From the NCBI RefSeq assembly GCF_900188485.1, contig NZ_FZPH01000004.1, forward strand, positions 473,552 through 537,551: 64,000 bases of DNA, given 5' to 3'. Below are positions 1 to 64,000 of the stretch, piece after piece; position 1 is the stretch's first letter, and each line of letters opens with the position of its first letter. A program made the position numbers and the translations under genes. Origin of the DNA: Asanoa hainanensis (GTDB taxonomy: Bacteria > Actinomycetota > Actinomycetes > Mycobacteriales > Micromonosporaceae). The notes beneath the pieces are model-generated. The model worked only from the letters and a program-made list of their open reading frames with translations. It ran no database searches and was not told the origin of the DNA.

Positions 1-1
1 G

Positions 2-517
2 GCTCGGGCCGATCACCGCGGACCGCTGCACGCCGCCGTGAACCTGCTCGGTGACGAGGTCGCCAATCCCGAGCACAGAACCGAGGCCGTCGTGTCGGCC
101 CTACTGGACGTGCTGCTGCTCTACATCGTGCGGGCCTGGCTCACGCAACGGACCGCGGACGACGAGCCGGTGACCGGGTGGGCCGCGGCACTGCGGGACC
201 CGGTGGTCGCGGCGGCGTTGCGCCACATCCACGAAGAACCGACTCAGCCGTGGACGGTCGAGACCCTCGGTGCCAAGGCCGGACTGTCCCGGGCAGCCTT
301 CGCACGCCGGTTCACCTCGCTGGTCGGCCAACCACCACTCGCCTATCTGACCTGGTGGCGGATGACCCTGGCGGCACGGCTGCTCCGCGACAGCGACAAA
401 CCGCTACCGGCCATCGCGCACCGCACCGGGTACACGTCCGAGTTCGCCTTCGCCAAGGCCTTCAAGCGAGAGCACGGCCTACCTCCAGGGCAGTACCGCC
501 AGCGCTCGCGAAACTGA
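2..517 (+). CDS. AraC-family transcriptional regulator, C-terminal part (5' end outside window)
   Basis: The reading frame is open from the left edge to a TGA, giving 171 visible residues. The last ~100 residues form a double helix-turn-helix DNA-binding domain of the AraC/XylS type. The first helix pair lies around WTVETLGAKAGLSRAAF, and the second around IAHRTGYTSEFAFAKAFK, followed by the usual G.PPGQYR ending. The part before it, with HAAVNLLGDEV, fits the end of the cupin sensor domain found in actinobacterial AraC proteins that control nearby oxidoreductases. A GTG at 38 could be mistaken for the start, but the frame upstream also fits the family, so the gene is truncated by the window. 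Its target is not visible. Confidence 0.88.
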   Translation, partial: ARADHRGPLHAAVNLLGDEVANPEHRTEAVVSALLDVLLLYIVRAWLTQRTADDEPVTGWAAALRDPVVAAALRHIHEEPTQPWTVETLGAKAGLSRAAFARRFTSLVGQPPLAYLTWWRMTLAARLLRDSDKPLPAIAHRTGYTSEFAFAKAFKREHGLPPGQYRQRSRN

Positions 518-560
518 GGCGCACGGTCGACGCGCGGGTCCCGGCGGAAACCCGAGCGCG

Positions 561-1220
561 TCAATCGGTTTCGCAGGCCTCGCCATCATCGTCCCGGTCC
601 AGCGCCGACCGGTAGCCAGGCTCACCCTTACGAAGTGGTGCGGCGCCGGCGGCACGGGCCTCGGTGCAGTTCTTGTAGTACGCCTCGTCGGCCGGCTCCT
701 GCTCGACGGGCTCTTCTTCGACGACAGGTTCCGGATCGTCCTGTTCGGGCACGTCCAACTCCTCGACGGATTCATCCGCATCCGCCGGAGGAAACGGGGC
801 AGCTTCGTCCGGGCCTGCGTCGCCACGAAGGCGGTTCAGCTCGCTCCACCCGCTGACGCTGGTGTTGACCCATCGATCACGTCGCGCGCCGGTTGCCTGC
901 TCGGCTCGAAGCAACGCGGCGTTCTCGGCGCTGCCGGCGACCTGACCGACAGGCGCATCACGCTCGCTTCGAATCGTCATCGGATCCGGCAACGGCCACG
1001 CGGGGTCCAACTCGGGATGCTCAGCGGATTCCGCGGGTTTGATCTCGCATGCGAGATCGACCTCGTGGACCGAGACGAGAATCCCGGACGCTGTGTACGG
1101 GTCGACTCTTACCCACCGGATCCGCCACTTCCCGTTCCGCCGCACTCGGCCGAGATATTGCTCGACCGGCGTCATCCAGCTAAGGGCCATCCCTGGGGAT
1201 TCGGGGGGTAGGAACCGCAT
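561..1220 (-). CDS. Excalibur calcium-binding domain protein of unknown role
   Basis: A 219-residue protein. The last ~38 residues (from YYKNCTEARAAGAAPL to RDDDGEACE) match the Excalibur domain: two cysteines and a DxDxDGxxCE calcium-binding loop. The middle (about 145-180) is a Pro/Glu/Asp-rich linker. The N-terminal ~130 residues are not recognised and carry no signal peptide or membrane segment, although Excalibur proteins are usually secreted or surface-bound. The start is uncertain: ATG at 1220 and ATG at 1190 are both possible and neither has a strong ribosome-binding site. It is convergent with the AraC gene. The role is unknown; the C-terminal domain is the only confident part. Confidence 0.75.
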   Translation of the reverse strand: MRFLPPESPGMALSWMTPVEQYLGRVRRNGKWRIRWVRVDPYTASGILVSVHEVDLACEIKPAESAEHPELDPAWPLPDPMTIRSERDAPVGQVAGSAENAALLRAEQATGARRDRWVNTSVSGWSELNRLRGDAGPDEAAPFPPADADESVEELDVPEQDDPEPVVEEEPVEQEPADEAYYKNCTEARAAGAAPLRKGEPGYRSALDRDDDGEACETD

Positions 1221-1262
1221 TGGGTCAGCCTGCCATTCGCAACGGGCTCGTCAGGTCGAGAG

Positions 1263-1997
1263 CTAGACCCTGAGCGCGCGGTAGACGGTGGTCACGTAGG
1301 GCAGGTCGAAGGTGTCTCGGCCCGTGAGGTCCGGGTGGGTGGCGCAGAGTTCGGCGATCCGGTCGAGGGTCAGGCGTTGCTCGGCTGGCGTCGCGGTCAG
1401 GTAGGTGGATCGGGAGGCGACCAGGGCGGCGAGCCCCTGCGGGCTCTGTGCCACGACGTGCGGGAACTGTTGTCTGGTCACCTCACCGAACAGCGGGCCG
1501 AAGCTGCGTGACTCCTCCAGCGCGGCGCGCCGGCCCGAGACCTGTCGGTGGGTCCTGATAAGCCTTGACAGCTCCGCGACCCATGGCGTCGTCTTGTCGC
1601 GGTCGTTCCAGATCGCCGCGAGCACGCCGCCCCGGCGCAGCACCCTGGCCATTTCCTGGTGGGCCGGCTCCGGATCGAACCAGTGGTACGCCGTTCCCGC
1701 GAGCACCGCATCCACGCTCGCGTCCGGCAGCGGGATGGCTTCGGCCGACCCGGCGAGGGCGCGGACGCCCGCCGCGTCGAAGCGCGTCCGCATGTCCTGG
1801 TCGGGTTCGATGGGAATCACCTCGTGCCCGGCGGCCGCGATCACCCGGCTCAGCGACCCCGTGCCCGCGCCCAGGTCCACGACCCGCAGCCGGTCGGCGC
1901 CCAAGGTCCAGTGCACCGCGGCCATCGGGTACGTCGGACGAGCCTGGTCATAGTCTGCGGCGGCGCCGAAAGACAGCCGGTGGGCGTCGAGGGTCAC
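1263..1997 (-). CDS. class I SAM-dependent methyltransferase
   Basis: A 244-residue methyltransferase of the UbiE/Methyltransf_11 type. The SAM-binding motif I is VVDLGAGTGSL (residues ~39-49), with an acidic motif II (IEPD) and the later YHWFDPEPAHQEMARVLRRG block that marks this family. The substrate is not predictable. The GTG start overlaps the TGA of the upstream hydrolase gene by four bases (GTGA), so the two are translationally coupled. The hydrolase reading frame is interrupted (see that entry), but this gene is intact. Confidence 0.88.
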   Translation of the reverse strand: MTLDAHRLSFGAAADYDQARPTYPMAAVHWTLGADRLRVVDLGAGTGSLSRVIAAAGHEVIPIEPDQDMRTRFDAAGVRALAGSAEAIPLPDASVDAVLAGTAYHWFDPEPAHQEMARVLRRGGVLAAIWNDRDKTTPWVAELSRLIRTHRQVSGRRAALEESRSFGPLFGEVTRQQFPHVVAQSPQGLAALVASRSTYLTATPAEQRLTLDRIAELCATHPDLTGRDTFDLPYVTTVYRALRV

Positions 1998-2887
1998 TGT
2001 TCGATCACGGCTTCGATCGCGGCGAGCACCGCTGCCGGCTGGTCCTTGTGGATGTAGTGGCCGCTTTCAGAAACGACGACGTGCTTGCCCCGGGGGAAGG
2101 TCGCAGCGGACCGTTCAGCGAGCTCGCGGGCCAACTCCTGCAGCTTGGGCGGTTTGCCGGTGGACGCGGTCAGGATGCGCATCGGTATGTCCGGGGCGGT
2201 GCCTGCCACGCGCGCCGCGCGGACCTCGCGGACGCTGCTGTCACCGAGCCGGTTCTCCGCGCCTATGGCGGCGACCTGCGCAAGGGTGGCATACGACGCG
2301 AGGTAGGCGTCGACCAGCAAGGTCTGGACGCCAGGATCCGGCGTGCAGCGTTCGGCGAGCGACCGGCCCATTCCCGCGGCGATGCGGGGAAACAGCCCCA
2401 CGACCTTCGACAACACCATGCCAGCGAGCATCGCGCTCGACGCGGCGCGCAGGGCGCGGGGCACGGCGGCGGCCATCTCCTCGTGGTACGGATCGACGAG
2501 AACCAGGCCGACAACACGGTCGGGACGGGCCAGCGTGGTGAGTTCCGCGAGCAGGCCGCCCCAACTGTGACCGACCAGCACGGCCGGGCCGACCACCTCC
2601 AACAGCGCGGCGAGATCCCGCAACTGGGAGTCGAGGGTCAGCCGGCCGACCCGGTCGCTGCTGCCCAGCCCGGCGCGGTCGTACGCGATGACGCGTCAGC
2701 GTGCGGCGAGGTCCGGGAACATCACTGCCCAGTCGAGCCCGACCTCGCCGGCGCCGGCGACGAGGACGACTGGCGGGGTGGCCGATCCCGCCTCGATCCA
2801 GGAGAGATGACCCGCCCGCCCGCGGGCGACGCCGGCGGGCACCAGCCGGGACATCGCCGCGACCACCGGATCAGAGGGGGTGTCCAT
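1994..2887 (-). pseudogene. alpha/beta hydrolase interrupted by an in-frame TGA
   Basis: Two halves of one alpha/beta hydrolase lie in the same frame, separated by a single TGA at 2696-2698. The upstream half starts at ATG 2885-2887 (MDTPSDPVV) and carries the oxyanion-hole strand VVLVAGAGEVGLDW. Directly after the stop the frame continues RVIAYDRAGLGSSD, then the nucleophile elbow GHSWGG and the catalytic-His region SESGHYIHKD. Family members run through this point without a break, usually with a residue such as W or R before RVIAYDRAG. A single base change (TGG or CGA to TGA) or a sequencing error would explain it. Reinitiation at 2623 would lose the N-terminal strands, so the product is probably inactive. 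Confidence 0.8.
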
Positions 2888-2895
2888 GCGGCCAT

Positions 2896-2935
2896 GCTCT
2901 CGAAAGAACTGTTTCGAGACAAGTCTTTCGAGAGC
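2896..2935. promoter_or_regulatory. operator-like inverted repeats in divergent promoter
   Basis: A perfect 12-bp inverted repeat, GCTCTCGAAAGA (2896-2907) and TCTTTCGAGAGC (2924-2935), is separated by 16 bp. The spacer contains a third half-site, TTTCGAGA (2912-2919), which pairs with TCTCGAAA (2898-2905) at closer spacing. Three TTTCGAGA half-sites in 40 bp between the divergent hydrolase and GNAT genes look like a dimer-binding operator for a TetR- or MarR-type regulator. No such regulator lies next to it in the window. Confidence 0.6.
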
Positions 2936-3008
2936 ACCAACCTCAACCGATGGGACGGACCGCCGGGCGTCGATGCGCCGCCCAGCGCCGACCGGTGCAC
3001 TCCTCGGC

Positions 3009-3482
3009 ATGGCAGTCGAGATCGAGCGAGCCAAGCCCGCGGACGCCGGTGAGGTGCTCACCCTCCAGCGCGCCGCATTCCTGTCCGAGGCCCAGCGCTA
3101 CGACAACCCGCACCTGCCGATGCTCACGGAGACGCTGGACGAGATCGCGGCCGTGATCGCCGGCCCAAACACCGTGTTGGTCGCCCGCACCCCGCAAAGA
3201 CGGCTGGTCGCAATGGGTCGTGGCCGGATCGACGACCACCAGACCTGCCACATCGCCCGTCTCGGTGTCGCACCCGACCTGCGCGGCCAGGGGCTCGGCT
3301 GGCGGATGCTCGCCGCTGTGGAGGAAGCGCATCCGACCGCACGACGCTTCGAGCTCTTCACCGGCGCCAAGAGCTACGACAACATCCGCCTGTACGAGCG
3401 CAACGGCTACACGATCTTCGACCGCCACGAGCTGCAGCGGGGACCGGGCCTCGTTTACCTGGCGAAACCCGCCGTGCGCTAG
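3009..3482 (+). CDS. GNAT family N-acetyltransferase
   Basis: A 157-residue single-domain GNAT protein. The acetyl-CoA-binding motif A is ARLGVAPDLRGQGLGWRML (R-x-x-G-x-G/A loop, ~residues 80-98), followed by ELFTGAKSYDNIRLYERNGY, the typical beta5-alpha4 end in which the Tyr region completes the active site. ATG 3009 was chosen because the conserved N-terminus (VEIERAKPADAGEVL) begins there. The frame is open upstream but has no family similarity and crosses the operator repeats. It is divergent from the broken hydrolase and 9 bp upstream of dgt. The acceptor substrate is unknown. Confidence 0.87.
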   Translation: MAVEIERAKPADAGEVLTLQRAAFLSEAQRYDNPHLPMLTETLDEIAAVIAGPNTVLVARTPQRRLVAMGRGRIDDHQTCHIARLGVAPDLRGQGLGWRMLAAVEEAHPTARRFELFTGAKSYDNIRLYERNGYTIFDRHELQRGPGLVYLAKPAVR

Positions 3483-3491
3483 CGTCGGATC

Positions 3492-5003
3492 ATGACAGAG
3501 CCGGTCGATCCCCGCGCGCGGCGGCTGTTCGATACCGGGCGCACCGGGCCGGGTGACCTGGCCGCCAGTCCGTTTCGGGCCGACCGCGACCGGATCGTCA
3601 CCTCGCCCTTCTTCGCCCGTCTCGGTGGCGTCACCCAGGTGATCAGCCCCGGCGGCAGCGGGCTGCTGGTGCACAACCGGCTGACCCACAGCCTCAAGGT
3701 GGCCCAGGTCGCGCGGGCGATCGCCGAGCGGCTCACCGCCGACCCCGGCAACCTCGCCCTGCTCGACAAGCTGGGCGGCTGCGACCCCGACGTGGTCGAG
3801 GCGGCCGCGCTGGCCCACGACCTCGGCCACCCGCCGTTCGGGCACCTCGGCGAGGCCGTGCTCGACCGGCTGGCCCGCGAGCGGCTCGGGCTGCCCGACG
3901 GCTTCGAGGGCAACGCGCAGTCGTACCGCATCGTGACCAGCACCGAGATTCGCGGCGCCGCCACCATCGGGCTCAACCTGACGGCCGCCGTGCGCGCCGC
4001 GATCGTCAAGTACCCGTGGACCCGGCTGGGCTACCCCGAGCCGCATCCGCGCCGGATGAGCCCGCCGCCGCGCGGTGCTTCGGCGCCCGACTGGGATCCG
4101 GCCAGCGGGTCGGCCAAGTTCGGCGCCTACACGACCGAGGTCGACGACCTGCGCGAAGCCCGCGCGCCGTTCGCCGGGAAGATCCCCGACTGGCAGCAGA
4201 CCGTCGAGGCGTCCATCATGGACACCGCCGACGACATCGCGTACGCCATCCATGACGTCGAGGACTTCCATCGGGTCGGCGTGCTCCAGCAGGGGACGGT
4301 GGCGGCCGAGCTGATCGGGTGGCAGCGCGAGACCAAGCGGCTCGGTGGGCTCACCGACGCGGCGCTCGACGCGGGCAGCCGCCAGGCCGGTGTCGCGATC
4401 GAGAAGCTGCGCCGCCGGCTGCACCGCCGGGACCGGTGGGTCAGCGACGACGACGCGTTCGCCGCCGCCGTCGAGCAGGTCCGGCACGACCTCGTCGACG
4501 GGCTGCTGGCCGACCAGTTCGACGGTTCTGTCGCGGCCGAGCAGTACGTCGCCCGGTTCTCCGCCCGCTGGACCCGCCGGCTGGTCGACGCCGTGCGGCT
4601 GACCGACAGCCCGGCGGTCCGCTCCGGCTACGTGCTGCTGGACCGGCCGCAGTGGCACGAGGTCCAGGTGCTCAAGCTGATCCACCACCGGTTCGTGCTG
4701 GACCGCCCCGACCTGGCCCTGCACCAGCGCGGCCAGGCCCGGCTGCTGGCCACCCTGGTCGAGGCGCTGCTGGCCTGGATCGTCGACCCGGCCGAGGAGG
4801 CCCGGTTGCCGCAGCGCCTGCACGACCTGGTCGAGCTCGCCGAGGCCGAGCTTCCCGCGGGCACCCCCGACCGGGCCGCCCGGGCCCGGGGGCGGGCGAT
4901 CGTCGACTTCGTCGCGGCGCTGACCGACCAGCAGGCGGTGGCGTTGCTCGATGCGTTGTCGGGCCGTTCGGGTCAGCTCTGGACGGACGCGTTCGTGCTC
5001 TAG
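3492..5003 (+). CDS. dgt: deoxyguanosinetriphosphate triphosphohydrolase family (HD domain dNTPase)
   Basis: A 503-residue metal-dependent dNTPase that splits dNTPs into nucleoside and triphosphate, limiting or shaping the dNTP pool. The N-terminal substrate loop FARLGGVTQVISP is followed by HNRLTHS (H61, H66), the HD pair in AHDLGHPPFGH (H109/D110, then H113 and H118), EGNAQS, and the later metal ligand in DTADDIAYAIHDVEDF. The length fits the Dgt/SAMHD1-like bacterial group. The start ATG 3492 has no strong ribosome-binding site. It probably sits with the GNAT gene just upstream and the DUF456 gene 40 bp downstream. Confidence 0.93.
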   Translation: MTEPVDPRARRLFDTGRTGPGDLAASPFRADRDRIVTSPFFARLGGVTQVISPGGSGLLVHNRLTHSLKVAQVARAIAERLTADPGNLALLDKLGGCDPDVVEAAALAHDLGHPPFGHLGEAVLDRLARERLGLPDGFEGNAQSYRIVTSTEIRGAATIGLNLTAAVRAAIVKYPWTRLGYPEPHPRRMSPPPRGASAPDWDPASGSAKFGAYTTEVDDLREARAPFAGKIPDWQQTVEASIMDTADDIAYAIHDVEDFHRVGVLQQGTVAAELIGWQRETKRLGGLTDAALDAGSRQAGVAIEKLRRRLHRRDRWVSDDDAFAAAVEQVRHDLVDGLLADQFDGSVAAEQYVARFSARWTRRLVDAVRLTDSPAVRSGYVLLDRPQWHEVQVLKLIHHRFVLDRPDLALHQRGQARLLATLVEALLAWIVDPAEEARLPQRLHDLVELAEAELPAGTPDRAARARGRAIVDFVAALTDQQAVALLDALSGRSGQLWTDAFVL

Positions 5004-5043
5004 GCGAGACCGCCGGCGAGCCGCCAGCCAGTAGAGTGCGCCA

Positions 5044-5544
5044 ATGGATCTGACGCAGACGGACACCAACATCACGATCCTGTGCGGGGTCGCCATGGTG
5101 ATCGGTGTCTTCGGCGTGGTGATCCCGTTCCTGCCCGGGCTGCTGCTGACCTGGGCCGCCGCCACCGCCTGGGCGATCTTCGTGGGCGAGGGCAACGGCC
5201 GCTGGGGCGTACTCGCGCTGGTGACCCTGATCGCGATCCTCGGCATCGTCGTCAAGTACGCCTGGCCGGGGCGCAACCTCAAACGCAGCGGCATACCCAA
5301 CAAGACGCTGCTGCTCGGCGGGGTGCTGGCCATCGTCGGCTTCTTCGTGATCCCGGTGGTCGGCCTGATCATCGGGTTCGTGGCCGGCATCTGGCTGGCC
5401 GAGCTGGCCCGCCTCGGCGACACGAAACTGGCCTGGCCGTCGACCAAGCACGCCATCAAGGCCGCCGGTCTGGCGATGCTGGTGGAGCTCGGCGCGGCGC
5501 TGGCCATCGCGATCATCTGGGTCGCGGCCGTCGTCGTCAGCTGA
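5044..5544 (+). CDS. DUF456 family integral membrane protein
   Basis: A 166-residue membrane protein with about five hydrophobic segments. FGVVIPFLPGLLLTWAA near the N-terminus and VVGLIIGFVAGIWLAEL in the second half are the two glycine-rich segments typical of DUF456 proteins. No enzymatic residues stand out. The function of the family is not known. ATG 5044 follows a short gap after dgt, and ligC starts 21 bp after its stop, so the three genes may be co-transcribed. Confidence 0.85.
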   Translation: MDLTQTDTNITILCGVAMVIGVFGVVIPFLPGLLLTWAAATAWAIFVGEGNGRWGVLALVTLIAILGIVVKYAWPGRNLKRSGIPNKTLLLGGVLAIVGFFVIPVVGLIIGFVAGIWLAELARLGDTKLAWPSTKHAIKAAGLAMLVELGAALAIAIIWVAAVVVS

Positions 5545-5564
5545 CGTCTGGAAGACTCTGTGGG

Positions 5565-6683
5565 ATGGACCTGCCGATCAACCCGCCGGTCGAGCCGATG
5601 CTTGCCAAGAGCGTGCCGCAGATCCCCGAGGCCGACGGCATGAGCTACGAGCCGAAATGGGACGGTTTCCGGTGCATCGTCTTCCGTGACGGTGACGAGG
5701 TCGAGCTGGCCAGCCGGGGCGGCAAGACGCTCACCCGCTACTTCCCCGAGGTGGTCGAGCAGGCCAAGGCCCAGCTCCCGCAGCGGTGCGCGGTCGACGG
5801 CGAGATCGTGGTCATCCACCGCGAGGAAGGCCAGCAGCCCAAGCTCGAGTGGGACTGGTTGACCCAGCGGATCCACCCGGCCGCGTCCCGGGTCAAGCTG
5901 CTGGCCGAGAGCACGCCGGCCGACTTCGTGGCGTTCGACCTGCTGGCGCTCGGTGACGAGTCGCTGGTCGACCAGCCGTACTCGACCCGCCGGGCCAAGC
6001 TCGAAAAGGCCCTGGCCAAGGTCACGTCGCCGGTGCACGTCACGCCGACCACGCACGACATCGAGACCGCCCGGCGCTGGTTCGAGATCTTCGAGGGTGC
6101 CGGGCTCGACGGGCTGATCGCCAAGCCCGCCGACATCGCGTACGAACCGAACAAGCGGCTGATGTTCAAGATCAAGCATGCGCGTACGGCCGATGCCGTG
6201 GTCGCCGGTTTCCGTTGGCACAAGTCCGGCCCCGTGGTCGGCTCGCTGCTGCTCGGCCTCTACGACGACGAAGGCACCCTGCACCACATCGGCGTCTCGT
6301 CGTCGTTCAGCATGGCCCGCCGGGCGGAGCTGCTCGATGAGCTCGCCGACTACCGCGAGCCGGCCGAGCACCCCTGGATCGACGCCGACAGCGACGAGCA
6401 GCAGGTCGGCCCGACCTCGGCGACCGGCCAGCGCCGCCCCGGCGGGGTGAGCCGCTGGACCGGCGGCAAGAACCTGGCCTGGGAGCCGCTGCGGCCCGAC
6501 CTGGTGGTCGAGGTCGGCTACGACGCGATGGAGGGCGACCGGTTCCGGCACACGGCCCAGTTCGTCCGCTGGCGTCCGGACCGCGACCCGCGCTCCTGCG
6601 GCTACGACCAGCTCGACCGGCCGGTCCGGTTCGATGTCGACCAGGTGCTCGGCGGCGACCCGGCCGCCGGAACGGGAGTCTGA
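5565..6683 (+). CDS. ligC: ATP-dependent DNA ligase, LigC type
   Basis: A 372-residue ATP-dependent DNA ligase of the small stand-alone type. The adenylation motif I is KWDGFR with the nucleotidyl-accepting lysine K31. Motif III is VAFDLLALG, motif IV is GLDGLIAKP, motif V is LMFKIKHARTADAVVAGF, and an OB-fold follows (residues ~225-370). Family knowledge: mycobacterial LigC1/LigC2 proteins of this size back up NHEJ and gap repair and lack the polymerase and nuclease domains of LigD. ATG 5565 is chosen because the conserved N-terminus (PPVEPMLAKSVPQIP) starts there. A separate LigD-type polymerase lies 2.5 kb downstream at 9156-10190. Confidence 0.93.
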   Translation: MDLPINPPVEPMLAKSVPQIPEADGMSYEPKWDGFRCIVFRDGDEVELASRGGKTLTRYFPEVVEQAKAQLPQRCAVDGEIVVIHREEGQQPKLEWDWLTQRIHPAASRVKLLAESTPADFVAFDLLALGDESLVDQPYSTRRAKLEKALAKVTSPVHVTPTTHDIETARRWFEIFEGAGLDGLIAKPADIAYEPNKRLMFKIKHARTADAVVAGFRWHKSGPVVGSLLLGLYDDEGTLHHIGVSSSFSMARRAELLDELADYREPAEHPWIDADSDEQQVGPTSATGQRRPGGVSRWTGGKNLAWEPLRPDLVVEVGYDAMEGDRFRHTAQFVRWRPDRDPRSCGYDQLDRPVRFDVDQVLGGDPAAGTGV

Positions 6684-6685
6684 AC

Positions 6686-8251
6686 GTGCACGTCCCTCGT
6701 CGCCAGCTCCGCCGGCTAGTCCTGCTCGGCCTGCTCGCCGGTCTGCTCGTGCTGACCGGCTGCACCGTTCCGGTCATCTCCCCGAACGCGAGCAACAACA
6801 ACAACGCCGCGCCCTCGCCGGCCGCGCCCGGCCAGGCCTCCTGGAAACCCTGCCCCGACGTGCCGAACCAGCTCGTCGGCCGGGGTGCGTCGAACATGAC
6901 GTACGACTGCGCCACCATCAAGGTTCCGCAGGACTGGTCCGACGCCGGCAACGGGCAGACCTTCGACGTCGCCCTGATCCGGGTGCGCAACAAGAAGCAG
7001 CACGACCGGATCGGCTCGCTGCTGGTCAACCCCGGCGGTCCCGGTGCGTCCGGCGTCGACCTGGCCGTCTACCTTTCGTTCGGCGCCGCCTTCCAGGGCA
7101 TCCCCGACGAGGTGACCCAGCGCTTCGACATCGTGGGCTTCGACCCGCGCGGCGTCGACCGGTCCAGCCCTGTCGAGTGCATCAGCGACGCGCAGCTCGA
7201 CGAGAGCTTCGGCTACGTGCCCGACCCGGAGACCCAGGCCCAGTTCGACGGGCTGGTCGACCTCAACACGACCATCGGCAAGGAGTGCGACGCCAAGTAC
7301 GGCGACAAGCTCAAGCTGTTCTCCACGGTGCAGACCGCCAAGGACATGGACGCGATCCGCAAGGCCGTCGGCGACGAGAAGACGACCTACCTCGGCTACT
7401 CGTACGGGACGCTGCTCGGAGCCACGTACGCCCAGCTGTTCCCGAAGAACGTGCGGGCCCTGGTGCTCGACGGCGCGGTCGACCCGCGGCAGAGTTTCGT
7501 GGCCGGCTCGGAGAGCCAGGCCAAGGGGTTCGCGCTGGCCTTCGACAACTTCGCCAAGTGGTGTGACTCGACACCCGACCAGTGCCCGATCGCGCCCGAC
7601 GCGAAGGCGGCGGTGAACACCCAGATCGACAAGGCCGAGGTGTCACCCGTGACCGGCGCCGGCGGGCGCAAGGCGACCTCCGGCTGGGTCTTCTACGCGG
7701 TGATCTCGTCGCTCTACACCCAGTCGGGCTGGCAGGCCCTGGGCAGCGCGATCAAGGCCTTGGAAGACGGCAAGCCGGCCCAGGTCTTCCAGCTCGCCGA
7801 CGCGTACGCCGAGCGGGCCCCCGACGGCACCTACTCCAACCTGTTCGACGCCAACATCGCCGTCAACTGCGCCGACACGAAGTCCGTGCCCGACGTCAAC
7901 CAGATCCGCACCCTGCAGGGCCAATGGCGCTCGCAGATCCCGATGTTCGGCGCGCCGCTCGCGGTCGGCATGCTGACCTGCTCGGTGTGGCCGGGCGGGC
8001 ACGACCCGTACCCGACCGGTCCGGCCACCGGCTCCGCGCCGATCCTGGTGGTCGGCACCACCGGTGACCCGGCCACGCCGTACGCGCAGGCACCCGCCCT
8101 GGCCAACATGCTCGGCGTCGGTCGCCTGCTCACCTGGGAGGGCGAGGGCCACACGGCCTACCCCCAGACGAGCTGCGTCACCGAGGCGGTCGACGCGTAC
8201 CTGCTCAATCTGACCGTTCCGCCAGAGGGGAAGCGCTGCCCGCCGAAGTAG
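6686..8251 (+). CDS. secreted alpha/beta hydrolase lipoprotein (TAP-type peptidase family)
   Basis: A 521-residue exported hydrolase. The N-terminus has Arg residues, a hydrophobic core and a lipobox VLTGC with C26 as the lipidated cysteine, followed by an Asn/Ser/Pro-rich linker. LLVNPGGPGASGVD is the oxyanion-hole region and GYSYGTLLGATYA carries the nucleophile Ser. A TAP-like C-terminal domain with GDPATPYAQAPALA and GEGHTAYPQTSC supplies the Asp and His. Such proteins act as tripeptidyl or prolyl aminopeptidases of Streptomyces and related genera. GTG 6686 starts 2 bp after the ligC stop. The 3' end overlaps the convergent ion-channel gene by 47 bp. Confidence 0.9.
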   Translation: MHVPRRQLRRLVLLGLLAGLLVLTGCTVPVISPNASNNNNAAPSPAAPGQASWKPCPDVPNQLVGRGASNMTYDCATIKVPQDWSDAGNGQTFDVALIRVRNKKQHDRIGSLLVNPGGPGASGVDLAVYLSFGAAFQGIPDEVTQRFDIVGFDPRGVDRSSPVECISDAQLDESFGYVPDPETQAQFDGLVDLNTTIGKECDAKYGDKLKLFSTVQTAKDMDAIRKAVGDEKTTYLGYSYGTLLGATYAQLFPKNVRALVLDGAVDPRQSFVAGSESQAKGFALAFDNFAKWCDSTPDQCPIAPDAKAAVNTQIDKAEVSPVTGAGGRKATSGWVFYAVISSLYTQSGWQALGSAIKALEDGKPAQVFQLADAYAERAPDGTYSNLFDANIAVNCADTKSVPDVNQIRTLQGQWRSQIPMFGAPLAVGMLTCSVWPGGHDPYPTGPATGSAPILVVGTTGDPATPYAQAPALANMLGVGRLLTWEGEGHTAYPQTSCVTEAVDAYLLNLTVPPEGKRCPPK

Positions 8252-8654
8252 CCTCCCGCGCGGTCAGCTCCTCCAGCAGTTGGCGTACGACGCGGAGGTT
8301 GCTCTTCAGCTCCTCCTGCTCCTCGTGCCGGAAGGCGTCGTTGTCGACGATCAGCCGGCTGGCGAAGTGCGCCGTGATCAGCGGGATGACCAGCAGCACC
8401 ATGGTCGAGATCAGCACGACGGCGATGGCGCGCGCCTGCCAGGTGTCCGGCGAGATGTCGCCGTAGCCGACCGTCGACGCGGTGACCACCGCCCACCAGA
8501 GCGAGTCGCCGACGTTGACCTTCTCGAAGATGCTGTAGAGCGCCGCCGCGACGACGATCATCAACGCGTACGACAGCATCAGCGTCCGGGGCGAGTTGGC
8601 GAAGTAGACCAGCCCGCGGTAGGCCGCCTTGAACGGCAGCAGCAAGGCCCTCAT
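8205..8654 (-). CDS. two-TM potassium channel family protein
   Basis: A 149-residue small ion channel. A first transmembrane segment lies at about 25-43, then a pore helix and the K+ selectivity filter TVGYGD (residues 61-66), then a second transmembrane segment at about 74-96. The C-terminal ~50 residues are charged and probably form a coiled coil (HEEQEELKSNLRVVRQLLEEL), without an RCK/TrkA domain. This is the KcsA-like 2TM layout. It is convergent with the secreted hydrolase, and the two coding ends overlap by 47 bp. Confidence 0.9.
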   Translation of the reverse strand: MRALLLPFKAAYRGLVYFANSPRTLMLSYALMIVVAAALYSIFEKVNVGDSLWWAVVTASTVGYGDISPDTWQARAIAVVLISTMVLLVIPLITAHFASRLIVDNDAFRHEEQEELKSNLRVVRQLLEELTAREATSAGSASPLAERSD

Positions 8655-8700
8655 GGCGCATCATCATGCACCTGGTTGTCGATGTGCGAGGCTCTTCCGC

Positions 8701-9159
8701 GTGACTGATCTGATCTTCCGGTCCGCTTTGCGCGCCGATGTACCGGCGATTGTCGGCCTTCTGGCAGACGACCCGATCGGCTCGGGGCGAGAAGTGGTCA
8801 CCGAAGAGGTCGACGCGGCCTACTGGCAGGCGTTCGACGCGCTCGACGGCGACCCGCGCAACACGGTGGTGGTGGCGGTGCTCGACGGTCTTGTGGTCGG
8901 CACGATGCAGCTCGTCCTGATCCCGTCGCTCACCCGCCGGGGCGGGTTGCGGATGGAGATCGAGGGGGTACGCGTCGCGGCTGGTCACCGCGGTGCCGGC
9001 CTCGGTCGGCAGATGATCGCGTGGGCCGTTGGTGAGGCCCGGGCCGCCGGCTGTGCGCTGGTGCAGCTAACCACCGACAAGCGGCGGGCGGAGGCGCGGC
9101 GGTTCTACGAGTCGCTGGGCTTCTCGGCGACGCACGAGGGCATGAAGCTGTCCCTCTAG
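8701..9159 (+). CDS. GNAT family N-acetyltransferase
   Basis: A 152-residue GNAT enzyme. Motif A is VRVAAGHRGAGLGRQMIAWA, and the C-terminal AEARRFYESLGFSATHEGMK is the usual beta6-alpha4 end. DLIFRSALRADVPAIVGLL is the standard beta1-alpha1 start, so GTG 8701 is preferred over longer in-frame starts that would overlap the divergent channel gene. It is close to GNAT proteins annotated as acting on amino acids or small amines, but the substrate cannot be read from the sequence. It is convergent with the LigD-type polymerase and the two ends overlap by 4 bp. Confidence 0.85.
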   Translation: MTDLIFRSALRADVPAIVGLLADDPIGSGREVVTEEVDAAYWQAFDALDGDPRNTVVVAVLDGLVVGTMQLVLIPSLTRRGGLRMEIEGVRVAAGHRGAGLGRQMIAWAVGEARAAGCALVQLTTDKRRAEARRFYESLGFSATHEGMKLSL

Positions 9160-10190
9160 TCGTCTGACCAGTTCGCCGGGTTCTTCTTGCTCGGCTGCAC
9201 GCGGGGCGGCTCGCCCGGCATCTTGGGGTGGTCGGGCGGGTAGGGCATGTCGCCGTGTCCGTCGCGCTCGTCGGCCGCTGACCATTCCAGCAACGGCGTG
9301 ATGTCGAACGGGGTGTCGTCGATCCCGGCGTGCGGGTCACCGACCTTCGCGAACCGCTCGGGCAGCGTACGCAGGTCGAAGTCGTTGGGTTCGACGTCGG
9401 GCAACTCGTCCCAGGTCACGGGCGTCGAGGCGGTAGCCCGTTGGTTGGCCCGCAGCGAGTAGGCCGCGGCGATGGTGCGGTCGCGGGCCATCTGGTTGAA
9501 GTCGACGAACACCCGCTCGCCGCGCTCCTCCTTCCACCAGCTCGTGGTGACCAGATCGGGCCGGCGCCGCTCGAGCGCGCGGGCCAGCGCGATCGTCGCG
9601 CGGCGTACCTCGACGAAAGTCCACCGGGGTTGGATCCGCAGGTAGACGTGCACGCCCCGGCCACCGGAGGTCTTGGGCCAGCCTTGCGCGCCGATCTCGT
9701 CGAGGATCGCGCGCAACTCACCGGCGGCCTCGGCCGCGTTGCCGAAGTCGGTGCCCGGCTGGGGATCGAGGTCGATCCGCAGCTCGTCGGGCTGGTCGGG
9801 ATCCTTGGCCCGCACGGGCCAGGCATGGAAGACGACGGTGTTCATCTGCGCGGCCCACGCGACGTGGGCGAGGTCGACCGGACAGAGCTCGGTCGCCTTG
9901 CGCCCACTGGGGAAGGTGATCTCGGCACCGTTGAGCCAGTCCGGGGTGCCGCGGGCCGGCAGCCGCTTCTGGTAGAACGCCTCACCGTCGATCCCGTCCG
10001 GGAAGCGTTGAAGAGTGGTCGGCCGGTGGTCGAGCGCGCGCTGGATGCCGTCGCCAACGGCCAGGTAGTAGTCGAACACGTCCTGCTTGGTATAGCCGGC
10101 CTGGGGAAACATCACCCGATCCGGACTGCTGAGCCGCACGGAGCGCCCAGCGACTTCAACCTCGACAGCAGGAGCCTTCTTCGACGGCAT
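9156..10190 (-). CDS. stand-alone LigD-type primase/polymerase (NHEJ polymerase)
   Basis: A 344-residue archaeo-eukaryotic primase-type polymerase of the LigD polymerase-domain family. Family members fill gaps and add ribonucleotides at double-strand breaks. Visible motifs are FYQKRLPARGTPDWL (the 5'-phosphate binding region), the catalytic aspartates D140 and D142 in LRIDLDP, SGGRGVHVYL with the conserved Ser/His, and VFVDFNQMARDRTIAAAYS. There is no ligase or phosphoesterase domain, so this is a separate polymerase. ATG at 10188-10190 is the start because the family N-terminus (PSKKAPAVEVEVAGRSVRLSSPD, shown in part) begins there. It is divergent from the phosphotransferase gene 54 bp away. 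No Ku gene is in the window. Confidence 0.92.
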   Translation of the reverse strand: MPSKKAPAVEVEVAGRSVRLSSPDRVMFPQAGYTKQDVFDYYLAVGDGIQRALDHRPTTLQRFPDGIDGEAFYQKRLPARGTPDWLNGAEITFPSGRKATELCPVDLAHVAWAAQMNTVVFHAWPVRAKDPDQPDELRIDLDPQPGTDFGNAAEAAGELRAILDEIGAQGWPKTSGGRGVHVYLRIQPRWTFVEVRRATIALARALERRRPDLVTTSWWKEERGERVFVDFNQMARDRTIAAAYSLRANQRATASTPVTWDELPDVEPNDFDLRTLPERFAKVGDPHAGIDDTPFDITPLLEWSAADERDGHGDMPYPPDHPKMPGEPPRVQPSKKNPANWSDD

Positions 10191-10244
10191 GGTCTCGACC
10201 TTATGCCCCTGACCTGCCGCTCGCGCCCCCGTAAGGTGTGTCCG

Positions 10245-10979
10245 GTGGGATGGGAGGCACTCAGGCACTGGGGTGCGGACGCGGCCCGGATCGAGCCGCT
10301 GACCGGCGGAGTCGCCAACGACGTGTGGAGCGTGCGCATCGGAGGACGCCGCACGGTCGGTCGTCTCGGCACGCGGAGCGACGCGGACCTGGCCTGGGAG
10401 ACGGCGCTTCTCCAGCACCTGGACCGCGCGGGCCTGACCGTGCCGGTCCCGATCCCGACGGCGTCCGGCCAGCTGTTCGCCGAGGGCCTGGTGGTGATGA
10501 CCTACCTGGAGGGCGGACCACCGGAGACCCGCGCCGACTGGCGCCGGGTGGCGGACACGCTGCGCTCGCTGCACCGGATGACGAAGGGCTGGCCGCAGCG
10601 CCCGGGCTGGCGATCGTCGACCGACCTCCTGCGCACCTCGACCGGCACGAAGGTCGACCTCGGCGCGATGCCGCCGGAGAGCGTCGCCCGCTGCCGAGCG
10701 GCGTGGTCGCGGCTCGCCGGACGCCCGACCTGCGTGGTCCACGGCAACCCCACCAACCCGGCAAACATCAGGATGACCGGGGACCGGGTCGCCCTGATCG
10801 ACTGGGACGAGTCACACGTCGACGTCCCGGACCTGGACCTGGCGCTGCCTGACAACGCCGCAGACCTGGCGGACGACGCCTACGACGCCGCGGCGCAGGC
10901 GTCGGCGGCCTGGGAGGCCGCGGTCTGCTGGGACGACTCGTATGCGGTCAGGCGGCTCGCCGAAGTCCGAGCGATCTGA
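10245..10979 (+). CDS. aminoglycoside-phosphotransferase-fold kinase
   Basis: A 244-residue APH/choline-kinase-like protein. It has a glycine-rich LTGGVANDVWSV loop near the N-terminus, the hinge VVMTYLEGGPP, the catalytic loop VVHGNPTNPANI (where the usual HGDxxxxN Asp is replaced by Asn), and the metal-binding LIDWDES. The Asp-to-Asn change in the catalytic loop is unusual for an active kinase. The start is GTG 10245, with GTG 10236 as an alternative in the same frame. The substrate is unknown, and it is not necessarily a resistance gene. Confidence 0.82.
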   Translation: MGWEALRHWGADAARIEPLTGGVANDVWSVRIGGRRTVGRLGTRSDADLAWETALLQHLDRAGLTVPVPIPTASGQLFAEGLVVMTYLEGGPPETRADWRRVADTLRSLHRMTKGWPQRPGWRSSTDLLRTSTGTKVDLGAMPPESVARCRAAWSRLAGRPTCVVHGNPTNPANIRMTGDRVALIDWDESHVDVPDLDLALPDNAADLADDAYDAAAQASAAWEAAVCWDDSYAVRRLAEVRAI

Positions 10980-11181
10980 AAACAGGTTCGTGGAGCGGAG
11001 TTGTTGGCCGACGAGCGCGGCAATGCGCTGCCGATAAGGCCAATTGCCCGCGCACGAAGATCGGCCAGAGGGCGCTGGCCCAGCAGAGCAGGAGGCCACG
11101 CGAGGCAATCAAAACAGGGACTCCGCGAGGATCGCGCCACGCGGGGGGCGGGCGGGCAGCACGGCCGAGCGACAGTTGGGC

Positions 11182-11547
11182 CTAGTGGCGATGCGAGATA
11201 AGCCTGGACACATCGAGAAGCGAGAGTAGCGAGCGTGCGATCTTCGATCCGGCGGGTTGGGCGACACTAATGACTGCCAGATCGTCGTGCGTAGGTGCGG
11301 GTATGTCGGTCCGCTCTTGCTTCTCGAAGTCTTCGACTTCCTTTTTGATTCGCTGTCGCGCTTCGGGGCTGACCTGCGCTTCGCCTTTTAGGCTGTCGAC
11401 CGTGGCGGTCCAGGACGCGTCGAGGTGATCACTGTCCTCCAACAAACGACTGGGCGCGGACCCCTGTGGCACGTAATCACCGCCGGGCAGCTCCCAGTAG
11501 GCATCCTGGAGCTCGAGATCAAGGGCAGAGCCCGCGCGACGTGTCAT
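11182..11547 (-). CDS. hypothetical protein
   Basis: A 121-residue protein that I do not recognise. It is mostly hydrophilic, with a charged helical middle (PEARQRIKKEVEDFEKQ) and a hydrophobic C-terminal stretch (KIARSLLSLLDVSRLI). ATG 11547 is chosen because GGAGG lies 7 bp upstream; an ATG at 11562 would overlap that site. It follows the membrane gene at 11575 by 27 bp on the same strand and shares its lower GC content, so the low-GC genes probably form one transcription unit acquired together. Confidence 0.6.
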   Translation of the reverse strand: MTRRAGSALDLELQDAYWELPGGDYVPQGSAPSRLLEDSDHLDASWTATVDSLKGEAQVSPEARQRIKKEVEDFEKQERTDIPAPTHDDLAVISVAQPAGSKIARSLLSLLDVSRLISHRH

Positions 11548-11574
11548 AGGACGGTCCTCCATCTGAACCTGACG

Positions 11575-12249
11575 CTACCCGACGGTGCCAAGATCATGTT
11601 TCTGCTCCTTGTGAAGGAGCTGGTTGTAGATCTGGATCTTTAGGGTCAAACGGTAGGACACATAGGCAAGGTTGAACGCCGATACCAAGAACAGCAAGGC
11701 CCAGACTGGTTCTGTAATGCCAACGATGCTGACCCCGAACCAGATATGTCCATGATGTGACGTGAAGTAGACACCAATGGCGATCGCAGAAACGACGGCG
11801 GTAACGATTTGCGAAATCCGAGAAAGCAATGATGTGCCGACCAGCGACTTGCTATCGGTAGAAAATCCGAACCATGTGGCAGCAGCAGCCGGGAGGGCCA
11901 ACACCAAGCCGGGCAATGCGCCTGCAGGCGGACTACCGTGCGACGCGATACGCCCCATGATCGCAATCAAGAAGGTCGCCACGATGGCTGTCACCACCGC
12001 AGACGCCCGTGAACCCGGTGGCGTTTCCTTGTAGTGAGCGAAGAATTCAAGGTCGCGAATCTGATCCTTTGCGGTGGCGCCTAACCCCCGAGTGTAGAGG
12101 TGTATGAAGTTTTGACCTCGTCTTGGAGCCACGCGGTACTGCCGATCATCGGCGAATTGCTCTACATCCGACTTTTCGTCAGTCTTATGCGAGCACTTGT
12201 TTTCGTCAGTCGGCTCCCGGTAGACCCACTGACGGGCAACCCTCTCCAA
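11575..12249 (-). CDS. hypothetical membrane protein, probably the C-terminal part of a split gene
   Basis: An open frame of 224 codons with four predicted transmembrane segments near residues 82-102, 110-128, 145-162 and 180-200, ending in a charged helix. The first ~75 residues are polar and look like the end of a beta-rich domain (DDRQYRV, NFIHLYTRG). The only early starts are a TTG at 12249 with a distant AGG and a GTG at 12132. It lies in the same frame as the gene upstream (12271-13326), separated only by a TAG at 12271-12273 and seven sense codons. I infer that the two were one protein. GC is visibly lower than in the neighbours. Function unknown. Confidence 0.55.
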   Translation of the reverse strand: MERVARQWVYREPTDENKCSHKTDEKSDVEQFADDRQYRVAPRRGQNFIHLYTRGLGATAKDQIRDLEFFAHYKETPPGSRASAVVTAIVATFLIAIMGRIASHGSPPAGALPGLVLALPAAAATWFGFSTDSKSLVGTSLLSRISQIVTAVVSAIAIGVYFTSHHGHIWFGVSIVGITEPVWALLFLVSAFNLAYVSYRLTLKIQIYNQLLHKEQKHDLGTVG

Positions 12250-12270
12250 ACAATGGTGACACCTGAAGTG

Positions 12271-13326
12271 CTACTCGAGCACATACATGCTCGGCGGGCC
12301 CGCCACGTAGAGATGGAAACTGCCCGCGGTCAGGGCCGAACTAGAGGGAACCACAATCTTGTTGGGACGAAGTCCTAAGATCACCCTGACCCAGCCGAGA
12401 CCGCCCCTGTTCAACGCCGCCGGGATGAGGGTTCGTTCATACCTCAACAGAACCCGCCGGCTCGAGATGCTCCCGGTCGGCACGACCGCAACGATCGGGT
12501 ACGTGCTGGTCAACGCGTCTACGTAGCGACGGAGTTCGTCGACGCCTTCGCCTGTGATGGAGTCGCCGTAGTCTTTGAACGCCTTGTCCAGAAGCCTCTT
12601 CGCCTCGCCCTGCCCGACCGCGCCGCGTCGCGCCAGTTGCCCAAGCAAGATCAGCTCTAGAGCCCGCACCTTCTCCGTGAGCTGTCCGACACCGGTCTTG
12701 GACCCGGCCTGCAAGGCAGCCGCTTCGAGCATCAAAATGCGGAGCCCTGCCGCAACGAGTTGTGTTGACTCCTCAAACGACAGGTCCGTCAGCGGCTTGC
12801 CGCTCGCATCCGTTATTTTGAGATTGTCGACCAGTTGCCCTTTCGGTGGAAGAAGGAGTGGTATGAAACGTGATTCGCCCTTGTCGTCAGCGACAAGAGG
12901 GAGGTTGTACTCGATACTTACGTGCTGAGTCGCGATGCGCTCCTCTAGATCGATCGATTCGATGACCCTGGAGCGGTGGCGTGCTCGCGCGGTGATCAGC
13001 GAGATGAAGGTGACGACGGCTTCCTTCGTGTAGACGTCCTCCAAGTGGTCGGCCGCCCGCGCTTGAAGGCTCTGAAGATAGTCGATGCTTGGCTGCATAG
13101 CTGCCGTGTTATCGGCATCCGAAGCCCCAGCAAGGTTGCGCTTCAGCCGCCTGAAAACGATCACCCCGAGAACTCCGGCGGCGACGGCGCACGCGCCGCG
13201 CACTATGCCTTCGTGGAAGCCGCCATTTACGTGGCGTACCAACTTTGTGCTCAAAGCGGCGATCGCCGCTCCGAAGGCCAACATGACGCAGAACGCGGTG
13301 AAGAGAGAGAGTCGGCGCTTGTTCAT
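12271..13326 (-). CDS. hypothetical membrane protein, probably the N-terminal part of a split gene
   Basis: A 351-residue protein that I do not recognise. Two transmembrane segments lie at about 9-27 and 37-55, followed by a large soluble region. That region has a helical stretch (SIDYLQSLQARAADHLEDVY), a segment rich in strands (VSIEYNLPLVADDKGESRFIPLLL shown in part), and a helical middle. ATG 13326 is supported by AGGGGG 6 bp upstream. The frame stops at TAG 12271-12273 directly after a strand-like SFHLYVAGPPSMYVLE and continues in frame afterwards into the next entry. An amber mutation in one long membrane protein is the simplest reading. Lower GC suggests horizontal acquisition. Confidence 0.6.
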   Translation of the reverse strand: MNKRRLSLFTAFCVMLAFGAAIAALSTKLVRHVNGGFHEGIVRGACAVAAGVLGVIVFRRLKRNLAGASDADNTAAMQPSIDYLQSLQARAADHLEDVYTKEAVVTFISLITARARHRSRVIESIDLEERIATQHVSIEYNLPLVADDKGESRFIPLLLPPKGQLVDNLKITDASGKPLTDLSFEESTQLVAAGLRILMLEAAALQAGSKTGVGQLTEKVRALELILLGQLARRGAVGQGEAKRLLDKAFKDYGDSITGEGVDELRRYVDALTSTYPIVAVVPTGSISSRRVLLRYERTLIPAALNRGGLGWVRVILGLRPNKIVVPSSSALTAGSFHLYVAGPPSMYVLE

Positions 13327-13781
13327 TGCGACCCCCTGCGGAGAGCGACGATGTCTTTTCACTGTGCCAAGCGCGAACGTCGATGTCCAGGGACGGTTTC
13401 TGCCGATCCTTACTCTGCCCATCCGTAGGAGGTCCGCCCGACCGCCAGGTTAGGTCGGATGACGCCATGGCCTGCCTTGATAGGCATTCGTCGGGCGACA
13501 TGGGCCCAGACTGATCGTGGCGACGCTCGCCGACATGAATCGCATCGAAGCATCTGCGCCCAGCGATCAGACGGACCTTCTGTCCGACGCCGCAGATCTT
13601 CTGTCGCAGGCGCAAGGCAACCGAAGGACTATCGGCTTGTCGTCCGCTACTCGATTCGTCCGGCCACAAGACCCGAGCCGCACAGGGTCGTCCATCGAGA
13701 AGTGGCAGCGGTTGTCATCCCCCACGCCAAAATACGCACCACCCACGACGGGATGGTGCGTATTCGGGTGAAGCGAAGCCG
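13327..13781. other. non-coding stretch with no supported gene
   Basis: This 455-bp gap lies between the low-GC membrane gene and the chaplin-like gene. Short open frames exist on both strands but none has a ribosome-binding site, recognisable family or codon pattern like its neighbours. The clear elements are the hairpin at 13731-13764, which serves as the chaplin-gene terminator, and presumably the promoter of the membrane gene close to 13330-13440. The left part still has the lower GC of the membrane-gene patch. Confidence 0.6.
13731..13764 (-). terminator. intrinsic-terminator-like hairpin after chaplin-like gene
   Basis: A perfect 11-bp inverted repeat, AATACGCACCA (13731-13741) and TGGTGCGTATT (13754-13764), has a 12-nt loop and lies 17 bp beyond the stop of the chaplin-like gene. 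There is only a short T tract on the minus strand, as is common for actinobacterial terminators. Confidence 0.65.
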
Positions 13782-14495
13782 TCAGGAGGGGCGGGGGCCT
13801 CGGCGGTGGCGGCCGACGTAGCGGTTCGTGCGCACGCCCGCCAGTTGCATGGCTGCGCCGCCCGCCGTGAGGACGCCGCCGATGCCCGCGATGGAGCCCA
13901 CCGGCAGCCCGGTCCTTGGCAGTTCGGGCTCGGCCACCGGTGGCTCTTCCACCGGAGGTGGCGGCGGGTTCTGTGCCGTCGGTGGTTCCTCGTCGACCGG
14001 CGGTGGTGGCGGCTCTTCCTCGTCGTCGTCGCACGAGGCCGACGCGGCGCTGCCTATCGCGGCGATGCTGTTGCCGCACGCGTCCACGTCGATCGTGATC
14101 GGGACGACCACCTGGGTGCCGTTCAGGATGCCGGCGTTGTGGCCGCTGGCGATGTGTGAGACGCCGCTGCCGAACTTCGCCGCCGCCGGCAGGTCGGCCG
14201 GGCCCTTCTCGTCGGCGGCCGAGTCCTCATCGGACGGAGTCTCATCGGACGGAGCCGCGTCGGGCAGGTCCAGCGGCGCTCCGTCGGCGACCGCGTCGGA
14301 CAGTGCGCTGTCGGTGATCTCCGCCGCCCGGTCCGCGGCGGTCGTGGCCGCGTCGCCGTCGGGAACCGAAGCGTCCCCGAGACCTGCCGCGCTGGCTGCC
14401 TGGCCGCTCAACGCGAGTGCGCCGGCCACCACCGCCAGGCCCGCCGCCGGCAGGGCTGCGGCGCTGACCAGTCGGCGCCGTCGTTTGTTCGTCAT
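13782..14495 (-). CDS. chaplin-like surface protein with LPXTG-type sorting signal
   Basis: A 237-residue exported protein. Residues 1-36 form a signal peptide (KRRRR, then a hydrophobic core ending in AASA). Residues ~110-153 are one chaplin-like domain: GSGVSHIASGHNAGILNGTQ, then VVVPITIDVDACGNSIAAIG, with two cysteines. A Pro/Glu linker follows, then LPRTG, a weakly hydrophobic stretch and an Arg-rich tail, the layout of a sortase substrate. Family knowledge: long chaplins are anchored to the wall and present amyloid-forming hydrophobic domains on aerial hyphae. The acidic repeats at ~75-95 (PSDETPSDEDS) are unusual. The gene ends before a clear hairpin. Confidence 0.82.
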   Translation of the reverse strand: MTNKRRRRLVSAAALPAAGLAVVAGALALSGQAASAAGLGDASVPDGDAATTAADRAAEITDSALSDAVADGAPLDLPDAAPSDETPSDEDSAADEKGPADLPAAAKFGSGVSHIASGHNAGILNGTQVVVPITIDVDACGNSIAAIGSAASASCDDDEEEPPPPPVDEEPPTAQNPPPPPVEEPPVAEPELPRTGLPVGSIAGIGGVLTAGGAAMQLAGVRTNRYVGRHRRGPRPS

Positions 14496-14605
14496 CGTTC
14501 TGTTCCTGTCGTCCGGGGAAATCGTGTCGAAAGGAGCATTTGTCGGAGCGTAGAGCGCTATGTCCGGAAACTCCCAAGCGACCGGGTGTGATCACCCAGC
14601 CAGGG

Positions 14606-15145
14606 TCAGCCGTACCGGTGGGTCTCCCACAGCAAACGGATACGGAACTGCTTGCGCTCGAAATCCGGGTCGCGTCCCAGCAGGTGCCCGTCGTAGGGCG
14701 CCCGGAGCCGCACGATCGACCCGTCCAGCAGCGGCAGCGCGACCACCGTTCGGCGGCCCCGGCGCTCCATCCGCACCTCGACCACCCGGTGCCACGGCGC
14801 CGAGTCACCCAGCGCGCCCGGCACCGCCCACGCGCCCGCGGCGTCCAGGTCGGCGCCCACCCGGCGGCGCAGCAGCAGGCCGAGCACGGCGCCCACCGGC
14901 ACCGGTAGCACCAGCAGCCACCAGAGCTCGTGCGGCACGACCCGGCGTGGCTCGACGCCGGTCAGCCAGTGGGCCACCACCGGCGCCAGCACCGCCGCCA
15001 GTCCCGTCAGCGCCAACGCGCCCGACACCAGCAGGCCCACCCACATGCCCCGGCCCAGCGCTTGCCGCCAGGTCGGCCGGAAGCAGAGCGGATCCCCTGG
15101 AAGGGGCTCCTGAGCCGCGCTGACCACCCTGACCGGTGTTCGCAT
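14606..15145 (-). CDS. hypothetical membrane protein
   Basis: A 179-residue protein with two transmembrane segments (about 33-60 and 74-92) and a C-terminal cytoplasmic domain of ~80 residues. The domain (VVEVRMERRGRRTVVALPLL, then RLRAPYDGHLLGRD) looks like a small PH-like or beta-barrel domain found in many actinobacterial membrane proteins. I cannot name the family. It lies between the chaplin-like gene and msrB, and is divergent from msrB. The start ATG 15145 is the only one that keeps the first conserved-looking segment. Confidence 0.7.
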   Translation of the reverse strand: MRTPVRVVSAAQEPLPGDPLCFRPTWRQALGRGMWVGLLVSGALALTGLAAVLAPVVAHWLTGVEPRRVVPHELWWLLVLPVPVGAVLGLLLRRRVGADLDAAGAWAVPGALGDSAPWHRVVEVRMERRGRRTVVALPLLDGSIVRLRAPYDGHLLGRDPDFERKQFRIRLLWETHRYG

Positions 15146-15213
15146 GCACTGCTAACGACGAGGTCACACCCAGGTAATCGGCTTCCGCGCGAAGGGGGTC
15201 GTACGGTTGATGC

Positions 15214-15645
15214 ATGGCACCCGAGAAGCCCTCCCCCGTGGCCGAAATCCCCACCGACGAGTTGCCGAAGACCGAGGCCGAATGGCAGGTCCGCCTCAAC
15301 CCCGAAGAGTTCCGGGTGCTGCGCCAGGCCGGCACCGAGCGGCCGTTCACCGGCGAGTACGTCGACACGAAGACCCCAGGCACGTACGTCTGCCGGGCCT
15401 GCAACGCGGCGCTGTTCGAGAGCGGCACCAAGTTCGACTCACACTGCGGCTGGCCCTCGTTCGACGAGGCGATCCCCGGCGCGATCCGCTACATCGAGGA
15501 CCGCTCGTTGGGCATGGTTCGCGTCGAGGTCCGCTGCGCGCACTGCGACTCGCACCTCGGCCACCGCTTCGACGGCGAGGGCTACACCCCCAAGGACGCG
15601 CGCTACTGCATCAACTCGGTGAGCATGCGGCTCATCCCCGCGTAA
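15214..15645 (+). CDS. msrB: peptide-methionine (R)-S-oxide reductase
   Basis: A 143-residue MsrB that reduces methionine-R-sulfoxide in oxidised proteins. Zinc is held by C60/C63 (CRAC) and C108/C111 (CAHC). The catalytic cysteine is C132 in RYCINSVSM, and FDSHCGWPSF (with C78) and GHRFDGEGYTPKDARYC are the family signatures. The whole usual length is present and there is no signal peptide, so it acts in the cytoplasm. The 3' end overlaps the convergent phosphotransferase gene by 14 bp. Confidence 0.96.
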   Translation: MAPEKPSPVAEIPTDELPKTEAEWQVRLNPEEFRVLRQAGTERPFTGEYVDTKTPGTYVCRACNAALFESGTKFDSHCGWPSFDEAIPGAIRYIEDRSLGMVRVEVRCAHCDSHLGHRFDGEGYTPKDARYCINSVSMRLIPA

Positions 15646-16540
15646 GCGCGGCGGCCACCACCACCATTTCGGGTTCGAGGGCGCGGTCGCCGTCCTCGAC
15701 CGACCAGATCGAGTTCTGCAGCGTACGGCCGAGCGTCCAGACGACCGCACGCTGCCGGTCCAGGCCCATCGCCTCGACCATGACGTCGAACCGGCGCCGG
15801 ATCGTCCGTTCCGGCGCCGTCCTGTCCCAGCGGTTCCACAGTGCCGGGCAGAGCTCGAAGCCCGGGTCGCCGGCCAGCGGCTTCGGGTCGATCGCGAGCC
15901 ACGGCTCGCGGCCGCCGGCCAGCACGTTCTCGTAGTGCAGATCCCAGTGCAACAGTCGATCGCCGGCCTCGCCGACCACCTCGGCGAGCTGGTCGGCCCA
16001 GCGCTGGATCAGCTTTCCCTCAGCAGGGTCCGTCAACAGCGCCGCCGCCGCCGGCGCGTCCGAGATCATCTGCGCGGCCTTGTCGGAAAGCAGCGGGATC
16101 GACGGCGGCGCCGGGACAGCGTTGAGCCGGTTGAGCAACGAAGCGATCACCCGTACCGCCGCCGTGTCGTCCTCCACGGACCGAAGATCGACCGAAGGAT
16201 CGAGGCGCTCGAGAAGCAGCGTCCAGGTCTCCGGATCCTCGCGGAGCAGGCGCGCCGCGCCGTCGCCGTTCCAGGTCCGCAGCGCGAGACCCTCGCCGGG
16301 ATGGTCCCAGTCGGTGTCCTGGAGCTTGAGCATCGCCGGCGTGCCGTCCTCGGTGACGACCGGGAGCACGAGGCCGGCCACCCCGTGCCGCGGGGCGCCG
16401 TCGCGCCTGAGCTGCCAGCGGTCGAGGAACTCGGCCGCCGTGCCGGCGACCCCGTCCACCCAGGCCCGGCCCGCGTCACCGCGGAACCGGACCTGGGCGG
16501 CTACGAGAGCCGGGGGTACGACGATGTCCTCAGCGGTCAT
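15632..16540 (-). CDS. aminoglycoside O-phosphotransferase family kinase (APH(6)/streptomycin 6-kinase-like)
   Basis: A 302-residue kinase of the APH(6)/hydroxyurea phosphotransferase group. Visible features are the N-terminal GDAGRAWVDG region, AMLKLQDTDW (ATP-binding Lys), LLLERLDPSVDL, the catalytic loop LLHWDLHYENVLAG (H-D-x-x-x-x-N, complete) and LAIDPKPLAGDPGFEL (metal-binding Asp). Family knowledge: members phosphorylate streptomycin at O-6, but many actinobacterial homologues have unknown small-molecule substrates, and resistance should not be assumed. It is convergent with msrB. Confidence 0.88.
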   Translation of the reverse strand: MTAEDIVVPPALVAAQVRFRGDAGRAWVDGVAGTAAEFLDRWQLRRDGAPRHGVAGLVLPVVTEDGTPAMLKLQDTDWDHPGEGLALRTWNGDGAARLLREDPETWTLLLERLDPSVDLRSVEDDTAAVRVIASLLNRLNAVPAPPSIPLLSDKAAQMISDAPAAAALLTDPAEGKLIQRWADQLAEVVGEAGDRLLHWDLHYENVLAGGREPWLAIDPKPLAGDPGFELCPALWNRWDRTAPERTIRRRFDVMVEAMGLDRQRAVVWTLGRTLQNSIWSVEDGDRALEPEMVVVAAALTRG

Positions 16541-16560
16541 CCCGGTGAGGCTAGACCGCC

Positions 16561-16848
16561 CTAGCTGTGCTGGGAAACAACCAACAACCCACCGCGTCCG
16601 TCGACCCCGTCGGCCTGCTCGTCGTCGAGCCAGACGCCGCCGGTGGCGAGGTAGCGGAAGGCGTACTCGCCCGGGGCGAGGGTGAGCGTCACCGTGCGGG
16701 TGCCGTCCCGCCTCGGCTGCAGCTCGTGCCGGCCGGGCTCCCAGTCGTTGAAGCAGCCCACGACGCTGACCTGCCCGACCGGGTTGTCCTTGGGCAGGCA
16801 GAACGTCACGCGGGTCTTGCTGCCGAATAGCTTACTTTTCTTGATCAT
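16561..16848 (-). CDS. isoamylase early-set domain protein (glycogen-binding-like)
   Basis: A 95-residue protein consisting of one E-set/CBM48-like immunoglobulin fold: TRVTFCLPKDNPVGQVSVVG, then CFNDWEPGRHELQPRRDGTR, then LAPGEYAFRYLATGGVWLDD. The F/W-ND-W pattern is typical of carbohydrate-binding early-set domains of glycogen enzymes and AMPK-beta. ATG 16848 is preceded by GGAGG 6 bp away. Stand-alone copies are common in actinobacteria and have no known enzyme partner here. Confidence 0.85.
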   Translation of the reverse strand: MIKKSKLFGSKTRVTFCLPKDNPVGQVSVVGCFNDWEPGRHELQPRRDGTRTVTLTLAPGEYAFRYLATGGVWLDDEQADGVDGRGGLLVVSQHS

Positions 16849-17036
16849 GTCGGCTCCTCCCGGTAAGGACACAACCTCATGGAGCTTCCCTGCCGGAGCC
16901 GGACATGGGCGGACCGACACACCGCGCGTTACACGACATTCATCGGTCGCGAATTACGCTCTTATCGGGCATTTCGGTTGCCGATCGGTACGCATCCGGG
17001 CGACGCTGCGGGGGTAACCGATTGGGGGCGGACACC

Positions 17037-17297
17037 ATGGCGGTGTGTGAGACCTGTGGCAACGACTACTGGCTGGCCTTCGAAGTGAAGACCATCAGTG
17101 GCGACCGGCACGTCTTCGACTCTTTCGAATGCGCGATCCAGCGGCTCGCTCCGATCTGCGAGCACTGCGGCGTGAAGGTCGTCGGCCACGGCGTCGAGGT
17201 CGCCGGCCGGTTCTTCTGCTGCGCCCACTGCGCCCGGGCGACCGCGGGTGCCGAGGCCGCGGCGATCACCGACACGGTGGGTGCCCACCCGAGCTGA
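17037..17297 (+). CDS. Cys-rich metallothionein-like / zinc-binding small protein
   Basis: An 86-residue protein with eight cysteines (C4, C7, C32, C41, C44, C61, C62, C65) arranged as CETC, CEHC and CCAHC, plus His at 51 and 64. The spacing suggests one or two metal sites of the treble-clef type; similar actinobacterial proteins are labelled prokaryotic metallothionein. VFDSFECAIQRLAPICEHCG is the conserved core. ATG 17037 follows a GC-rich leader. The gene for an ElaA-like acetyltransferase starts 15 bp after its stop. Confidence 0.78.
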   Translation: MAVCETCGNDYWLAFEVKTISGDRHVFDSFECAIQRLAPICEHCGVKVVGHGVEVAGRFFCCAHCARATAGAEAAAITDTVGAHPS

Positions 17298-17312
17298 CTA
17301 TGCTCGGTGGCC

Positions 17313-17756
17313 ATGCAGCCGCAGACCGACGAGCTCCGGGTCGCGTCCTTCGCCGACCTCGACACGACCACCCTGTACCGCCTGCTCGAGCTGCGCTGCG
17401 CGGTGTTCGTCGTCGAGCAGGAGTGCGCGTACCCGGACCTCGACGGCCGTGATCTCGAACCGGCGACCCGGCACGTCTGGGTCGCCCGGTCCGAGGTCCC
17501 GGTCGCCTACCTGCGGGTGCTCGGCGAGCCCGACGGCGGCCTGCGGATCGGCCGGGTGGTGGTCGCCAAGGAGGCCCGCGGCGCCGGGATGGCCGGCCGG
17601 CTGATGGACGCGGCCCTGGAGATCGTCGGCGCGCGGCCCTCGGTCCTCGACGCGCAGGCGCACCTGGCCGACTTCTACGCCCGCTACGGCTACGCGCCGG
17701 CCGGCGACACGTTCCTCGAGGACGGCATCCCGCACGTGCCCATGACGCGGGGCTAG
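17313..17756 (+). CDS. elaA: ElaA-like GNAT acetyltransferase
   Basis: A 147-residue GNAT protein of the ElaA group. ELRCAVFVVEQECAYPDLDG is the family signature near the N-terminus, IGRVVVAKEARGAGMAGRLM is the acetyl-CoA motif A, and LADFYARYGYAPAGDTFLED is the C-terminal active-site region. ATG 17313 is chosen; GTG 17307 is an in-frame alternative adding two residues. The metal-binding protein gene lies just upstream and the globin gene 10 bp downstream, so the three may be one operon. Confidence 0.9.
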   Translation: MQPQTDELRVASFADLDTTTLYRLLELRCAVFVVEQECAYPDLDGRDLEPATRHVWVARSEVPVAYLRVLGEPDGGLRIGRVVVAKEARGAGMAGRLMDAALEIVGARPSVLDAQAHLADFYARYGYAPAGDTFLEDGIPHVPMTRG

Positions 17757-17766
17757 CTTAGGGATC

Positions 17767-18228
17767 ATGACGACCCCGACGCTGTACGAGTGGGCAGGCG
17801 GCCGGCCGGCGATCGCTCGCATGATCAACGCGTTCTACGACCGGGTGGAGCGGGACGAGCTGCTGAGCCCGTTCTTCCCCGGCGGTGTCACGGTGGCCCA
17901 CCGCGAGCACGTGACGACCTGGTGGTCCGAGGTGTTCGGCGGGCCGGCGGACTACACCGACCAGCTCGGCGGCTACGAGAACATGCTCGCCCACCACAAG
18001 AACCTGGGCATCACGCCCGAGCACCGCTTCCGGTTCGCGTCGCTGATGAGCCTCGCCGCCGACGACGCCGAGCTGCCCGCCGACCCGGAGTTCCGCGCCG
18101 CGCTGGTCGGCTACCTGGAGTGGGGCACCCGGATCGCGATGGAGAACTCGCAGCCGGGCGCGACCCCGGTCGAGCACGCCCCGGTGCCGCACTGGGGCTG
18201 GGGAGTCGCGCCGCCGTACCAGCCTTAG
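17767..18228 (+). CDS. group II truncated haemoglobin
   Basis: A 153-residue 2-on-2 globin. It begins with the helix A-B region [20 protein letters not shown], followed by SPFFPGG at the CD corner. [20 protein letters not shown] lies in helix [16 protein letters not shown] contains the proximal F8 histidine, and [12 protein letters not shown] contains the G8 Trp typical of group II. Such globins bind O2 or NO, and members in actinobacteria are linked to NO detoxification or peroxidase activity. Its last 4 bp overlap the convergent hemQ gene. Confidence 0.93.
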
Positions 18229-18926
18229 GGCAGGGCTTCGACCAACTCCGCGACCGTGCGTCGTCGGCCCGTGTAGAACGGGACCTCCTCACGCACGTGG
18301 CGGCGGGCGCGGGACGCGCGCAGCTCGCGCATCAGGTCGACGATCCGGTGCAGCTCGTCGGCCTCGAAGGCCAGCATCCACTCGTAGTCGCCGAGGGCGA
18401 ACGAGGCCACCGTGTTGGCCCGCACGTCCGGGAAGCCGCGCGCCTGCCGCCCGTGCTCGGCCAGCATGTCCCGGCGGTCCTCGTCGGGCAGCAGGTACCA
18501 CTCGTAGGAGCGGACGAACGGATAGACGCAGACGTACGCGCGCGCCTCCTCGCCGGACAGGAACGCCGGGAGGTGGCTCTTGTTGAACTCGGCCGGCCGG
18601 TGCAGCGCCATTTGCGACCAGACCGGGGCCAGGTGCCGGCCCAGGGCGGTGCGACGGAACTGGGCGTACGCCTCCTGGAGCGCGTCGCTCGACGACGCGT
18701 GCCACCAGATCATCAGGTCCGCGTCGGCGCGCAGCCCGGAGACGTCGTAGCTGCCGCGGACCGTGACGTCCTTGCTCGCCAGGTCGGCGAACAGGCCGTC
18801 GACCTCGGTGGCCAGGTCGGCGCGCGACGATGACAACGGCTCGGCGGCCCGGAACACCGACCACATCGTGTAGCGGATGGTGTCGTTGAGCTCCCGGATC
18901 CGGGCGGCGTTGGTCTGCTCCGTCAT
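18225..18926 (-). CDS. hemQ: coproheme decarboxylase (HemQ/ChdC), chlorite-dismutase fold
   Basis: A 233-residue peroxide-dependent decarboxylase that turns coproheme into haem b, the last step of the coproporphyrin-dependent pathway. [14 protein letters not shown] is the family start, [15 protein letters not shown] lies in the middle, [12 protein letters not shown] (residues 135-146) contains the tyrosine region of the active site, and EHG at 157-159 is the probable proximal-His area. ATG 18926 has GAGAGG at a good distance; an ATG nine bases further upstream overlaps that site. It is 15 bp behind hemY and is the last gene of the haem series. Confidence 0.95.
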
Positions 18927-18941
18927 GCGAACCATCCTCTC

Positions 18942-20339
18942 TCAGCCGGCCTGCGGCCGGTCCCGCAGGGCCGCGAGCACGGCGTCGGCCGCGGACTCGC
19001 CGGAACGTACACAGATCGGGATGCCCACGCCGTCGTAGCCGGCCCCGGCCAGGGCCAGGGTCGGCACCAGCGCGGCCCGGGCCGCGGCGACCCGGTCGAG
19101 ATGCCCGGGCGCGTACTGCGGCAACGCGCCACCCCAGCGCTGCACCTTGGTGTCCAACGGTTTCGGCAGGCTGTGGTCGACCAGGGTGGACAGTTCCCTG
19201 TGGACGATGCCGGCGAGCTCGGCGTCGTCGCGCTGGAGCACGTGCTCGTCGCCGTAGCGGCCCACGGAGGCGCGGACCAGGGCGACCCCGTCCGGCCGGC
19301 GCTGGTGCGCCCACTTGGTCGAGAAGAAGGTGGCTGCCTTGACCGCGGTGCCGTTCTCGGCCGGCACCAGGAACCCGGACAGCTCCGGCAGCTCGGGCCG
19401 GGGCAGCGCCAGGGAGACGAGCGCCACGCTGGCGTAGTCGAGCGCGCCGACCGCCTCGGCCGCACCCGGCGCGACGGCCTGGAGCAGCCGGGCCGCGGGC
19501 CGGGCCGGCACGGCGAGCACGACGGCGTCGACGACGACGTGCTCGGGGTCGCGGGTCGGGCCGACGGTCAGCCGCCAGCCGTCGGGGGTGCGAGCGAGCT
19601 CGCGGACCGTGGCACCGAGCCGGATCTCCGCACCGCTGGCGGAGGCGGCCGCCGACACCAGCCGGCTCACCCCGCCCCGGACGGTGGCGAAGACCGCGCC
19701 GCCCGGCACCCGGGGGAACGCGGCCTGGGCCGCCTTCACGGCGCCGGTGAGCGTGCCCTCGCGGCGGGCCTGCCGGGCCAGCGCCGGCATCGTGGCGGCC
19801 AGCGAGAGGCGGTCGGCGCGACCGGCGTACACGCCGCCCAGCATGGGGTCGACCAGGCGGTCCACGACCTGGTCACCGAGTCGCCGCCGGACCAGGGCGC
19901 CCACGGCGACGTCCTCCCCCTCGGCCAGCAGCGGCTCGCCGGCGTCGAGGTCGTGGTCGTCGACGGCCGCCACTCCGGCCAGGGCACCGAGGTCGCCCGG
20001 TACGCCGGTCAGCGTCCCCCGGGGCATCGGCACCAGCTTGCCGTTGACGGCCAGCGCGGCGGCGCCGACGGCGGGGTTGACCAGGTCGTCGCCGAGCCCG
20101 AGCCGGTGGGCCAGCTTGACCGCGGGCGAGTCCTCGCCGGTGGCGGCGTCGCGCACCAGGAACGCCTCGGCGCCGAGCTCGACCGGCGACCCGGCCAGCT
20201 CGCCGGTGCGCAGCTTGCCGCCGAGCGTGGCGCCCTGCTCGAAGATCGTGACGACCGTGTCCGGAGCCGCGTCGTGGATCCGCACCGCGGCGGCCAACCC
20301 GGCGATCCCTCCGCCGATCACGGCGACCCGCTTCTGCAT
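18942..20339 (-). CDS. hemY: coproporphyrinogen III / protoporphyrinogen oxidase (HemY, CgoX)
   Basis: A 465-residue FAD enzyme. The N-terminal dinucleotide-binding motif GGGIAGLAAA (residues 9-18) is followed by FEQGATLGGKLRTG. VKLAHRLGLGDDLVNP and DRLVDPMLGGVYAGRADRLS are family blocks, and the C-terminus has LALAGAGYDGVGIPICVRSG, closing the FAD site. In an actinobacterium with HemQ it most likely oxidises coproporphyrinogen III to coproporphyrin III (CgoX activity). ATG 20339 is preceded by GGTGGG; an in-frame ATG 12 bases further upstream overlaps that site. Confidence 0.95.
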   Translation of the reverse strand: MQKRVAVIGGGIAGLAAAVRIHDAAPDTVVTIFEQGATLGGKLRTGELAGSPVELGAEAFLVRDAATGEDSPAVKLAHRLGLGDDLVNPAVGAAALAVNGKLVPMPRGTLTGVPGDLGALAGVAAVDDHDLDAGEPLLAEGEDVAVGALVRRRLGDQVVDRLVDPMLGGVYAGRADRLSLAATMPALARQARREGTLTGAVKAAQAAFPRVPGGAVFATVRGGVSRLVSAAASASGAEIRLGATVRELARTPDGWRLTVGPTRDPEHVVVDAVVLAVPARPAARLLQAVAPGAAEAVGALDYASVALVSLALPRPELPELSGFLVPAENGTAVKAATFFSTKWAHQRRPDGVALVRASVGRYGDEHVLQRDDAELAGIVHRELSTLVDHSLPKPLDTKVQRWGGALPQYAPGHLDRVAAARAALVPTLALAGAGYDGVGIPICVRSGESAADAVLAALRDRPQAG

Positions 20340-20364
20340 GGCACCCACCATATGGCGGGCCGGA

Positions 20365-20928
20365 TCAGGCGCTGCGGCGACCGGGCAGCGCTGTGACGCC
20401 GGGCGGCGGGAGGCCGGCGGTGGAGGCCAGGAGCGTCGACCAGGCGAGCAGGTGGGCCCCGAGGTCCTCGTCGGTCGGCGTCCAGCTCGCGCGGATCTCG
20501 ATGTCGGCCGCGGTCGGTGGGCCGGCCAGGTTGCCGAAGCGGGTCGACATGGTCTGGGTGACCGTGCCGCCGATGGCCCGGTAGTGCGCGTCCTGGGCGT
20601 CGAGCGCGTCGGTGAGCCAGGTCCAGCCCACGGTGGGCAGCAGCGGGTCGGCGGCCATGTCGACGTCGACCTCGGCGGTCACGTAGGTGACCAGGCGCAT
20701 CGTGCCCTCCCACGCCTCGTGGCCGGCCGGGTCGTAGAGCAGGATCAGCCGGCCGGTCGCCATCTCGTCGTCGTCGGGCTTGGTGACCGAGGCGCTGAGG
20801 GCGAACGTGAAGGGTGCGAGGCGCTGGGGCGCGCCGACCTCTTCGAGGAGGATCTCGGCGCGCGGGGTCGCGGAGCGAAGGTTGGCGACGGCGTTCGCGA
20901 AGACGTCGGGAACCGCTGTCGGAGCCAT
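20365..20928 (-). CDS. DUF3000 family protein
   Basis: A 187-residue soluble protein that matches actinobacterial DUF3000 proteins: FANAVANLRSATPRAEILLE at the start, WEGTMRLVTYVTAEVDVDMA in the middle, PTVGWTWLTDALDAQDAHYR and RFGNLAGPPTAADIEIRASW near the end. The function is unknown. It is regularly found with hemE and RNase D, as here. It lies 25 bp upstream of hemY and follows hemE on the same strand. Confidence 0.88.
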   Translation of the reverse strand: MAPTAVPDVFANAVANLRSATPRAEILLEEVGAPQRLAPFTFALSASVTKPDDDEMATGRLILLYDPAGHEAWEGTMRLVTYVTAEVDVDMAADPLLPTVGWTWLTDALDAQDAHYRAIGGTVTQTMSTRFGNLAGPPTAADIEIRASWTPTDEDLGAHLLAWSTLLASTAGLPPPGVTALPGRRSA

Positions 20929-21020
20929 GACCGCAGCCTATGCATTCCGCGGGGCGCCATGGGGGAAGGGCACGCCGGTCGCCCTAGCATGATCGGCTGG
21001 CCGGATGCGACAAACCCGAC

Positions 21021-22061
21021 CTATCGGGTGGTAAGCGTGTGCACCAGCTCCACGACCCGGGTCAGCACCGCGGGGTCGATCTCCGGCAGCACGCCGTGGC
21101 CGAGGTTGAAGATGTGGCCCGGAGCGGCCCGGCCCTGCTCGAGGATCCGGCGCACCTCCGCCTCGACGACCTCCCACGGCGCCAGCAGCGTGGCCGGGTC
21201 GAGGTTGCCCTGCACGGCCTTGTCCGGGCCGATCCGGCGGGTGGCGACATCCAGCGGCGTACGCCAGTCGACCCCGACCACGTCGGCGCCGGCCTCGCCC
21301 ATCGCACCCAGCAGCTCGGCGGTCCCGACACCGAAATGGATCCGCGGGATCCCCGTGTCGGCCAGTGCGCTCAGCACGGCGGTCGAGTGCGGCAGCACGT
21401 ATTCGCGGTAGTCCGCCTCGGACAGCGCGCCGGCCCACGAGTCGAACAGCTGCACCGCCGAGACGCCGGCCCCGATCTGCACACGCAGGAAGGTCAGCGC
21501 GTTCTCGGCCAGCCGCGCGCAGAGGGCGTGCCAGGTGTCCGGGTCGCCGTACATCAGCGCCTTGGTCTTGGCATGGGTCCGCGACGGGCCGCCCTCGACC
21601 AGGTAGCTGGCCAGCGTGAAGGGCGCGCCGGCGAAGCCGATCAACGGGGTGTCGCCGAGCTCCGCGGTGGTCAGCCGGACCGCCTCGTCGACGTACGAGA
21701 CGTCGACCGGCTCCAGCCGGCGCAGCCGCGCCACGTCCTGCGCGGACCGGATCGGCTCGGCGACGACCGGGCCCGTGCCGGCGACGATGTCGACGTCGAC
21801 CCCGGCCGCGGCGACCGGCACCACGATGTCGCTGAACAGGATCGCGGCGTCGACCCCGTGCCGGCGCACCGGCTGCAGGGTGATCTCCGCGACCAGGTCG
21901 GGCCGGCGGATGGTGTCGAGCATGCCGATGCCCGCGCGCAGCTCCCGGTATTCGGGCAGCGAGCGCCCGGCCTGGCGCATGAACCAGACGGGCGTGTGCG
22001 GGACGTCGGTGCGCCGGGCAGCGCGGACCAGGGCGGAGTCGGTGTGGGTCGTCGTCGTCAT
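21021..22061 (-). CDS. hemE: uroporphyrinogen decarboxylase
   Basis: A 346-residue enzyme that converts uroporphyrinogen III to coproporphyrinogen III. The signature [19 protein letters not shown] carries the Arg that binds substrate carboxylates. [59 protein letters not shown] and [10 protein letters not shown] are the remaining conserved blocks. The start is ATG 22061 (ATG 22070 is an alternative). It is the first gene of the minus-strand haem series hemE, DUF3000, hemY, hemQ. Confidence 0.97.
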
Positions 22062-22097
22062 CGCGCCCATCGTTTCACGCGGAGATCGCGCCGCCGT

Positions 22098-22133
22098 GTG
22101 CGGCCGCCGCGGAAGGGATCGCGGCGGCCGCAC
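22098..22133 (-). terminator. strong hairpin between protease gene and hemE
   Basis: A perfect 14-bp inverted repeat, GTGCGGCCGCCGCG and CGCGGCGGCCGCAC, with an 8-nt loop, directly follows the stop of the minus-strand protease gene (22139). It probably ends that transcript before hemE. No T tract is present. Confidence 0.65.
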
Positions 22134-22138
22134 GCCGG

Positions 22139-23308
22139 TCAGCAGATCTTGAAGGCGTCGCAGGCGACCTTGATGGGCACGGCCAGGCCGATGCCCTCGG
22201 CGTCCTGCGCCTTGGCGGTGGCGATGCCGACCACCTGCTTGGCCGAGTTGATCACCGGGCCGCCGGAGTTGCCCGGGTTGATCGGCGCGTCGAACTGGAT
22301 CATCGGGCCGTTGCTCTCCGGAAGCTCGCGGACCGCGCTCACCACACCTGTCGTCACCGAGTCGCTCAGGCCCAGCGGAGCACCGACCACCACGATCTGC
22401 TGGCCGGACTTGACCGTTCCCTTGGCGGTCACCAAACCATTGATCTTGGTGCTGGTACGCAGGTGGGCCACGTCGGCCGCCTTGTTCACGGCGACGATCG
22501 TGGCCGCGTACCGCTTGCTGTCGCGCTCCAGGAACACCTGGCGCCCGCCGGCCTCGTACACGTCCTCGACGACGTGGAAGTTGGTGATCATGTTGGTCTT
22601 GCCGCCGCTCGCCGGTTTGCCCACCGCGAACGCCGTGCCGGTCACGTCGCCGGCCGCCACGCGGAACACGCTGGGCAGCGCCGCGCTGGAGATCGCCTCC
22701 GGGTTGAACGCCGCGCCGAGCCGCTTCTCCAGGTCCGCCGCCCGGCCGTCGAGCCCGTCGAGCCGGCCGGTGGCCTGGGCCTGTTCGTCAGCCCGCACCC
22801 GCTCGTTGCTGGCGAGCCGGTCACCGATCTGCTCGATGCGCACCGCCTGGTAGGCGACGACACCGGCCAACACGACGACCAGGCCGAGCGTGGCGCCCAC
22901 GACCCAACGGCGCTTTTCACCTTTACGGGTGTCCGCCGCGGGAGGCGCGAACGGCGCGAAGGCGGCGGGATCACCCGACTGGCGCGGTGGCGGCGGCGTG
23001 AACGGCGGACCGGGCCGCGGCGGGACGGGACTGAACGGGTTGACCGGGTGGAAAGGCGCCGAGTCGACCGGGCCGCGCGGCGCGGGTGGGGCGTAGTCGG
23101 GCGGCGGCGACCACGAGACGGACGGCTCGACCGGGCCTCGCGGCCCTGGTGGAGCGTAGTGCGGCGGCCCCAGGTCGGCCGGCGGTCCGAAGTCGCTCGG
23201 CGGGAAGCCGCGGTCGACAGGCTGGTAGATCGGACCCTCCGGCGGCGGTGGATCGCCGTACCCGGGTGAAGTTTCGGGCCAGGTTGTGCGTTCGTCCCCG
23301 GCGGACAT
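22139..23308 (-). CDS. membrane-tethered trypsin-like serine protease (S1C/HtrA-like, no PDZ)
   Basis: A 389-residue protein. Residues 1-130 are a Pro/Gly-rich cytoplasmic segment, a transmembrane helix lies at about 135-153, and residues ~157-200 look like a short coiled coil. The protease domain has the triad H245 (NFHVVED), D279 (KAADVAHL) and S348 (PGNSGGP). There is no PDZ domain: the protein ends right after the protease domain at ...ACDAFKIC with a C-terminal cysteine. It is therefore probably a surface protease. It is divergent from rnd. Confidence 0.9.
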
Positions 23309-23420
23309 TCTCCGCTCCCCTCCGTCGCACCGGACTGGACCCCCGCAGGACCGTACCGCACCACCCGACGCGCCGACCCGGCTGTCCGATGCGTGACGGC
23401 GTGCCTACTAGGGTTGGCAG

Positions 23421-24776
23421 GTGACCGACGAACCACCCCTGCGCCGTCGGGCCGCACGCCGAGCGGGGGACGAGTCGCCCACCTCCCCCGAAGCGGACGG
23501 CCCCTCCACCGGCTCCCCCGACGGCCCGGCGGCTCCCGCGCCCCTTGCTGACGGCCCGGCGCCGCAGCTGCTCACCGCGCCCCGGGAAGGCACGCCCGCG
23601 CCCGTCGAGTCGCCCGACGACCTCGCCGACGCGGTGGCCCGCTTCGCCGGCGGCACGGGTCCGGTGGCGATCGACGCCGAGCGCGCGTCCGGCTACCGCT
23701 ACAGCCAGCGGGCCTACCTGGTCCAGCTCCGGCGCAGCGGCTCCGGCACCGTGCTGATCGACCCGCTGCCGCTGGGCGACCTGCGTACGCTCGACGCCGC
23801 CATCGCCGACGCCGAGTGGGTGCTGCACGCCGCCAGCCAGGACCTGCCGTGCCTGTCCGACCTGGGCCTGCGCCCCCGCCGGCTGTTCGACACCGAGCTG
23901 GCCGGGCGGCTGGCCGGCTTCGAACGCGTCGGCCTGGCGGCATTGACAGAGCAGTTGCTCGGGTACGCGCTGGAGAAGCACCACTCGGCGGCCGACTGGT
24001 CGAGCCGCCCGCTGCCGGACTCGTGGCTGAGCTACGCCGCGCTGGACGTCGAGCTGCTGGTCGACCTCCGCGACGCGCTCGCGGCCGAGCTGATCACCCA
24101 GGGCAAGCAGGACTGGGCGGCCGAGGAGTTCGCCGCGCTGGTCGCCTGGGGCGCGCAGCCGCCGCGCAACCGCCCCGACCCGTGGCGCCGCACCTCCGGC
24201 ATCCACCGCATCCGCGGCGCGCGGGCCCAGGCCCGGGTCCGCGCCCTGTGGTACGCCCGCGACGACGTCGCCGCCCGCCGCGACTCGGCACCGGGCCGGG
24301 TGCTGCCCGACTCGGCGATCATCGCGGCCGCCGAGATCGACCCGAAGGACGAGCGCACCCTGCTCTCGCTGCCGGGCTTCGGCGGACGGTCCGTACGCCG
24401 GCTGGCCCGGATCTGGCTCGACGCCCTGGACACGGCCCGCGGCCTGCCCGACGACGCCCTGCCGACCAACCCGCCGATCGACGGCCCGCCGCCACCACAC
24501 CGCTGGGCGGAACGCGACCCGGTGGCGGCGGGCCGACTGTCCCGCTGCCGCGAGGTGGTCACCACGACGGCGGGAGCACACAAGCTGCCGCCGGAGAACC
24601 TGATCGCCCCGGACTCGATCCGCCGCCTGGCCTGGACCCCACCGGAAGACGTCACCCCGGAAACGGTCTCGGCCACCCTCCGCGGCTACGGCGCCCGCCC
24701 GTGGCAGGTAGGCCTGATCGCCACAGACCTGGCCACAGCCCTGGACGACCCGAAACCGAAGCCGGAAGGGAGCTGA
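23421..24776 (+). CDS. rnd: ribonuclease D
   Basis: A 451-residue 3'-5' exoribonuclease of the DEDD family. The Exo I motif VAIDAERASGYRY supplies D85 and E87, SQDLPCLSDLGL is Exo II, and SYAALDVELLVDL is Exo III with its Tyr/Asp. HRDC domains follow (around residues 250-330 and in the C-terminal third). The N-terminal ~60 residues are a low-complexity Pro/Ala extension common in actinobacterial copies. The start is GTG 23421. The gene is divergent from the membrane protease and often lies next to DUF3000 and hemE, as here. Confidence 0.93.
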   Translation: MTDEPPLRRRAARRAGDESPTSPEADGPSTGSPDGPAAPAPLADGPAPQLLTAPREGTPAPVESPDDLADAVARFAGGTGPVAIDAERASGYRYSQRAYLVQLRRSGSGTVLIDPLPLGDLRTLDAAIADAEWVLHAASQDLPCLSDLGLRPRRLFDTELAGRLAGFERVGLAALTEQLLGYALEKHHSAADWSSRPLPDSWLSYAALDVELLVDLRDALAAELITQGKQDWAAEEFAALVAWGAQPPRNRPDPWRRTSGIHRIRGARAQARVRALWYARDDVAARRDSAPGRVLPDSAIIAAAEIDPKDERTLLSLPGFGGRSVRRLARIWLDALDTARGLPDDALPTNPPIDGPPPPHRWAERDPVAAGRLSRCREVVTTTAGAHKLPPENLIAPDSIRRLAWTPPEDVTPETVSATLRGYGARPWQVGLIATDLATALDDPKPKPEGS

Positions 24777-24781
24777 CGGGA

Positions 24782-25114
24782 TCAGGCCACGTCGAGCTGG
24801 ATGTTGCCGATGCGGGCCACGATGTCGAGATGCCCACCGAGCCCGACCACGTAGGCGCGGAGCGAGTCCAGACCCACGGCTTCGCCGTGCTCGATCTGGC
24901 TGATCCGCGCCTGGGATAGGCCGCTGGCTTCGGCTAGCTGCGTCTGCGTCAGACCGAGCTGCTTGCGGATCGCGGCAAGCTTGGCTCCGCTGACTGAGGC
25001 CAGCATCTGCTCCCGCATCTGACGACGCCGCCCGACGCGCTCGTCGCTGTCCCACGTGGGGTCGATCGCACGCGCCTTCGCCTTGGTCTCTTCCCAGCTC
25101 ACGGCGTCGGTCAT
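24782..25114 (-). CDS. HTH antitoxin of a HigBA-type pair
   Basis: A 110-residue Xre-type DNA-binding protein. A helix-turn-helix lies at about 46-80 (IRKQLGLTQTQLAEASGLSQ, then ARISQIEHGEAVG). The N-terminal 40 residues are helical and probably wrap the toxin. It overlaps the toxin gene by 4 bp (ATGA), the usual toxin-first order of HigBA systems. ATG 25114 follows GGAAGAGGA. It probably represses the pair by binding the palindrome upstream of the toxin (25491-25507). Confidence 0.85.
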   Translation of the reverse strand: MTDAVSWEETKAKARAIDPTWDSDERVGRRRQMREQMLASVSGAKLAAIRKQLGLTQTQLAEASGLSQARISQIEHGEAVGLDSLRAYVVGLGGHLDIVARIGNIQLDVA

Positions 25115-25482
25115 GACGGTTCCTCTTCCTTCAGCTGCGCCAGGTGTGCGGAAAACCTCGCGTCTGCCAGCGAAATGGCCGTGCGGTACCAAGCCTGCCA
25201 CCGGCCGGACTTGTCACCCGCCACCACGAAGACAGCCTCACGCCGGGGATCGAAGGCAAAGATCATGCGGACCTCCGTCGCACCCGACGAACCCGGCCGT
25301 AGCTCCTTCATATGGTGGTAGGCGCTTCCCTTGAGCCGGTCGACCAGCGGGCGGCCCAGCGCCGGACCATGCTGCGCCAGGATCTCGATCGCCTCGGCGA
25401 CAAGATCAGCTGTCTCGGGATCAGTGCCGCAGAGATCCAGGAACCAGGCCTCCACCGCAGGATGCAGGTTCACTTCCCACAC
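25111..25482 (-). CDS. HigB/Gp49-family toxin (putative ribosome-dependent mRNA interferase)
   Basis: A 123-residue member of the phage-derived Gp49-like/HigB group. VNLHPAVEAWFLDLC is the first strand-helix unit, VDRLKGSAYHHMKELRPG and EVRMIFAFDPRREAVFVVAG are the conserved core, and GDKSGRWQAWYRTAISLADA is the end. HigB toxins are known to cut mRNA on ribosomes. GTG 25482 is chosen: a TATACT lies 6 bp upstream, so the message may be leaderless. A TTG at 25500 would fall inside the operator. The antitoxin gene overlaps its end by 4 bp. Confidence 0.83.
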   Translation of the reverse strand: MWEVNLHPAVEAWFLDLCGTDPETADLVAEAIEILAQHGPALGRPLVDRLKGSAYHHMKELRPGSSGATEVRMIFAFDPRREAVFVVAGDKSGRWQAWYRTAISLADARFSAHLAQLKEEEPS

Positions 25483-25488
25483 CCACGC

Positions 25489-25507
25489 AGTATAAGCCAA
25501 ACTTATA
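25489..25507 (-). promoter_or_regulatory. HigBA promoter/operator palindrome
   Basis: The sequence TATAAGTTTGGCTTATA on the minus strand (25507-25491) is a perfect 6-bp inverted repeat with a 5-bp spacer. Its right arm overlaps a TATACT hexamer (25494-25489) that lies 6 bp upstream of the toxin GTG. This is what autoregulation by the antitoxin would look like: binding of the dimer covers the -10 box. AT-rich bases stand out in an otherwise GC-rich region. Confidence 0.65.
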
Positions 25508-25533
25508 TCGACCGTCGCCCGATCTCTGAGCGG

Positions 25534-26535
25534 CTACTCGCCCAGGATCGAGGGGCGCAGTGCGGCCCATTCGAGGGAGTGGCGGATGCCGTCCTCGACC
25601 GAGTAGTCCGGGGTCCAGCCGAGTGCGGCTGCCGCCTTGTCGGTGCGGGTGTAGGAACCCACCACGTCGCCCGGGCGGGAGGGGGCGTCCGAGACCCGCA
25701 GCGGGCGGTCCGCGACCCGCCGGAAGGCAGCGACGAACTCGCGGACCGTCGTGCCCGTGCCCGTGCCCAGGTTGAGCACGTCGTAACGCTTCGAACCCTC
25801 GGCGGGCAGGACCTCGTCGAACCGGCGCAGGGCCTCGACGTGGGCCCGGGCCAGGTCCCAGACGTGGATGAAGTCGCGGATGCCGCTGCCGTCGCGGGTC
25901 GGCCAGTCGGTGCCGGTGATCCGGAACTCCTCGCCCGCCTCCAGCGCCGTGATCAGGCGGCCGAGCAGGTGGGTCGGCTGCGCGTGCTGCAGGCCCGTGC
26001 GCATCTTCGGGTCCGCGCCGATCGGGTTGAAGTAGCGCAGCGAGATGACCCGCAGGTCGTACGCGTTGGTGCAGTCCTCCAGCACCCACTCCATGACGGC
26101 CTTGGTCCGGGCGTACGGCGACTCCGGGCGCAGCGCCGACGTCTCGTCGACGGTGAAGTCGGCGCCGGGGGCGTAGATGGAGGCCGACGACGAGAACAGG
26201 TAGCGGTCGCAGCCGTTGCGGGTCACGTGCGAGATCAGCTCGAGCGACTTCGCCACGTTCTCGCGGTAGTAGCGCACCGGCTCGGCCACCGACTCGGGCA
26301 CCACGATGAGGGCGGCGGCGTGCACCACGGCCGAGATGTCCGGGTGGTCCGCGAAGATCCGGTCGATCAGGGCGCCGTCGGCGATGTCGCCCTCGTAGAA
26401 GAGCCGGTCGCGGACGTACTCCGCCCGGCCGGTGACGAGGTTGTCGACGATCACCGGGGTGATGCCGGAGTCGATACAGGCCGAGGCCACCGTGCTGCCG
26501 ATGAAACCCGCCCCGCCCGCGATCAAGACCTTCAT
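25534..26535 (-). CDS. galE: UDP-glucose 4-epimerase
   Basis: A 333-residue extended short-chain dehydrogenase. NAD is bound by GGAGFIG (residues 7-13), and S117 with Y141/K145 (SPYARTKAVMEW) form the catalytic triad. RYFNPIGAD and the PTRDGSGIRDFIHVWDLARA block (the latter around residues 220-240) are typical of GalE, which interconverts UDP-glucose and UDP-galactose. ATG 26535 begins the usual MKVLIAGG. The gene is divergent from the thiolase operon. Confidence 0.94.
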   Translation of the reverse strand: MKVLIAGGAGFIGSTVASACIDSGITPVIVDNLVTGRAEYVRDRLFYEGDIADGALIDRIFADHPDISAVVHAAALIVVPESVAEPVRYYRENVAKSLELISHVTRNGCDRYLFSSSASIYAPGADFTVDETSALRPESPYARTKAVMEWVLEDCTNAYDLRVISLRYFNPIGADPKMRTGLQHAQPTHLLGRLITALEAGEEFRITGTDWPTRDGSGIRDFIHVWDLARAHVEALRRFDEVLPAEGSKRYDVLNLGTGTGTTVREFVAAFRRVADRPLRVSDAPSRPGDVVGSYTRTDKAAAALGWTPDYSVEDGIRHSLEWAALRPSILGE

Positions 26536-26640
26536 GGGGTTGGACCCTACCAACCGCGTGCTTGTGTCCCACTCCACGCTCCGTGCGAGGTTACCGGCGA
26601 GTAGCATTCGACTCAGACCCCGTACCGAGGAGGCCCTTCC

Positions 26641-27834
26641 GTGCCCCGTTCTGTCCGCGACGTCGCGTTCGTCGACGGCGTCCGCACCCCCTTCGGAAAG
26701 GCGGGTGGCATGTACGCGCACACCCGCGCCGACGATCTGGTCATCCGCTGCATCCGTGAGCTGCTCCGGCGCAACCCGCAGCTGCCCCCGGCCGCGGTGG
26801 AGGAGGTCGCCATCGCCGCGACCACCCAGATCGGCGACCAGGGCCTGACCATCGGCCGCACCGCCGCCCTGCTGGCCGGCCTGCCCAAGACCGTCCCGGG
26901 CTTCGCCATCGACCGGATGTGCGCGGGCGCGATGACCGCGGTCACCAACGTCGCCGGCGGCATCGCGATGGGTGCCTACGACGTCGCGATCGCGGGCGGC
27001 GTCGAGCACATGGGCCGGCACCCGATGGGTGAGGGCGTCGACCCCAACCCGCGGATCCTGGCCGAGAAGCTGGTCGACCCGTCCGCGCTGGTGATGGGCA
27101 AGACCGCGGAGAACCTGCACGACCGGCTGCCGGCGGTCACTCGCGAGCGGGCCGACGCGTTCGGCCTCGCGAGCCAGGTCAAGACGGCCAAGGCGTACGC
27201 GAACGGCAAGCTCCAGGACGACCTGGTGCCGGTCGCCCTGCGCGACCCGGAGAACGGCTGGGGCCTGGCCACGGTCGACGAGGCGCCGCGCGACACCAGC
27301 ATGGAGAAGCTGGCCACGCTGAAGACCCCGTTCCGCCCCCACGGCCGGGTCACCGCGGGCAACTCCGCCGGTCTCAACGACGGCGCGACCGCGAGCATCA
27401 TCGCCGCCGAGGACACCGCCCGCGAGCTCGGGCTGCCGGTGGCCATGCGGCTGGTCTCGTACGGCTTCGTCGGCGTCGAGCCCGAGGTGATGGGCGTGGG
27501 CCCGATCCCGGCGACCGAGAAGGCGCTGCGGATCGCCGGGCTCGACATCGCCGACATCGGCCTGTTCGAGCTCAACGAGGCGTTCGCCGTGCAGGTGCTG
27601 GCGTTCCTCGACCACTTCGGCGTCGCCGACGACGACCCGCGGGTCAACCCGTGGGGCGGTGCGATCGCGGTCGGCCACCCACTGGCCTCCTCCGGCGTGC
27701 GGCTGATGACCCAGCTCGCGCGCCAGTTCGCGGAGCACCCCGAGGTGCGGTACGGCATCACCGCCATGTGCATCGGCATCGGCATGGGCGGCTCGGTCAT
27801 CTGGGAGAACCCGAACTGGGAGGGCACCAAGTGA
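26641..27834 (+). CDS. fadA: acetyl-CoA acyltransferase (thiolase)
   Basis: A 397-residue thiolase that cleaves 3-ketoacyl-CoA in beta-oxidation (or condenses two acetyl-CoA). The nucleophilic cysteine is C94 in DRMCAGAM, H346 lies in WGGAIAVGHPLASSGVR and the second catalytic cysteine is C377 in MCIGIGMGG. All family blocks are present and the length is normal. GTG 26641 follows GAGGAGG by 8 bp, a strong ribosome-binding site. It overlaps the FadB-like gene by 4 bp (GTGA), so the two make a coupled beta-oxidation operon. Confidence 0.95.
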   Translation: MPRSVRDVAFVDGVRTPFGKAGGMYAHTRADDLVIRCIRELLRRNPQLPPAAVEEVAIAATTQIGDQGLTIGRTAALLAGLPKTVPGFAIDRMCAGAMTAVTNVAGGIAMGAYDVAIAGGVEHMGRHPMGEGVDPNPRILAEKLVDPSALVMGKTAENLHDRLPAVTRERADAFGLASQVKTAKAYANGKLQDDLVPVALRDPENGWGLATVDEAPRDTSMEKLATLKTPFRPHGRVTAGNSAGLNDGATASIIAAEDTARELGLPVAMRLVSYGFVGVEPEVMGVGPIPATEKALRIAGLDIADIGLFELNEAFAVQVLAFLDHFGVADDDPRVNPWGGAIAVGHPLASSGVRLMTQLARQFAEHPEVRYGITAMCIGIGMGGSVIWENPNWEGTK

Positions 27835-29825
27835 GCAGCGAGGTCGTAACGAAGGCGCTGGTACGCGCCGTCACCGTCAACGGGCGCAAGGCCGCGCTGA
27901 TCACCCTCGACAACGGGCTCGACCACACCAAGCCCAACACGTTCGGCCCGGGCGGCCTGGCCAGCCTCGACGAGGCGATCACCGCCGCGCAGGCGCTGGA
28001 GCCCGCGTTCATCGCGATCACCGGAAAGCCGTACATCTTCAGCGTTGGTGCCGACATCACCGGCATGCCAGCGATCGCGTCACGGGAGCAGGCGGTCGAG
28101 CTCGGCCGGTACGGGCACCGGGTGTTCAACCGCCTCCGCGAGTCGACGATCCCGACGTTCGCGTTCGTCAACGGGGTGGCCATGGGCGGCGGGCTGGAGG
28201 TGGCGCTGCACTGCCACTACCGGACCCTGTCCGGCGGCGCGGGCGCGCTGGCCCTCCCCGAGGTCTCGCTCGGCCTCGTGCCGGCCTGGGGTGGCACGCA
28301 GTTGCTGCCGAACCTGATCGGCATCGCGCCGGCCGCCCAGGTGATCATCCAGAACCCGCTGACGCAGAAGACGCTGCGCCCGCCGCAGGCCCGCGAGCTG
28401 GGCATCGCCGACGTGCTGCTGGAGCCGGCCGACTTCCTGGAGCGCTCGCTGGAGTGGGCGGCCGGGGTGGTCGCGGGCGAGATCACGGTCGAGCGGCCGG
28501 AGATCGACCGCGACATGTGGGACGGCGTGCTCTACTTCGCCAAGCTGCAGCTCGACGAGCGGCTGCACGGCGCGGTCGCGTCCGCGGAGAAGGCGCTGGA
28601 GCTGCTCGCGCTGGCCAAGGACGCCGACTTCGCCACCGGCACCGCCGCCGAGGACGAGGCGCTCGGCGACCTCGCCACCGGGGCGCAGCTGCGCAACAGC
28701 CTCTACGCCTTCGACCTGGTGCAGCGCCGCGCGAAGCGGCCGGCCGGCGCACCCGACAAGGCGCTGGCCCGCGACGTCACCAAGGTCGGCGTGGTCGGCG
28801 CCGGCCTGATGGCCGGGCAGATGGCGCTGCTGTTCGCCCGCCGCCTCGAGGTGCCGGTCGTGCTGACCGACCTCGACCAGGACCGGGTCGACAAGGGCGT
28901 CGCCTACGTGCACGGCGAGATCGCCAAACTGCACGGCAAGGGCCGGATCGACGAGGGTACGGCCGCCAAGCTGCGCGGTCTGGTCAGCGGCTCCGTCGAC
29001 AAGGCGGCGTTCGCCGACGCGGACTTCGTCATCGAGGCCGTGTTCGAGGACCTGGGCGTGAAGAAGCAGGTCTTCGCCGAGCTGGAGAAGATCGTCTCGC
29101 CCGAGGCGGTGCTGGCGACCAACACCTCCTCGCTGTCGGTCACCGAGATGGCCGCCGACCTCGAGCACCCGGAGCGGGTCGTCGGCTTCCACTTCTTCAA
29201 CCCGGTGTCGGTGATGCCGCTGGTCGAGATCATCCGGGCCGGCAAGACCGACGACCCGGCGCTGGCCACCGCGTTCGCCGTCGGCAAGCAGCTCAAGAAG
29301 TCGTGCGTGCTGGTCAAGGACGCGCCGTCGTTCGTGGTCAACCGGCTGCTGACCCGGTTCCTCGGCGAGATCTACGCGGCGATCGACGCCGGCACCCCGG
29401 TGGAGGTGGCCAACACCGCGCTGGACCCGCTGGGCCTGCCGATGCGGCCGCTCGCGCTGCTCACGATGGTCGGGCCGGCGGTCGCGCTGCACGTCTCGAA
29501 GACCATGCACGCGGCCTTCCCGGACCGGTTCGGGGTCAGCGAGAACCTCGGCCGGATCGTCGCGAGCGGGAAGTCGCTGACCGACCGCGAGGGCAACATC
29601 GACGGGTCCGTGGTCGCGCTGCTCGAGGTCGGCGACGCGCCGCTGACCGCCGAGCAGGTGCGTGACCGGGCGCTCGACGCGATCGCCGACGAGGTGCGCA
29701 CGATGCTGGCCGACGGCGTGGTCGCCGACGCCAAGGACATCGACCTGTGCCTGATCCTGGGCGCCGGCTGGCCGTTCCACCTGGGCGGCATCACGCCGTA
29801 CCTGGCGGCGACCGGCCGGCGCTGA
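27831..29825 (+). CDS. fadB: fatty acid oxidation multifunctional protein (enoyl-CoA hydratase / 3-hydroxyacyl-CoA dehydrogenase)
   Basis: A 664-residue fusion. The N-terminal crotonase domain (1-~200) contains FSVGADITGM and NGVAMGGGLEVALHC, which form the oxyanion hole; the catalytic Glu lies in ALPEVSLGLVPAWGGTQLLP. The 3-hydroxyacyl-CoA dehydrogenase domain starts at ~315 with VGVVGAGLMAGQMALL, then ATNTSSLSVTEMA, VVGFHFFNPVSVMPLVEII (catalytic His) and DAPSFVVNRLL. It performs the hydration and oxidation steps before the thiolase. The start GTG 27831 overlaps the thiolase stop. The operon ends in a strong terminator. Confidence 0.95.
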   Translation: MSSEVVTKALVRAVTVNGRKAALITLDNGLDHTKPNTFGPGGLASLDEAITAAQALEPAFIAITGKPYIFSVGADITGMPAIASREQAVELGRYGHRVFNRLRESTIPTFAFVNGVAMGGGLEVALHCHYRTLSGGAGALALPEVSLGLVPAWGGTQLLPNLIGIAPAAQVIIQNPLTQKTLRPPQARELGIADVLLEPADFLERSLEWAAGVVAGEITVERPEIDRDMWDGVLYFAKLQLDERLHGAVASAEKALELLALAKDADFATGTAAEDEALGDLATGAQLRNSLYAFDLVQRRAKRPAGAPDKALARDVTKVGVVGAGLMAGQMALLFARRLEVPVVLTDLDQDRVDKGVAYVHGEIAKLHGKGRIDEGTAAKLRGLVSGSVDKAAFADADFVIEAVFEDLGVKKQVFAELEKIVSPEAVLATNTSSLSVTEMAADLEHPERVVGFHFFNPVSVMPLVEIIRAGKTDDPALATAFAVGKQLKKSCVLVKDAPSFVVNRLLTRFLGEIYAAIDAGTPVEVANTALDPLGLPMRPLALLTMVGPAVALHVSKTMHAAFPDRFGVSENLGRIVASGKSLTDREGNIDGSVVALLEVGDAPLTAEQVRDRALDAIADEVRTMLADGVVADAKDIDLCLILGAGWPFHLGGITPYLAATGRR

Positions 29826-29836
29826 CCGAAAGCGGA

Positions 29837-29868
29837 ACAGGCCCCCGGGGATCACCCCGGGGGCCTGT
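29837..29868. terminator. bidirectional intrinsic terminator
   Basis: A perfect 14-bp inverted repeat, ACAGGCCCCCGGGG and CCCCGGGGGCCTGT with a 4-nt loop, lies between the stops of the convergent FadB-like and Gln-rich genes. It can end both transcripts. Confidence 0.85.
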
Positions 29869-29880
29869 CGCGTCGTTGGG

Positions 29881-30900
29881 CTACTGCGTCTCGACCTGGC
29901 CGCGCATCGTCACGAAGTTCTTGTAGGCCGTGGTGCCGTCGACGTTGTAGACGCCGATCATGCCCACGCTGCCCCGGTCGGCCCACGCGCAGAGGCCCAG
30001 CGGGATCGAGGCGCCGCCCTCGGCGATCGCGCCGTCGGCGCACCGGGCCTCACCGCCCAGCGGACCCGGGTCGACGGTCTTGATGTTCTTCATCGTGAAC
30101 GGCGCCTTGTTGAGGTCGCCGAAAGTCCGGTCGAGCTCCGCACCGGGGCTGGCGATCAGGCCGGAGGCGGCCACCAGCATGATCAGCTCGCGCTTCTCGA
30201 TGTTGCCGTAGAACGCGGCGGCCGTGCTGGTCGCGTCGGGCACGTCGGCGTTGAGCTGGGTCTTCATCTCGTCGACCGCGCTCTGCAGCTCCGGGTCCTG
30301 GATGCGGGGCTGGCCGCCGAGCGTCTCGGGGGCCGCCACCCGCGTGTTGGCGACCGCGGCCACGTCGTCCTTGAACACGAAGTAGAGCGTCGCGGCGCCA
30401 CCGAGGCAGAGCACCAGCACCGACGCGAGGACGATCAGCACGATCTTGCCCGCGCTGCGCTTCTTCTTCGGCGGCGCGGTCGGCGGCATCGGCGGCCCAC
30501 CGAACTGCCCGTCGCCGTAGCCGGCCTGCTGCGGCGGCTGGCCGTAGCCCGGCTGCGGGTAGCCCGGCTGCTGGCCGTAGGGCGCCGGCGACGAGGGCTG
30601 GCCATAGGTGGGCGGCTGCTGGCCGTAGTCGGGCTGCTGCCCGTAACCCGGCTGCTGACCGTAACCGGGTTGCTGACCGTAGTCGGGTTGCTGGCCGTAG
30701 CCGGGCTGCTGGCCGTAGTCGGGCTGCTGTGGCGGCTGGCCGTAGGTCCCGGGCTGCGGCGACCCGTAGGTCTGCCCGTAGTTCGGCTGCTGCGGGGGCT
30801 GCTCACCGTAGGGCTGCCCGTACTGCGGCTGCTGCGGCGGCTGCTGGCCATGCGGCGGCTGGGAGCCGTACGACGGTGGCTGGGCGTATGGATCGGACAT
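29881..30900 (-). CDS. Gln/Tyr/Pro/Gly-rich membrane protein of unknown function
   Basis: A 339-residue protein. Residues 1-~140 are low complexity, with many QQPGYGQ and QQPDYGQ repeats, and the DNA shows an 18-bp tandem repeat from about 30605 to 30730. A transmembrane helix lies at about 153-176 ([20 protein letters not shown]). The C-terminal ~160 residues are an extracytoplasmic domain with two cysteines (ARCADGA and LGLCAWAD), probably bonded, that I cannot assign. ATG 30900 follows GGGGAG. Similar proteins are common in Micromonosporaceae; the function is unknown. The repeat number may vary between strains. Confidence 0.78.
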
Positions 30901-31014
30901 CACGGCTCCCCGGAGTTACTCCACGTGGACTGCCGGATCGTAGCGAGCGTAGTCACGCGCCGGGTCCCCTGCGTCAGCCAAGGGACACAAGGTGTATCCC
31001 GATCGTGACTGCGG

Positions 31015-31401
31015 TCAGTGCTGGGCCCGCTCGGCCGCGCTGCGCTCGACGCAGAACTCGTTGCCCTCGGGGTCGGCCAGCGTCACCCAGCCGGTGCCGT
31101 CCGGCCGGCGCCGGTCCCCGACCAGGGTGGCGCCGATGCCGAGCAACCGCTCGACCTCTTCGTCGCGCGTACGCTCGGTCGGCTGGAGATCGAAGTGGAG
31201 CCGGTTCTTGCCGGTCTTCTCGTCCGAGATCCGACAGAACAGCACGCCGGGGCCGGCGCCCTCGGGCGCGATCAGCAGGGCCTCCGGGTCACCCGGGAAG
31301 TCCTCCTCGGAGCGCGGGTAGCCGAGCACCTGCGACCACCACCCCGCCAGCTCGTACGGGTCGCGGCTGTCGATGTTGAGATGGTGGATGCGGTTGGTCA
31401 T
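31015..31401 (-). CDS. VOC superfamily (glyoxalase-like) protein
   Basis: A 128-residue member of the glyoxalase/bleomycin-resistance fold. It has NRIHHLNIDSRDPYELAGWW at the start, NRLHFDLQPTERTRDEEVER in the middle and GWVTLADPEGNEFCVERS at the end, with H and E in the metal-site positions. Many such actinobacterial proteins have no known substrate. It is the last gene before the divergent Gln-rich membrane protein and lies on the same strand as the histidine kinase but is not obviously in its operon. Confidence 0.88.
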   Translation of the reverse strand: MTNRIHHLNIDSRDPYELAGWWSQVLGYPRSEEDFPGDPEALLIAPEGAGPGVLFCRISDEKTGKNRLHFDLQPTERTRDEEVERLLGIGATLVGDRRRPDGTGWVTLADPEGNEFCVERSAAERAQH

Positions 31402-31432
31402 CGCGTCACCATGTCAGTCGACCCAGCGGTGA

Positions 31433-32644
31433 TCAACGGGATTTGCCGTCGGTCACCGCGGCCGTGCCCGCGGCCACGGGCGTGATGCTGGCGGCCGGCA
31501 ACGTCACCCGCACCTCGAGGCCGCCGTCCTCCTGCGGCTCGGCGATCACGCTGCCGCCGTGCGCGTCGCACACCGCCCGCACGATCGACAGCCCCAGTCC
31601 CGAGCCACGGGCGCCGGTGCGCTCCCGTCCGCCGCGCCGGAACGGCTCGAACAGGCCCGGCACGTCGATCGCGTCGACCTCGAAGCCGGTGTTGCCGACC
31701 ACCAGGAACACCTGGTCGCCCTCGGTGCCGGTGCGGGCCCAGAGCCGGCCGTGCAGGTGGTTGTAGCGGACCGCGTTCTCCACCAGGTTGCCGGCCAGCC
31801 GTTCGAGCAGGCCGGGATCGCCCACCACCGGCGCCGGCGCCAGGTCGGTGGTGACCGTCAGGCCCAGCCGGTCGACCTCGCCGCGGATCGCGGACATCGC
31901 CGAGCGCAGCCCGTCGGCCAGGTCGGCGGGCACCTTGCGGCCCAACCGGCGGCCCCGCTGGGACTCGCTGCGGGCCAGCACGAGCAGGGCGTCGACCAGG
32001 CCGTTGGCCCGCTCCGAGGCGTCGCGCACCACGGTGGCCATGCGGCGGAACTCCTCGTCGTCGGCCTCCGGGTCGGCCAGCGTCACGTCGATCTCGGTGC
32101 GCATCACGGCCAGCGGCGTACGCAGCTCGTGCGAGGCGTTGGCGACGAAGCGTTTCTGCGCCTCGAACGCCGAGCCGATCCGGTCGAGCATCGCGTCGAA
32201 GGTGCGGGCCAGCTCGGCGATCTCGTCGTCGGCGCCGGTGTAGCGGATCCGCTGGTCCATCGTCTGCTCGCCGAGCCGGCGGGCGGTCGCGGTCACCTGG
32301 TGCAGCGGGCGCAGGGCCCGCCCGGCCACGACGTACGCCGCGAGGACCCCGACCAGGCTGGTCACCAGCAGCGCCAGCAGCCCCTTGACCAGCAGCTCGT
32401 GCGACGCCGAGTCGACCACCTGGGCCTGCCACGCGGCGGCGTCGAGCCGGCGGCCGTCGGCGAGGTCGACGAACGCACCGGGCTGGAGCTGGTCGGCCGG
32501 GTGGATCGCCTCGCCGACCAGCAACCAGGCGAGCAGGATGAGCACGAGCCCGGTGGCCACCACTACGACCCCGTTGAGCAGGGTGAGCCGCAGTCGAAGG
32601 GTTGGCCGGGGAGCCCGCCCCCGCGCCGCCGCATAGACCGTCAC
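31433..32644 (-). CDS. two-component sensor histidine kinase
   Basis: A 403-residue membrane kinase. Two transmembrane segments (about 21-44 and 86-108) enclose a small extracytoplasmic sensor of ~40 residues, then comes a HAMP domain (~108-160) and the phospho-acceptor H172 in ANASHELRTPLAV. The ATP-binding domain has N-box NLVENAVRYNHL and G-boxes DVPGLFEPF and GSGLGLSIVRAV. The GTG start overlaps the response-regulator stop (GTGA). The signal is unknown, and the short sensor region suggests an envelope or membrane cue. Confidence 0.94.
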   Translation of the reverse strand: MTVYAAARGRAPRPTLRLRLTLLNGVVVVATGLVLILLAWLLVGEAIHPADQLQPGAFVDLADGRRLDAAAWQAQVVDSASHELLVKGLLALLVTSLVGVLAAYVVAGRALRPLHQVTATARRLGEQTMDQRIRYTGADDEIAELARTFDAMLDRIGSAFEAQKRFVANASHELRTPLAVMRTEIDVTLADPEADDEEFRRMATVVRDASERANGLVDALLVLARSESQRGRRLGRKVPADLADGLRSAMSAIRGEVDRLGLTVTTDLAPAPVVGDPGLLERLAGNLVENAVRYNHLHGRLWARTGTEGDQVFLVVGNTGFEVDAIDVPGLFEPFRRGGRERTGARGSGLGLSIVRAVCDAHGGSVIAEPQEDGGLEVRVTLPAASITPVAAGTAAVTDGKSR

Positions 32645-33312
32645 GTCACCAGCTCCCCCGGCATGCGGTAGCCGGCGCCGACCACCGTTTCGATCAGTGG
32701 CGGCTCGCCGAGCTTCTTGCGCAGCGTCATCACCGTGACCCGTACCGTCGTGGTGAACGGGTCCGTGTTGGCGTCCCAGACCCGCTCCAGCAGCTCTTCG
32801 CTGGACACCACCGCGCCGCGGGCCTTGAGCAGTTCCTCGAGCACGCCGAACTCCTTGCGGGTCAGGTCGACCGGTGCGCCGGCCCGGGTCGCCACCCGGC
32901 GGGCCGGGTCGAGCACCAGGTCGGCGAACGCGAGCACCGGCGGCGCGGGCGGGGTGGCCCGCCGGCCGAGCGCCCGCACCCGGGCCACCAGCTCGTCGAA
33001 GGCGAACGGCTTCGGCAGGTAGTCGTCGGCGCCGAGCTGGAGGCCGTCGACCCGGTCGGCGACCGTGCCGCTCGCGGTCAGCATCAGCACCCGGGTCAGG
33101 GCGCCCGAGGAGACCAGGTCCGCGCAGATCTGGTCGCCGTGCACGCCGGGCAGGTCACGGTCGAGCACGACCACGTCGTAGCGGGTCACGAACGCCATCT
33201 CGTGGCCGGACATGCCGTCGTAGGCGACGTCGACCGCCAGCCCGTGCCGGCGCAGGCCACGCGCGATCGCGTCGGCCAGGTTCCGCTCGTCCTCGACCAC
33301 CAGCACCCGCAC
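32641..33312 (-). CDS. OmpR/PhoB-type response regulator
   Basis: A 223-residue regulator. The receiver domain has E8-D9 (VVEDER), the phospho-accepting D51 (VVLDRDLPG) and K101 (YLPKPF). The C-terminal winged helix includes LTRKEFGVLEELLKARGAVV and TTTVRVTVMTLRKKLG. GTG 33312 is chosen because GGGAGG lies 8-9 bp upstream and the receiver starts directly (VRVLVVEDER). It overlaps the kinase gene. It lies 44 bp behind the beta-propeller gene on the same strand. Confidence 0.94.
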   Translation of the reverse strand: MRVLVVEDERNLADAIARGLRRHGLAVDVAYDGMSGHEMAFVTRYDVVVLDRDLPGVHGDQICADLVSSGALTRVLMLTASGTVADRVDGLQLGADDYLPKPFAFDELVARVRALGRRATPPAPPVLAFADLVLDPARRVATRAGAPVDLTRKEFGVLEELLKARGAVVSSEELLERVWDANTDPFTTTVRVTVMTLRKKLGEPPLIETVVGAGYRMPGELVT

Positions 33313-33356
33313 TGAAATAGCCTCCCTCACCCCACGTCAAGTTCGTGTGAGCAAAA

Positions 33357-34739
33357 CTAGCGCTCGGGTCGGACGGCCCAGATCCGCAGTGTGCCGTTGG
33401 CGGTCCGGCAGACGATGGCCGTGGGGCTCGACTGACAGGTGAGCAGGACCTCGGGGGCGGTGCCGAGGCGGCGCAGGGTGGGCTCGACCAGGGCGAGCAC
33501 GGTGCGGGGTGCGCCGAGCGGGATGCGGGTGACGACCGGGTCGCCCCGGCCGCCGGTGCGCCAGCCGTGCAGGTCGGCGAGCTCGGCACCGGTGTCCGGG
33601 TCGATCGTGTGCACCGGGCCGAGCCCGCCGGGCACCGAGCCGAGGGCGATCAGCTGCCCGCGCGCCTCGACCACGTAGCTGGCGTCCTCGACCCGCCAGT
33701 GCAGCCGGCCGTCGGCGGGATCCAGCGCCAGCACGTCGCCGTGGCTGCTGACGCAGACCAGCGCCAGGCAGGGTGCGATCCCACCTCCGTCGATGTCGTA
33801 CGGCATCCGCCAGCGCACGCCGAGCGTCTCCGGGTCGAGGCCCACGATGCCGGTGCCGCCGTGGTCGGCGTACCAGAGCACGAGGGCGCCGCCGACGCTG
33901 AGCCCGGACAGCGGCAGCACCTCGTCGCCCAGCGGGGCGGCCTGCCGCAGCAGCGTGCCGGCGCGGGCGTCGCGCAGCTCGATCCGGCCGGACCGCACGA
34001 AGACCGCGAGCCGCCCGGGCCCGCCGGTGCCGGACCCGGACGTGCCGGTGGCCACGGTCGCCGCCCCGGTGCCGCCGACGGCGTTGGACTCGGACTCCGG
34101 TGCCACCCGCGGCGGCATCCGGCCGGCCACCGGCGCCGCGCCTCCGATCGCGGTGAAGGTGAACCGGTCCCCCACGTCCGCCGACCAGAGCTCGCGCCCG
34201 GTCGCCAGGTCGAGGGCGCGGAGCCGGGGCGGGTCGGCGTCGCTGGCGTAGCCGGTGTTGGCGTCCGCGTCGACCACGAGCTCCGCCGGTGCCCACCAGA
34301 GCCGCCGGCCGGTGTCGAGGTCGTACGCGTCGGTGCGGCGGATCCGCCCGGTCGTCTCGCCGCCGGAGACCAGCACCACCGGCCCCGCCAGGTCGATTCG
34401 GATGATCCGTTCGCCGGTCGGCGCGTACGCCGCGGACCAGAGCTCCTCGCCGCCGGGCAACCGCATCGCGGTCAGCGTGCGCGCCACCTCGCTGACCCGG
34501 CGGACCACGTAGAGCCGGTCGCCGGCGACCGCGAACGAGGAGCCGGGGCCGCCGAACCGGGTGGCCGTCGCGGTCAGCGGCGGCCGCGGCACCAGCGAGC
34601 CCGCGAGCACGAGCGAGGCGGCGGCGAGGACGAGGACGAGGCTCCAGAACGGGGGCCGGCGCGGCAGGTCCTCCTCGATCTCGACCGCGTCCGGCGGCGG
34701 CACGGTGATCGGCCCGAGCTCGATGGTCCCGCCCGGCAT
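33357..34739 (-). CDS. membrane-anchored PQQ-like beta-propeller protein
   Basis: A 460-residue protein. A short cytoplasmic N-terminus (1-29) and a transmembrane segment (about 31-50) precede an extracytoplasmic PQQ/quinoprotein-like propeller. Repeats with the pattern AxDxxTGxxLW are visible (YDLDTGRRLWWAP, LDLATGRELWSAD, LDPETLGVRWRMP, LDPADGRLHWRVE, IDPDTGAELADL). A Gly/Thr/Ser-rich insert sits around 220-250. No PQQ-enzyme active site is seen, so a structural or sensory role is more likely. It lies 7 bp behind its paralogue and upstream of the two-component system. Confidence 0.8.
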   Translation of the reverse strand: MPGGTIELGPITVPPPDAVEIEEDLPRRPPFWSLVLVLAAASLVLAGSLVPRPPLTATATRFGGPGSSFAVAGDRLYVVRRVSEVARTLTAMRLPGGEELWSAAYAPTGERIIRIDLAGPVVLVSGGETTGRIRRTDAYDLDTGRRLWWAPAELVVDADANTGYASDADPPRLRALDLATGRELWSADVGDRFTFTAIGGAAPVAGRMPPRVAPESESNAVGGTGAATVATGTSGSGTGGPGRLAVFVRSGRIELRDARAGTLLRQAAPLGDEVLPLSGLSVGGALVLWYADHGGTGIVGLDPETLGVRWRMPYDIDGGGIAPCLALVCVSSHGDVLALDPADGRLHWRVEDASYVVEARGQLIALGSVPGGLGPVHTIDPDTGAELADLHGWRTGGRGDPVVTRIPLGAPRTVLALVEPTLRRLGTAPEVLLTCQSSPTAIVCRTANGTLRIWAVRPER

Positions 34740-34746
34740 GACGGGC

Positions 34747-35991
34747 CTACGTCCGCGGCAAGGTGAAGATCGCGAGTTGGCGGCCGTCGGCGCCCCGGCA
34801 GACCAGGGCCGTGTCGCCGACCCGGCAGTCCCGGCTGCCGGCGGGCAGCGTGCCGATCGCCCGCGGCGTCGTGCTGGTGCCGCCGTCGGCCACGGCGACC
34901 CGCTCGTCCGGCAGCAGCCGCAGGACGAGCTCGTCGGCGCTGCCCCGGACGGGCAGCCAGGGCAGCCCGTCGCCGGTCGCGAAGACCTGGCCGCCGCTGT
35001 CGAGGTCGAGGGTCCAGATCCCGTCGGGGGTACGCCCGCAGAGGTCGCCGGCGCAGTCGGCCCACTCGACCTCGTCGGCCCGGTCCGGGCGGCTCCACCG
35101 CAGGTTGACGTCGTCGAGGTCGTAGGCGCTGAGCGCGGAGCGCCGGCCCGGTCGGATGTCCGGGTGGCGGAGCACGAAACCGTGCTCGGTCAGGCGCGGG
35201 TTGTCGGGCGCGTAGTCGGCCGGCGGCAGCGTCCCGGCGCCGCGCAACGCGCCGCTGGCCAGGTCGCGCACCTCGGTGCGCCCCGAGTCCAGCACCAGCA
35301 CGGCCACCGGCGGGTCGCCGCCCAGCACGTGCGCCACGGCGGTCGACGGCACCCGCTGGTGCCAGAGCGAGCGCCCGGTGGCCAGGTCGATCGCGTCGAC
35401 CCGCCCGGAGACCCGCCGGCCCGCCCCGCTCGCGCTGCGGACCTCGTCGACGGCGAGGCCGGCGGCGACGCCCGGCGCGGTCAGCACCGCGTCGGCCCGG
35501 CTCCAGCGCACCGCGCCTGTGCCGGCGTCGACGGCCGTGGTGCCGGTCTGCCGCCGGATCGAGTCGCGGGACGCCACGAGCACCAGGTCGCCGACCCGGG
35601 TGGCGTACTGGGACATCGCCGCGGGCAGCCGCAGCCGCCAGCGTTCGGTGCCGGCGGGCAGGTCGTACCCGCGCAGCTCGGTCAGGACCGCCGCGCCACC
35701 GGAGCCACCACCGGCCGGTGCCGGCGATGGCGCCGGGTCGGCGACCACCAGCAGGTCGCCGGCCACGGAGACGCTCGAACCGGGCTCGACCGGGACGGCC
35801 GCGGTGGGCCGGAACGGCGGGCTGGCGGTGGCGGCGCCGCCGCAGACCAGCACGAGCAGGGCGGCCGCCACGGCCAGCCGCCGGCGCTTGGAGCGCCGGC
35901 GGAGCCGTGCGGTGGGTGCCCGGTCGTCCTCGACCGTGCCGTGGGCGGTGCCGAGGTCGATCACCACCCACTCGCCCGGCCGGTCGGACAT
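34747..35991 (-). CDS. membrane-anchored PQQ-like beta-propeller protein (paralogue)
   Basis: A 414-residue protein, a distant paralogue of the next gene. An N-terminal cytoplasmic part with basic residues (LRRRSKRRR) leads to a transmembrane helix (about 37-55), then a propeller with repeats such as YDLPAGTERWRLR, VDAGTGAVRWSR, IDLATGRSLWHQ and LDLDSGGQVF. The number of Cys pairs (CAGDLC, CRVGDTALVC) hints at disulfides outside the cell. ATG 35991 lies 11 bp after dxs on the same strand. Function unknown. Confidence 0.78.
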   Translation of the reverse strand: MSDRPGEWVVIDLGTAHGTVEDDRAPTARLRRRSKRRRLAVAAALLVLVCGGAATASPPFRPTAAVPVEPGSSVSVAGDLLVVADPAPSPAPAGGGSGGAAVLTELRGYDLPAGTERWRLRLPAAMSQYATRVGDLVLVASRDSIRRQTGTTAVDAGTGAVRWSRADAVLTAPGVAAGLAVDEVRSASGAGRRVSGRVDAIDLATGRSLWHQRVPSTAVAHVLGGDPPVAVLVLDSGRTEVRDLASGALRGAGTLPPADYAPDNPRLTEHGFVLRHPDIRPGRRSALSAYDLDDVNLRWSRPDRADEVEWADCAGDLCGRTPDGIWTLDLDSGGQVFATGDGLPWLPVRGSADELVLRLLPDERVAVADGGTSTTPRAIGTLPAGSRDCRVGDTALVCRGADGRQLAIFTLPRT

Positions 35992-36002
35992 CGCCGTGTT
36001 GC

Positions 36003-37964
36003 CTAGCGGGCGGGGCCGACGTTGTCGCGCGGTGCCGGCGTGGGCGCGTCGAGGCGCTCGGCCGGTGCGGTGTCGTCGAGCCGGGACATCCAGCCGGTGA
36101 CCTCGCGGGCCACGTCCTGCGCGGTCAGGCCGATGTCGCTCAGGATCTGCGCCCGGCTGCCGTGCGGGTGCCACTGCACCGGCACGCCGAGGTCCTTGAG
36201 CGGGACGCGGACGTCGGCGTCGCGCATGGCCTTGGCGATCGCGTCACCGACGCCACCGGTGCGCACGCCGTCTTCGACGGTCACCACGAGCCGGTGTGCG
36301 GCGGCCAGCGTGACGAGCTCGGGCGCCACCGGGCGCACCCAGCGTGGGTCGACCACGGTCACGCCGTAGCCCTGCTCGGCGAGCCGGGTCGCGACCTCGA
36401 CACCGAGGTGGCCGAACGCGCCGACCGCGACGAGCAGCACGTCCTTCTGGCGGTGCTCGGTGAGCACGTCGACCGGGCCGACCTTGCGGACGGCGGGCAG
36501 GTCGGCGGCGACGGAGCCGGTCGGGAACCGCAGGATGGTCGGGCCGTCGTCGACCGCCATCGCCTCGCGGAGCTCGTCGCGCAGCGTGGCGGCGTCGCGG
36601 GGCGCGGCCATCCGCAGCCCGGGGACGACGCCGAAGACCGACATGTCCCAGATGCCGTAGTGGCTCGGGCCGTCGGGGCCGGTGATGCCGGCGCGGTCGA
36701 GCACGAACGTCACCGGGAGCTTGTGCATGGCCACGTCGAGCAGCACCTGGTCGAACGCCCGGTTGAGGAACGTGGCGTAGACCGCGACCACCGGGTGCAG
36801 CCCGCCCATCGCGAGGCCGGCGGCCGAGGTCGCGGCGTGCTGCTCGGCGATGCCGACGTCGTAGACGCGCTCGGGGTGCTTGCGGGCCAGCGCGGAGATG
36901 CCGGTCGGCTCGGCCATCGCGGCGGTGATGCCGACGACGTCGGGCCGCTCGTCGGCGATCGCGACGAGCTCCTCGGCGAACACGTGGGTCCACTTGACGC
37001 TCGGCGCGGCCAGCAGCTTGCCGGTCTCGACGTCGAACGCGCTGCTCGGGCCGTGCAGGTTGTCGGCGTCGTCTTCCTCGGCGGGGCGGTAGCCGTAGCC
37101 CTTGCGGGTCACCGCGTGCACGATGACCGGCCCGCGGAAGCCCTTGGCCCGGCGCAGGGCCGACTCCACGGCACCGATGTCGTGGCCGTCGACCGGCCCG
37201 ACGTACTTGATGCCGAGATCCTCGAACATGGCCTGCGGTGCCACGGCATCCTTGATGCCCTTCTTCACCGCGTGCAAAACCTCGTAGAGCGGCCGCCCGA
37301 CCAGCGGCGTCGAACCCAGCGACTCCTTGACCAGGTCGAGCACCTTCTCGTAGCCCGGGTTGAGCCGGAGCGAGGACAGGTGGTCGGCGAGGCCGCCGAT
37401 CGTGGGCGCGTAGGACCGCTGGTTGTCGTTGACGACGATGACCAGCGGGTTGCGGGCGGTCGCGATGTTGTTGAGCGCCTCCCAGCACATGCCACCGGTC
37501 AGCGCGCCGTCGCCGACCACGGCGACCACGCTGCGGTCCTCACCGCGCAGCGCGAAGGCCTTGGCGACGCCGTCGGCGTAGCTCAGCGCGGTGGACGCGT
37601 GCGAGTTCTCGACCATGTCGTGCTCGCTCTCGGCCCGGCTGGGGTAACCCGAGAGCCCACCGCGCTGGCGGAGCTGGTCGAAGCCCGCCTGGCGGCCGGT
37701 AACGATTTTGTGAACGTAGGACTGGTGGCCCGTGTCGAACAGGAACCTGTCGCGCGGCGAGTCGAACACCCGGTGCATCGCGAGCGTCAGCTCGACGACG
37801 CCCAGGTTGGGACCGAGGTGCCCGCCGGTGCGGGAGACCTTGGCAACGAGGAAGTCACGGATCTCCGCGGAGAGCAGGACAAGCTCCTCGCCGGAGAGCC
37901 GTTTGAGGTCCTGTGGGCCGCGGATCGCGGACAACAGACTGGCCCGACCCTCTTCAACGCTCAT
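36003..37964 (-). CDS. dxs: 1-deoxy-D-xylulose-5-phosphate synthase
   Basis: A 653-residue TPP enzyme, first step of the MEP isoprenoid pathway (pyruvate plus glyceraldehyde 3-phosphate). [30 protein letters not shown] and [16 protein letters not shown] (TPP motif) are in the N-terminal domain; [20 protein letters not shown] and [19 protein letters not shown] in the second; [10 protein letters not shown] in the third. ATG 37964 gives the usual actinobacterial N-terminus ([16 protein letters not shown]). A GTG at 37991 with GGAG 8 bp upstream is a real alternative. It precedes the beta-propeller genes, 11 bp apart. Confidence 0.96.
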
Positions 37965-38086
37965 GACCGGCAAGTGTATCGGGGTACCCACCTGGCGCGC
38001 TCCGATCCGAGATCGTCTTCACCGAATCTCCCTTTCCGCAAGGCATGCGAAGGCGCGGCGATCACCGTGGGTAGCCGAACAACTGC

Positions 38087-39292
38087 TCAGGCGTCGGGTG
38101 TGAACAGTCCGACGCACTCGAGGTGGTGCGTCATCGGAAAGCAGTCGTAGCCGCGCACGGCCGCGAGTCGCCAGCCGTGCTCGCGGAAGGTGCGTACGTC
38201 GCGGGCGAACGCCGCCGGATCGCACGCCACGTAGCCGACCGCGCGGGCGCCCGACCTGGTCAGCGCCTCGATGACCTTGGCACCCGCGCCGGTCCGCGGC
38301 GGGTCGAGCACCACCACGTCGACCGGCCCGGCCACCCGGCGGCGGCTCAGCGCGGTCTCCACCCGGGCCGCCACGACCTCGACCCACGGCAAGTCCGCGA
38401 GGTTGTCCCGCGCCGCCGCGACGCCGTCGGGCGCCGACTCGACCAGCGTCACCCGGCCGCCCGGCCCGACGCGCTCGGCGAGGGCGGCCGCGAACAGCCC
38501 GGCACCGCCGTAGAGGTCCCAGGCGCGCTCGCCCGGGCGCGGGTCGACCAGGTCGAGCGCCGCGCCGACCAGCGTCTCCGGCGCGGCCGGGTGCACCTGC
38601 CAGAACGTCTCCGCGTCGATCGTCCACGTGCGACCGCCGGCGCGCTCGCGGACGGTCGGCCGGTGCTCACCCGGCAGCTCCCAGGCCGTGGCATCGCCTG
38701 TCGAGGTCGCCACCGCCTCCACCGCGTCGGCCGTCGGCCAGGTGCGGTCGAGCACCGGCAGCGCCTGGATGGCGGGGTGGGCGATCAGGCAGCGGTCGAT
38801 CGGCACGACCTCGTGCGAACGGTGCTTGAGCAGCCCGGGCCGGCCTGCGGCGTCGACCGCGTAGCGGACGCGGGTGCGCCAGCCGGTCAGGTCGCCGGGC
38901 AGCGCCGCGACCGTGACCCCGAGCGCGTCGACCTCGTCGGCGGTCAGCTTGCCGAGCCGGGTGAGCTGCTCGCGGAGCACCGCGGTCTTCCAGTCGAGCT
39001 GCGCCGCGGGCGACGCGTGTTGCAGGTCACAGCCACCACAACGGCCCGCACCCGCGTACGGGCAGGGCGGCGCGACGCGATCGGGCGACGCTTCGAGGAT
39101 CTCCACCGCGTCGGCCCGCAGGTATCCACTGTGCACCTCGGTGACCAGGGCGGTGACCCGCTCACCGGGCAGCGCGTGGCGCACGAAGACGACCTGGCCG
39201 TCGAGGCGGGCGACGCAGTGCCCGCCGTGCGCCGGCGGCCCGACGGTGAGGGTGACCAGCTCTTCCTCGGTGACGGCCGGACGGTCGGTCAT
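38087..39292 (-). CDS. TrmA/RumA-family RNA (uracil-5-)-methyltransferase
   Basis: A 401-residue class I RNA methyltransferase. A TRAM domain (~10-65) is followed by a four-cysteine cluster motif CPYAGAGRCGGC that likely binds [4Fe-4S]. The SAM domain has WDLYGGAGLFAAALAERVGP, the DPPRTGAG motif, and the catalytic nucleophile C357 in YVACDPAAFARD. The family makes 5-methyluridine in rRNA or tRNA; which position is modified here cannot be said. It overlaps the KimA gene by 4 bp (same strand), so it is probably co-transcribed. Confidence 0.92.
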   Translation of the reverse strand: MTDRPAVTEEELVTLTVGPPAHGGHCVARLDGQVVFVRHALPGERVTALVTEVHSGYLRADAVEILEASPDRVAPPCPYAGAGRCGGCDLQHASPAAQLDWKTAVLREQLTRLGKLTADEVDALGVTVAALPGDLTGWRTRVRYAVDAAGRPGLLKHRSHEVVPIDRCLIAHPAIQALPVLDRTWPTADAVEAVATSTGDATAWELPGEHRPTVRERAGGRTWTIDAETFWQVHPAAPETLVGAALDLVDPRPGERAWDLYGGAGLFAAALAERVGPGGRVTLVESAPDGVAAARDNLADLPWVEVVAARVETALSRRRVAGPVDVVVLDPPRTGAGAKVIEALTRSGARAVGYVACDPAAFARDVRTFREHGWRLAAVRGYDCFPMTHHLECVGLFTPDA

Positions 39293-41376
39293 GTCCGGTC
39301 ACCCTGCCCGGTCGGTGCCGGCACCTCGCCCTCGTCGGGGCCCGGTGCGGTCGCGCCGGGCAGGCCCGAGGCGTCGAGCTTGACCGAGCCCCGGGTGCGC
39401 GGACCGCGCGCCGGACCCCGGATCAGGGTCGCGTCCAACCGGTCGAGGTCGCGGCCCTGGCTCGACGCGAGCTGCCACGGCACGCTGGTCACCATCACGC
39501 CGGGCTCGAACAGCAGCCGGCCCTTGAGCCGCAGCGCGCTCTGGTTGTGCAGGAAGTTCTCCCACCAGTGGCCGACGACGTATTCCGGGATGAAGACGGT
39601 GACCACGTCGCGCGGCGAGTCGGTGCGCACCCGCTTGACGAAGTCGATGATCGGCCGGGTGATCTCCCGGTAGGGCGAGTCGATGACGGTCAGCGGCACC
39701 GGCACCTGGCGCCGCTCCCACTCGGCCTGCACGGCCCGGGTGTCCTTGTCGTCGACGTTGACGGTCACCGCGGTGATCGTGTCCGGGCGGGTCGCCTGGG
39801 CGTACGCCACCGCCCGGAGGGTCGGCATGTGCACCTTGGAGACCAGCACCACGACATGGTTGCGGGCCGGCAGGATCGGGCGGCCCTCGTCGGGGGCCAG
39901 CTCGCGGGAGACCCGGTCGTAGTGCCGGCGGATGGCCAGCATCACGACGTAGATCACCAGCATCGCGGCGATCGCGATCCAGGCGCCGAGCAGGAACTTG
40001 GTGATCAGGACGATGACCAGGACCGTGCCGGTGAGGAACGCGCCGAAGGTGTTGATCGCGCGGGCGCGGTGCATGCGGCGACGCGCCTCGGGGTCGCGCT
40101 CGCGCGGCAGCAGCCGGTTCCAGTGGCGGATCATGCCGGCCTGGGACAGCGTGAACGAGACGAACACACCGACGATGTAGAGCTGGATCAGTCGGGTGAC
40201 CTCGGCCTGGAAGGCCATGATCAGCACGATGGCGCAGACGGCGAGGAACAGGATGCCGTTGGAGAACGCCAGCCGGTCGCCGCGGGTGTGCAGCTGGCGG
40301 GGCAGGTAGCGGTCCTGGGCCAGGATCGAGCCGAGCACCGGGAACCCGTTGAACGCCGTGTTGGCGGCCAGGAACAGGATCAACGCCGTGGCGCCGGCCA
40401 CCACGTACAGCAGGATCGAGCCGTTGCCGAACACCGTCTCGCCGAGCTGGGTGGTGACCGTCTTCTGCACGTAGTCGCCCGCGCCGCCGATGATCTGCCG
40501 GCCCGGGTCCTCCATGAACTGGAGATGGGTCAGCCGCGACATCGTGACGATGCCGACCAGCATGCCGACCGACACCACGCCGAGCAGCAGCAGCGTCGTG
40601 GCCGCGTTGCGGCTCTTCGGCGGCTTGAACGCGGGCACGCCGTTGGAGATCGCCTCGACGCCGGTCAGGGCCGCGGCGCCGGACGAGAACGTTCTCAGTA
40701 ACAGGAACACCATCGCGAAGCCGGTCACGGAATGCTCGGCGGCGATGTGCAGGTCGGCGCTGGGCGCCCGGAGGTCCTCACCGAGCACGAAGATCCGGAA
40801 GAAGCCGGTCAGCAGCATGCCGACAATGACGATCATGAAGCCGTACGTCGGGATGGCGAAGGCCGTGCCGGACTCCCGCAGGCCGCGCAGGTTCATCGCG
40901 GTCAGCACGATCACCGCGCCGACCGCCACCGGGATCTTGTGGGTGGCGACCCAGGGCACCACGGAGCCGAGGTTGGCCACGCCGGAGGAGACCGAGACCG
41001 CGACGGTCAGCACGTAGTCGACCAGCAGCGCGCTGGCCACCCCGATGCCGAACTTGGGGCCGAGGTTGACGGTGGCCACCTCGTAGTCGCCGCCGCCGGA
41101 CGGGTACGCGTGCACGTTCTGCCGGTAGCTCGCGACCACGGTGAGCATCACGACGACCACGGCGAGTGCGACCCACGGCGAGAACACGTAGGCCGAGGCG
41201 CCGGCGATCGACAGCGTCAGCAGGATCTCGTCGGGCGCGTACGCGACGCTGGAGAGCGCGTCGGAGGCGAACACCGGCAGGGCGATCCGCTTGGGCAGCA
41301 GCGTGTGCTGCAGCCGGTCGGACCGGAACGGTCGACCGAGCAGCAGTCGCTTCATCACCGAGGCGGGGCGGGCCAC
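39289..41376 (-). CDS. kimA: KimA-type APC superfamily potassium importer
   Basis: A 695-residue membrane protein of about 12 transmembrane segments. The N-terminus LLLGRPFRSDRLQHTLLPKR and IALPVFASDALSSVAYAP is the KimA signature, close to the start of the Bacillus subtilis K+ importer KimA (YdaO). YPSGGGDYEVATVNLGPKFG, FRTFSSGAAALTGVEAISNG (partly as seen) and AFKPPKSRNA are further family blocks. A C-terminal cytoplasmic domain (about 530-640) follows the transmembrane part. B. subtilis KimA is a K+:H+ symporter controlled by c-di-AMP. It is divergent from two TrkA-type genes, which supports a role in K+ uptake. Confidence 0.88.
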   Translation of the reverse strand: MARPASVMKRLLLGRPFRSDRLQHTLLPKRIALPVFASDALSSVAYAPDEILLTLSIAGASAYVFSPWVALAVVVVMLTVVASYRQNVHAYPSGGGDYEVATVNLGPKFGIGVASALLVDYVLTVAVSVSSGVANLGSVVPWVATHKIPVAVGAVIVLTAMNLRGLRESGTAFAIPTYGFMIVIVGMLLTGFFRIFVLGEDLRAPSADLHIAAEHSVTGFAMVFLLLRTFSSGAAALTGVEAISNGVPAFKPPKSRNAATTLLLLGVVSVGMLVGIVTMSRLTHLQFMEDPGRQIIGGAGDYVQKTVTTQLGETVFGNGSILLYVVAGATALILFLAANTAFNGFPVLGSILAQDRYLPRQLHTRGDRLAFSNGILFLAVCAIVLIMAFQAEVTRLIQLYIVGVFVSFTLSQAGMIRHWNRLLPRERDPEARRRMHRARAINTFGAFLTGTVLVIVLITKFLLGAWIAIAAMLVIYVVMLAIRRHYDRVSRELAPDEGRPILPARNHVVVLVSKVHMPTLRAVAYAQATRPDTITAVTVNVDDKDTRAVQAEWERRQVPVPLTVIDSPYREITRPIIDFVKRVRTDSPRDVVTVFIPEYVVGHWWENFLHNQSALRLKGRLLFEPGVMVTSVPWQLASSQGRDLDRLDATLIRGPARGPRTRGSVKLDASGLPGATAPGPDEGEVPAPTGQGDRT

Positions 41377-41493
41377 AACGGGTAAGGGTACGGCGGGCTG
41401 ATCAGCCGCGTCGTCCGGTAGGCAGACACCGGCGACCCACCCCCAGGGGGTACGGTCAATCGGCAGCGATCCGCCGTGGAAGGGGTGTCACCG

Positions 41494-42159
41494 GTGCACG
41501 TCGTGATCATGGGATGTGGTCGCGTCGGCTCGACGCTCGCGCACACTCTCGAGGACCGCGGGCACTCTGTTGCCGTCATCGACCAGAACCCGGACGCGTT
41601 CCGCCGGCTCGGCCCCGAGTTCGGCGGCGTCATCGTCGCCGGCGTGGGCTTCGACCGCGACGTCCTCCGGGAGGCCGGCATCGAGCGGGCCGACGCCTTC
41701 GCGGCGGTCTCCAGCGGCGACAACTCCAACATCATCTCGGCCCGGCTGGCCCGCGAGACGTTCGGCGTGTCCCGGGTCGCGGCCCGGATCTACGACCAGA
41801 AGCGCGCCGAGGTGTACGAGCGACTCGGCATCCCGACGGTGGCCACGGTGCGCTGGACCGCCGACCGGATGATCCGCCACCTGGTCCCCGAGGGGCACGC
41901 CGAGATCTTCCGTGACCCCACCAGCACCGTCTCGATCATCGAGGTGCCGGTGCACAAGGACTGGATCGGCCGCCTGCTGCGCTCCCTGGAGGACGCGGTC
42001 GGCGCCCGCACCGGCTATCTCATGCGGTTCGGCATCGGCACGCTGCCCACCGCCTCGACCGTGATCCAAGAGGGTGACCAGCTGTTCATGCTGGTCACCG
42101 ACGACATCTCCACATCGGTGACCGAGGTCGCCGGTGCCGCGCCGGAAGGGGGGCACTGA
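41494..42159 (+). CDS. ceoB: TrkA-type K+ transport regulatory protein (first of pair)
   Basis: A 221-residue RCK protein. The N-terminal Rossmann fold binds NAD(H) (VIMGCGRVGSTLAH), and the C-terminal RCK_C domain begins at about 140 (STVSIIEVPVHKDWIGRLL). Mycobacterial homologues CeoB and CeoC form the same two-gene pair. GTG 41494 is chosen because GGAAGGGG lies 7 bp upstream; a GTG at 41476 is the alternative. It is divergent from the KimA gene and precedes the second TrkA gene by 2 bp, so it probably serves the K+ uptake unit. Confidence 0.9.
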   Translation: MHVVIMGCGRVGSTLAHTLEDRGHSVAVIDQNPDAFRRLGPEFGGVIVAGVGFDRDVLREAGIERADAFAAVSSGDNSNIISARLARETFGVSRVAARIYDQKRAEVYERLGIPTVATVRWTADRMIRHLVPEGHAEIFRDPTSTVSIIEVPVHKDWIGRLLRSLEDAVGARTGYLMRFGIGTLPTASTVIQEGDQLFMLVTDDISTSVTEVAGAAPEGGH

Positions 42160-42161
42160 CC

Positions 42162-42848
42162 ATGCGGGTCGCCATCGCCGGGGCGGGCAACGTGGGCCGC
42201 TCGATCGCCGCGGAGCTCGTCGGCAACGGCCACGAGGTGATGCTCATCGAGCGTTCGCCGAAGATGCTGCGCCCGGACCGCGTGCCGGCCGCGGAATGGA
42301 TCCTGGCCGACGCCTGCGAGCTCGCCAGCCTGGAGGAGTCCAACGTCGCGAGCTGCGACGTGGTGGTCGCCGCCACTGGCGACGACAAGGTCAACCTGGT
42401 CGTCTCGCTGCTGGCCAAGACCGAGTTCGCGGTGCCGCGGGTGGTCGCCCGGGTCAACCGCGCCGAGAACGAGTGGCTCTTCACCGAGCAGTGGGGCGTC
42501 GACGTCTCGGTCAGCAAGCCCCGGCTGATGGCCGCGCTGGTCGAGGAGGCGGTCACGGTCGGCGACCTGGTCCGGCTGATGACGTTCCGGCAGGGCGAGG
42601 CCAACCTGGTCGAGATCACGCTGCCGCCGACCGCACCCTACGTCGGCCTGCCGGTGCGCAACGTGCCGCTCCCCCGCGACTCGGCGCTGGTGGCCATCCT
42701 GCGGGGCCGCCGGGTGCTCGTGCCGACCCCGGACGACCCGCTGGAGGCCGGCGACGAGCTCATCTTCGTCTGCACGGCCGAGGTGGAAGACGCGGTGCGC
42801 GCGGTCATCCTGGGCCCGGACGCGGCCGAGCGCCGGGCGCTGCGCTAG
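42162..42848 (+). CDS. ceoC: TrkA-type K+ transport regulatory protein (second of pair)
   Basis: A 228-residue RCK protein, paralogous to its neighbour. IAGAGNVGRSIAAEL is the nucleotide-binding motif, CDVVVAATGDDKVNLVVSLL the second Rossmann part, and the RCK_C domain starts near 140 (NLVEITLPPTAPYVGLPV). It begins 2 bp after the first TrkA gene. Two linked TrkA subunits with a KimA-type transporter across the divergent promoter indicate one K+ homeostasis module. Its 3' end overlaps the convergent DUF3159 gene by 4 bp. Confidence 0.9.
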   Translation: MRVAIAGAGNVGRSIAAELVGNGHEVMLIERSPKMLRPDRVPAAEWILADACELASLEESNVASCDVVVAATGDDKVNLVVSLLAKTEFAVPRVVARVNRAENEWLFTEQWGVDVSVSKPRLMAALVEEAVTVGDLVRLMTFRQGEANLVEITLPPTAPYVGLPVRNVPLPRDSALVAILRGRRVLVPTPDDPLEAGDELIFVCTAEVEDAVRAVILGPDAAERRALR

Positions 42849-43531
42849 GCGTTGGCGTTCTCGACGGCCGGCGGGCGGTCGCGGGTGACCCGGCGGACCA
42901 CCGCGACGGTGAACAGCGCCAGCAGCACGTACGGCGGCGTGCCGAGCACCAGCCGGGCGACGCCGAGCAGGTCGTCCTGCTTGTCCCAGTAGAGCCAGGC
43001 CTGCGCGCTCACCTTGAGGATCCAGACCACGGCCCAGACCACCGTCAGCCAGATGAACGTGCGCATCAGCCGGCGGTCTTCGCGCCACTCCGCCTTGCCC
43101 CCAGCCATGATCACCGACCAGCCCCAGCCGACCAGCGGCTGCCGGACCGCGGCCGAGATCAGCAGCGCGGCGGCGAAGATGTAGCTCTGGATGATGCCGG
43201 GCAGGTAGAAGTCGCGGGCCTCGCCGGTGCGCCAGGCGATCAGCGCGCCGAGGCCGATGCCGAACAGGCCGTTGACCGCGTGCCGGACCGGGCGGCGCTG
43301 GGCCAGCCGGATGCCGCCGATCACCAGGGCGACGCCGACCGAGGCGATCAGCGCGGGGTTGAGCTCCCAGACGATGTTGACGACGACGAAGACGACCACC
43401 GGGATGCTGGACTCGACCAGCCCCCGCCAGCCGCCGAGCTGCTGCGACACCATCTCCCCGAAGGGAGGCAGCGGCTCCTCGCCGTCGGGGTCGCGGGTGG
43501 ACTCGTCGGCGGCGCGCTGCGAAGAGGTCAT
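42845..43531 (-). CDS. DUF3159 family integral membrane protein
   Basis: A 228-residue protein with about six transmembrane segments. PPFGEMVSQQLGGWRGLVES at the start, VFVVVNIVWELNPALIASVG and AVNGLFGIGLGALIAWRTGE are conserved in DUF3159. The function is unknown, but the gene lies in the conserved actinobacterial block with OB-fold, DUF3710 and dut. It overlaps the upstream OB-fold gene by 4 bp (ATGA). Confidence 0.92.
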   Translation of the reverse strand: MTSSQRAADESTRDPDGEEPLPPFGEMVSQQLGGWRGLVESSIPVVVFVVVNIVWELNPALIASVGVALVIGGIRLAQRRPVRHAVNGLFGIGLGALIAWRTGEARDFYLPGIIQSYIFAAALLISAAVRQPLVGWGWSVIMAGGKAEWREDRRLMRTFIWLTVVWAVVWILKVSAQAWLYWDKQDDLLGVARLVLGTPPYVLLALFTVAVVRRVTRDRPPAVENANA

Positions 43532-43908
43532 CTGGTGGCTTCCAGCTCGTAGTGCGGGTTGTAGATGACTTTACGGTCATCCCGCACCGCGACGCGACCA
43601 CGCGCGGTGAGTTGTCGCCCGGGCTCGATCCCGGCGATGTGCCGGCGACCCAGCCACACCAGCGTCACCACGTCGCTGCCGTCGTAGAGGTCGGCCTCGA
43701 GCGTGGGGAGGTTGGTGCGTGGGGTGTAGACGACGGTCTTGAGGCGCCCGGTGAGCGTCACGAGCTGGCCCCGCATGCACAGCCCGGCCGGCATGCAGCC
43801 GGACTTCGCGCTCTCCCGCTGCAGGCTCTCGGCCTCCAGGGTCTCCTCGTCAGCCGTCAATCGGGCGAGGAAGCGCCGCAACGACGTGCGGCTCTGGTCG
43901 ATTGCCAT
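43528..43908 (-). CDS. OB-fold nucleic-acid-binding domain protein
   Basis: A 126-residue soluble protein. Residues ~50-120 form an OB-fold (GQLVTLTGRLKTVVYTPRTN, then TLEADLYDGSDVVTLVWLGR, then GRVAVRDDRKVIYNPHYEL). The N-terminal 45 residues have two cysteines (SGCMPAGLCM) and are helical. ATG 43908 begins the conserved MAIDQSRTSLRRFLARL shown in part. It overlaps the DUF3159 gene by 4 bp and belongs to the same operon. The nucleic-acid target is unknown. Confidence 0.9.
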   Translation of the reverse strand: MAIDQSRTSLRRFLARLTADEETLEAESLQRESAKSGCMPAGLCMRGQLVTLTGRLKTVVYTPRTNLPTLEADLYDGSDVVTLVWLGRRHIAGIEPGRQLTARGRVAVRDDRKVIYNPHYELEATR

Positions 43909-44031
43909 GACCTTCGGCTTCCGCTCTCTCGACGCCCCGGCCGGGCGCACGCCCCTTTCAGCGTACGCGTGACGGCGGTCACCCACCTCCCCACGCCGGC
44001 CGGGCCGGCGCGGAGAGCGGCGTCGATGCGA

Positions 44032-44757
44032 TCAGCGAGGCCGCGGTGACGGGCGGCGACGCGGTGCGGGGCCGGAGCCGTTGGTCGGCGGGGCCGGGGC
44101 CGCCGGCGGCGCGGGCTCGGCCTGCTGCTCGTGCACCTGGTCGGTGGCGTCCTTGGGCAGCCGCAGCGGCAGCGGCTCGCGCACCGGCTTGGCCTCCTGG
44201 CCGCGGTCGACCACCAGGCCGTGCAGGCACTCGACCAGCACGCCGGCCCGGGACGGCTCGGTGGCCGCCGGGCCCTGGAACACGCCCCGGACCATCCAGC
44301 GCGGGCCGTCGACCCCGAGGAAGCGCAGGTCGGTCAGGCCGTCCGCGGTGCGCACCCGGGCGCGCAGCTCCACGCCGTACTCGCCCTGCGTCTCCTCCGC
44401 GGCGACGCCCTCGTCGAACAGCGACTTGCGGATCTCCTCGCGGACCTCGTCCCAGATGCCCTCGGACCGCGGCGCGGCGAACACGCCGATCTGCAGGGCG
44501 TTCTCGCCGTTGACCAGCACGACCTGCTGCACGTTGCCCTCGGGGTTGGCCTGCACCCGGATCTCGACCTCGGGGATCGCCGGGATCTGCAGGCTGCCCA
44601 GGTCGAGCCGCTCCACTCCGGACGGTGCCTCCGACACGTCGTACGGCCCGTAGCGCCGCTCGTCGGGCTGGGGCACCCGCGCGCTGCCGCGGGCCGGCCG
44701 CTCGGACCGGTCACGGTCGTCGCGGGCATGCCGCCCTGATCCGCCTCGCGAGAACAT
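44032..44757 (-). CDS. DUF3710 family protein
   Basis: A 241-residue protein with a central DUF3710 domain: RYGPYDVSEAPSGVERLDLG, then IRVQANPEGNVQQVVLVNGE, LQIGVFAAPRSEGIWDEVRE and GPRWMVRGVFQGPAATEPSR. The first 30 residues are charged, and the last 45 are a Pro/Ala-rich tail that varies between species. The function is unknown. Its ATG overlaps the stop of dut by 1 bp (TGATG). Confidence 0.92.
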   Translation of the reverse strand: MFSRGGSGRHARDDRDRSERPARGSARVPQPDERRYGPYDVSEAPSGVERLDLGSLQIPAIPEVEIRVQANPEGNVQQVVLVNGENALQIGVFAAPRSEGIWDEVREEIRKSLFDEGVAAEETQGEYGVELRARVRTADGLTDLRFLGVDGPRWMVRGVFQGPAATEPSRAGVLVECLHGLVVDRGQEAKPVREPLPLRLPKDATDQVHEQQAEPAPPAAPAPPTNGSGPAPRRRPSPRPR

Positions 44758-45242
44758 CAGTCCGCCCGTCCTTCCAACGTTCCTGCCGAAGACGCCACGC
44801 CGCCGGTCGAGCCGTGGCCGCCCGATCCACGCACGGATCCGGGAAGTTCCTCGACGACGTGGAAGTCTGCCCGCTCGACGCGCTGCACGACAAGCTGAGC
44901 GATCCGGTCGCCGCGGGAGATCTTCGCCGGTGCGGCGGCGTCGTGGTTCACCAGGTTCACCAGGATCTCGCCGCGGTAGCCGGCGTCGACCGTGCCGGGC
45001 GCGTTCAGCACCGTCACGCCCATTCGGGTGGCCAGGCCCGAGCGCGGGTGCACCAGGCCGACGAAGCCCTCGGGCAGCGCGATCGCCACGCCGGTCGGCA
45101 CCAGCGCGCGGCCACCGGGTGGGATCTCCACGTCGGCGGCCGCCGACAGGTCGGCACCGGCGTCACCGGGGTGGGCGTACGACGGAAGCGGGAGGTCCGG
45201 GTCGAGCTGGCGCACGGCCACCCGGACGGCGGCGTCGGTCAC
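44757..45242 (-). CDS. dut: dUTP diphosphatase
   Basis: A 161-residue trimeric dUTPase, which keeps dUTP low and supplies dUMP for thymidylate. Motif 1 is [12 protein letters not shown], motif 2 is [11 protein letters not shown], motif 3 is [12 protein letters not shown] with catalytic D86, motif 4 is [13 protein letters not shown] and the flexible motif 5 at the C-terminus is [13 protein letters not shown] 45242 is the start because the N-terminus of the family ([20 protein letters not shown]) follows directly. The gene precedes DUF3710 by overlap and is divergent from DUF3093. Confidence 0.96.
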
Positions 45243-45297
45243 GGTGTCAGCTTTCTGTCTGGGTCCGCGGGAGCGGCCCCTCCTATCCTGCCGGTTG

Positions 45298-45325
45298 CCG
45301 AGGGTACGGCGCGCCGTACCCTCGG
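45298..45325. promoter_or_regulatory. perfect 28-bp palindrome in dut / DUF3093 divergent promoter
   Basis: The half-arm CCGAGGGTACGGCG (45298-45311) is followed at once by its exact reverse complement (45312-45325). It lies between dut (start 45242, minus strand) and the DUF3093 gene (start 45331, plus strand), 5 bp upstream of the latter's GTG. A TATCCT at 45284-45289 could be its -10 box, so the palindrome may lie in the 5' leader as an operator or as an mRNA hairpin over the ribosome-binding region. Confidence 0.7.
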
Positions 45326-45330
45326 ACATC

Positions 45331-45804
45331 GTGGCTACCGATGACTACGCCGAGCGGTTACGGCTCCCCTGGTGGCTGTGGCTGTGCGGCCTCGCCGTCG
45401 CGGTGCTGCTGGCCCTCGAGCTGTGGATGGGCGCCGGCGGCCTGCGCGCGTGGGTCCCGTTCGTGGTGCTGATCCCGCTCGCCGTGCTCGGGCTGTGGCG
45501 GGCCGGCCGGATCCGCGTCGCGGTCGAAGACGGGGAGCTGACCGTCGACGACGCGCACATCCCGCTCTCGTTCGTCACCGACGCGGTGCCCGTGGACGCG
45601 GCCGGCAAGCGGGAGCTGCTCGGCGTCGGCAGTCACGAGCTGGCCTTCGTGGTGCAGCGGCCGTGGGTCTCCGGCGCGGTGCAGGTGGTCATCGACGACC
45701 CGGCGGACCCGACGCCCTACTGGCTCGTGAGCTCGCGCGACCCGGTGAAGCTGGCCGCGGCCATCACCGCCCGGTCGGCGGTCAACGCGCCTCACCCTCG
45801 ATGA
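45331..45804 (+). CDS. DUF3093 family membrane protein
   Basis: A 157-residue protein with two transmembrane segments (about 12-31 and 40-55), typical of DUF3093 ([20 protein letters not shown] at the start). The C-terminal domain ([20 protein letters not shown] and [17 protein letters not shown]) is a small PH-like fold. GTG 45331 follows the 28-bp palindrome by 5 bp and has no ordinary ribosome-binding site because the palindrome occupies that place. The 3' end overlaps the convergent gene at 45782 by 23 bp. Confidence 0.88.
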
Positions 45805-46630
45805 TCTTGCGCTGACGCTTCTTGAGGTCGTCGATCACCTGCTCGCCGATCGCCTTCGTGGCCCGCCGGTTGAGGTAGCTGGCGACGGCGGCACCGGTCA
45901 GGAACGGGCCCAGGGTGGTCAGGTTGCGCCCCAGCCGCCGCAGCAGGCGGTCGCGCATCTCCCGGCGGGCGGCGGTGCCGAGCACCGCGCCGATGCCGAC
46001 GCCGGGCACCATCGGGTTCACCCCACGCTGCTGCGACCACGCCATCACCAGCGGGATGGCGCGCTGTGCGCCGGTGCCGGGCACCGGCTGGCCGTACACC
46101 TCGTGCAGTTCACCGATCAGCTTGATCTCGATGGCCACAACGGTCACGGTCTCGGCGGCCAGGAGCACCGGGGCGGACAACAGGGTGGGTGTCGCGGCCC
46201 ATTCGATGGCGGCGACGCCACCACCGGCCGCACCGACACCGGCGGAGGCGCGGCTGGCGTTGCGCACCAGGCGTTCGGCCAGTCGGTCGCCGTCGAGGCC
46301 GGGGTGGTGCCGGCGCAGCGTCTCGAGGTCCCGCACGGGCACGTAGGGCGCGATGTCGCCGACCGCGTCGGCGATCCACTTCACCGCCGCGCGGGGCTTG
46401 AACAGGTCGCCGACGCCACGGGCGCGGACCTGGGCGACCAGCCGGCCCAGCAGGCGGTTGCGCTGGCCCGGCTCGAGGTCTTCGGCGGTGAGCTTGGCGA
46501 CGGTGTCGCCGAGTTCGGAGTCGCTCGGCCGGCCCTCGCCATCGGGTGTGGGCTGGCCCTCGGGTGACGGCTCGGACTCCGGCGGGGCCGCGGAGTCCGA
46601 CTCGCCCGCGGACCGGTCGGCGTGGCTCAT
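45782..46630 (-). CDS. hypothetical protein, loosely EcsC-like
   Basis: A 282-residue protein. The first 50 residues are acidic and Pro-rich. The middle (about 120-175) is a hydrophobic, glycine-rich segment (GVGAAGGGVAAIEWAATP, then VLLAAETVTVVAIEIKLIGE) that resembles the membrane-associated helices of EcsC-type proteins. The C-terminus is strongly basic ([13 protein letters not shown]). I cannot place the family with certainty. It lies between DUF3093 and DUF4193 and is convergent with DUF3093. Confidence 0.7.
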   Translation of the reverse strand: MSHADRSAGESDSAAPPESEPSPEGQPTPDGEGRPSDSELGDTVAKLTAEDLEPGQRNRLLGRLVAQVRARGVGDLFKPRAAVKWIADAVGDIAPYVPVRDLETLRRHHPGLDGDRLAERLVRNASRASAGVGAAGGGVAAIEWAATPTLLSAPVLLAAETVTVVAIEIKLIGELHEVYGQPVPGTGAQRAIPLVMAWSQQRGVNPMVPGVGIGAVLGTAARREMRDRLLRRLGRNLTTLGPFLTGAAVASYLNRRATKAIGEQVIDDLKKRQRKIIEGEAR

Positions 46631-46753
46631 CTCTGTGCGCCTCCAGCCTCGTGTCGACTACTCACGAGTCAAGCAGGTCATGGCCACGCCCGCAGGTCGA
46701 AGTCGGCGGCGGCGACCCGGTCGGGCCGCCGCCTCGGTGTCATCGATCGCCGG

Positions 46754-47050
46754 TCAGGCACATTCCCGGCAGATCAGATCGCCATTGCGCTCGAACGCGA
46801 GCTGGCTGCGGTGGTGGACAAGGAAACAGCGCGCACAGCGGAACTCGTCCTGCTGCATCGGCAGCACCTTGACCGTCAGCTCCTCGTCGGCGAGGTCGGC
46901 GCCGGGCAGCTCGAAGCTCTCGGCCACTTCGGCCTCGTCGACGTCAACAGCGCCCGACTGTGCGTCGGTCCGCCGGGCCTTGAGCTCTTCCAGGCTGTCC
47001 TCGCCGAGGTCGACCTCGTCGCGACGCGGGGCGTCGTAGTCGGTGGCCAT
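46754..47050 (-). CDS. DUF4193 family protein (zinc-ribbon-like)
   Basis: A 98-residue acidic protein conserved in actinobacteria next to dut and sigA. The C-terminus DEFRCARCFLVHHRSQLAF followed by RNGDLICRECA has four cysteines (CARC and CREC) that form a zinc ribbon. The N-terminus ATDYDAPRRDEVDLGEDSLE is the family start. ATG 47050 is chosen; it fits the conserved MATDYD. Function unknown, but zinc ribbons of this type often contact RNA polymerase or nucleic acids. Confidence 0.93.
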   Translation of the reverse strand: MATDYDAPRRDEVDLGEDSLEELKARRTDAQSGAVDVDEAEVAESFELPGADLADEELTVKVLPMQQDEFRCARCFLVHHRSQLAFERNGDLICRECA

Positions 47051-47438
47051 CGGTCTCACTCTCCCGTATCGATAAGTCGCCTAGGTGTAACGCCAGACGA
47101 CGGTGTTTCGGTTCCCGGTCGGCCGCGAAACATTCGGGCGCGGGCACGACGGGCGCCCGCGAGCGCGGTACCTTACCTGCCCCTGCGGGAGGCATGTATA
47201 CCGCCCTCGTGGCCCACTAAGACGCTCTTTGGCCCGAAGTTGTTCCCGATGTGACTCAGGCGACACGAAGATAGGTGTCCGACGCCGTGGATCACGTTCG
47301 GCGCGCCGGGGATGTCCCGGGTGTTTCCGCGCGCCGAGCGGACAACCGTTAACCTCGGTCGCAGACCGGGTGACCGAGGCCACGCCAGACGGCATGCCAA
47401 CCGTGCACCTCCGCCGTCACCTGCACGGGAGCCGAACT
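47051..47438. other. divergent intergenic region without a supported gene
   Basis: A 388-bp gap between DUF4193 and the LytR_C gene. I see no open frame with a ribosome-binding site or family signal. A candidate promoter for the plus-strand gene is the TTGTTC at ~47239 followed by GATAGGTGT near 47271. A weak GGGAG precedes the LytR_C ATG. No tRNA or clear terminator is seen. Confidence 0.5.
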
Positions 47439-47969
47439 ATGACCTTTGCGCGAGTGCGAGCGCTCGTTGTCGTGAGCGTGCTCGCGGTGCTGGCCGTGGC
47501 CTTTGTGGTCTACGCGCTGGTCGACGACTCGCAGAAGGGCCGCACGCTCGCGGCCCAGTGCCCGGAGGGTTGGCCGGTCGTCGATCTGACACTCAAGAAG
47601 TCCGAAGACATCAAGATCAATGTCTTCAACGCGACCGACGACGTGGGCCGGGCCGGATCGGTCGGCAGCGACTTCGCCAACCGGAAGTTCCAGGTGCTCA
47701 AGAAGGGCAACTCGAAGACCGCGGTCGACGGCGTGGCGGTGATCCGCTTTGGACCCCAGGCGGTCGCCAGCGCCCACGTGATCCGGGCCTACTTCCTCGA
47801 CGAGGCCGACACCGAGTACGACCCGGCCCGCAAGGACGACGTCGTCGACGTGATCATCGGCGACCAGTTCAAGCAGCTCGCCACCACGACCGAGGTCAAC
47901 CAGTCGCTTGTGGAGCTGGCCTCGCAGGGCGAGCCCAAGCTGCCACCGCAGACCTGCCCGGCGCCCTGA
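47439..47969 (+). CDS. LytR C-terminal (LytR_C) domain protein, membrane-anchored
   Basis: A 176-residue protein. A transmembrane segment lies at about 7-28, and the extracytoplasmic domain (DIKINVFNATDDVGRAGSVG, then FQVLKKGNSKTAVDGVAVIR and VASAHVIRAYFLDEADTEYD, then DVVDVIIGDQFKQL) matches the C-terminal domain of LytR-CpsA-Psr enzymes. The catalytic LCP domain is missing. ATG 47439 follows GGGAG by 8 bp; an ATG at 47391 is an alternative. Proteins of this kind may assist attachment of wall polymers. It is convergent with suhB. Confidence 0.88.
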   Translation: MTFARVRALVVVSVLAVLAVAFVVYALVDDSQKGRTLAAQCPEGWPVVDLTLKKSEDIKINVFNATDDVGRAGSVGSDFANRKFQVLKKGNSKTAVDGVAVIRFGPQAVASAHVIRAYFLDEADTEYDPARKDDVVDVIIGDQFKQLATTTEVNQSLVELASQGEPKLPPQTCPAP

Positions 47970-47997
47970 CGGGCACCGGGCCGCCGCCGCGGGCTCC

Positions 47998-48807
47998 CTA
48001 CGGGCCGCCCGCCGCGTCGAACTCGGAAAGCAGGTCGGCCAGCGGGCCGAAGATCGCCGGCGGTGCCGCGACGAGCATGTCGAGGCCCGCCGGTCGGCCG
48101 TCCAGGCCACCGACCACCAGCCCCGCCTCGGCGGCGATCAGCCCGCCGGCCGCGTGGTCCCAGGGGTTGAGCCCCTTCTCGAAGTACGCGTCGACGCCGC
48201 CCTCGGCGGCCAGGCACAGGTCCAGCGAGGCCGCGCCGAACCGGCGGATGTCGCGTACGCGGGTGATCAGCCGGGTCAGCACCTCTGCCTGGTGGGCACG
48301 GCGTTTCGCGTCGTAGCCGAAGCCGGTGGCCACCAGCGCCTGCGCCAGGTCGGTCTGCGCCGAGGCGGCCAGCCGCTTCTTGCCGCGGAACGCGCCTCCG
48401 CCCAGCGTGGCGGTCCACTCGTCGCCCGTCGCGGCGTTGCGCACCACAGCGGCCACAGCCACCCCGTCCACCTCGGCGGCCAGCGAGACGGCGTACTGCG
48501 GCAGGCCGTAAAGGTAGTTGACCGTCCCGTCGATGGGGTCCACGACCCAGCGGACCCGGGCGTCGCCGTCGGTGCCCCCGTACTCCTCGCCCAGGACCGT
48601 GTCACCGGGCCGCAGCGCGCCGAGCGCGGCGACCACCTGGCGCTCCACCGCCCGGTCCGCGGCGGTGACCACGTCGGTGTCGGTCGACTTGGTCGTGACA
48701 CCGGAGACGCCCTCCGCTCGCATGCTCCGGGCGGTGTCGGCCGCCTCCCGGGCAACCGTCACGGCGATGGCCAAAAGCCCTGCCGGATCTACCGTCGTGT
48801 CGGTCAT
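47998..48807 (-). CDS. suhB: inositol monophosphatase family protein
   Basis: A 269-residue Mg2+-dependent phosphatase. Metal ligands are in GEEYGG (E74 region), [12 protein letters not shown] (D90, D93) and [18 protein letters not shown] (Asp). It probably dephosphorylates myo-inositol-1-phosphate or related sugar phosphates. ATG 48807 follows GGGGGA by 5 bp. It lies just ahead of sigA in the opposite direction, as in other actinobacteria. Confidence 0.93.
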
Positions 48808-49076
48808 TTGGTCCCCCTTCTCTCCGGTTACGATTTTGTCAAAGTCCATCGTTTGCTTTCCTCCGGCAGCCGCCACGAGCGGCCAGGCCGTCAAACGGCG
48901 TGCGCCGCGCGATGTTTCGCCGCCGACGGCGTTACAATTCACGCCTGCCCACCTGTCACGAACTTCCCGCGCAGGCCGGTTCGTGGCTCGGGGGCCCACT
49001 ACCTTTGAAACCTGGCCCACCGCATCGCTGGTTTTTTGCCAGCTATGCCCGCTCGATCGCCTCCGGAAGGTCATTC

Positions 49077-50648
49077 GTGACAGAGCCACGCCAAACCGGC
49101 GCAGACGTACGCTCGATCACCGAGATTTTGATCGCCCACGCCCAGCGCGGAGGCGGCCACATCACGTCGGCGGAGGTCCAGCGCACGGTCGAGTCGGCCG
49201 ATGTGACCCCGGCCCAGGCCAAGAAGATCATCCGCGCGATCGTCGATGCCGGCATCACCGTGGTGGTCGACGGCTCCGCGAGCACCCGGCGCAAGGTCAC
49301 CGCGGCCCGCTCGACCACGCCGGCCTCGCGGGCGACCACGGCGAAGGCCACCGCGGCCAAGAAGGCCGCTCCCCCCAAGCAGGCTCCGGCCGCCGACGAG
49401 GCCCCGGCCGCCAACGGCGCACCGGTGGCCGCGAAGCCCGCCGCCCCGGCCAAGACGACCCGCGCCAAGGCCGCCACCAAGGCGACCAAGGCACCGGCCA
49501 AGGCGGGCGAGGCGGGCGCCGCCGAGCCCGGTGAGGGCCCCGACGGCGAAGAGCTCGATGCCGAGGCACTCGCGGCCGAGATCGAGGACGTGGTGGTCGA
49601 GGAGCCGGCCGAGCTCGTCCGGGCGGCCGCAACCGACGCGGCTTCGACCGCGACCGACAACGACTTCGAGTGGGACGACGAAGAGTCCGAGGCGCTCAAG
49701 CAGGCCCGCCGCGACGCGGAGCTGACCGCCTCCGCCGACTCCGTCCGCGCCTACCTCAAGCAGATCGGCAAGGTCCCGCTGCTCAACGCCGAGCAGGAGG
49801 TCGAGCTCGCCAAGCGGATCGAGGCCGGCCTCTACGCCTCCGAGCAGCTGCGGGCCGCCGACGAGCGCGACGAGAAGCTCCCGATCCAGATGCACCGCGA
49901 CCTGGGCTGGATCTCCCGCGACGGCGAGCGCGCCAAGAACCACCTGCTGGAGGCCAACCTGCGGCTGGTCGTCTCGCTGGCCAAGCGCTACACCGGCCGC
50001 GGCATGGCCTTCCTCGACCTCATCCAGGAAGGCAACCTGGGTCTGATCCGCGCGGTCGAGAAGTTCGACTACACCAAGGGCTACAAGTTCTCGACGTACG
50101 CGACGTGGTGGATCCGCCAGGCGATCACCCGGGCCATGGCCGACCAGGCGCGCACCATCCGCATCCCGGTGCACATGGTCGAGGTCATCAACAAGCTCGG
50201 CCGCATCCAGCGTGAGCTCCTCCAGGACCTGGGCCGCGAGCCCACCCCCGAAGAGCTCGCCAAGGAAATGGACATCACGCCGGAGAAGGTCCTCGAGATC
50301 CAGCAGTACGCCCGGGAGCCGATCTCGCTCGACCAGACCATCGGCGACGAGGGCGACAGCCAGCTCGGCGACTTCATCGAAGACTCCGAGGCGGTCGTGG
50401 CCGTCGACGCGGTCTCGTTCTCGCTGCTCCAGGACCAGCTCCAGCAGGTGCTGCAGACGCTCTCCGAGCGCGAGGCGGGCGTGGTCCGGTTGCGGTTCGG
50501 TCTCACCGATGGCCAGCCGCGCACGCTCGACGAGATCGGCCAGGTCTACGGCGTGACGCGCGAGCGGATCCGCCAGATCGAGTCCAAGACCATGTCGAAG
50601 CTGCGCCACCCGTCGCGCTCCCAGGTGCTGCGCGACTACCTCGACTGA
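49077..50648 (+). CDS. sigA: principal RNA polymerase sigma factor (HrdB/SigA type)
   Basis: A 523-residue group 1 sigma factor. Residues 1-65 are the N-terminal region ([20 protein letters not shown]), 75-145 a Lys/Ala/Pro-rich stretch and 145-200 a strongly acidic part, all common in actinobacteria. Region 1.2 starts near 222 ([20 protein letters not shown]), region 2 near 293 ([17 protein letters not shown], then [17 protein letters not shown]), region 3 near 365, and region 4 ends with the -35-binding helix-turn-helix [23 protein letters not shown] 49077 follows GGAAGG by 6 bp. It is the housekeeping sigma for the window's promoters. Confidence 0.97.
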
Positions 50649-50658
50649 TCGGGTTTTA

Positions 50659-51015
50659 TTACGGTTCGGCGTCGATTGTTTTGTGCGGCGGCGCCGAACC
50701 ATCCGGCATCGGCTGGGTCGGCAGGCTCGGCTGCGTTCCCTTTTCTTTATGGAAATGCCGGTACTTTTCCTTTGGCGGGCGGTCGTTGGCCAGAATCACG
50801 GCCAACCACGGGATCACCACGGCGCCGGCGCCACAGAGCACGAGCCAGAGCCAGAGCAGCGGCGGGCGGGTCGTGATGAGCACGGCGAAGACCACCACGC
50901 AGACGGCCCGGACCATCATCATCAGCACGTAGCGACGGGTCCTGCTACGCAACTGGTCGTCCTGGCTGCGCGCGGCGTCGGTGATCAGAACGGGTCGATC
51001 CGCCGGACGCTTCAC
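50659..51015 (-). CDS. DUF3099 family membrane protein
   Basis: A 118-residue protein with two transmembrane segments (about 30-48 and 52-75). VLITDAARSQDDQLRSRTRR at the start and PPKEKYRHFHKEK near the end fit DUF3099, an actinobacterial family of unknown function usually next to sigA. It is convergent with sigA, 10 bp from its stop. Confidence 0.92.
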   Translation of the reverse strand: MKRPADRPVLITDAARSQDDQLRSRTRRYVLMMMVRAVCVVVFAVLITTRPPLLWLWLVLCGAGAVVIPWLAVILANDRPPKEKYRHFHKEKGTQPSLPTQPMPDGSAPPHKTIDAEP

Positions 51016-51088
51016 GTCTTCATCCTTTCACCAGGTGGCGGTGGGCACGACGGCGCGGTCCGTGTTACGTACGTGGTACTTTCCAGGT

Positions 51089-51373
51089 GTGGGCCGCCGG
51101 TACAGCTTCACCGACGACGCGTTGAGCAATCTCGCGGTCTACGACGTGACGCCCGGCGAGGTCTGGGAGGCCCTGCACGGTTCCCGGCGGGTCATCCGGC
51201 ATCTCGGCGAGCTCACCGTGGTCTACGCCGTCAGCCGGCGCGGCCGGCGGCTCGTGGTCCTGCTCGCCGAGCCGGCCCACGACGACCACGACTTCGACAT
51301 CCTCTCGGCGCGCGACATGAGCGACAGCGAAGTGAAACGCTACGAAGAGGTGCTTCGCGGGTGGAGGCGATAG
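51089..51373 (+). CDS. BrnT-like putative toxin
   Basis: A 94-residue protein that fits the BrnT toxin shape: FTDDALSNLAVYDVTPGEVW at the start, RVIRHLGELTVVYAVSRRGR in the middle and FDILSARDMSDSEVKRYEEV at the end, where BrnT has ISAR and a helix. BrnT is an RNA-cleaving toxin. The similarity is partial, so the call is tentative. GTG 51089 has no ribosome-binding site, but a TACTTT lies 6 bp upstream, so the message may be leaderless. The ribbon-helix-helix gene follows by 2 bp. Confidence 0.62.
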   Translation: MGRRYSFTDDALSNLAVYDVTPGEVWEALHGSRRVIRHLGELTVVYAVSRRGRRLVVLLAEPAHDDHDFDILSARDMSDSEVKRYEEVLRGWRR

Positions 51374-51375
51374 CC

Positions 51376-51687
51376 GTGGACAGAGACCAGGCCATCAAGC
51401 GGTTCCACGAAGGCGGCGACGACTTCGCCGACCTGATCAGCGAGGGCACGCCCGGTGACCTGCCGGTGCCCGACACCGAGCAACCGATGGTCAGCCGGTC
51501 GGTGCGGCTCCCGCTGCACACGTACGAGCGGGTCAGGGCCGCGGCCGACGCACGCGGCATCGGCGTCACCACGCTGATGCGCCAGTGGATCGAGGCCGGC
51601 CTGGCCGACCTCGACGACTCGGCGACGGTGTCGCTGGCCGACCTGCGCCGCGCGCTGGCCACCCTGCCCCGCACCGACGCCGCCTGA
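51376..51687 (+). CDS. ribbon-helix-helix antitoxin-like protein
   Basis: A 103-residue protein. SRSVRLPLHTYERVRAAADA with RGIGVTTLMRQWIEAGLADL (residues 40-80) is a CopG-like ribbon-helix-helix domain; the N-terminal 35 residues could bind the toxin. GTG 51376 follows GGAGG by 8 bp and starts 2 bp after the BrnT-like stop. The gene order (toxin, then RHH protein) is that of BrnTA. Its TGA overlaps the epimerase ATG by 1 bp, so the epimerase is in the same transcript. Confidence 0.72.
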   Translation: MDRDQAIKRFHEGGDDFADLISEGTPGDLPVPDTEQPMVSRSVRLPLHTYERVRAAADARGIGVTTLMRQWIEAGLADLDDSATVSLADLRRALATLPRTDAA

Positions 51688-52346
51688 TGCGCGTCCTGCT
51701 CACTGGCACGACCGGGATGGTCGGCCAGGGGGTGCTGCGCGAGTGCCTGCTCGCCCCGGACGTGTCCGAAGTGGTCTCGCTGGGCCGCTCACCGCTGAAC
51801 ACCGAGCACCCGAAGCTGCGCTCGATCGTCGTGACCGACCTGTTCGACCTCGACGGCGCCGCCGACGCGCTGGCCGACATCGACGCCTGCTTCTTCTGCC
51901 TCGGCGTGTCGTCGGTCGGGATGAGCGCCGAGACGTACTTCCGCCTCACCCACGACCTGACCATGGCCGTCGCCGACGCACTGGCCGCGCACTCCCCCGA
52001 CCCGACCTTCGTCTACGTCTCGGGCGCCGGCACCTCGGAGACGTCCCGGCAGCGCTGGGCCCAGGTCAAGGGCCGCACCGAGCGCGAGCTGATGGAACGC
52101 TTCCCGAAGGGCTACATGTTCCGGCCGGGCTTCATCGAGCCGCTGCACGGCATCCGCCCGTCGAGCCGGGGCTACCGGATCGCGCTCGCCGTGGGCGGCT
52201 TCCTGATCCCGCTCTACCGGCGCCTCGCACCGAACCAGGTCGTCACCACGGAAGACATGGGCCGGGCCATGCTCGCGGTGGCCCGCACGGGCGCCCCCAA
52301 ACACATCCTGAACAACCCCGACATCGGCGCCCTGGCCCGCGCCTGA
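51687..52346 (+). CDS. NAD(P)-dependent epimerase/dehydratase-like protein (atypical SDR)
   Basis: A 219-residue Rossmann protein. LLTGTTGMVGQGVLRECL binds NAD(P). FVYVSGAGTSETSRQRWAQV, in which GAGTSE carries the conserved Ser, and WAQVKGRTERELME, in which the Tyr of YxxxK is replaced by another residue, follow. The missing Tyr suggests an atypical SDR (binding or isomerase role). ATG 51687 overlaps the RHH gene by 1 bp (TGATG). The coupling to a toxin-antitoxin-like pair is unusual. Confidence 0.83.
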   Translation: MRVLLTGTTGMVGQGVLRECLLAPDVSEVVSLGRSPLNTEHPKLRSIVVTDLFDLDGAADALADIDACFFCLGVSSVGMSAETYFRLTHDLTMAVADALAAHSPDPTFVYVSGAGTSETSRQRWAQVKGRTERELMERFPKGYMFRPGFIEPLHGIRPSSRGYRIALAVGGFLIPLYRRLAPNQVVTTEDMGRAMLAVARTGAPKHILNNPDIGALARA

Positions 52347-52816
52347 CCACGAACCGGCCCCGCCCGCCCCAGGCGCCCTGTCGATGGGGCCACGGCGCTG
52401 CTCGCGGCTCGCCGGGCGACGCCCCCCGCCGCCGGGGATCGCTCGGTCACGCGTCGCTTGCCCGCCCCGCCACCGCGGCGCGTCGCCGCGAGACACGCCG
52501 CCGGTTGGCAGATCTAGGAAATTCAGTGCTGCTGGCGCAGCAACGGATTTCCTAGATCTCGAGGGCGCCCAGCACCGGTCCATCCCGGACGACCGCCGCG
52601 AGACAACCACCACGCCGGTCGGCCCGCGCGAAACGCCGCCCGCCCAGAGCCCGGCAGCACAACCAGCCCAAGCCGAACAACAGCCGCCCCGGCGGACGCC
52701 GCGAAGCGGTGACTGCGGGGGCTGCCTCGTCGCCGACGCACGAGGCCGCCTGACGACCGGACGACGACGGCGCGGTGCCGTGGACAGGGCCTCGCGTGCT
52801 GACGCACGGTTGTGGG
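52347..52816. other. intergenic region with a dispersed palindromic repeat
   Basis: A 470-bp gap between the epimerase and psuK genes, which converge on it. It is very GC-rich, with no supported gene. The clear structure is the palindrome at 52510-52559, whose 48-bp core (52511-52558) matches another copy at 59293-59340. Short open frames here look like translations of low-complexity sequence. Confidence 0.6.
52510..52559. repeat. dispersed 48-bp palindromic repeat, copy 1 (REP-like)
   Basis: GATCTAGGAAATTC at 52511 pairs with ATTTCCTAGATC at the other end (12-13-bp arms), with an inner TGCTG/CAGCA pair. The 48-bp unit 52511-52558 aligns without gaps to the reverse complement of 59293-59340, sharing GATCTAGGAAATTC and the centre pattern TG(C/T)TG(C/T)TGGC. 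Two copies in the window with identical length point to a REP-like element family. Confidence 0.75.
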
Positions 52817-53707
52817 TCAGGGACGGGCGCCTACGGCGATCACCGCGCGGGCGCCCGCAGCGGTCGCCGCCTTGAGACAAGCCGCTGGGTCGCCGCCGGC
52901 CAGGCGGGTGGCCAGCAGGCCCGCTGCGAACGCGTCTCCGGCTCCGGTCGGGTCAACCACCGCGGCCGCCACCGCCGCCGCTGTCGACACCGCGCCGTCC
53001 GGGTCGGCCCAGACCGCCCCGGCTGCGCCGAGTTTGACCACCACAGCCGCGCCCAGGTCGGCGGCGAGGGTTCGCGCCTGGTCGGCGGGGGGCGCGTCGC
53101 CGCCGCCCGCCAGCATCGCCGCTTCGTCGGCGTTGGCCAGGAGCAGGTCGATGCCGCGTACCCAGGAGCGGAACGCCGGACCGCCGACCTGCCGCAGCGG
53201 GGCCGCGGACGCCGCGTCGACGCTGACCGTCAGTCCCAGCTCGCGGGCCGTCGCCAGGGCGCGCAGCCCGGCCGGGCGCGAGCGGTCGTCGAGCAGCGGG
53301 TAGCCCGACAGGTGCAGGTGCCCCACACCCGCCGCGGCGAGGGCCAGCGCCACCTCGTCCGGGTCGAGGAGCAGGTTGGCGCCGCGGTCGGTGACCATGG
53401 TTCGCCGGCCGCCCTCGGCCAGCACGATGACCGTGCCGGTCGGCGCGTCCGGGCGCGGCGGGAGCGGGCAGTCGACGCCGGCCGCGCGTAGCTCGGCCAG
53501 CCGGGCCGCGCCCGCCTCGTCGGCGCCTACGGTCGCCAGCAGCGTGACCGGCACGCCGTGCCACGCCAGCCAGGCCGCGGTGTTGGCCGCCTGGCCGCCG
53601 CCGGTGAGCCGGATCGCGGCCGCGGTGTCGGTGTCCGGCGCGGGCGGGCCGGCCAGCACCGCGACCACGTCGGTGACCAGATCACCTAGGACGGCGACGC
53701 GGGTCAT
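52817..53707 (-). CDS. psuK: PfkB-family sugar kinase, probable pseudouridine kinase
   Basis: A 296-residue ribokinase-fold kinase. Substrate-site features are [14 protein letters not shown] at the start and [20 protein letters not shown]. The C-terminal ATP/anion hole [16 protein letters not shown] carries the catalytic Asp. The pairing with psuG, whose stop overlaps the start by 4 bp (ATGA), points to pseudouridine 5'-phosphate formation rather than another sugar kinase. It is the second gene of the minus-strand psuG-psuK operon. Confidence 0.85.
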
Positions 53708-54603
53708 GCGGCCGCGGCGGCGATCCGGGCGGCCAGGTCGGCGTTGCGCAGGATGATCCGGACGTTGACCTCCAGGCTGGCGCCGCCGGTGTGCTCGTGG
53801 AACCAGCCCAGCAGGAACGGCGTGACCGCCTTGCCGGTCACCCCCTGCTCCTCCAGCGCGGCCAACCCCTGCGCCAGCGTGCGGTCGTGCAGGGCCGGGT
53901 CGAGCTGCTCGTCGGCCGGCAGCGGGTTGGCCACCACCAGCGCGCCGCGGTGCACGCCCTGGGCGGCCCGGGCGGTGACCGCGCGGGCGGCCTCCTCGGG
54001 CGAGTCCAGCGACCAGTCCACGGGGAAGCCGCTGTCGGTCAGGTAGAACCCCGGGAAGCGCAGGGTGCGGTAGCCGGCGACCGCTACGCCGAGGGTCTCC
54101 AGGCGCTCCAGCGTCGCGCCGACGTCGAGGATGGACTTGACCCCGGCACAGACCACGGCGATGGGGGTACGAGCCAGCGTGACCAGGTCGGCCGACTCGT
54201 CGTAGGGCGCGTCGCGGTGCACGCCGCCGAGCCCGCCGGTGGCGAACACCCGGATGCCGGCGGCCGCCGCCACCGCGCTGGTCGCGGCGACCGTGGTGGC
54301 GCCGTCGACGCCCTTCGCGGCGGCCACGGCCAGGTCCCGCGCCGACAGCTTGGCCACCCCGTCGGCCTCCGCGAGCCGGGTCAGCTGCTCGTCGTCGAGA
54401 CCCACGTGCACGCGGCCGCCGAGCACCGCGATGGTCGCCGGGACCGCGCCGGCCGCCCGTACCGTGGCCTCGATCTCGCGGGCGACCTTGAGGTTCTCGG
54501 GGCGCGGCAGCCCGTGCGCGATGATCGTGCTCTCCAGCGCGACCACGGGGTTTCCGGTGGCGAGCGCTTCCGCCACTTCCGGCGCTAATACCAAGTCGTT
54601 CAC
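53704..54603 (-). CDS. psuG: pseudouridine-5'-phosphate glycosidase
   Basis: A 299-residue enzyme that splits pseudouridine 5'-phosphate into uracil and ribose 5-phosphate. [55 protein letters not shown] (catalytic Lys region), [40 protein letters not shown] and [15 protein letters not shown] are the family blocks. GTG 54603 begins the conserved start; no strong ribosome-binding site is seen. With psuK it forms the salvage route for the C-nucleoside. Confidence 0.95.
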
Positions 54604-54661
54604 GTTGTCACCGTACGGGTGGCCAGGTGCGGCAACCGCACCTACCTGGCAGACTTGATTG

Positions 54662-54937
54662 GTGACCAGTCCTAGCGTCCCCGACACCAGCGGCACGATT
54701 CTCGAGCGTCCGGTCGAGACGCCGTTCGAGCAGGGCGACCACGAGCGGTTCTCGCACTACGCCGACCGCGACAAGATCACCGAGGCGATGGTCCTCGGCA
54801 CCCCGGTCAAGGCGCTGTGCGGCAAGGTCTGGGTCCCCTCGCGCGACCCGAGCCGCTTCCCGGTCTGCCCCGAGTGCAAAGAGATCTTCGAAGACGACAA
54901 CCGGTTCTACGACAAGGAGCCCAAGCCCGAGGGGTGA
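54662..54937 (+). CDS. DUF3039 family protein
   Basis: A 91-residue acidic protein found throughout actinobacteria. [40 protein letters not shown] and CPECKEIFE with three or four cysteines suggest a small zinc-binding fold. Function unknown. GTG 54662 begins the conserved part. It lies 14 bp upstream of the TRIC-like channel gene. Confidence 0.92.
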
Positions 54938-54951
54938 TCTAGAGTTCGGCG

Positions 54952-55584
54952 GTGTCAGCCACCGCCGCACTCCTGTTCGCCGATCTCCTCGGTGTCGCTG
55001 TTTTCGCCGCATCCGGCGCATCCGCCGCAGTAGTCAAGCGACTGGACCTGTTCGGTGTGTGCTTTGTCGGGTTCGTAGCCGCTCTCGGTGGCGGCATCGT
55101 CCGTGACCTCGTAGTCGACCAGGCCCCACCCCTGGCCTTCGACGACTGGCGCTACGCGGTTGTGGCAGCTCTCACAGCGGTCGCGGTCTTCTTCTTCCAC
55201 CCTCAACTGGCCCGGCTCCGCCGCGTCGTGGTCGTCCTCGACGCGGCCGGGCTGGCCCTGTTCACCGTCACGGGCACCCTGGTCGCGTTGCGCGCCGGGG
55301 TGCCGCCGGTCGGTGCGTGCCTCCTCGGCATGATCGCGGCCATCGGCGGCGGCGTCGCCCGGGACCTGCTGCTGGGCGAGATCCCGATCGTGCTGCGCCG
55401 CGAGATCTACGCGGTAGCGGCCTTGGCGGGCGCGGTCCTGGTGATGGCCCTGTACCGAGCGGACCAGACCGGCTGGCCCATGGTCGGCGCGGGTGTCCTG
55501 GTCTTCGCGATCCGCCTGGTAGCCCTACGCCGCAACTGGAACGCGACCCCAACCCCAGACGACCGCCCCAAACTCCCGGCCTAA
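54952..55584 (+). CDS. TRIC-family (UPF0126) cation channel-like membrane protein
   Basis: A 210-residue membrane protein with two repeats of three transmembrane segments. Each repeat has the GGGIVRDLV / GGGVARDLLLGEIP motif, with the conserved Gly-rich kink and Arg-Asp. Bacterial and animal TRIC channels share this layout and pass K+ or other monovalent cations. GTG 54952 starts 14 bp after DUF3039. The intergenic region behind it holds the tandem palindrome array. Confidence 0.9.
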   Translation: MSATAALLFADLLGVAVFAASGASAAVVKRLDLFGVCFVGFVAALGGGIVRDLVVDQAPPLAFDDWRYAVVAALTAVAVFFFHPQLARLRRVVVVLDAAGLALFTVTGTLVALRAGVPPVGACLLGMIAAIGGGVARDLLLGEIPIVLRREIYAVAALAGAVLVMALYRADQTGWPMVGAGVLVFAIRLVALRRNWNATPTPDDRPKLPA

Positions 55585-55606
55585 CCCGCCCCCACACCGA
55601 CACCCC

Positions 55607-55753
55607 GTTAGTAAGCGCTCACTAACCCAGGGGTGGTGAGCGCTTACCAACCGCCCGGGTGGAGCGCTCGCTAACCGCGCGGGTGGTGAGCGCTTGCTAA
55701 CGCCCCGGGTAGTGCGTGCTCACTAACCGCCTGGGTGGTGAGCGCTTACTAAC
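55607..55753. repeat. six-copy, 25-26-bp phased near-palindrome array
   Basis: Six 20-bp elements with consensus GGTGGTGAGCGCTTACTAAC share an AGCGCT centre (copy 5 has CGTGCT). Their centres begin at 55614, 55639, 55663, 55689, 55715 and 55741, so the spacing is 25, 24, 26, 26 and 26 bp. Copy 1, GTTAGTAAGCGCTCACTAAC, is nearly a perfect palindrome. The linker between units is CCGCCCGG-like. The shape suits a TetR-type dimer site in tandem, or iterons. No matching regulator is nearby. Confidence 0.9.
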
Positions 55754-55840
55754 CGCCTGGGGCTCCCGGAGGAGCCAACCCATCGGCGCGGCGGAGGAGC
55801 GCGTTGCGGCCCAACGGTCTTGATCGTTGCCGCAGCCATC

Positions 55841-55949
55841 GCGGACCTGGCAGCGGAGCGAAGCGGAGCGGTCTCTCGCGGGAGGAACGGTCCGGACCAC
55901 GGCGGACCCGAGTACGCCAAGCCTTGATCGGTCTGGCCTTGATCGGTCT
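55841..55949. repeat. intergenic block duplicated at 59598-59706 (copy 1)
   Basis: Positions 55841-55949 align to 59598-59706 over 109 bp with three mismatches (at 55901, 55931 and 55935) and no gaps. The block includes one unit of the 50-61-bp repeat and the beginning of the 15-bp repeat. Neither side resembles a transposase gene or has obvious terminal inverted repeats. Confidence 0.9.
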
Positions 55950-55995
55950 GGCCTTGATCGGTCTCGCTTTGATCGGTCTCGCCTTGATCGGGCTT
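55921..55995. repeat. five tandem 15-bp repeats (GCCTTGATCGGTCTG)
   Basis: The units begin at 55921, 55936, 55951, 55966 and 55981. The first two are identical and the others differ by one to three bases. The same motif occurs twice at 59678-59707 next to the second block copy. Each unit carries TTGATCGG, so every 15 bp a GATC site repeats. Confidence 0.9.
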
Positions 55996-56124
55996 GAGCT
56001 GAGCGGCAGGACAATCATCACCCTTGTGTCTGCTGGGGATCACGGTGCGCGCGTGGTTATGCTGAGGATCGCCTTCGCCTCGCGGCGGGGGCGTTTTTCG
56101 TGACACGAGGGGGCGACAAGGTTG

Positions 56125-57870
56125 GTGGCGAAGCCGTCGCTCGAGGCGTTTCCGCCGTTGCGGTCGTGGCAGCGCAAGGCGATGGTCGGCTACCTGCGGC
56201 GCCCGGCCGAGGATTACATGGCGGTCGCTACGCCCGGTGCAGGCAAGACCACCTTCGCCCTGCGGCTCGCGGCCGAGCTCCTCGTCGCCGGGACTGTCGA
56301 CGCCGTCACCGTGGTCGCGCCCACCGAGCACCTCAAGACGCAGTGGGCGCAGGCGGCGGCTCGGGTCGGCATCCAGCTCGACGCCGCGTTCCGTAACGCC
56401 GACCTGCACTCGTCGGCCGACTTCCATGGCGCGGTCGTGACCTACGCCCAGGTCGGCATGGCGCCCCAGGTGCATCGCCGGCGCACGATGACCCGGCGCA
56501 CGTTCGTCATCCTCGACGAGATCCACCACGCGGGCGACTCGCGGACCTGGGGTGACGGGGTCAAGGCCGCCTTCGAGAACGCGACCCGGCGGTTGATGCT
56601 GACCGGTACGCCGTTCCGGTCGGACGACAACCCGATCCCCTTCGTGACGTACGAGCGCGGCGGCGACGGGCTCCAGCGGTCCAGGGCCGACTCGGTCTAC
56701 GGCTACGCCGACGCGCTGCGCGACGGCGTCGTCCGGCCCGTGATCTTCCTGGCGTACTCCGGTGAGACCCGCTGGCGCACCAGCGCCGGCGACGAGCTCG
56801 CCGCCCGGCTCGGTGAGCCGATGACCCAGGACCTCGTCGCCCAGGCCTGGCGTACGGCGCTCGACCCCACCGGTGACTGGATGGTCCAGGTGCTGCGGGC
56901 CGCCGACGCGCGGCTACAGGTCAAGCGGGCCGGCGGGATGCCCGACGCCGGCGGCCTGGTGATCGCTACCGACCAGCAGAACGCGCGCTCGTACGCGAAG
57001 CTGATCGAGCGCGTGACCGGCGAGAAGGCCGTCGTGGTGCTCTCCGACGACGCCGGAGCCTCCGACCGGATCGCGGCGTTCGCGGCATCCGACCAACGCT
57101 GGATGGTCGCGGTCCGGATGGTGTCCGAGGGTGTCGACATTCCACGGCTTTCGGTCGGCGTGTACGCGACCAGCGCCTCGACCCCGTTGTACTTCGCCCA
57201 GGCGATCGGCCGGTTCGTCCGGGCCCGCCGCCCCGGCGAGACGGCCAGCGTGTTCCTGCCCAGCGTGCCGCACCTGCTCGGGCTGGCCAGCGAGATGGAG
57301 GCCGAGCGCAACCACGTACTCGGCGCGCCCAAGGAGGACGACGGTCTCGACGACGCGCTGTTGGAACGGGCGCAGCAGACCGAGGACGCCAGCGGCGAGC
57401 TGACGAAGCGGCACGAGATGCTCTCGGCCACGGCCGAGCTCGACCAGGTGATCTTCGATGGCGCCTCGTTCGGCACGGGGGCGCTGGCCGGCACGCCCGA
57501 GGAGGAGGAGTACCTGGGCCTGCCCGGGCTGCTCACGGCCGACCAGGTGGCCACGCTGCTCAACAAGCGTCAGGCGGACCAACTCGCGGCCCAGAAGCGG
57601 CGGTCGACCAGCAACGCTTCGGCGGATGGGTCGGGTGGGGCGCGGGTGGCGGGGATGACCGCGGCGCCTCCGGGGCCGGTCTCGGCCGGCGAGCGAAGGG
57701 TCGTCCTGCGCCGTCAGCTCAACGCTCTGGTAGCCGCGCACCATCACCGCACCGGACAACCCCACGGCAAGATCCACGCGGAACTGAGGCGAATCTGCGG
57801 GGGTCCGCCGAGCGCCCAGGCGACGATCGAGCAGCTCGAGGAGCGGATCGCCACCTGCCAGACCCTTTGA
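56125..57870 (+). CDS. stand-alone DEAD/DEAH superfamily 2 helicase
   Basis: A 581-residue SF2 ATPase. The Q-like WQRKAM precedes Walker A ATPGAGKTTF (~35-44). VVAPTEHLKTQWA is motif Ia, DEIH (131-134) is motif II, LTGTPFRSD motif III, and the C-terminal RecA domain has VSEGVDIPRLSVGVYATSA (motif V) and FAQAIGRFVRARRPGE (motif VI). The last ~150 residues form a helical, Gln/Glu-rich tail. There is no nuclease, methylase or Z1/HKD domain, so this is not an obvious restriction enzyme. GTG 56125 is chosen (TTG 56122 is the alternative) behind AGGGGG. Its substrate is unknown. Confidence 0.88.
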   Translation: MAKPSLEAFPPLRSWQRKAMVGYLRRPAEDYMAVATPGAGKTTFALRLAAELLVAGTVDAVTVVAPTEHLKTQWAQAAARVGIQLDAAFRNADLHSSADFHGAVVTYAQVGMAPQVHRRRTMTRRTFVILDEIHHAGDSRTWGDGVKAAFENATRRLMLTGTPFRSDDNPIPFVTYERGGDGLQRSRADSVYGYADALRDGVVRPVIFLAYSGETRWRTSAGDELAARLGEPMTQDLVAQAWRTALDPTGDWMVQVLRAADARLQVKRAGGMPDAGGLVIATDQQNARSYAKLIERVTGEKAVVVLSDDAGASDRIAAFAASDQRWMVAVRMVSEGVDIPRLSVGVYATSASTPLYFAQAIGRFVRARRPGETASVFLPSVPHLLGLASEMEAERNHVLGAPKEDDGLDDALLERAQQTEDASGELTKRHEMLSATAELDQVIFDGASFGTGALAGTPEEEEYLGLPGLLTADQVATLLNKRQADQLAAQKRRSTSNASADGSGGARVAGMTAAPPGPVSAGERRVVLRRQLNALVAAHHHRTGQPHGKIHAELRRICGGPPSAQATIEQLEERIATCQTL

Positions 57871-57903
57871 GACCACTGTCAGACCGTCTGAGCTGAAGAA
57901 ACC

Positions 57904-57931
57904 GGCCGGGACCCCATGCGGGGTTCCGGCC
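57904..57931. terminator. intrinsic terminator hairpin 1 after helicase gene
   Basis: GGCCGGGACCCC (57904-57915) pairs with GGGGTTCCGGCC (57920-57931) with one G-T wobble and a 4-nt loop, 33 bp after the helicase stop. Confidence 0.8.
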
Positions 57932-57950
57932 AGTGCTTGTGGCGGAAAGG

Positions 57951-57986
57951 AACCGGCCGGAGCCCCCTGGGGGGTTCCGGCCGGTT
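57951..57986. terminator. intrinsic terminator hairpin 2, bidirectional
   Basis: AACCGGCCGGAGCCCC (57951-57966) pairs with GGGGTTCCGGCCGGTT (57971-57986), 16-bp arms with one G-T wobble, followed by TT. It resembles hairpin 1 closely (a duplicated terminator) and lies between convergent genes, so it can also end the DUF7455 gene. Confidence 0.82.
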
Positions 57987-58002
57987 TAAGTAGGTGGTCG
58001 GA

Positions 58003-58248
58003 TCAGTTGGACGAGTTCGACGCCATGAGGTCGGCGCCGCGCCACTCGAAGTCCGGGTCCGCCGCGAACTGGACGGTGATCTTCACCAGGTCGTCGGCGT
58101 ACTTGTTCGCGTGGTGCCCGCAGAACACGAGCTCGCCCCCGCCAGCCATGGTGATCCGGAGCTTGCCGGCCGCGTTGCACCGATCGCACCGTTCATCGGT
58201 TGCTGGGGGAACCACCGTGCCAGGCGGCGGCGTGAGAGTGGGGGTCAT
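58003..58248 (-). CDS. DUF7455-like small zinc-binding protein
   Basis: An 81-residue protein with CDRCNAAGKLRITMAGGGEL, then FCGHHANKYADDLVKITV. The CDRC and CGHH pattern gives a Cys4/His zinc site. Actinobacterial homologues with this arrangement are catalogued as DUF7455; function unknown. ATG 58248 follows AGGAGGAAGG, a strong ribosome-binding site. It is convergent with the helicase gene across the double terminator. Confidence 0.78.
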   Translation of the reverse strand: MTPTLTPPPGTVVPPATDERCDRCNAAGKLRITMAGGGELVFCGHHANKYADDLVKITVQFAADPDFEWRGADLMASNSSN

Positions 58249-58559
58249 CGCCTTCCTCCTTCGTCACCGATGAACATCCTTCTTCGGTCTTTACTCACCT
58301 ATCGTGCAACACCCTTGGGTGCTGCGGCCTTCCCACTGTGCCCCCGGGGGACCCAGGTCACACCTTGGTTGATGACAGTGTGCCGGCACCCAAGGGGTCC
58401 GCGTCAATGATCTCGGTCGGACAACCCGCTTCTGACGTGGATCTATTGACGCTGCGTGTCGAAAACATGACTGAGCGTTGGATCAAGCGCCCTTGCCACG
58501 GTATCCTGACAGCGCCTGTGTGGCACTGGCCAGACACGCCCAAACGAGGGATCCGGCGG
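58249..58559. other. intergenic region, promoter side of the DUF7455 gene
   Basis: A 311-bp gap. It contains the strong ribosome-binding site and presumably the promoter of the minus-strand DUF7455 gene. Within 58290-58315 the minus strand reads TTGCACGATAGGTGAG, which could include a -35/-10 pair, but the match is weak. No gene, terminator or repeat is clearly seen. Confidence 0.5.
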
Positions 58560-59141
58560 TTACCCGACAGACTTCGCAGCCGCCTTCACCGATTTCTTGT
58601 AGTCGCGCACCTTCGTCAGGCTCGCCTCGTCAACGATATCCGCGACCGACATGTGGGATCCTTCGTCGCCGTAGGCCCCGGCGGCCGCACGCCAGCCCTC
58701 CGGCCGCACCCCGTACTGCTTGCCCAACAGGGCCACGAAGATCTGCGCCTTCTGCCGACCGAACCCGGGTAGCTCGGCGACCCGCTTGAACAGGTCCCGG
58801 CCGTCGGCGGCCTCGCTCCACAGCCGCGCGGTGTCGCCGTCGTAGCGGGCCACGATCTGCCGGCAGACCTCCTGCGTACGGGCGGCCATCGCCTTCGGAA
58901 ACCGATGCAACGCGGGCGGGGTCGCGAAGATCTTCAGCAGCTCGTCCGGGTCGAACTCGGCAAGCTCCAGCGCCGTCGGCTCGTGCCCCAACCGCTGAGC
59001 CAGCACGTACGGGGACGAAAACGCCTTTTCGAGCGGAATCTGTTGATCCAGCACCATTCCGACAAGCAGCGCCAACGGGTCGCGATCGAGCAGCGCGTTG
59101 GCCTCCGGAGCGATGGGCAGCGAAAACGTCATGCGCTCCAT
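58560..59141 (-). CDS. HhH-GPD base excision DNA repair protein
   Basis: A 193-residue protein of the HhH-GPD superfamily: FSLPIAPEANALLDRDPLAL, LVGMVLDQQIPLEKAF and FATPPALHRFPKAMAARTQE in the N-terminal half, then the helix-hairpin-helix LPGFGRQKAQIFVALLGKQYG (shown as 20-residue parts LPGFGRQKAQIFVALLGKQY). Actinobacterial copies of this size are annotated as base-excision repair proteins without a defined lesion, and the usual catalytic Lys is not evident. ATG 59141 is chosen because GGGAGGGTGG lies upstream; ATG 59132 is the alternative. Confidence 0.87.
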   Translation of the reverse strand: MERMTFSLPIAPEANALLDRDPLALLVGMVLDQQIPLEKAFSSPYVLAQRLGHEPTALELAEFDPDELLKIFATPPALHRFPKAMAARTQEVCRQIVARYDGDTARLWSEAADGRDLFKRVAELPGFGRQKAQIFVALLGKQYGVRPEGWRAAAGAYGDEGSHMSVADIVDEASLTKVRDYKKSVKAAAKSVG

Positions 59142-59292
59142 CTTGGCCCACCCTCCCGATCTCATCGGACCCGCCCACGGCCCGCATCACCCGGACACCA
59201 GCCACCCAGACCAAGCCTCGCGAATCACGGCCCTCGCCCGACCCACGTCGAGCACCACGGCGTGGCACGCCACGCCACGCCGCACCCCAGCC

Positions 59293-59340
59293 GACCTAGG
59301 TAAACGACTGTCGTGCCAACAACAGTGAATTTCCTAGATC
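59293..59340. repeat. dispersed 48-bp palindromic repeat, copy 2
   Basis: The reverse complement begins GATCTAGGAAATTC like copy 1 at 52511 and ends TTTACCTAGGTC; 48 bp in both cases, no gaps. The arms are less perfectly paired than in copy 1. Confidence 0.75.
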
Positions 59341-59435
59341 CGGTCGCGACCGGGCCCCTCCGCGCACCTGGACCGCTGACGCGTCAGGGCGACCAGCCGG
59401 CTTGTCCGGCTGGGCGGGCGGTGCCTGGCTTGGGC

Positions 59436-59706
59436 CCACCGCGGACCTGGCAGCGAAGCGCAGCGTTCCTCTCGCGAGAGGAACGGTCCAGACCACCGCG
59501 CACCTGGCAGCGGCACGGTCTCGCAGAAGGAACTGGTCCGGACCACCGCGGACCTCCCAGCGGCACGGTCTCGCAGAAGGAACTGGTCCGGACCACCGCG
59601 GACCTGGCAGCGGAGCGAAGCGGAGCGGTCTCTCGCGGGAGGAACGGTCCGGACCACCGCGGACCCGAGTACGCCAAGCCTTGATCGTTCTCGCCTTGAT
59701 CGGTCT
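59436..59706. repeat. tandem 50-61-bp repeat array with duplicated block (copy 2)
   Basis: Units starting CCACCGCG begin at 59436, 59493, 59543, 59593 and 59654 (spacing 57, 50, 50, 61 bp). Units 2 and 3 are 50 bp long with three mismatches. Unit 1 contains the perfect 20-bp palindrome GTTCCTCTCGCGAGAGGAAC (59465-59484), degenerate in the other units. The stretch 59598-59706 is the second copy of the 109-bp block at 55841-55949, and two 15-bp repeats (59678-59707) follow. The array ends 14 bp from the stop of the methyltransferase gene. Confidence 0.88.
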
Positions 59707-59720
59707 CAATTTGATCTGCC

Positions 59721-60380
59721 CTACTTGGTCAGGCGCACTTCCAGGGTCATGCCGTCGGCGTGGGCGGCGCTGCCGTGGAACGCGCTGCCGGCCGCCACCC
59801 GCTCGAAGTCGGCCGCCGTGTAAGCCCGGCTGCGCAGCCAGCTCAGCGTCAGCCGGGTGACCGAGCTGTTGAACGCGTTGAGCCGCATGCCAGCCACGTC
59901 CGCCCGGATGTCCGCACCCGTCGCGCCGCGGTTCATGTCCAGGATCACCGCGACCCCGCCCGGCCGCAGCACGCGGTGGATCTGGTCAAGAGCGGTCACC
60001 GGGCTGCTGAAGTTCTTGAACGCGGCCTGGCAGACCACCAGGTCGAAGCTGTCGGAAGGGAACGGCAGGTCGGCCACGTCGCCATGGCGGAAGTCGACCG
60101 TGACGCCCTCGGCCCGCGCCCGGGAGGCGGCCAGCGAGACGAACGTGTGGCTGATGTCCAGGCCGGTCACCGCGAACCCGAGCCGGGCCAGCTCGATGCT
60201 CAGGTAGCCCGGACCGGGCGCGACCTCCAACACGGCCGCACCGGGCGCGAGGCCGCTGCCCAACGCGACCGCCTGCCGCCGCCACTGCGCCAACTGGGGC
60301 TCGGAGCCGCGCTGCTTCGCGTACCAGCGGGCCATCGGCCCTTCCATCTCCGGGACGATCTTGCGCCGTTTGGTCTCCAT
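59721..60380 (-). CDS. class I SAM-dependent methyltransferase
   Basis: A 219-residue Methyltransf_11/25-type enzyme. Motif I is VLEVAPGPGYLSIELARLG, followed by VTGLDISHTFVSLAASRARA, DFRHGDVADLPFPSDSFDLV and IHRVLRPGGVAVILDMNRG. Its ATG overlaps the PadR stop by 1 bp (TGATG), so it is in the PadR operon and probably controlled by it. The substrate is unknown; a small molecule is likely. Confidence 0.88.
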   Translation of the reverse strand: METKRRKIVPEMEGPMARWYAKQRGSEPQLAQWRRQAVALGSGLAPGAAVLEVAPGPGYLSIELARLGFAVTGLDISHTFVSLAASRARAEGVTVDFRHGDVADLPFPSDSFDLVVCQAAFKNFSSPVTALDQIHRVLRPGGVAVILDMNRGATGADIRADVAGMRLNAFNSSVTRLTLSWLRSRAYTAADFERVAAGSAFHGSAAHADGMTLEVRLTK

Positions 60381-61015
60381 CACTCCTCCTTGCCTCGGGC
60401 GACCAGCTCCGCCACAGCAGGCGGCAGCTCGCCGGTTTCGTGATAGGCGCGCCAGTCGGCGACGCCCGGCAGCGTTCCTTCGGTGATCTCGGCGCGGAAC
60501 CCGCGCACCCAGGCCAGCTCGGCCCGGCGCATGGCCAGCTCGTACTCCCCCTCGACCAGGAACAGCCTCGGGACGTCGTAGCCGGCCAGCTCCCGCTCGA
60601 ACAAAGCGATCTCGGCGGCCAGCAGGTCGGCCCGCCGGCCGAGCAGCGCGGCCACGTCGGACGGGGCCAGCACGGCCAGCACGGACAGGCCCGCGGTGAA
60701 CGGGCCGGGCCGGCGGGCGGGGACCGCCACGAGCTCCCGGGTCCAGTCGACGAGCTCGGTGCGCCCCGCGTCGGTTATCCGATAGACCGTGCGCTCCGGC
60801 CGGCCGCCCTGCCGCTCGCTCTGCACCGCCTCGACGAAGCCGTGCTTGACCAGGTTCTCCACGACCCGGTAGAGCGAGCCCCACTTGATCTCCATGTCGT
60901 GCTCTTTGCCGCGGGCCTTCATCAGCGACGCCATCTCGTAGGGATGCATGGGTCGCTCGATCAGCGTGGCCAGGATGGCGAGCGCGAGCAGGTTAGTGAT
61001 CTTGCGCGGCGGCAT
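60380..61015 (-). CDS. PadR-family transcriptional regulator
   Basis: A 211-residue regulator. The N-terminal winged helix (~1-85) is LLALAILATLIERPMHPYEM, then KWGSLYRVVENLVKHGFVEA and ERTVYRITDAGRTELVDW. The C-terminal helical domain (~90-205) mediates dimers and ligand response in this family. The ATG is preceded by AGGAG. It is first in an operon with the methyltransferase, and the promoter contains a palindromic operator (61028-61061), the usual autoregulation of PadR proteins. Confidence 0.93.
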   Translation of the reverse strand: MPPRKITNLLALAILATLIERPMHPYEMASLMKARGKEHDMEIKWGSLYRVVENLVKHGFVEAVQSERQGGRPERTVYRITDAGRTELVDWTRELVAVPARRPGPFTAGLSVLAVLAPSDVAALLGRRADLLAAEIALFERELAGYDVPRLFLVEGEYELAMRRAELAWVRGFRAEITEGTLPGVADWRAYHETGELPPAVAELVARGKEE

Positions 61016-61027
61016 GACGTGAACTCC

Positions 61028-61061
61028 TTTACTCGCATGCGATTATACGCACGCGAGTAAA
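61028..61061. promoter_or_regulatory. PadR operator with embedded -10 box
   Basis: TTTACTCGCATGCG (61028-61041) and CGCACGCGAGTAAA (61048-61061) are 14-bp arms with one mismatch around ATTATA. On the minus strand the spacer reads TATAAT (61047-61042), a consensus -10 for padR with a start near 61035. On the plus strand TTATAC could serve the cupin gene. One dimer could silence both genes. Confidence 0.8.
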
Positions 61062-61065
61062 TAGC

Positions 61066-61503
61066 ATGGAACCCATGACGCATCCCTGGATCACCGAGCT
61101 CGGCCTGTCACCCCACCCCGAGGGCGGCTGGTTCGCCGAGACCTGGCGGTCCGCGCACACCTTCGATCCCATCGGGTACGCCGGCCCGCGCTCGGCCGCC
61201 ACCGGCATCTACTTCGCGCTGTTCCCCGGCGAGGAGTCCGCCTGGCACGTCGTCCGCTCGGACGAGCTCTGGCTCTGGCACGCCGGCGGCCCGCTGATCC
61301 TCAGGCTGGGGGGCGACAAAGACGAGCCGGCAACGACCGTGGAGTCCGCGGTGCTCGGCCCGGACCTGACCGGCGGCGCACGACCGCAGCTACGCGTACC
61401 CGGTGGCGTGTGGCAGTCCGCGGCTCCATTGACCGATGACCCGGTCCTGGTCAGTTGCGTAGTAGCTCCCGGATTCGACTTCGCCGATTTCAGGATGGTG
61501 TGA
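61066..61503 (+). CDS. cupin superfamily protein (DUF985)
   Basis: A 145-residue cupin. PHPEGGWFAETWRS, TGIYFALFPGEESAWHVVRS (with His) and DELWLWHAGGPLIL followed by GFDFADFRMV are the DUF985 blocks. Members bind a metal or small ligand; some are annotated as sugar or oxygen-sensing proteins without proof. ATG 61066 or 61075 may be used. It is divergent from padR across the operator, so it is likely part of the regulon. Confidence 0.88.
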   Translation: MEPMTHPWITELGLSPHPEGGWFAETWRSAHTFDPIGYAGPRSAATGIYFALFPGEESAWHVVRSDELWLWHAGGPLILRLGGDKDEPATTVESAVLGPDLTGGARPQLRVPGGVWQSAAPLTDDPVLVSCVVAPGFDFADFRMV

Positions 61504-61615
61504 TCCGCTCGACCGAACGGTCCGTGTCGATCTTCGTCTGTCTATGCGATGGTCGGGGCGCCCGGCACGGGGGCGAGGAGGCCGGGCGCGGCGAACGGCG
61601 AGGAGAGTGCACATC

Positions 61616-63226
61616 GTGGTGTTCCGCACCGTCCGCAAAACCCTGGCTGTAATAGGCGCGGCCAGCCTGGTGGGTGCCCTGGCACTGGCCAACCCGGCAC
61701 AGGCCACCGGCAACAACCACTCCGTCCGCAAGCTCACCAAGGCGGTCACGCTCGGCGGCGTGCTCAAGCACGAGCTCGCCTTCCAGGCCATCGGCAGCCT
61801 CAGCGGCGGCAACCGCGGCTCGGGCCTGCCCGGGCACGACCGCAGCGCCGACTACGTGGCGGCCGTCCTGCGCAAGGCCGGCTACCAGGTGACCCGGCAA
61901 CCCTTCCCGTTCAACTTCTTCGAAGAGTTCGGCTCGTCGTTCGCGCAGACCGCGCCGACACCGACGACGTACGTGAGCGGCACCGACTACGACCTGATGG
62001 ACTACTCGGGCGCGGGCGACGTGACCCAGCTCGTGGTCCCGGTCGACCTGGCGCTGACCCCACCGCGGGCCTCGACGTCGGGCTGTGAGGCCGCGGACTT
62101 CGCGGGCGGCCTGGTCGCGGGCAAGATCGCGCTGTTGCAGCGCGGCACCTGCCCGTTCGGCACCAAGGTGGTCAACGCCGAGGCGGCCGGCGCGGTCGGC
62201 GCCATCGTGATGAACCAGGGCAACGGCGACCCGGTGGCCAACGTCGACCGCTACAACCTGCTGCTCGGCACGCTCGGCGCGCCGGTCGGCATCCCGACGG
62301 TCGGTGTCTCGTACGCGACCGGTGAGGCGTTCGCCAACACGCCCGGCCTGACGGTGCGGATCACCGCCGACACCACGTCGGAGGTACGCCAGACCGAGAA
62401 CGTGATCGCCGAGTCGAAGAAGGGCAACGCGAGCAGCGTGGTCATGGCCGGCGCGCACCTCGACGCGGAGCCCGACACCGTCGGCATCAACGACAACGGC
62501 AGCGGCTCGGCCGCGCTGCTCGAGGTCGCGGTGCAGATGGCCAAGACCAAGACGCCCAACAAGACCAGGTTCGCCTGGTGGGGCGCCGAGGAGGCCAACC
62601 TGATCGGCTCGACGTTCTACGTCAACGCGCTGACGCCCGAGCAGCGGGCCGACATCGCGCTGTACCTGAACTTCGACATGATCGCGTCGGCCAACTACAT
62701 CCTCGGGGTGTACGACGGCGACGACTCGGCGGCCGAGGGCTCACCCGCGGGCCCGCCCGGCTCGGCCGAGATCGAAGCGGTCTTCCAGGACTTCTTCGCC
62801 GACCGTGACCTGCCCACCCGGGCGGCCGACTTCACCGGCCGCTCCGACTACGGCCCGTTCATCGCGGCGGGCGTCGGCATCCCGGCCGGCGGCCTGTTCA
62901 CCGGCGCGGAGGTCCCGAAGACGGCCCAGGACGTCATCGACTACGGCGGCGTGGCGGGTGCCCAGTACGACCCGTGCTACCACGAGCCGTGCGACAGCCT
63001 GTTCCCGGTCCGCAACGGCGCGGACGCGGCCCTGTACCGCGAGCTCGACCGGCAGTACGACATGCTCGGCAACCTCAACCTCGAAGCCCTGGACGTGAAC
63101 GCCGACGCCATGGCAACAGCGATCCTCACGTTCGCCCTCGACACGTCATCCCTCCCGGTCCGCACCGCGGCGGCGACGGCGCGCTCGTCGGGCCCGACCT
63201 ACATCGGCAAGGAAGGCTCGATCTAG
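61616..63226 (+). CDS. secreted M28-family aminopeptidase
   Basis: A 536-residue exported zinc peptidase. A signal peptide spans about 1-30 (basic start, hydrophobic core, ANPAQA). A protease-associated (PA) domain lies at ~140-255. The catalytic part has GAHLDAEPDTVGINDNGSGS (His, Asp), WWGAEEANLIGSTFYV (Glu pair), NFDMIASANY (Asp) and GRSDYGPFIAAGVGIPAGGL (Asp), with one late Cys pair (PCYHEPC). Streptomyces griseus aminopeptidase-like enzymes share this order. GTG 61616 follows AGGAG by 10 bp; GTG 61607 and 61619 are alternatives. A bidirectional terminator follows. Confidence 0.92.
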   Translation: MVFRTVRKTLAVIGAASLVGALALANPAQATGNNHSVRKLTKAVTLGGVLKHELAFQAIGSLSGGNRGSGLPGHDRSADYVAAVLRKAGYQVTRQPFPFNFFEEFGSSFAQTAPTPTTYVSGTDYDLMDYSGAGDVTQLVVPVDLALTPPRASTSGCEAADFAGGLVAGKIALLQRGTCPFGTKVVNAEAAGAVGAIVMNQGNGDPVANVDRYNLLLGTLGAPVGIPTVGVSYATGEAFANTPGLTVRITADTTSEVRQTENVIAESKKGNASSVVMAGAHLDAEPDTVGINDNGSGSAALLEVAVQMAKTKTPNKTRFAWWGAEEANLIGSTFYVNALTPEQRADIALYLNFDMIASANYILGVYDGDDSAAEGSPAGPPGSAEIEAVFQDFFADRDLPTRAADFTGRSDYGPFIAAGVGIPAGGLFTGAEVPKTAQDVIDYGGVAGAQYDPCYHEPCDSLFPVRNGADAALYRELDRQYDMLGNLNLEALDVNADAMATAILTFALDTSSLPVRTAAATARSSGPTYIGKEGSI

Positions 63227-63236
63227 CACCACCCGC

Positions 63237-63269
63237 CTGAGGGCCCCGTCCACCGGGCGGGGCCCTCAG
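63237..63269. terminator. bidirectional intrinsic terminator
   Basis: CTGAGGGCCCCG (63237-63248) pairs with CGGGGCCCTCAG (63258-63269) in a 12-bp stem with a 9-nt loop, between the convergent M28 and Fic genes. Confidence 0.85.
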
Positions 63270-64000
63270 CGCGGGTACGGCTCCCGGGCCGGCGCGGTCA
63301 ACCGGGCAGCAACATCGTTTGCGATCTCCCGGGCGGCACCGGCGGCCTCGTACGCCAGGGTCGCCCCGTAGCCCACCGACGTCAGCAGGCCGGCGCGCTC
63401 GAGCGCACGGACGTCGCGCACGGACTGGTCGCGGGACAGCCCCTCTTCCGTCGCGTACACCTCGCGGCGCAGTTGGTCGGTGGCGGCCGCGTAGAGCGCG
63501 GCGATCGTCCGCTCGTGAAGTCCGCGCTCGCCCGCCAGGCCGGCAAGCGCGGTCCAGACCTCGCGTCCGTAGCTCAGCCGCCGGTCGACGACCTGTGCCT
63601 GCAGGTGGTGCGCGCGCAGGCAGAACCGGATCCAGCCATGCGCGTCGGTCGTCGGTTCGAACGTGCCGCCCGTTTCCCTGAGCGTGCGGTAATAGTCGAA
63701 TGTGTTGATCTCGAAACCGAGCCACTCCTCGATCGAGCAGAACTCCGGTGCCAACCGGCCGCCGCGGGCGATCACCATTGTTTGCAGGGAGCGCGACATC
63801 CGGCCGTTTCCATCGCGCCATGGGTGCACCCGCACCAAGTTGAGATGGGCCATGGCCGCCCGCACGAGCAGCGGAGCCGACAGGTCGCCTTCGTTGAGCC
63901 ACTCGACCAGCTCGCCCATCAGCAGTGGGACCTGGTCGGCATCCGGGCCTACGTATGCCGGGACCAGCGGGTCCCCACCGGTCACGATGACTCCGCGCGT
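63266..64000 (-). CDS. Fic-domain protein, C-terminal part (5' end outside window)
   Basis: 244 codons are visible, open to the right edge. The Fic motif HPWRDGNGRMSR (H-P-F/W-x-D/E-G-N-G-R) supplies the catalytic His that transfers AMP or another nucleotide to a hydroxyl side chain. FEINTFDYYRTLRETGG and the later winged-helix-like C-terminus (GLSRDQSVRDVRALERAGLL) are typical of Fic proteins with a DNA-binding-like tail. A GTG at 63985 could start a shorter form, but TRGVIVTGGDPLVPAYV upstream reads like the family. The inhibitory helix, if present, lies outside the window. Confidence 0.9.
   Translation of the reverse strand, partial: TRGVIVTGGDPLVPAYVGPDADQVPLLMGELVEWLNEGDLSAPLLVRAAMAHLNLVRVHPWRDGNGRMSRSLQTMVIARGGRLAPEFCSIEEWLGFEINTFDYYRTLRETGGTFEPTTDAHGWIRFCLRAHHLQAQVVDRRLSYGREVWTALAGLAGERGLHERTIAALYAAATDQLRREVYATEEGLSRDQSVRDVRALERAGLLTSVGYGATLAYEAAGAAREIANDVAARLTAPAREPYPR

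What the first reader, a model, noticed from the sequence alone, without database searches (positions are those of the whole stretch)
55607..55753. Six phased copies of a TetR-like 20-bp palindrome with no regulator nearby
GGTGGTGAGCGCTTACTAAC and variants recur six times with 24-26-bp spacing, about 2.5 helical turns, so neighbouring sites face opposite sides of the helix. Arrays of one operator with regular phase are rare outside iterons of replication origins and clustered operators. No TetR-type gene is in the window, and the array lies between a channel gene and a helicase gene. It could be a titration or looping site, a nucleoid-structuring element, or an origin-like iteron.
Basis: partly seen in the sequence, partly recalled or inferred. 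Interest (0 to 1): 0.72.

Follow-up and report, generated by a model that had tools for sequence, protein, structure and literature searches.

The report
Dispersed arrays of a repressor's operator
In a soil actinobacterium the short DNA docking site of one TetR-type repressor, which in most relatives is found only beside the repressor's own gene, has been copied, often in arrays, to ten other places in the genome, and a similar spread has happened in a related genus.

Summary
The six-copy array is real. The same palindrome occurs at eleven places in this 8.64-Mb genome: eight gaps between genes, two sites inside genes, and one promoter. A reversed-pattern control gave none. At that promoter, on another contig, two copies 26 bp apart lie between divergent tetR and NmrA-like genes. 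The pair recurs there in all six Asanoa genomes held. Outside Asanoa, 76 of 78 tetR orthologues have a site within 200 bp upstream, against 12 of 2124 control windows. So the palindrome is very probably this TetR's operator; binding has not been shown. Four sister species carry only the promoter pair; this species has 27 sites and A. ishikariensis 28. Only the TRIC-helicase array is shared between these two. A Paractinoplanes-group genome has its own amplification. Array variants stay within the bases the operator tolerates (0 of 2000 shuffles) and show no consistent RNA-pairing covariation. In one kinase gene 9 of 20 bases changed into the site against 1 of 58 in the flanks, without an indel. 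I favour a repressor sponge spread by copying and tandem duplication; neutral spread is the main rival.

The parts
55607..55753 (.). array of six operator-like palindromes, spacing 24-26 bp
55607..55626 (.). copy 1, GTTAGTAAGCGCTCACTAAC, best match to the consensus
55632..55651 (.). copy 2, GGTGGTGAGCGCTTACCAAC
55656..55675 (.). copy 3, degenerate
55682..55701 (.). copy 4, GGTGGTGAGCGCTTGCTAAC
55708..55727 (.). copy 5, GGTAGTGCGTGCTCACTAAC
55734..55753 (.). copy 6, GGTGGTGAGCGCTTACTAAC
55555..56014 (.). stretch of about 460 bp holding the array and a second repeated element; an insertion is present here also in A. ishikariensis (G001) and absent in G002-G005
54952..55584 (+). upstream gene, PF03458 (TRIC/UPF0126-type membrane protein)
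56122..57870 (+). downstream gene, ResIII/DEAD helicase

Best explanation
The array is a cluster of operators for one TetR-family autoregulator whose gene lies elsewhere (G000:C13:20217-20789), divergent to an NmrA-like NAD(P)H-binding gene. In two of six Asanoa genomes the operator has been copied from its promoter to other places, in Asanoa mostly 3' ends of genes, and multiplied there by tandem duplication. The copies still look like binding sites, so the repressor probably occupies them. The simplest consequence is titration: 25 (strict pattern) to 40 (profile) extra sites act as a sponge that sets the free repressor level and so the expression of the tetR/NmrA-like pair. Shown by sequence: the site's place at orthologous promoters, dispersal, turnover, variation within what the operator tolerates. 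Inferred: binding, the sponge effect, and how the site was copied.
For: Promoter footprint: all 6 Asanoa; 76 of 78 other loci against 12 of 2124 control windows. One close tetR per Asanoa genome. Dispersal: 18 forward and 20 reverse places, control 0; 27 and 28 sites in G000 and G001, 2 each in G002-G005. Empty sites in relatives. Array variants score 18.8 on a matrix from non-Asanoa promoters against 14.4 (sd 0.6) for shuffled mutations, 0 of 2000 as high. Adjacent units differ at 33 of 344 invariant-core positions and 61 of 174 spacer positions. A separate amplification in G089, which has its own orthologue and promoter pair. Engineered arrays of tet operators do titrate a TetR (PMC7686491, passages).
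Against: No binding or expression data. Array units are related by duplication, so the tests overstate independence; for units two apart the contrast nearly vanishes (28 of 232 against 17 of 114). Four of six Asanoa species do without the arrays. G094 and G072 have arrays of a related palindrome without a close tetR orthologue.
Confidence: 0.5

Rival explanations
1. Neutral palindromic repeat: the operator sequence spreads by copying and slippage, as REP elements do, and repressor binding there is incidental.
For: Species-specific positions and fast turnover; tandem 26- and 52-bp units; sites inside genes that replace codons; other tandem repeats fill the same kind of gap in a sister species (L230).
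Against: Variants stay within operator tolerance; in G089 arrays L252 and L254 operators are 83 and 92% alike while similar-length spacers are near shuffled level; the same operator was amplified in two genera.
Confidence: 0.3
2. Roadblock or insulator: repressor-bound arrays at gene ends stop transcription from running into the neighbour.
For: By my gene calls the 12 distinct intergenic Asanoa loci other than the tetR promoter are 6 convergent, 4 co-directional, 2 unclear, 0 divergent.
Against: In G089 two arrays sit inside genes (L251, L256) and two in divergent gaps (L252, L255).
Confidence: 0.1
3. Chromosome-organising sites: the TetR marks a chromosome region as SlmA or RefZ do.
For: Half-site GTGAG as in the SlmA consensus GTGAGTACTCAC, which occurs 50 times in E. 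coli K-12 and not in Ter (PMC3116907, passages); G094/G072 sites contain exactly that 12-mer; arrays with two or more sites stay within 2.96 Mb (Asanoa) and 2.57 Mb (G089) of dnaA, p 0.0099 and 0.0088.
Against: SlmA model 44.5 bits against a cut-off of 120; with the family profile SlmA matches only over the DNA-binding part, 3-90, below many other TetRs; with single sites included the G089 dnaA test fails (p 0.65); four Asanoa species lack the sites.
Confidence: 0.06
4. RNA element: transcribed palindromes act as tandem hairpins (termination or stability).
For: The array RNA folds far better than shuffles, -108 kcal/mol, z -8.4.
Against: Any palindrome array folds. Over 55 variants, pairs 2-19 and 4-17 are paired less often than shuffled (16 against 25.3, 34 against 40.2); only pair 8-13 leans the other way (47 against 44.2, 31 of 500 shuffles as high). 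No T-run terminator at the array.
Confidence: 0.04

Closest known systems
TetR-family autoregulatory operator
   Same: Near-palindromic site in the promoter between the regulator and a divergent gene, conserved in orthologues.
   Different: Here it also occurs in arrays far from any promoter.
REP/BIME palindromic repeats (PMC3733652, abstract and outline)
   Same: Short palindromes, clustered, downstream of genes in convergent and co-directional gaps, some inside genes.
   Different: No GTAG or CGTC tag seen; the sequence is the operator of a known gene pair; RAYT transposase not searched for.
SlmA binding sites (PMC3116907, passages)
   Same: TetR-family protein, GTGAG...CTCAC palindrome, dispersed sites.
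   Different: Sites in arrays, only in some species; protein not an SlmA by curated cut-off.
Synthetic DNA sponges of tet operators (PMC7686491, passages)
   Same: Tandem operators of a TetR, made to titrate it.
   Different: Engineered on plasmids; here natural, chromosomal, many loci, effect unproven.

Membership tests
Operator of this TetR/NmrA-like pair | Lies in the regulator's own promoter and is kept in orthologues | tested here: met
   6 of 6 Asanoa; 76 of 78 others. For the motif, not for the window copies.
Operator of this TetR/NmrA-like pair | Array copies vary only as the promoter operator does | tested here: met
   0 of 2000 shuffles; units not independent
Operator of this TetR/NmrA-like pair | Bound by the TetR | not testable with these tools
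   needs EMSA, DAP-seq or ChIP-seq
REP elements | Short extragenic palindromes, repeated, at gene ends | tested here: met
REP elements | Unpaired GTAG or CGTC tag | tested here: not met
   no such constant tag in the listed units
REP elements | RAYT transposase in the genome | not tested
SlmA nucleoid occlusion factor | Curated family cut-off | tested here: not met
   44.5 against 120 bits
SlmA nucleoid occlusion factor | Sites absent around the terminus | tested here: inconclusive
   p 0.0099 and 0.0088 for arrays, 0.65 with single sites in G089
SlmA nucleoid occlusion factor | Acts on FtsZ | not testable with these tools
   needs experiment
Replication-origin iterons | One cluster beside the initiator gene | tested here: not met
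   many clusters; dnaA on contig C30

The most novel reading that the evidence does not exclude
A mobile operator: a repressor's own 20-bp site is copied, without indels, into gaps between genes and even into protein-coding DNA, in more than one lineage and more often near the repressor gene than chance, so that a local one-component regulator acquires a genome-wide set of bound arrays within the life of a genus.
Probability: 0.25. Interest if true: 0.85.

Novelty: new variant of a known kind. Interest (0 to 1): 0.62.

Why it matters
Binding sites are usually thought to arise by point mutation at promoters. Here closely related genomes with and without the arrays, and a coding gene in which one 20-base stretch was swapped, allow tests of whether operators can spread as units, by what repair process, and whether natural operator sponges are selected. 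It would also give a natural counterpart to engineered operator sponges.

Tried and rejected
Origin or iterons: rejected. Known RNA family: no match in the window at Rfam gathering scores. Artefact of one strain: rejected (G001 and G089). RNA hairpin as the conserved feature: no consistent covariation. SlmA membership: cut-off not met. TetR in the window: none found with the family profile. Loci L075, L076 and L077, from weak BLAST tails, held no site and were dropped. The smc site in G001 differs from G004 at 3 of 20 bases, codes for the smc motif GGERSLT and may be chance. L072 and the in-gene sites were left out of the Asanoa position test; L072 had no match in the closed genome G003. No regulator was found for the G094/G072 palindrome. 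At pdxS, where G001 has an array, the G000 contig ends, so G000 cannot be judged. Short-patch illegitimate recombination (recalled, Acinetobacter) as a copying mechanism: the full phrase had no hit; three papers were listed for the abbreviation; the one opened does not hold it in its main text, so nothing was read about it. Literature on this element: Asanoa with palindrom, 2 papers, unrelated by title; Micromonosporaceae with palindromic repeats and intergenic, 0; nothing wider was searched for prior reports. RefZ papers: search listing only.

Full report
What is there. Six copies of a near-palindrome lie at 55607-55753, 24-26 bp apart, one of them degenerate. In the window the 18-base pattern hits only this array. 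No TetR gene was found in the window.

Whole genome. The window is G000:C22:473552-537551. BLAST of the array and a pattern scan of its own genome find the unit at eleven places: C22 (window array, 6), C22 near 316 kb (15 by profile, 19 with weak copies), C13 near 198.7 kb (7-8), C13 near 20 kb (2, the tetR promoter), C15 (2), C18 (1), C35 (2), C29 (2), C24 (4), and single sites inside genes on C20 and C43. The scan gave 18 forward and 20 reverse places; the reversed control gave none. The profile scan lists 43 sites, including the promoter pair and one isolated weak hit in the window. Neighbouring units are mostly 26 bp apart, apart from breaks within arrays. Gene limits are my own GC-frame calls.

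Source. The C13 pair lies between a TetR gene and a divergent NmrA-like NAD(P)H-binding gene. All six genomes of the genus held have such a pair there, 26-27 bp apart. The genome-contig scan found 276 relatives and kept the best 80. Of these, 79 have a matching palindrome near the tetR start, searched from 400 bp upstream; one of them, L135, is weak. Leaving out the two Asanoa loci, 76 of 78 have one within 200 bp upstream and 39 have two, most often 27 bp apart; the control is 12 of 2124 windows of 200 bp. This is footprinting of an operator, not a binding experiment.

Spread. At up to 3 mismatches G000 has 27 sites, G001 28, G002 to G005 2 each; 12 of 61 genomes had any; the control pattern gave 0 or 1 per genome. 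Among 354 family genomes 59 have a match to a looser pattern, and five have five or more forward matches: G000 21, G001 17, G089 39, G094 8, G072 5. Among 296 genomes drawn from the class, 62 match; none but G000 has five forward matches, and G641 has 4 forward and 5 reverse. G089 belongs to genus g29; that this is the Paractinoplanes group is inferred, because the sites of G067 (g29) have the contig position of L148, Paractinoplanes aksuensis. G089 has one tetR orthologue, 54% identical, with two sites 29 bp apart upstream. G094 and G072 carry a related palindrome with core GTGAGTACTCAC and only distant TetR matches.

Turnover. Of the arrays, only the TRIC-helicase one is found in both G000 and G001; the tetR promoter pair and a site inside a hydrolase gene are also shared. 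At pdxS G000 cannot be judged. In G002 to G005 the roughly 460-bp stretch with the array is missing. At the PAP2/GNAT locus G000 has about 725 bp where G001 has about ten. Several arrays consist of identical 26-bp or alternating 52-bp units, so they grow by tandem duplication.

Constraint. Mutations in 55 distinct array variants score far better on a matrix from non-Asanoa promoters than shuffled mutations, 0 of 2000 as high, and so do the 110 per-array events. Adjacent units differ at 33 of 344 invariant-core positions against 61 of 174 spacer positions; for units two apart the figures are 28 of 232 and 17 of 114. In six G089 arrays operators are more alike than similar-length spacers in five and equal in L255 (0.80 against 0.79). 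Units are related, so these tests overstate independence. RNA pairing is not kept by covariation, although the array folds strongly.

Sites in coding genes. In a histidine-kinase gene G000 differs from G001 at 9 of 20 bases in the site and 1 of 58 in the flanks, with no indel; G001 against G002 gives 2 of 20 and 5 of 58; the other five Asanoa lack the site. A membrane-protein gene in G001 shows 7 of 20 against 8 of 58 compared with G000. The hydrolase site is identical in G000 and G001 (0 of 20, flanks 7 of 58) and differs from G003 (9 of 20, flanks 13 of 58). The smc case is 3 of 20 against 2 of 58. In G089 in-frame copies spell VSERLPT-like peptides in a sugar kinase, a nickel-transport protein and a GH31 glycosidase. 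One copying event explains the kinase case better than nine point mutations, but that is inference.

Position. Mapped on the closed genome G003, 11 Asanoa arrays (two of them neighbours, one placed by an offset) lie on average 1.41 Mb from tetR, p 0.014; G089 gives p 0.009 for 8 multi-site loci and 0.0035 with four single sites. For dnaA the mean distance gives p 0.052, 0.033 and 0.10, and the greatest distance 0.0099, 0.0088 and 0.65. Twelve p-values were computed, none corrected.

Context. The 12 distinct intergenic Asanoa loci other than the promoter are 6 convergent, 4 co-directional and 2 unclear. In G089 two arrays are inside genes and two in divergent gaps, so the 3'-end preference is not general.

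Verdict. Shown: place at orthologous promoters, dispersal, turnover, tolerated variation. Inferred: binding, the sponge effect and the copying mechanism. Neutral spread is a serious rival; roadblock, nucleoid and RNA roles are less likely.

Noticed in passing
window 55754-56015 and 59470-59707: A second repeated element follows the array: 15-bp repeats GCCTTGATCGGTCTC (55921-55991; again at 59678-59707) and related 50-bp repeats at 59470-59613; a diverged form of the element after the array is in G001, absent in G002-G005.
   Followed up: partly
window about 56012-56095: A block beginning CACCCTTGTGTCTGCTGGGGATCAC just upstream of the helicase is conserved in six Asanoa genomes; in the window it ends in a terminator-like hairpin with a T-run at 56070-56093. 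Possibly a leader or small RNA; no Rfam match.
   Followed up: no
L265, L266, L271, L274 (G072, G094): Arrays of GTTTGTGAGTACTCACTCAC and variants, core equal to the published SlmA consensus, in genomes without a close orthologue of this TetR; regulator unknown.
   Followed up: partly
L230 (G003): The diacylglycerol-kinase/GCS2 gap of a sister species is filled with its own, different tandem repeats.
   Followed up: no
L224 (G000:C4 end): The G000 contig ends in the gap upstream of pdxS where G001 carries an array; a repeat may have broken the assembly.
   Followed up: no
L100:6607-6678 (G001): A further three-copy array about 3 kb from the TRIC-helicase array in G001, between a sugar-kinase-like gene and an epimerase-like gene; the window has no site in that gap.
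   Followed up: yes
L254:2590-2795 (G089): A hexamer run (CCAGCT)n lies between two operator copies.
   Followed up: no
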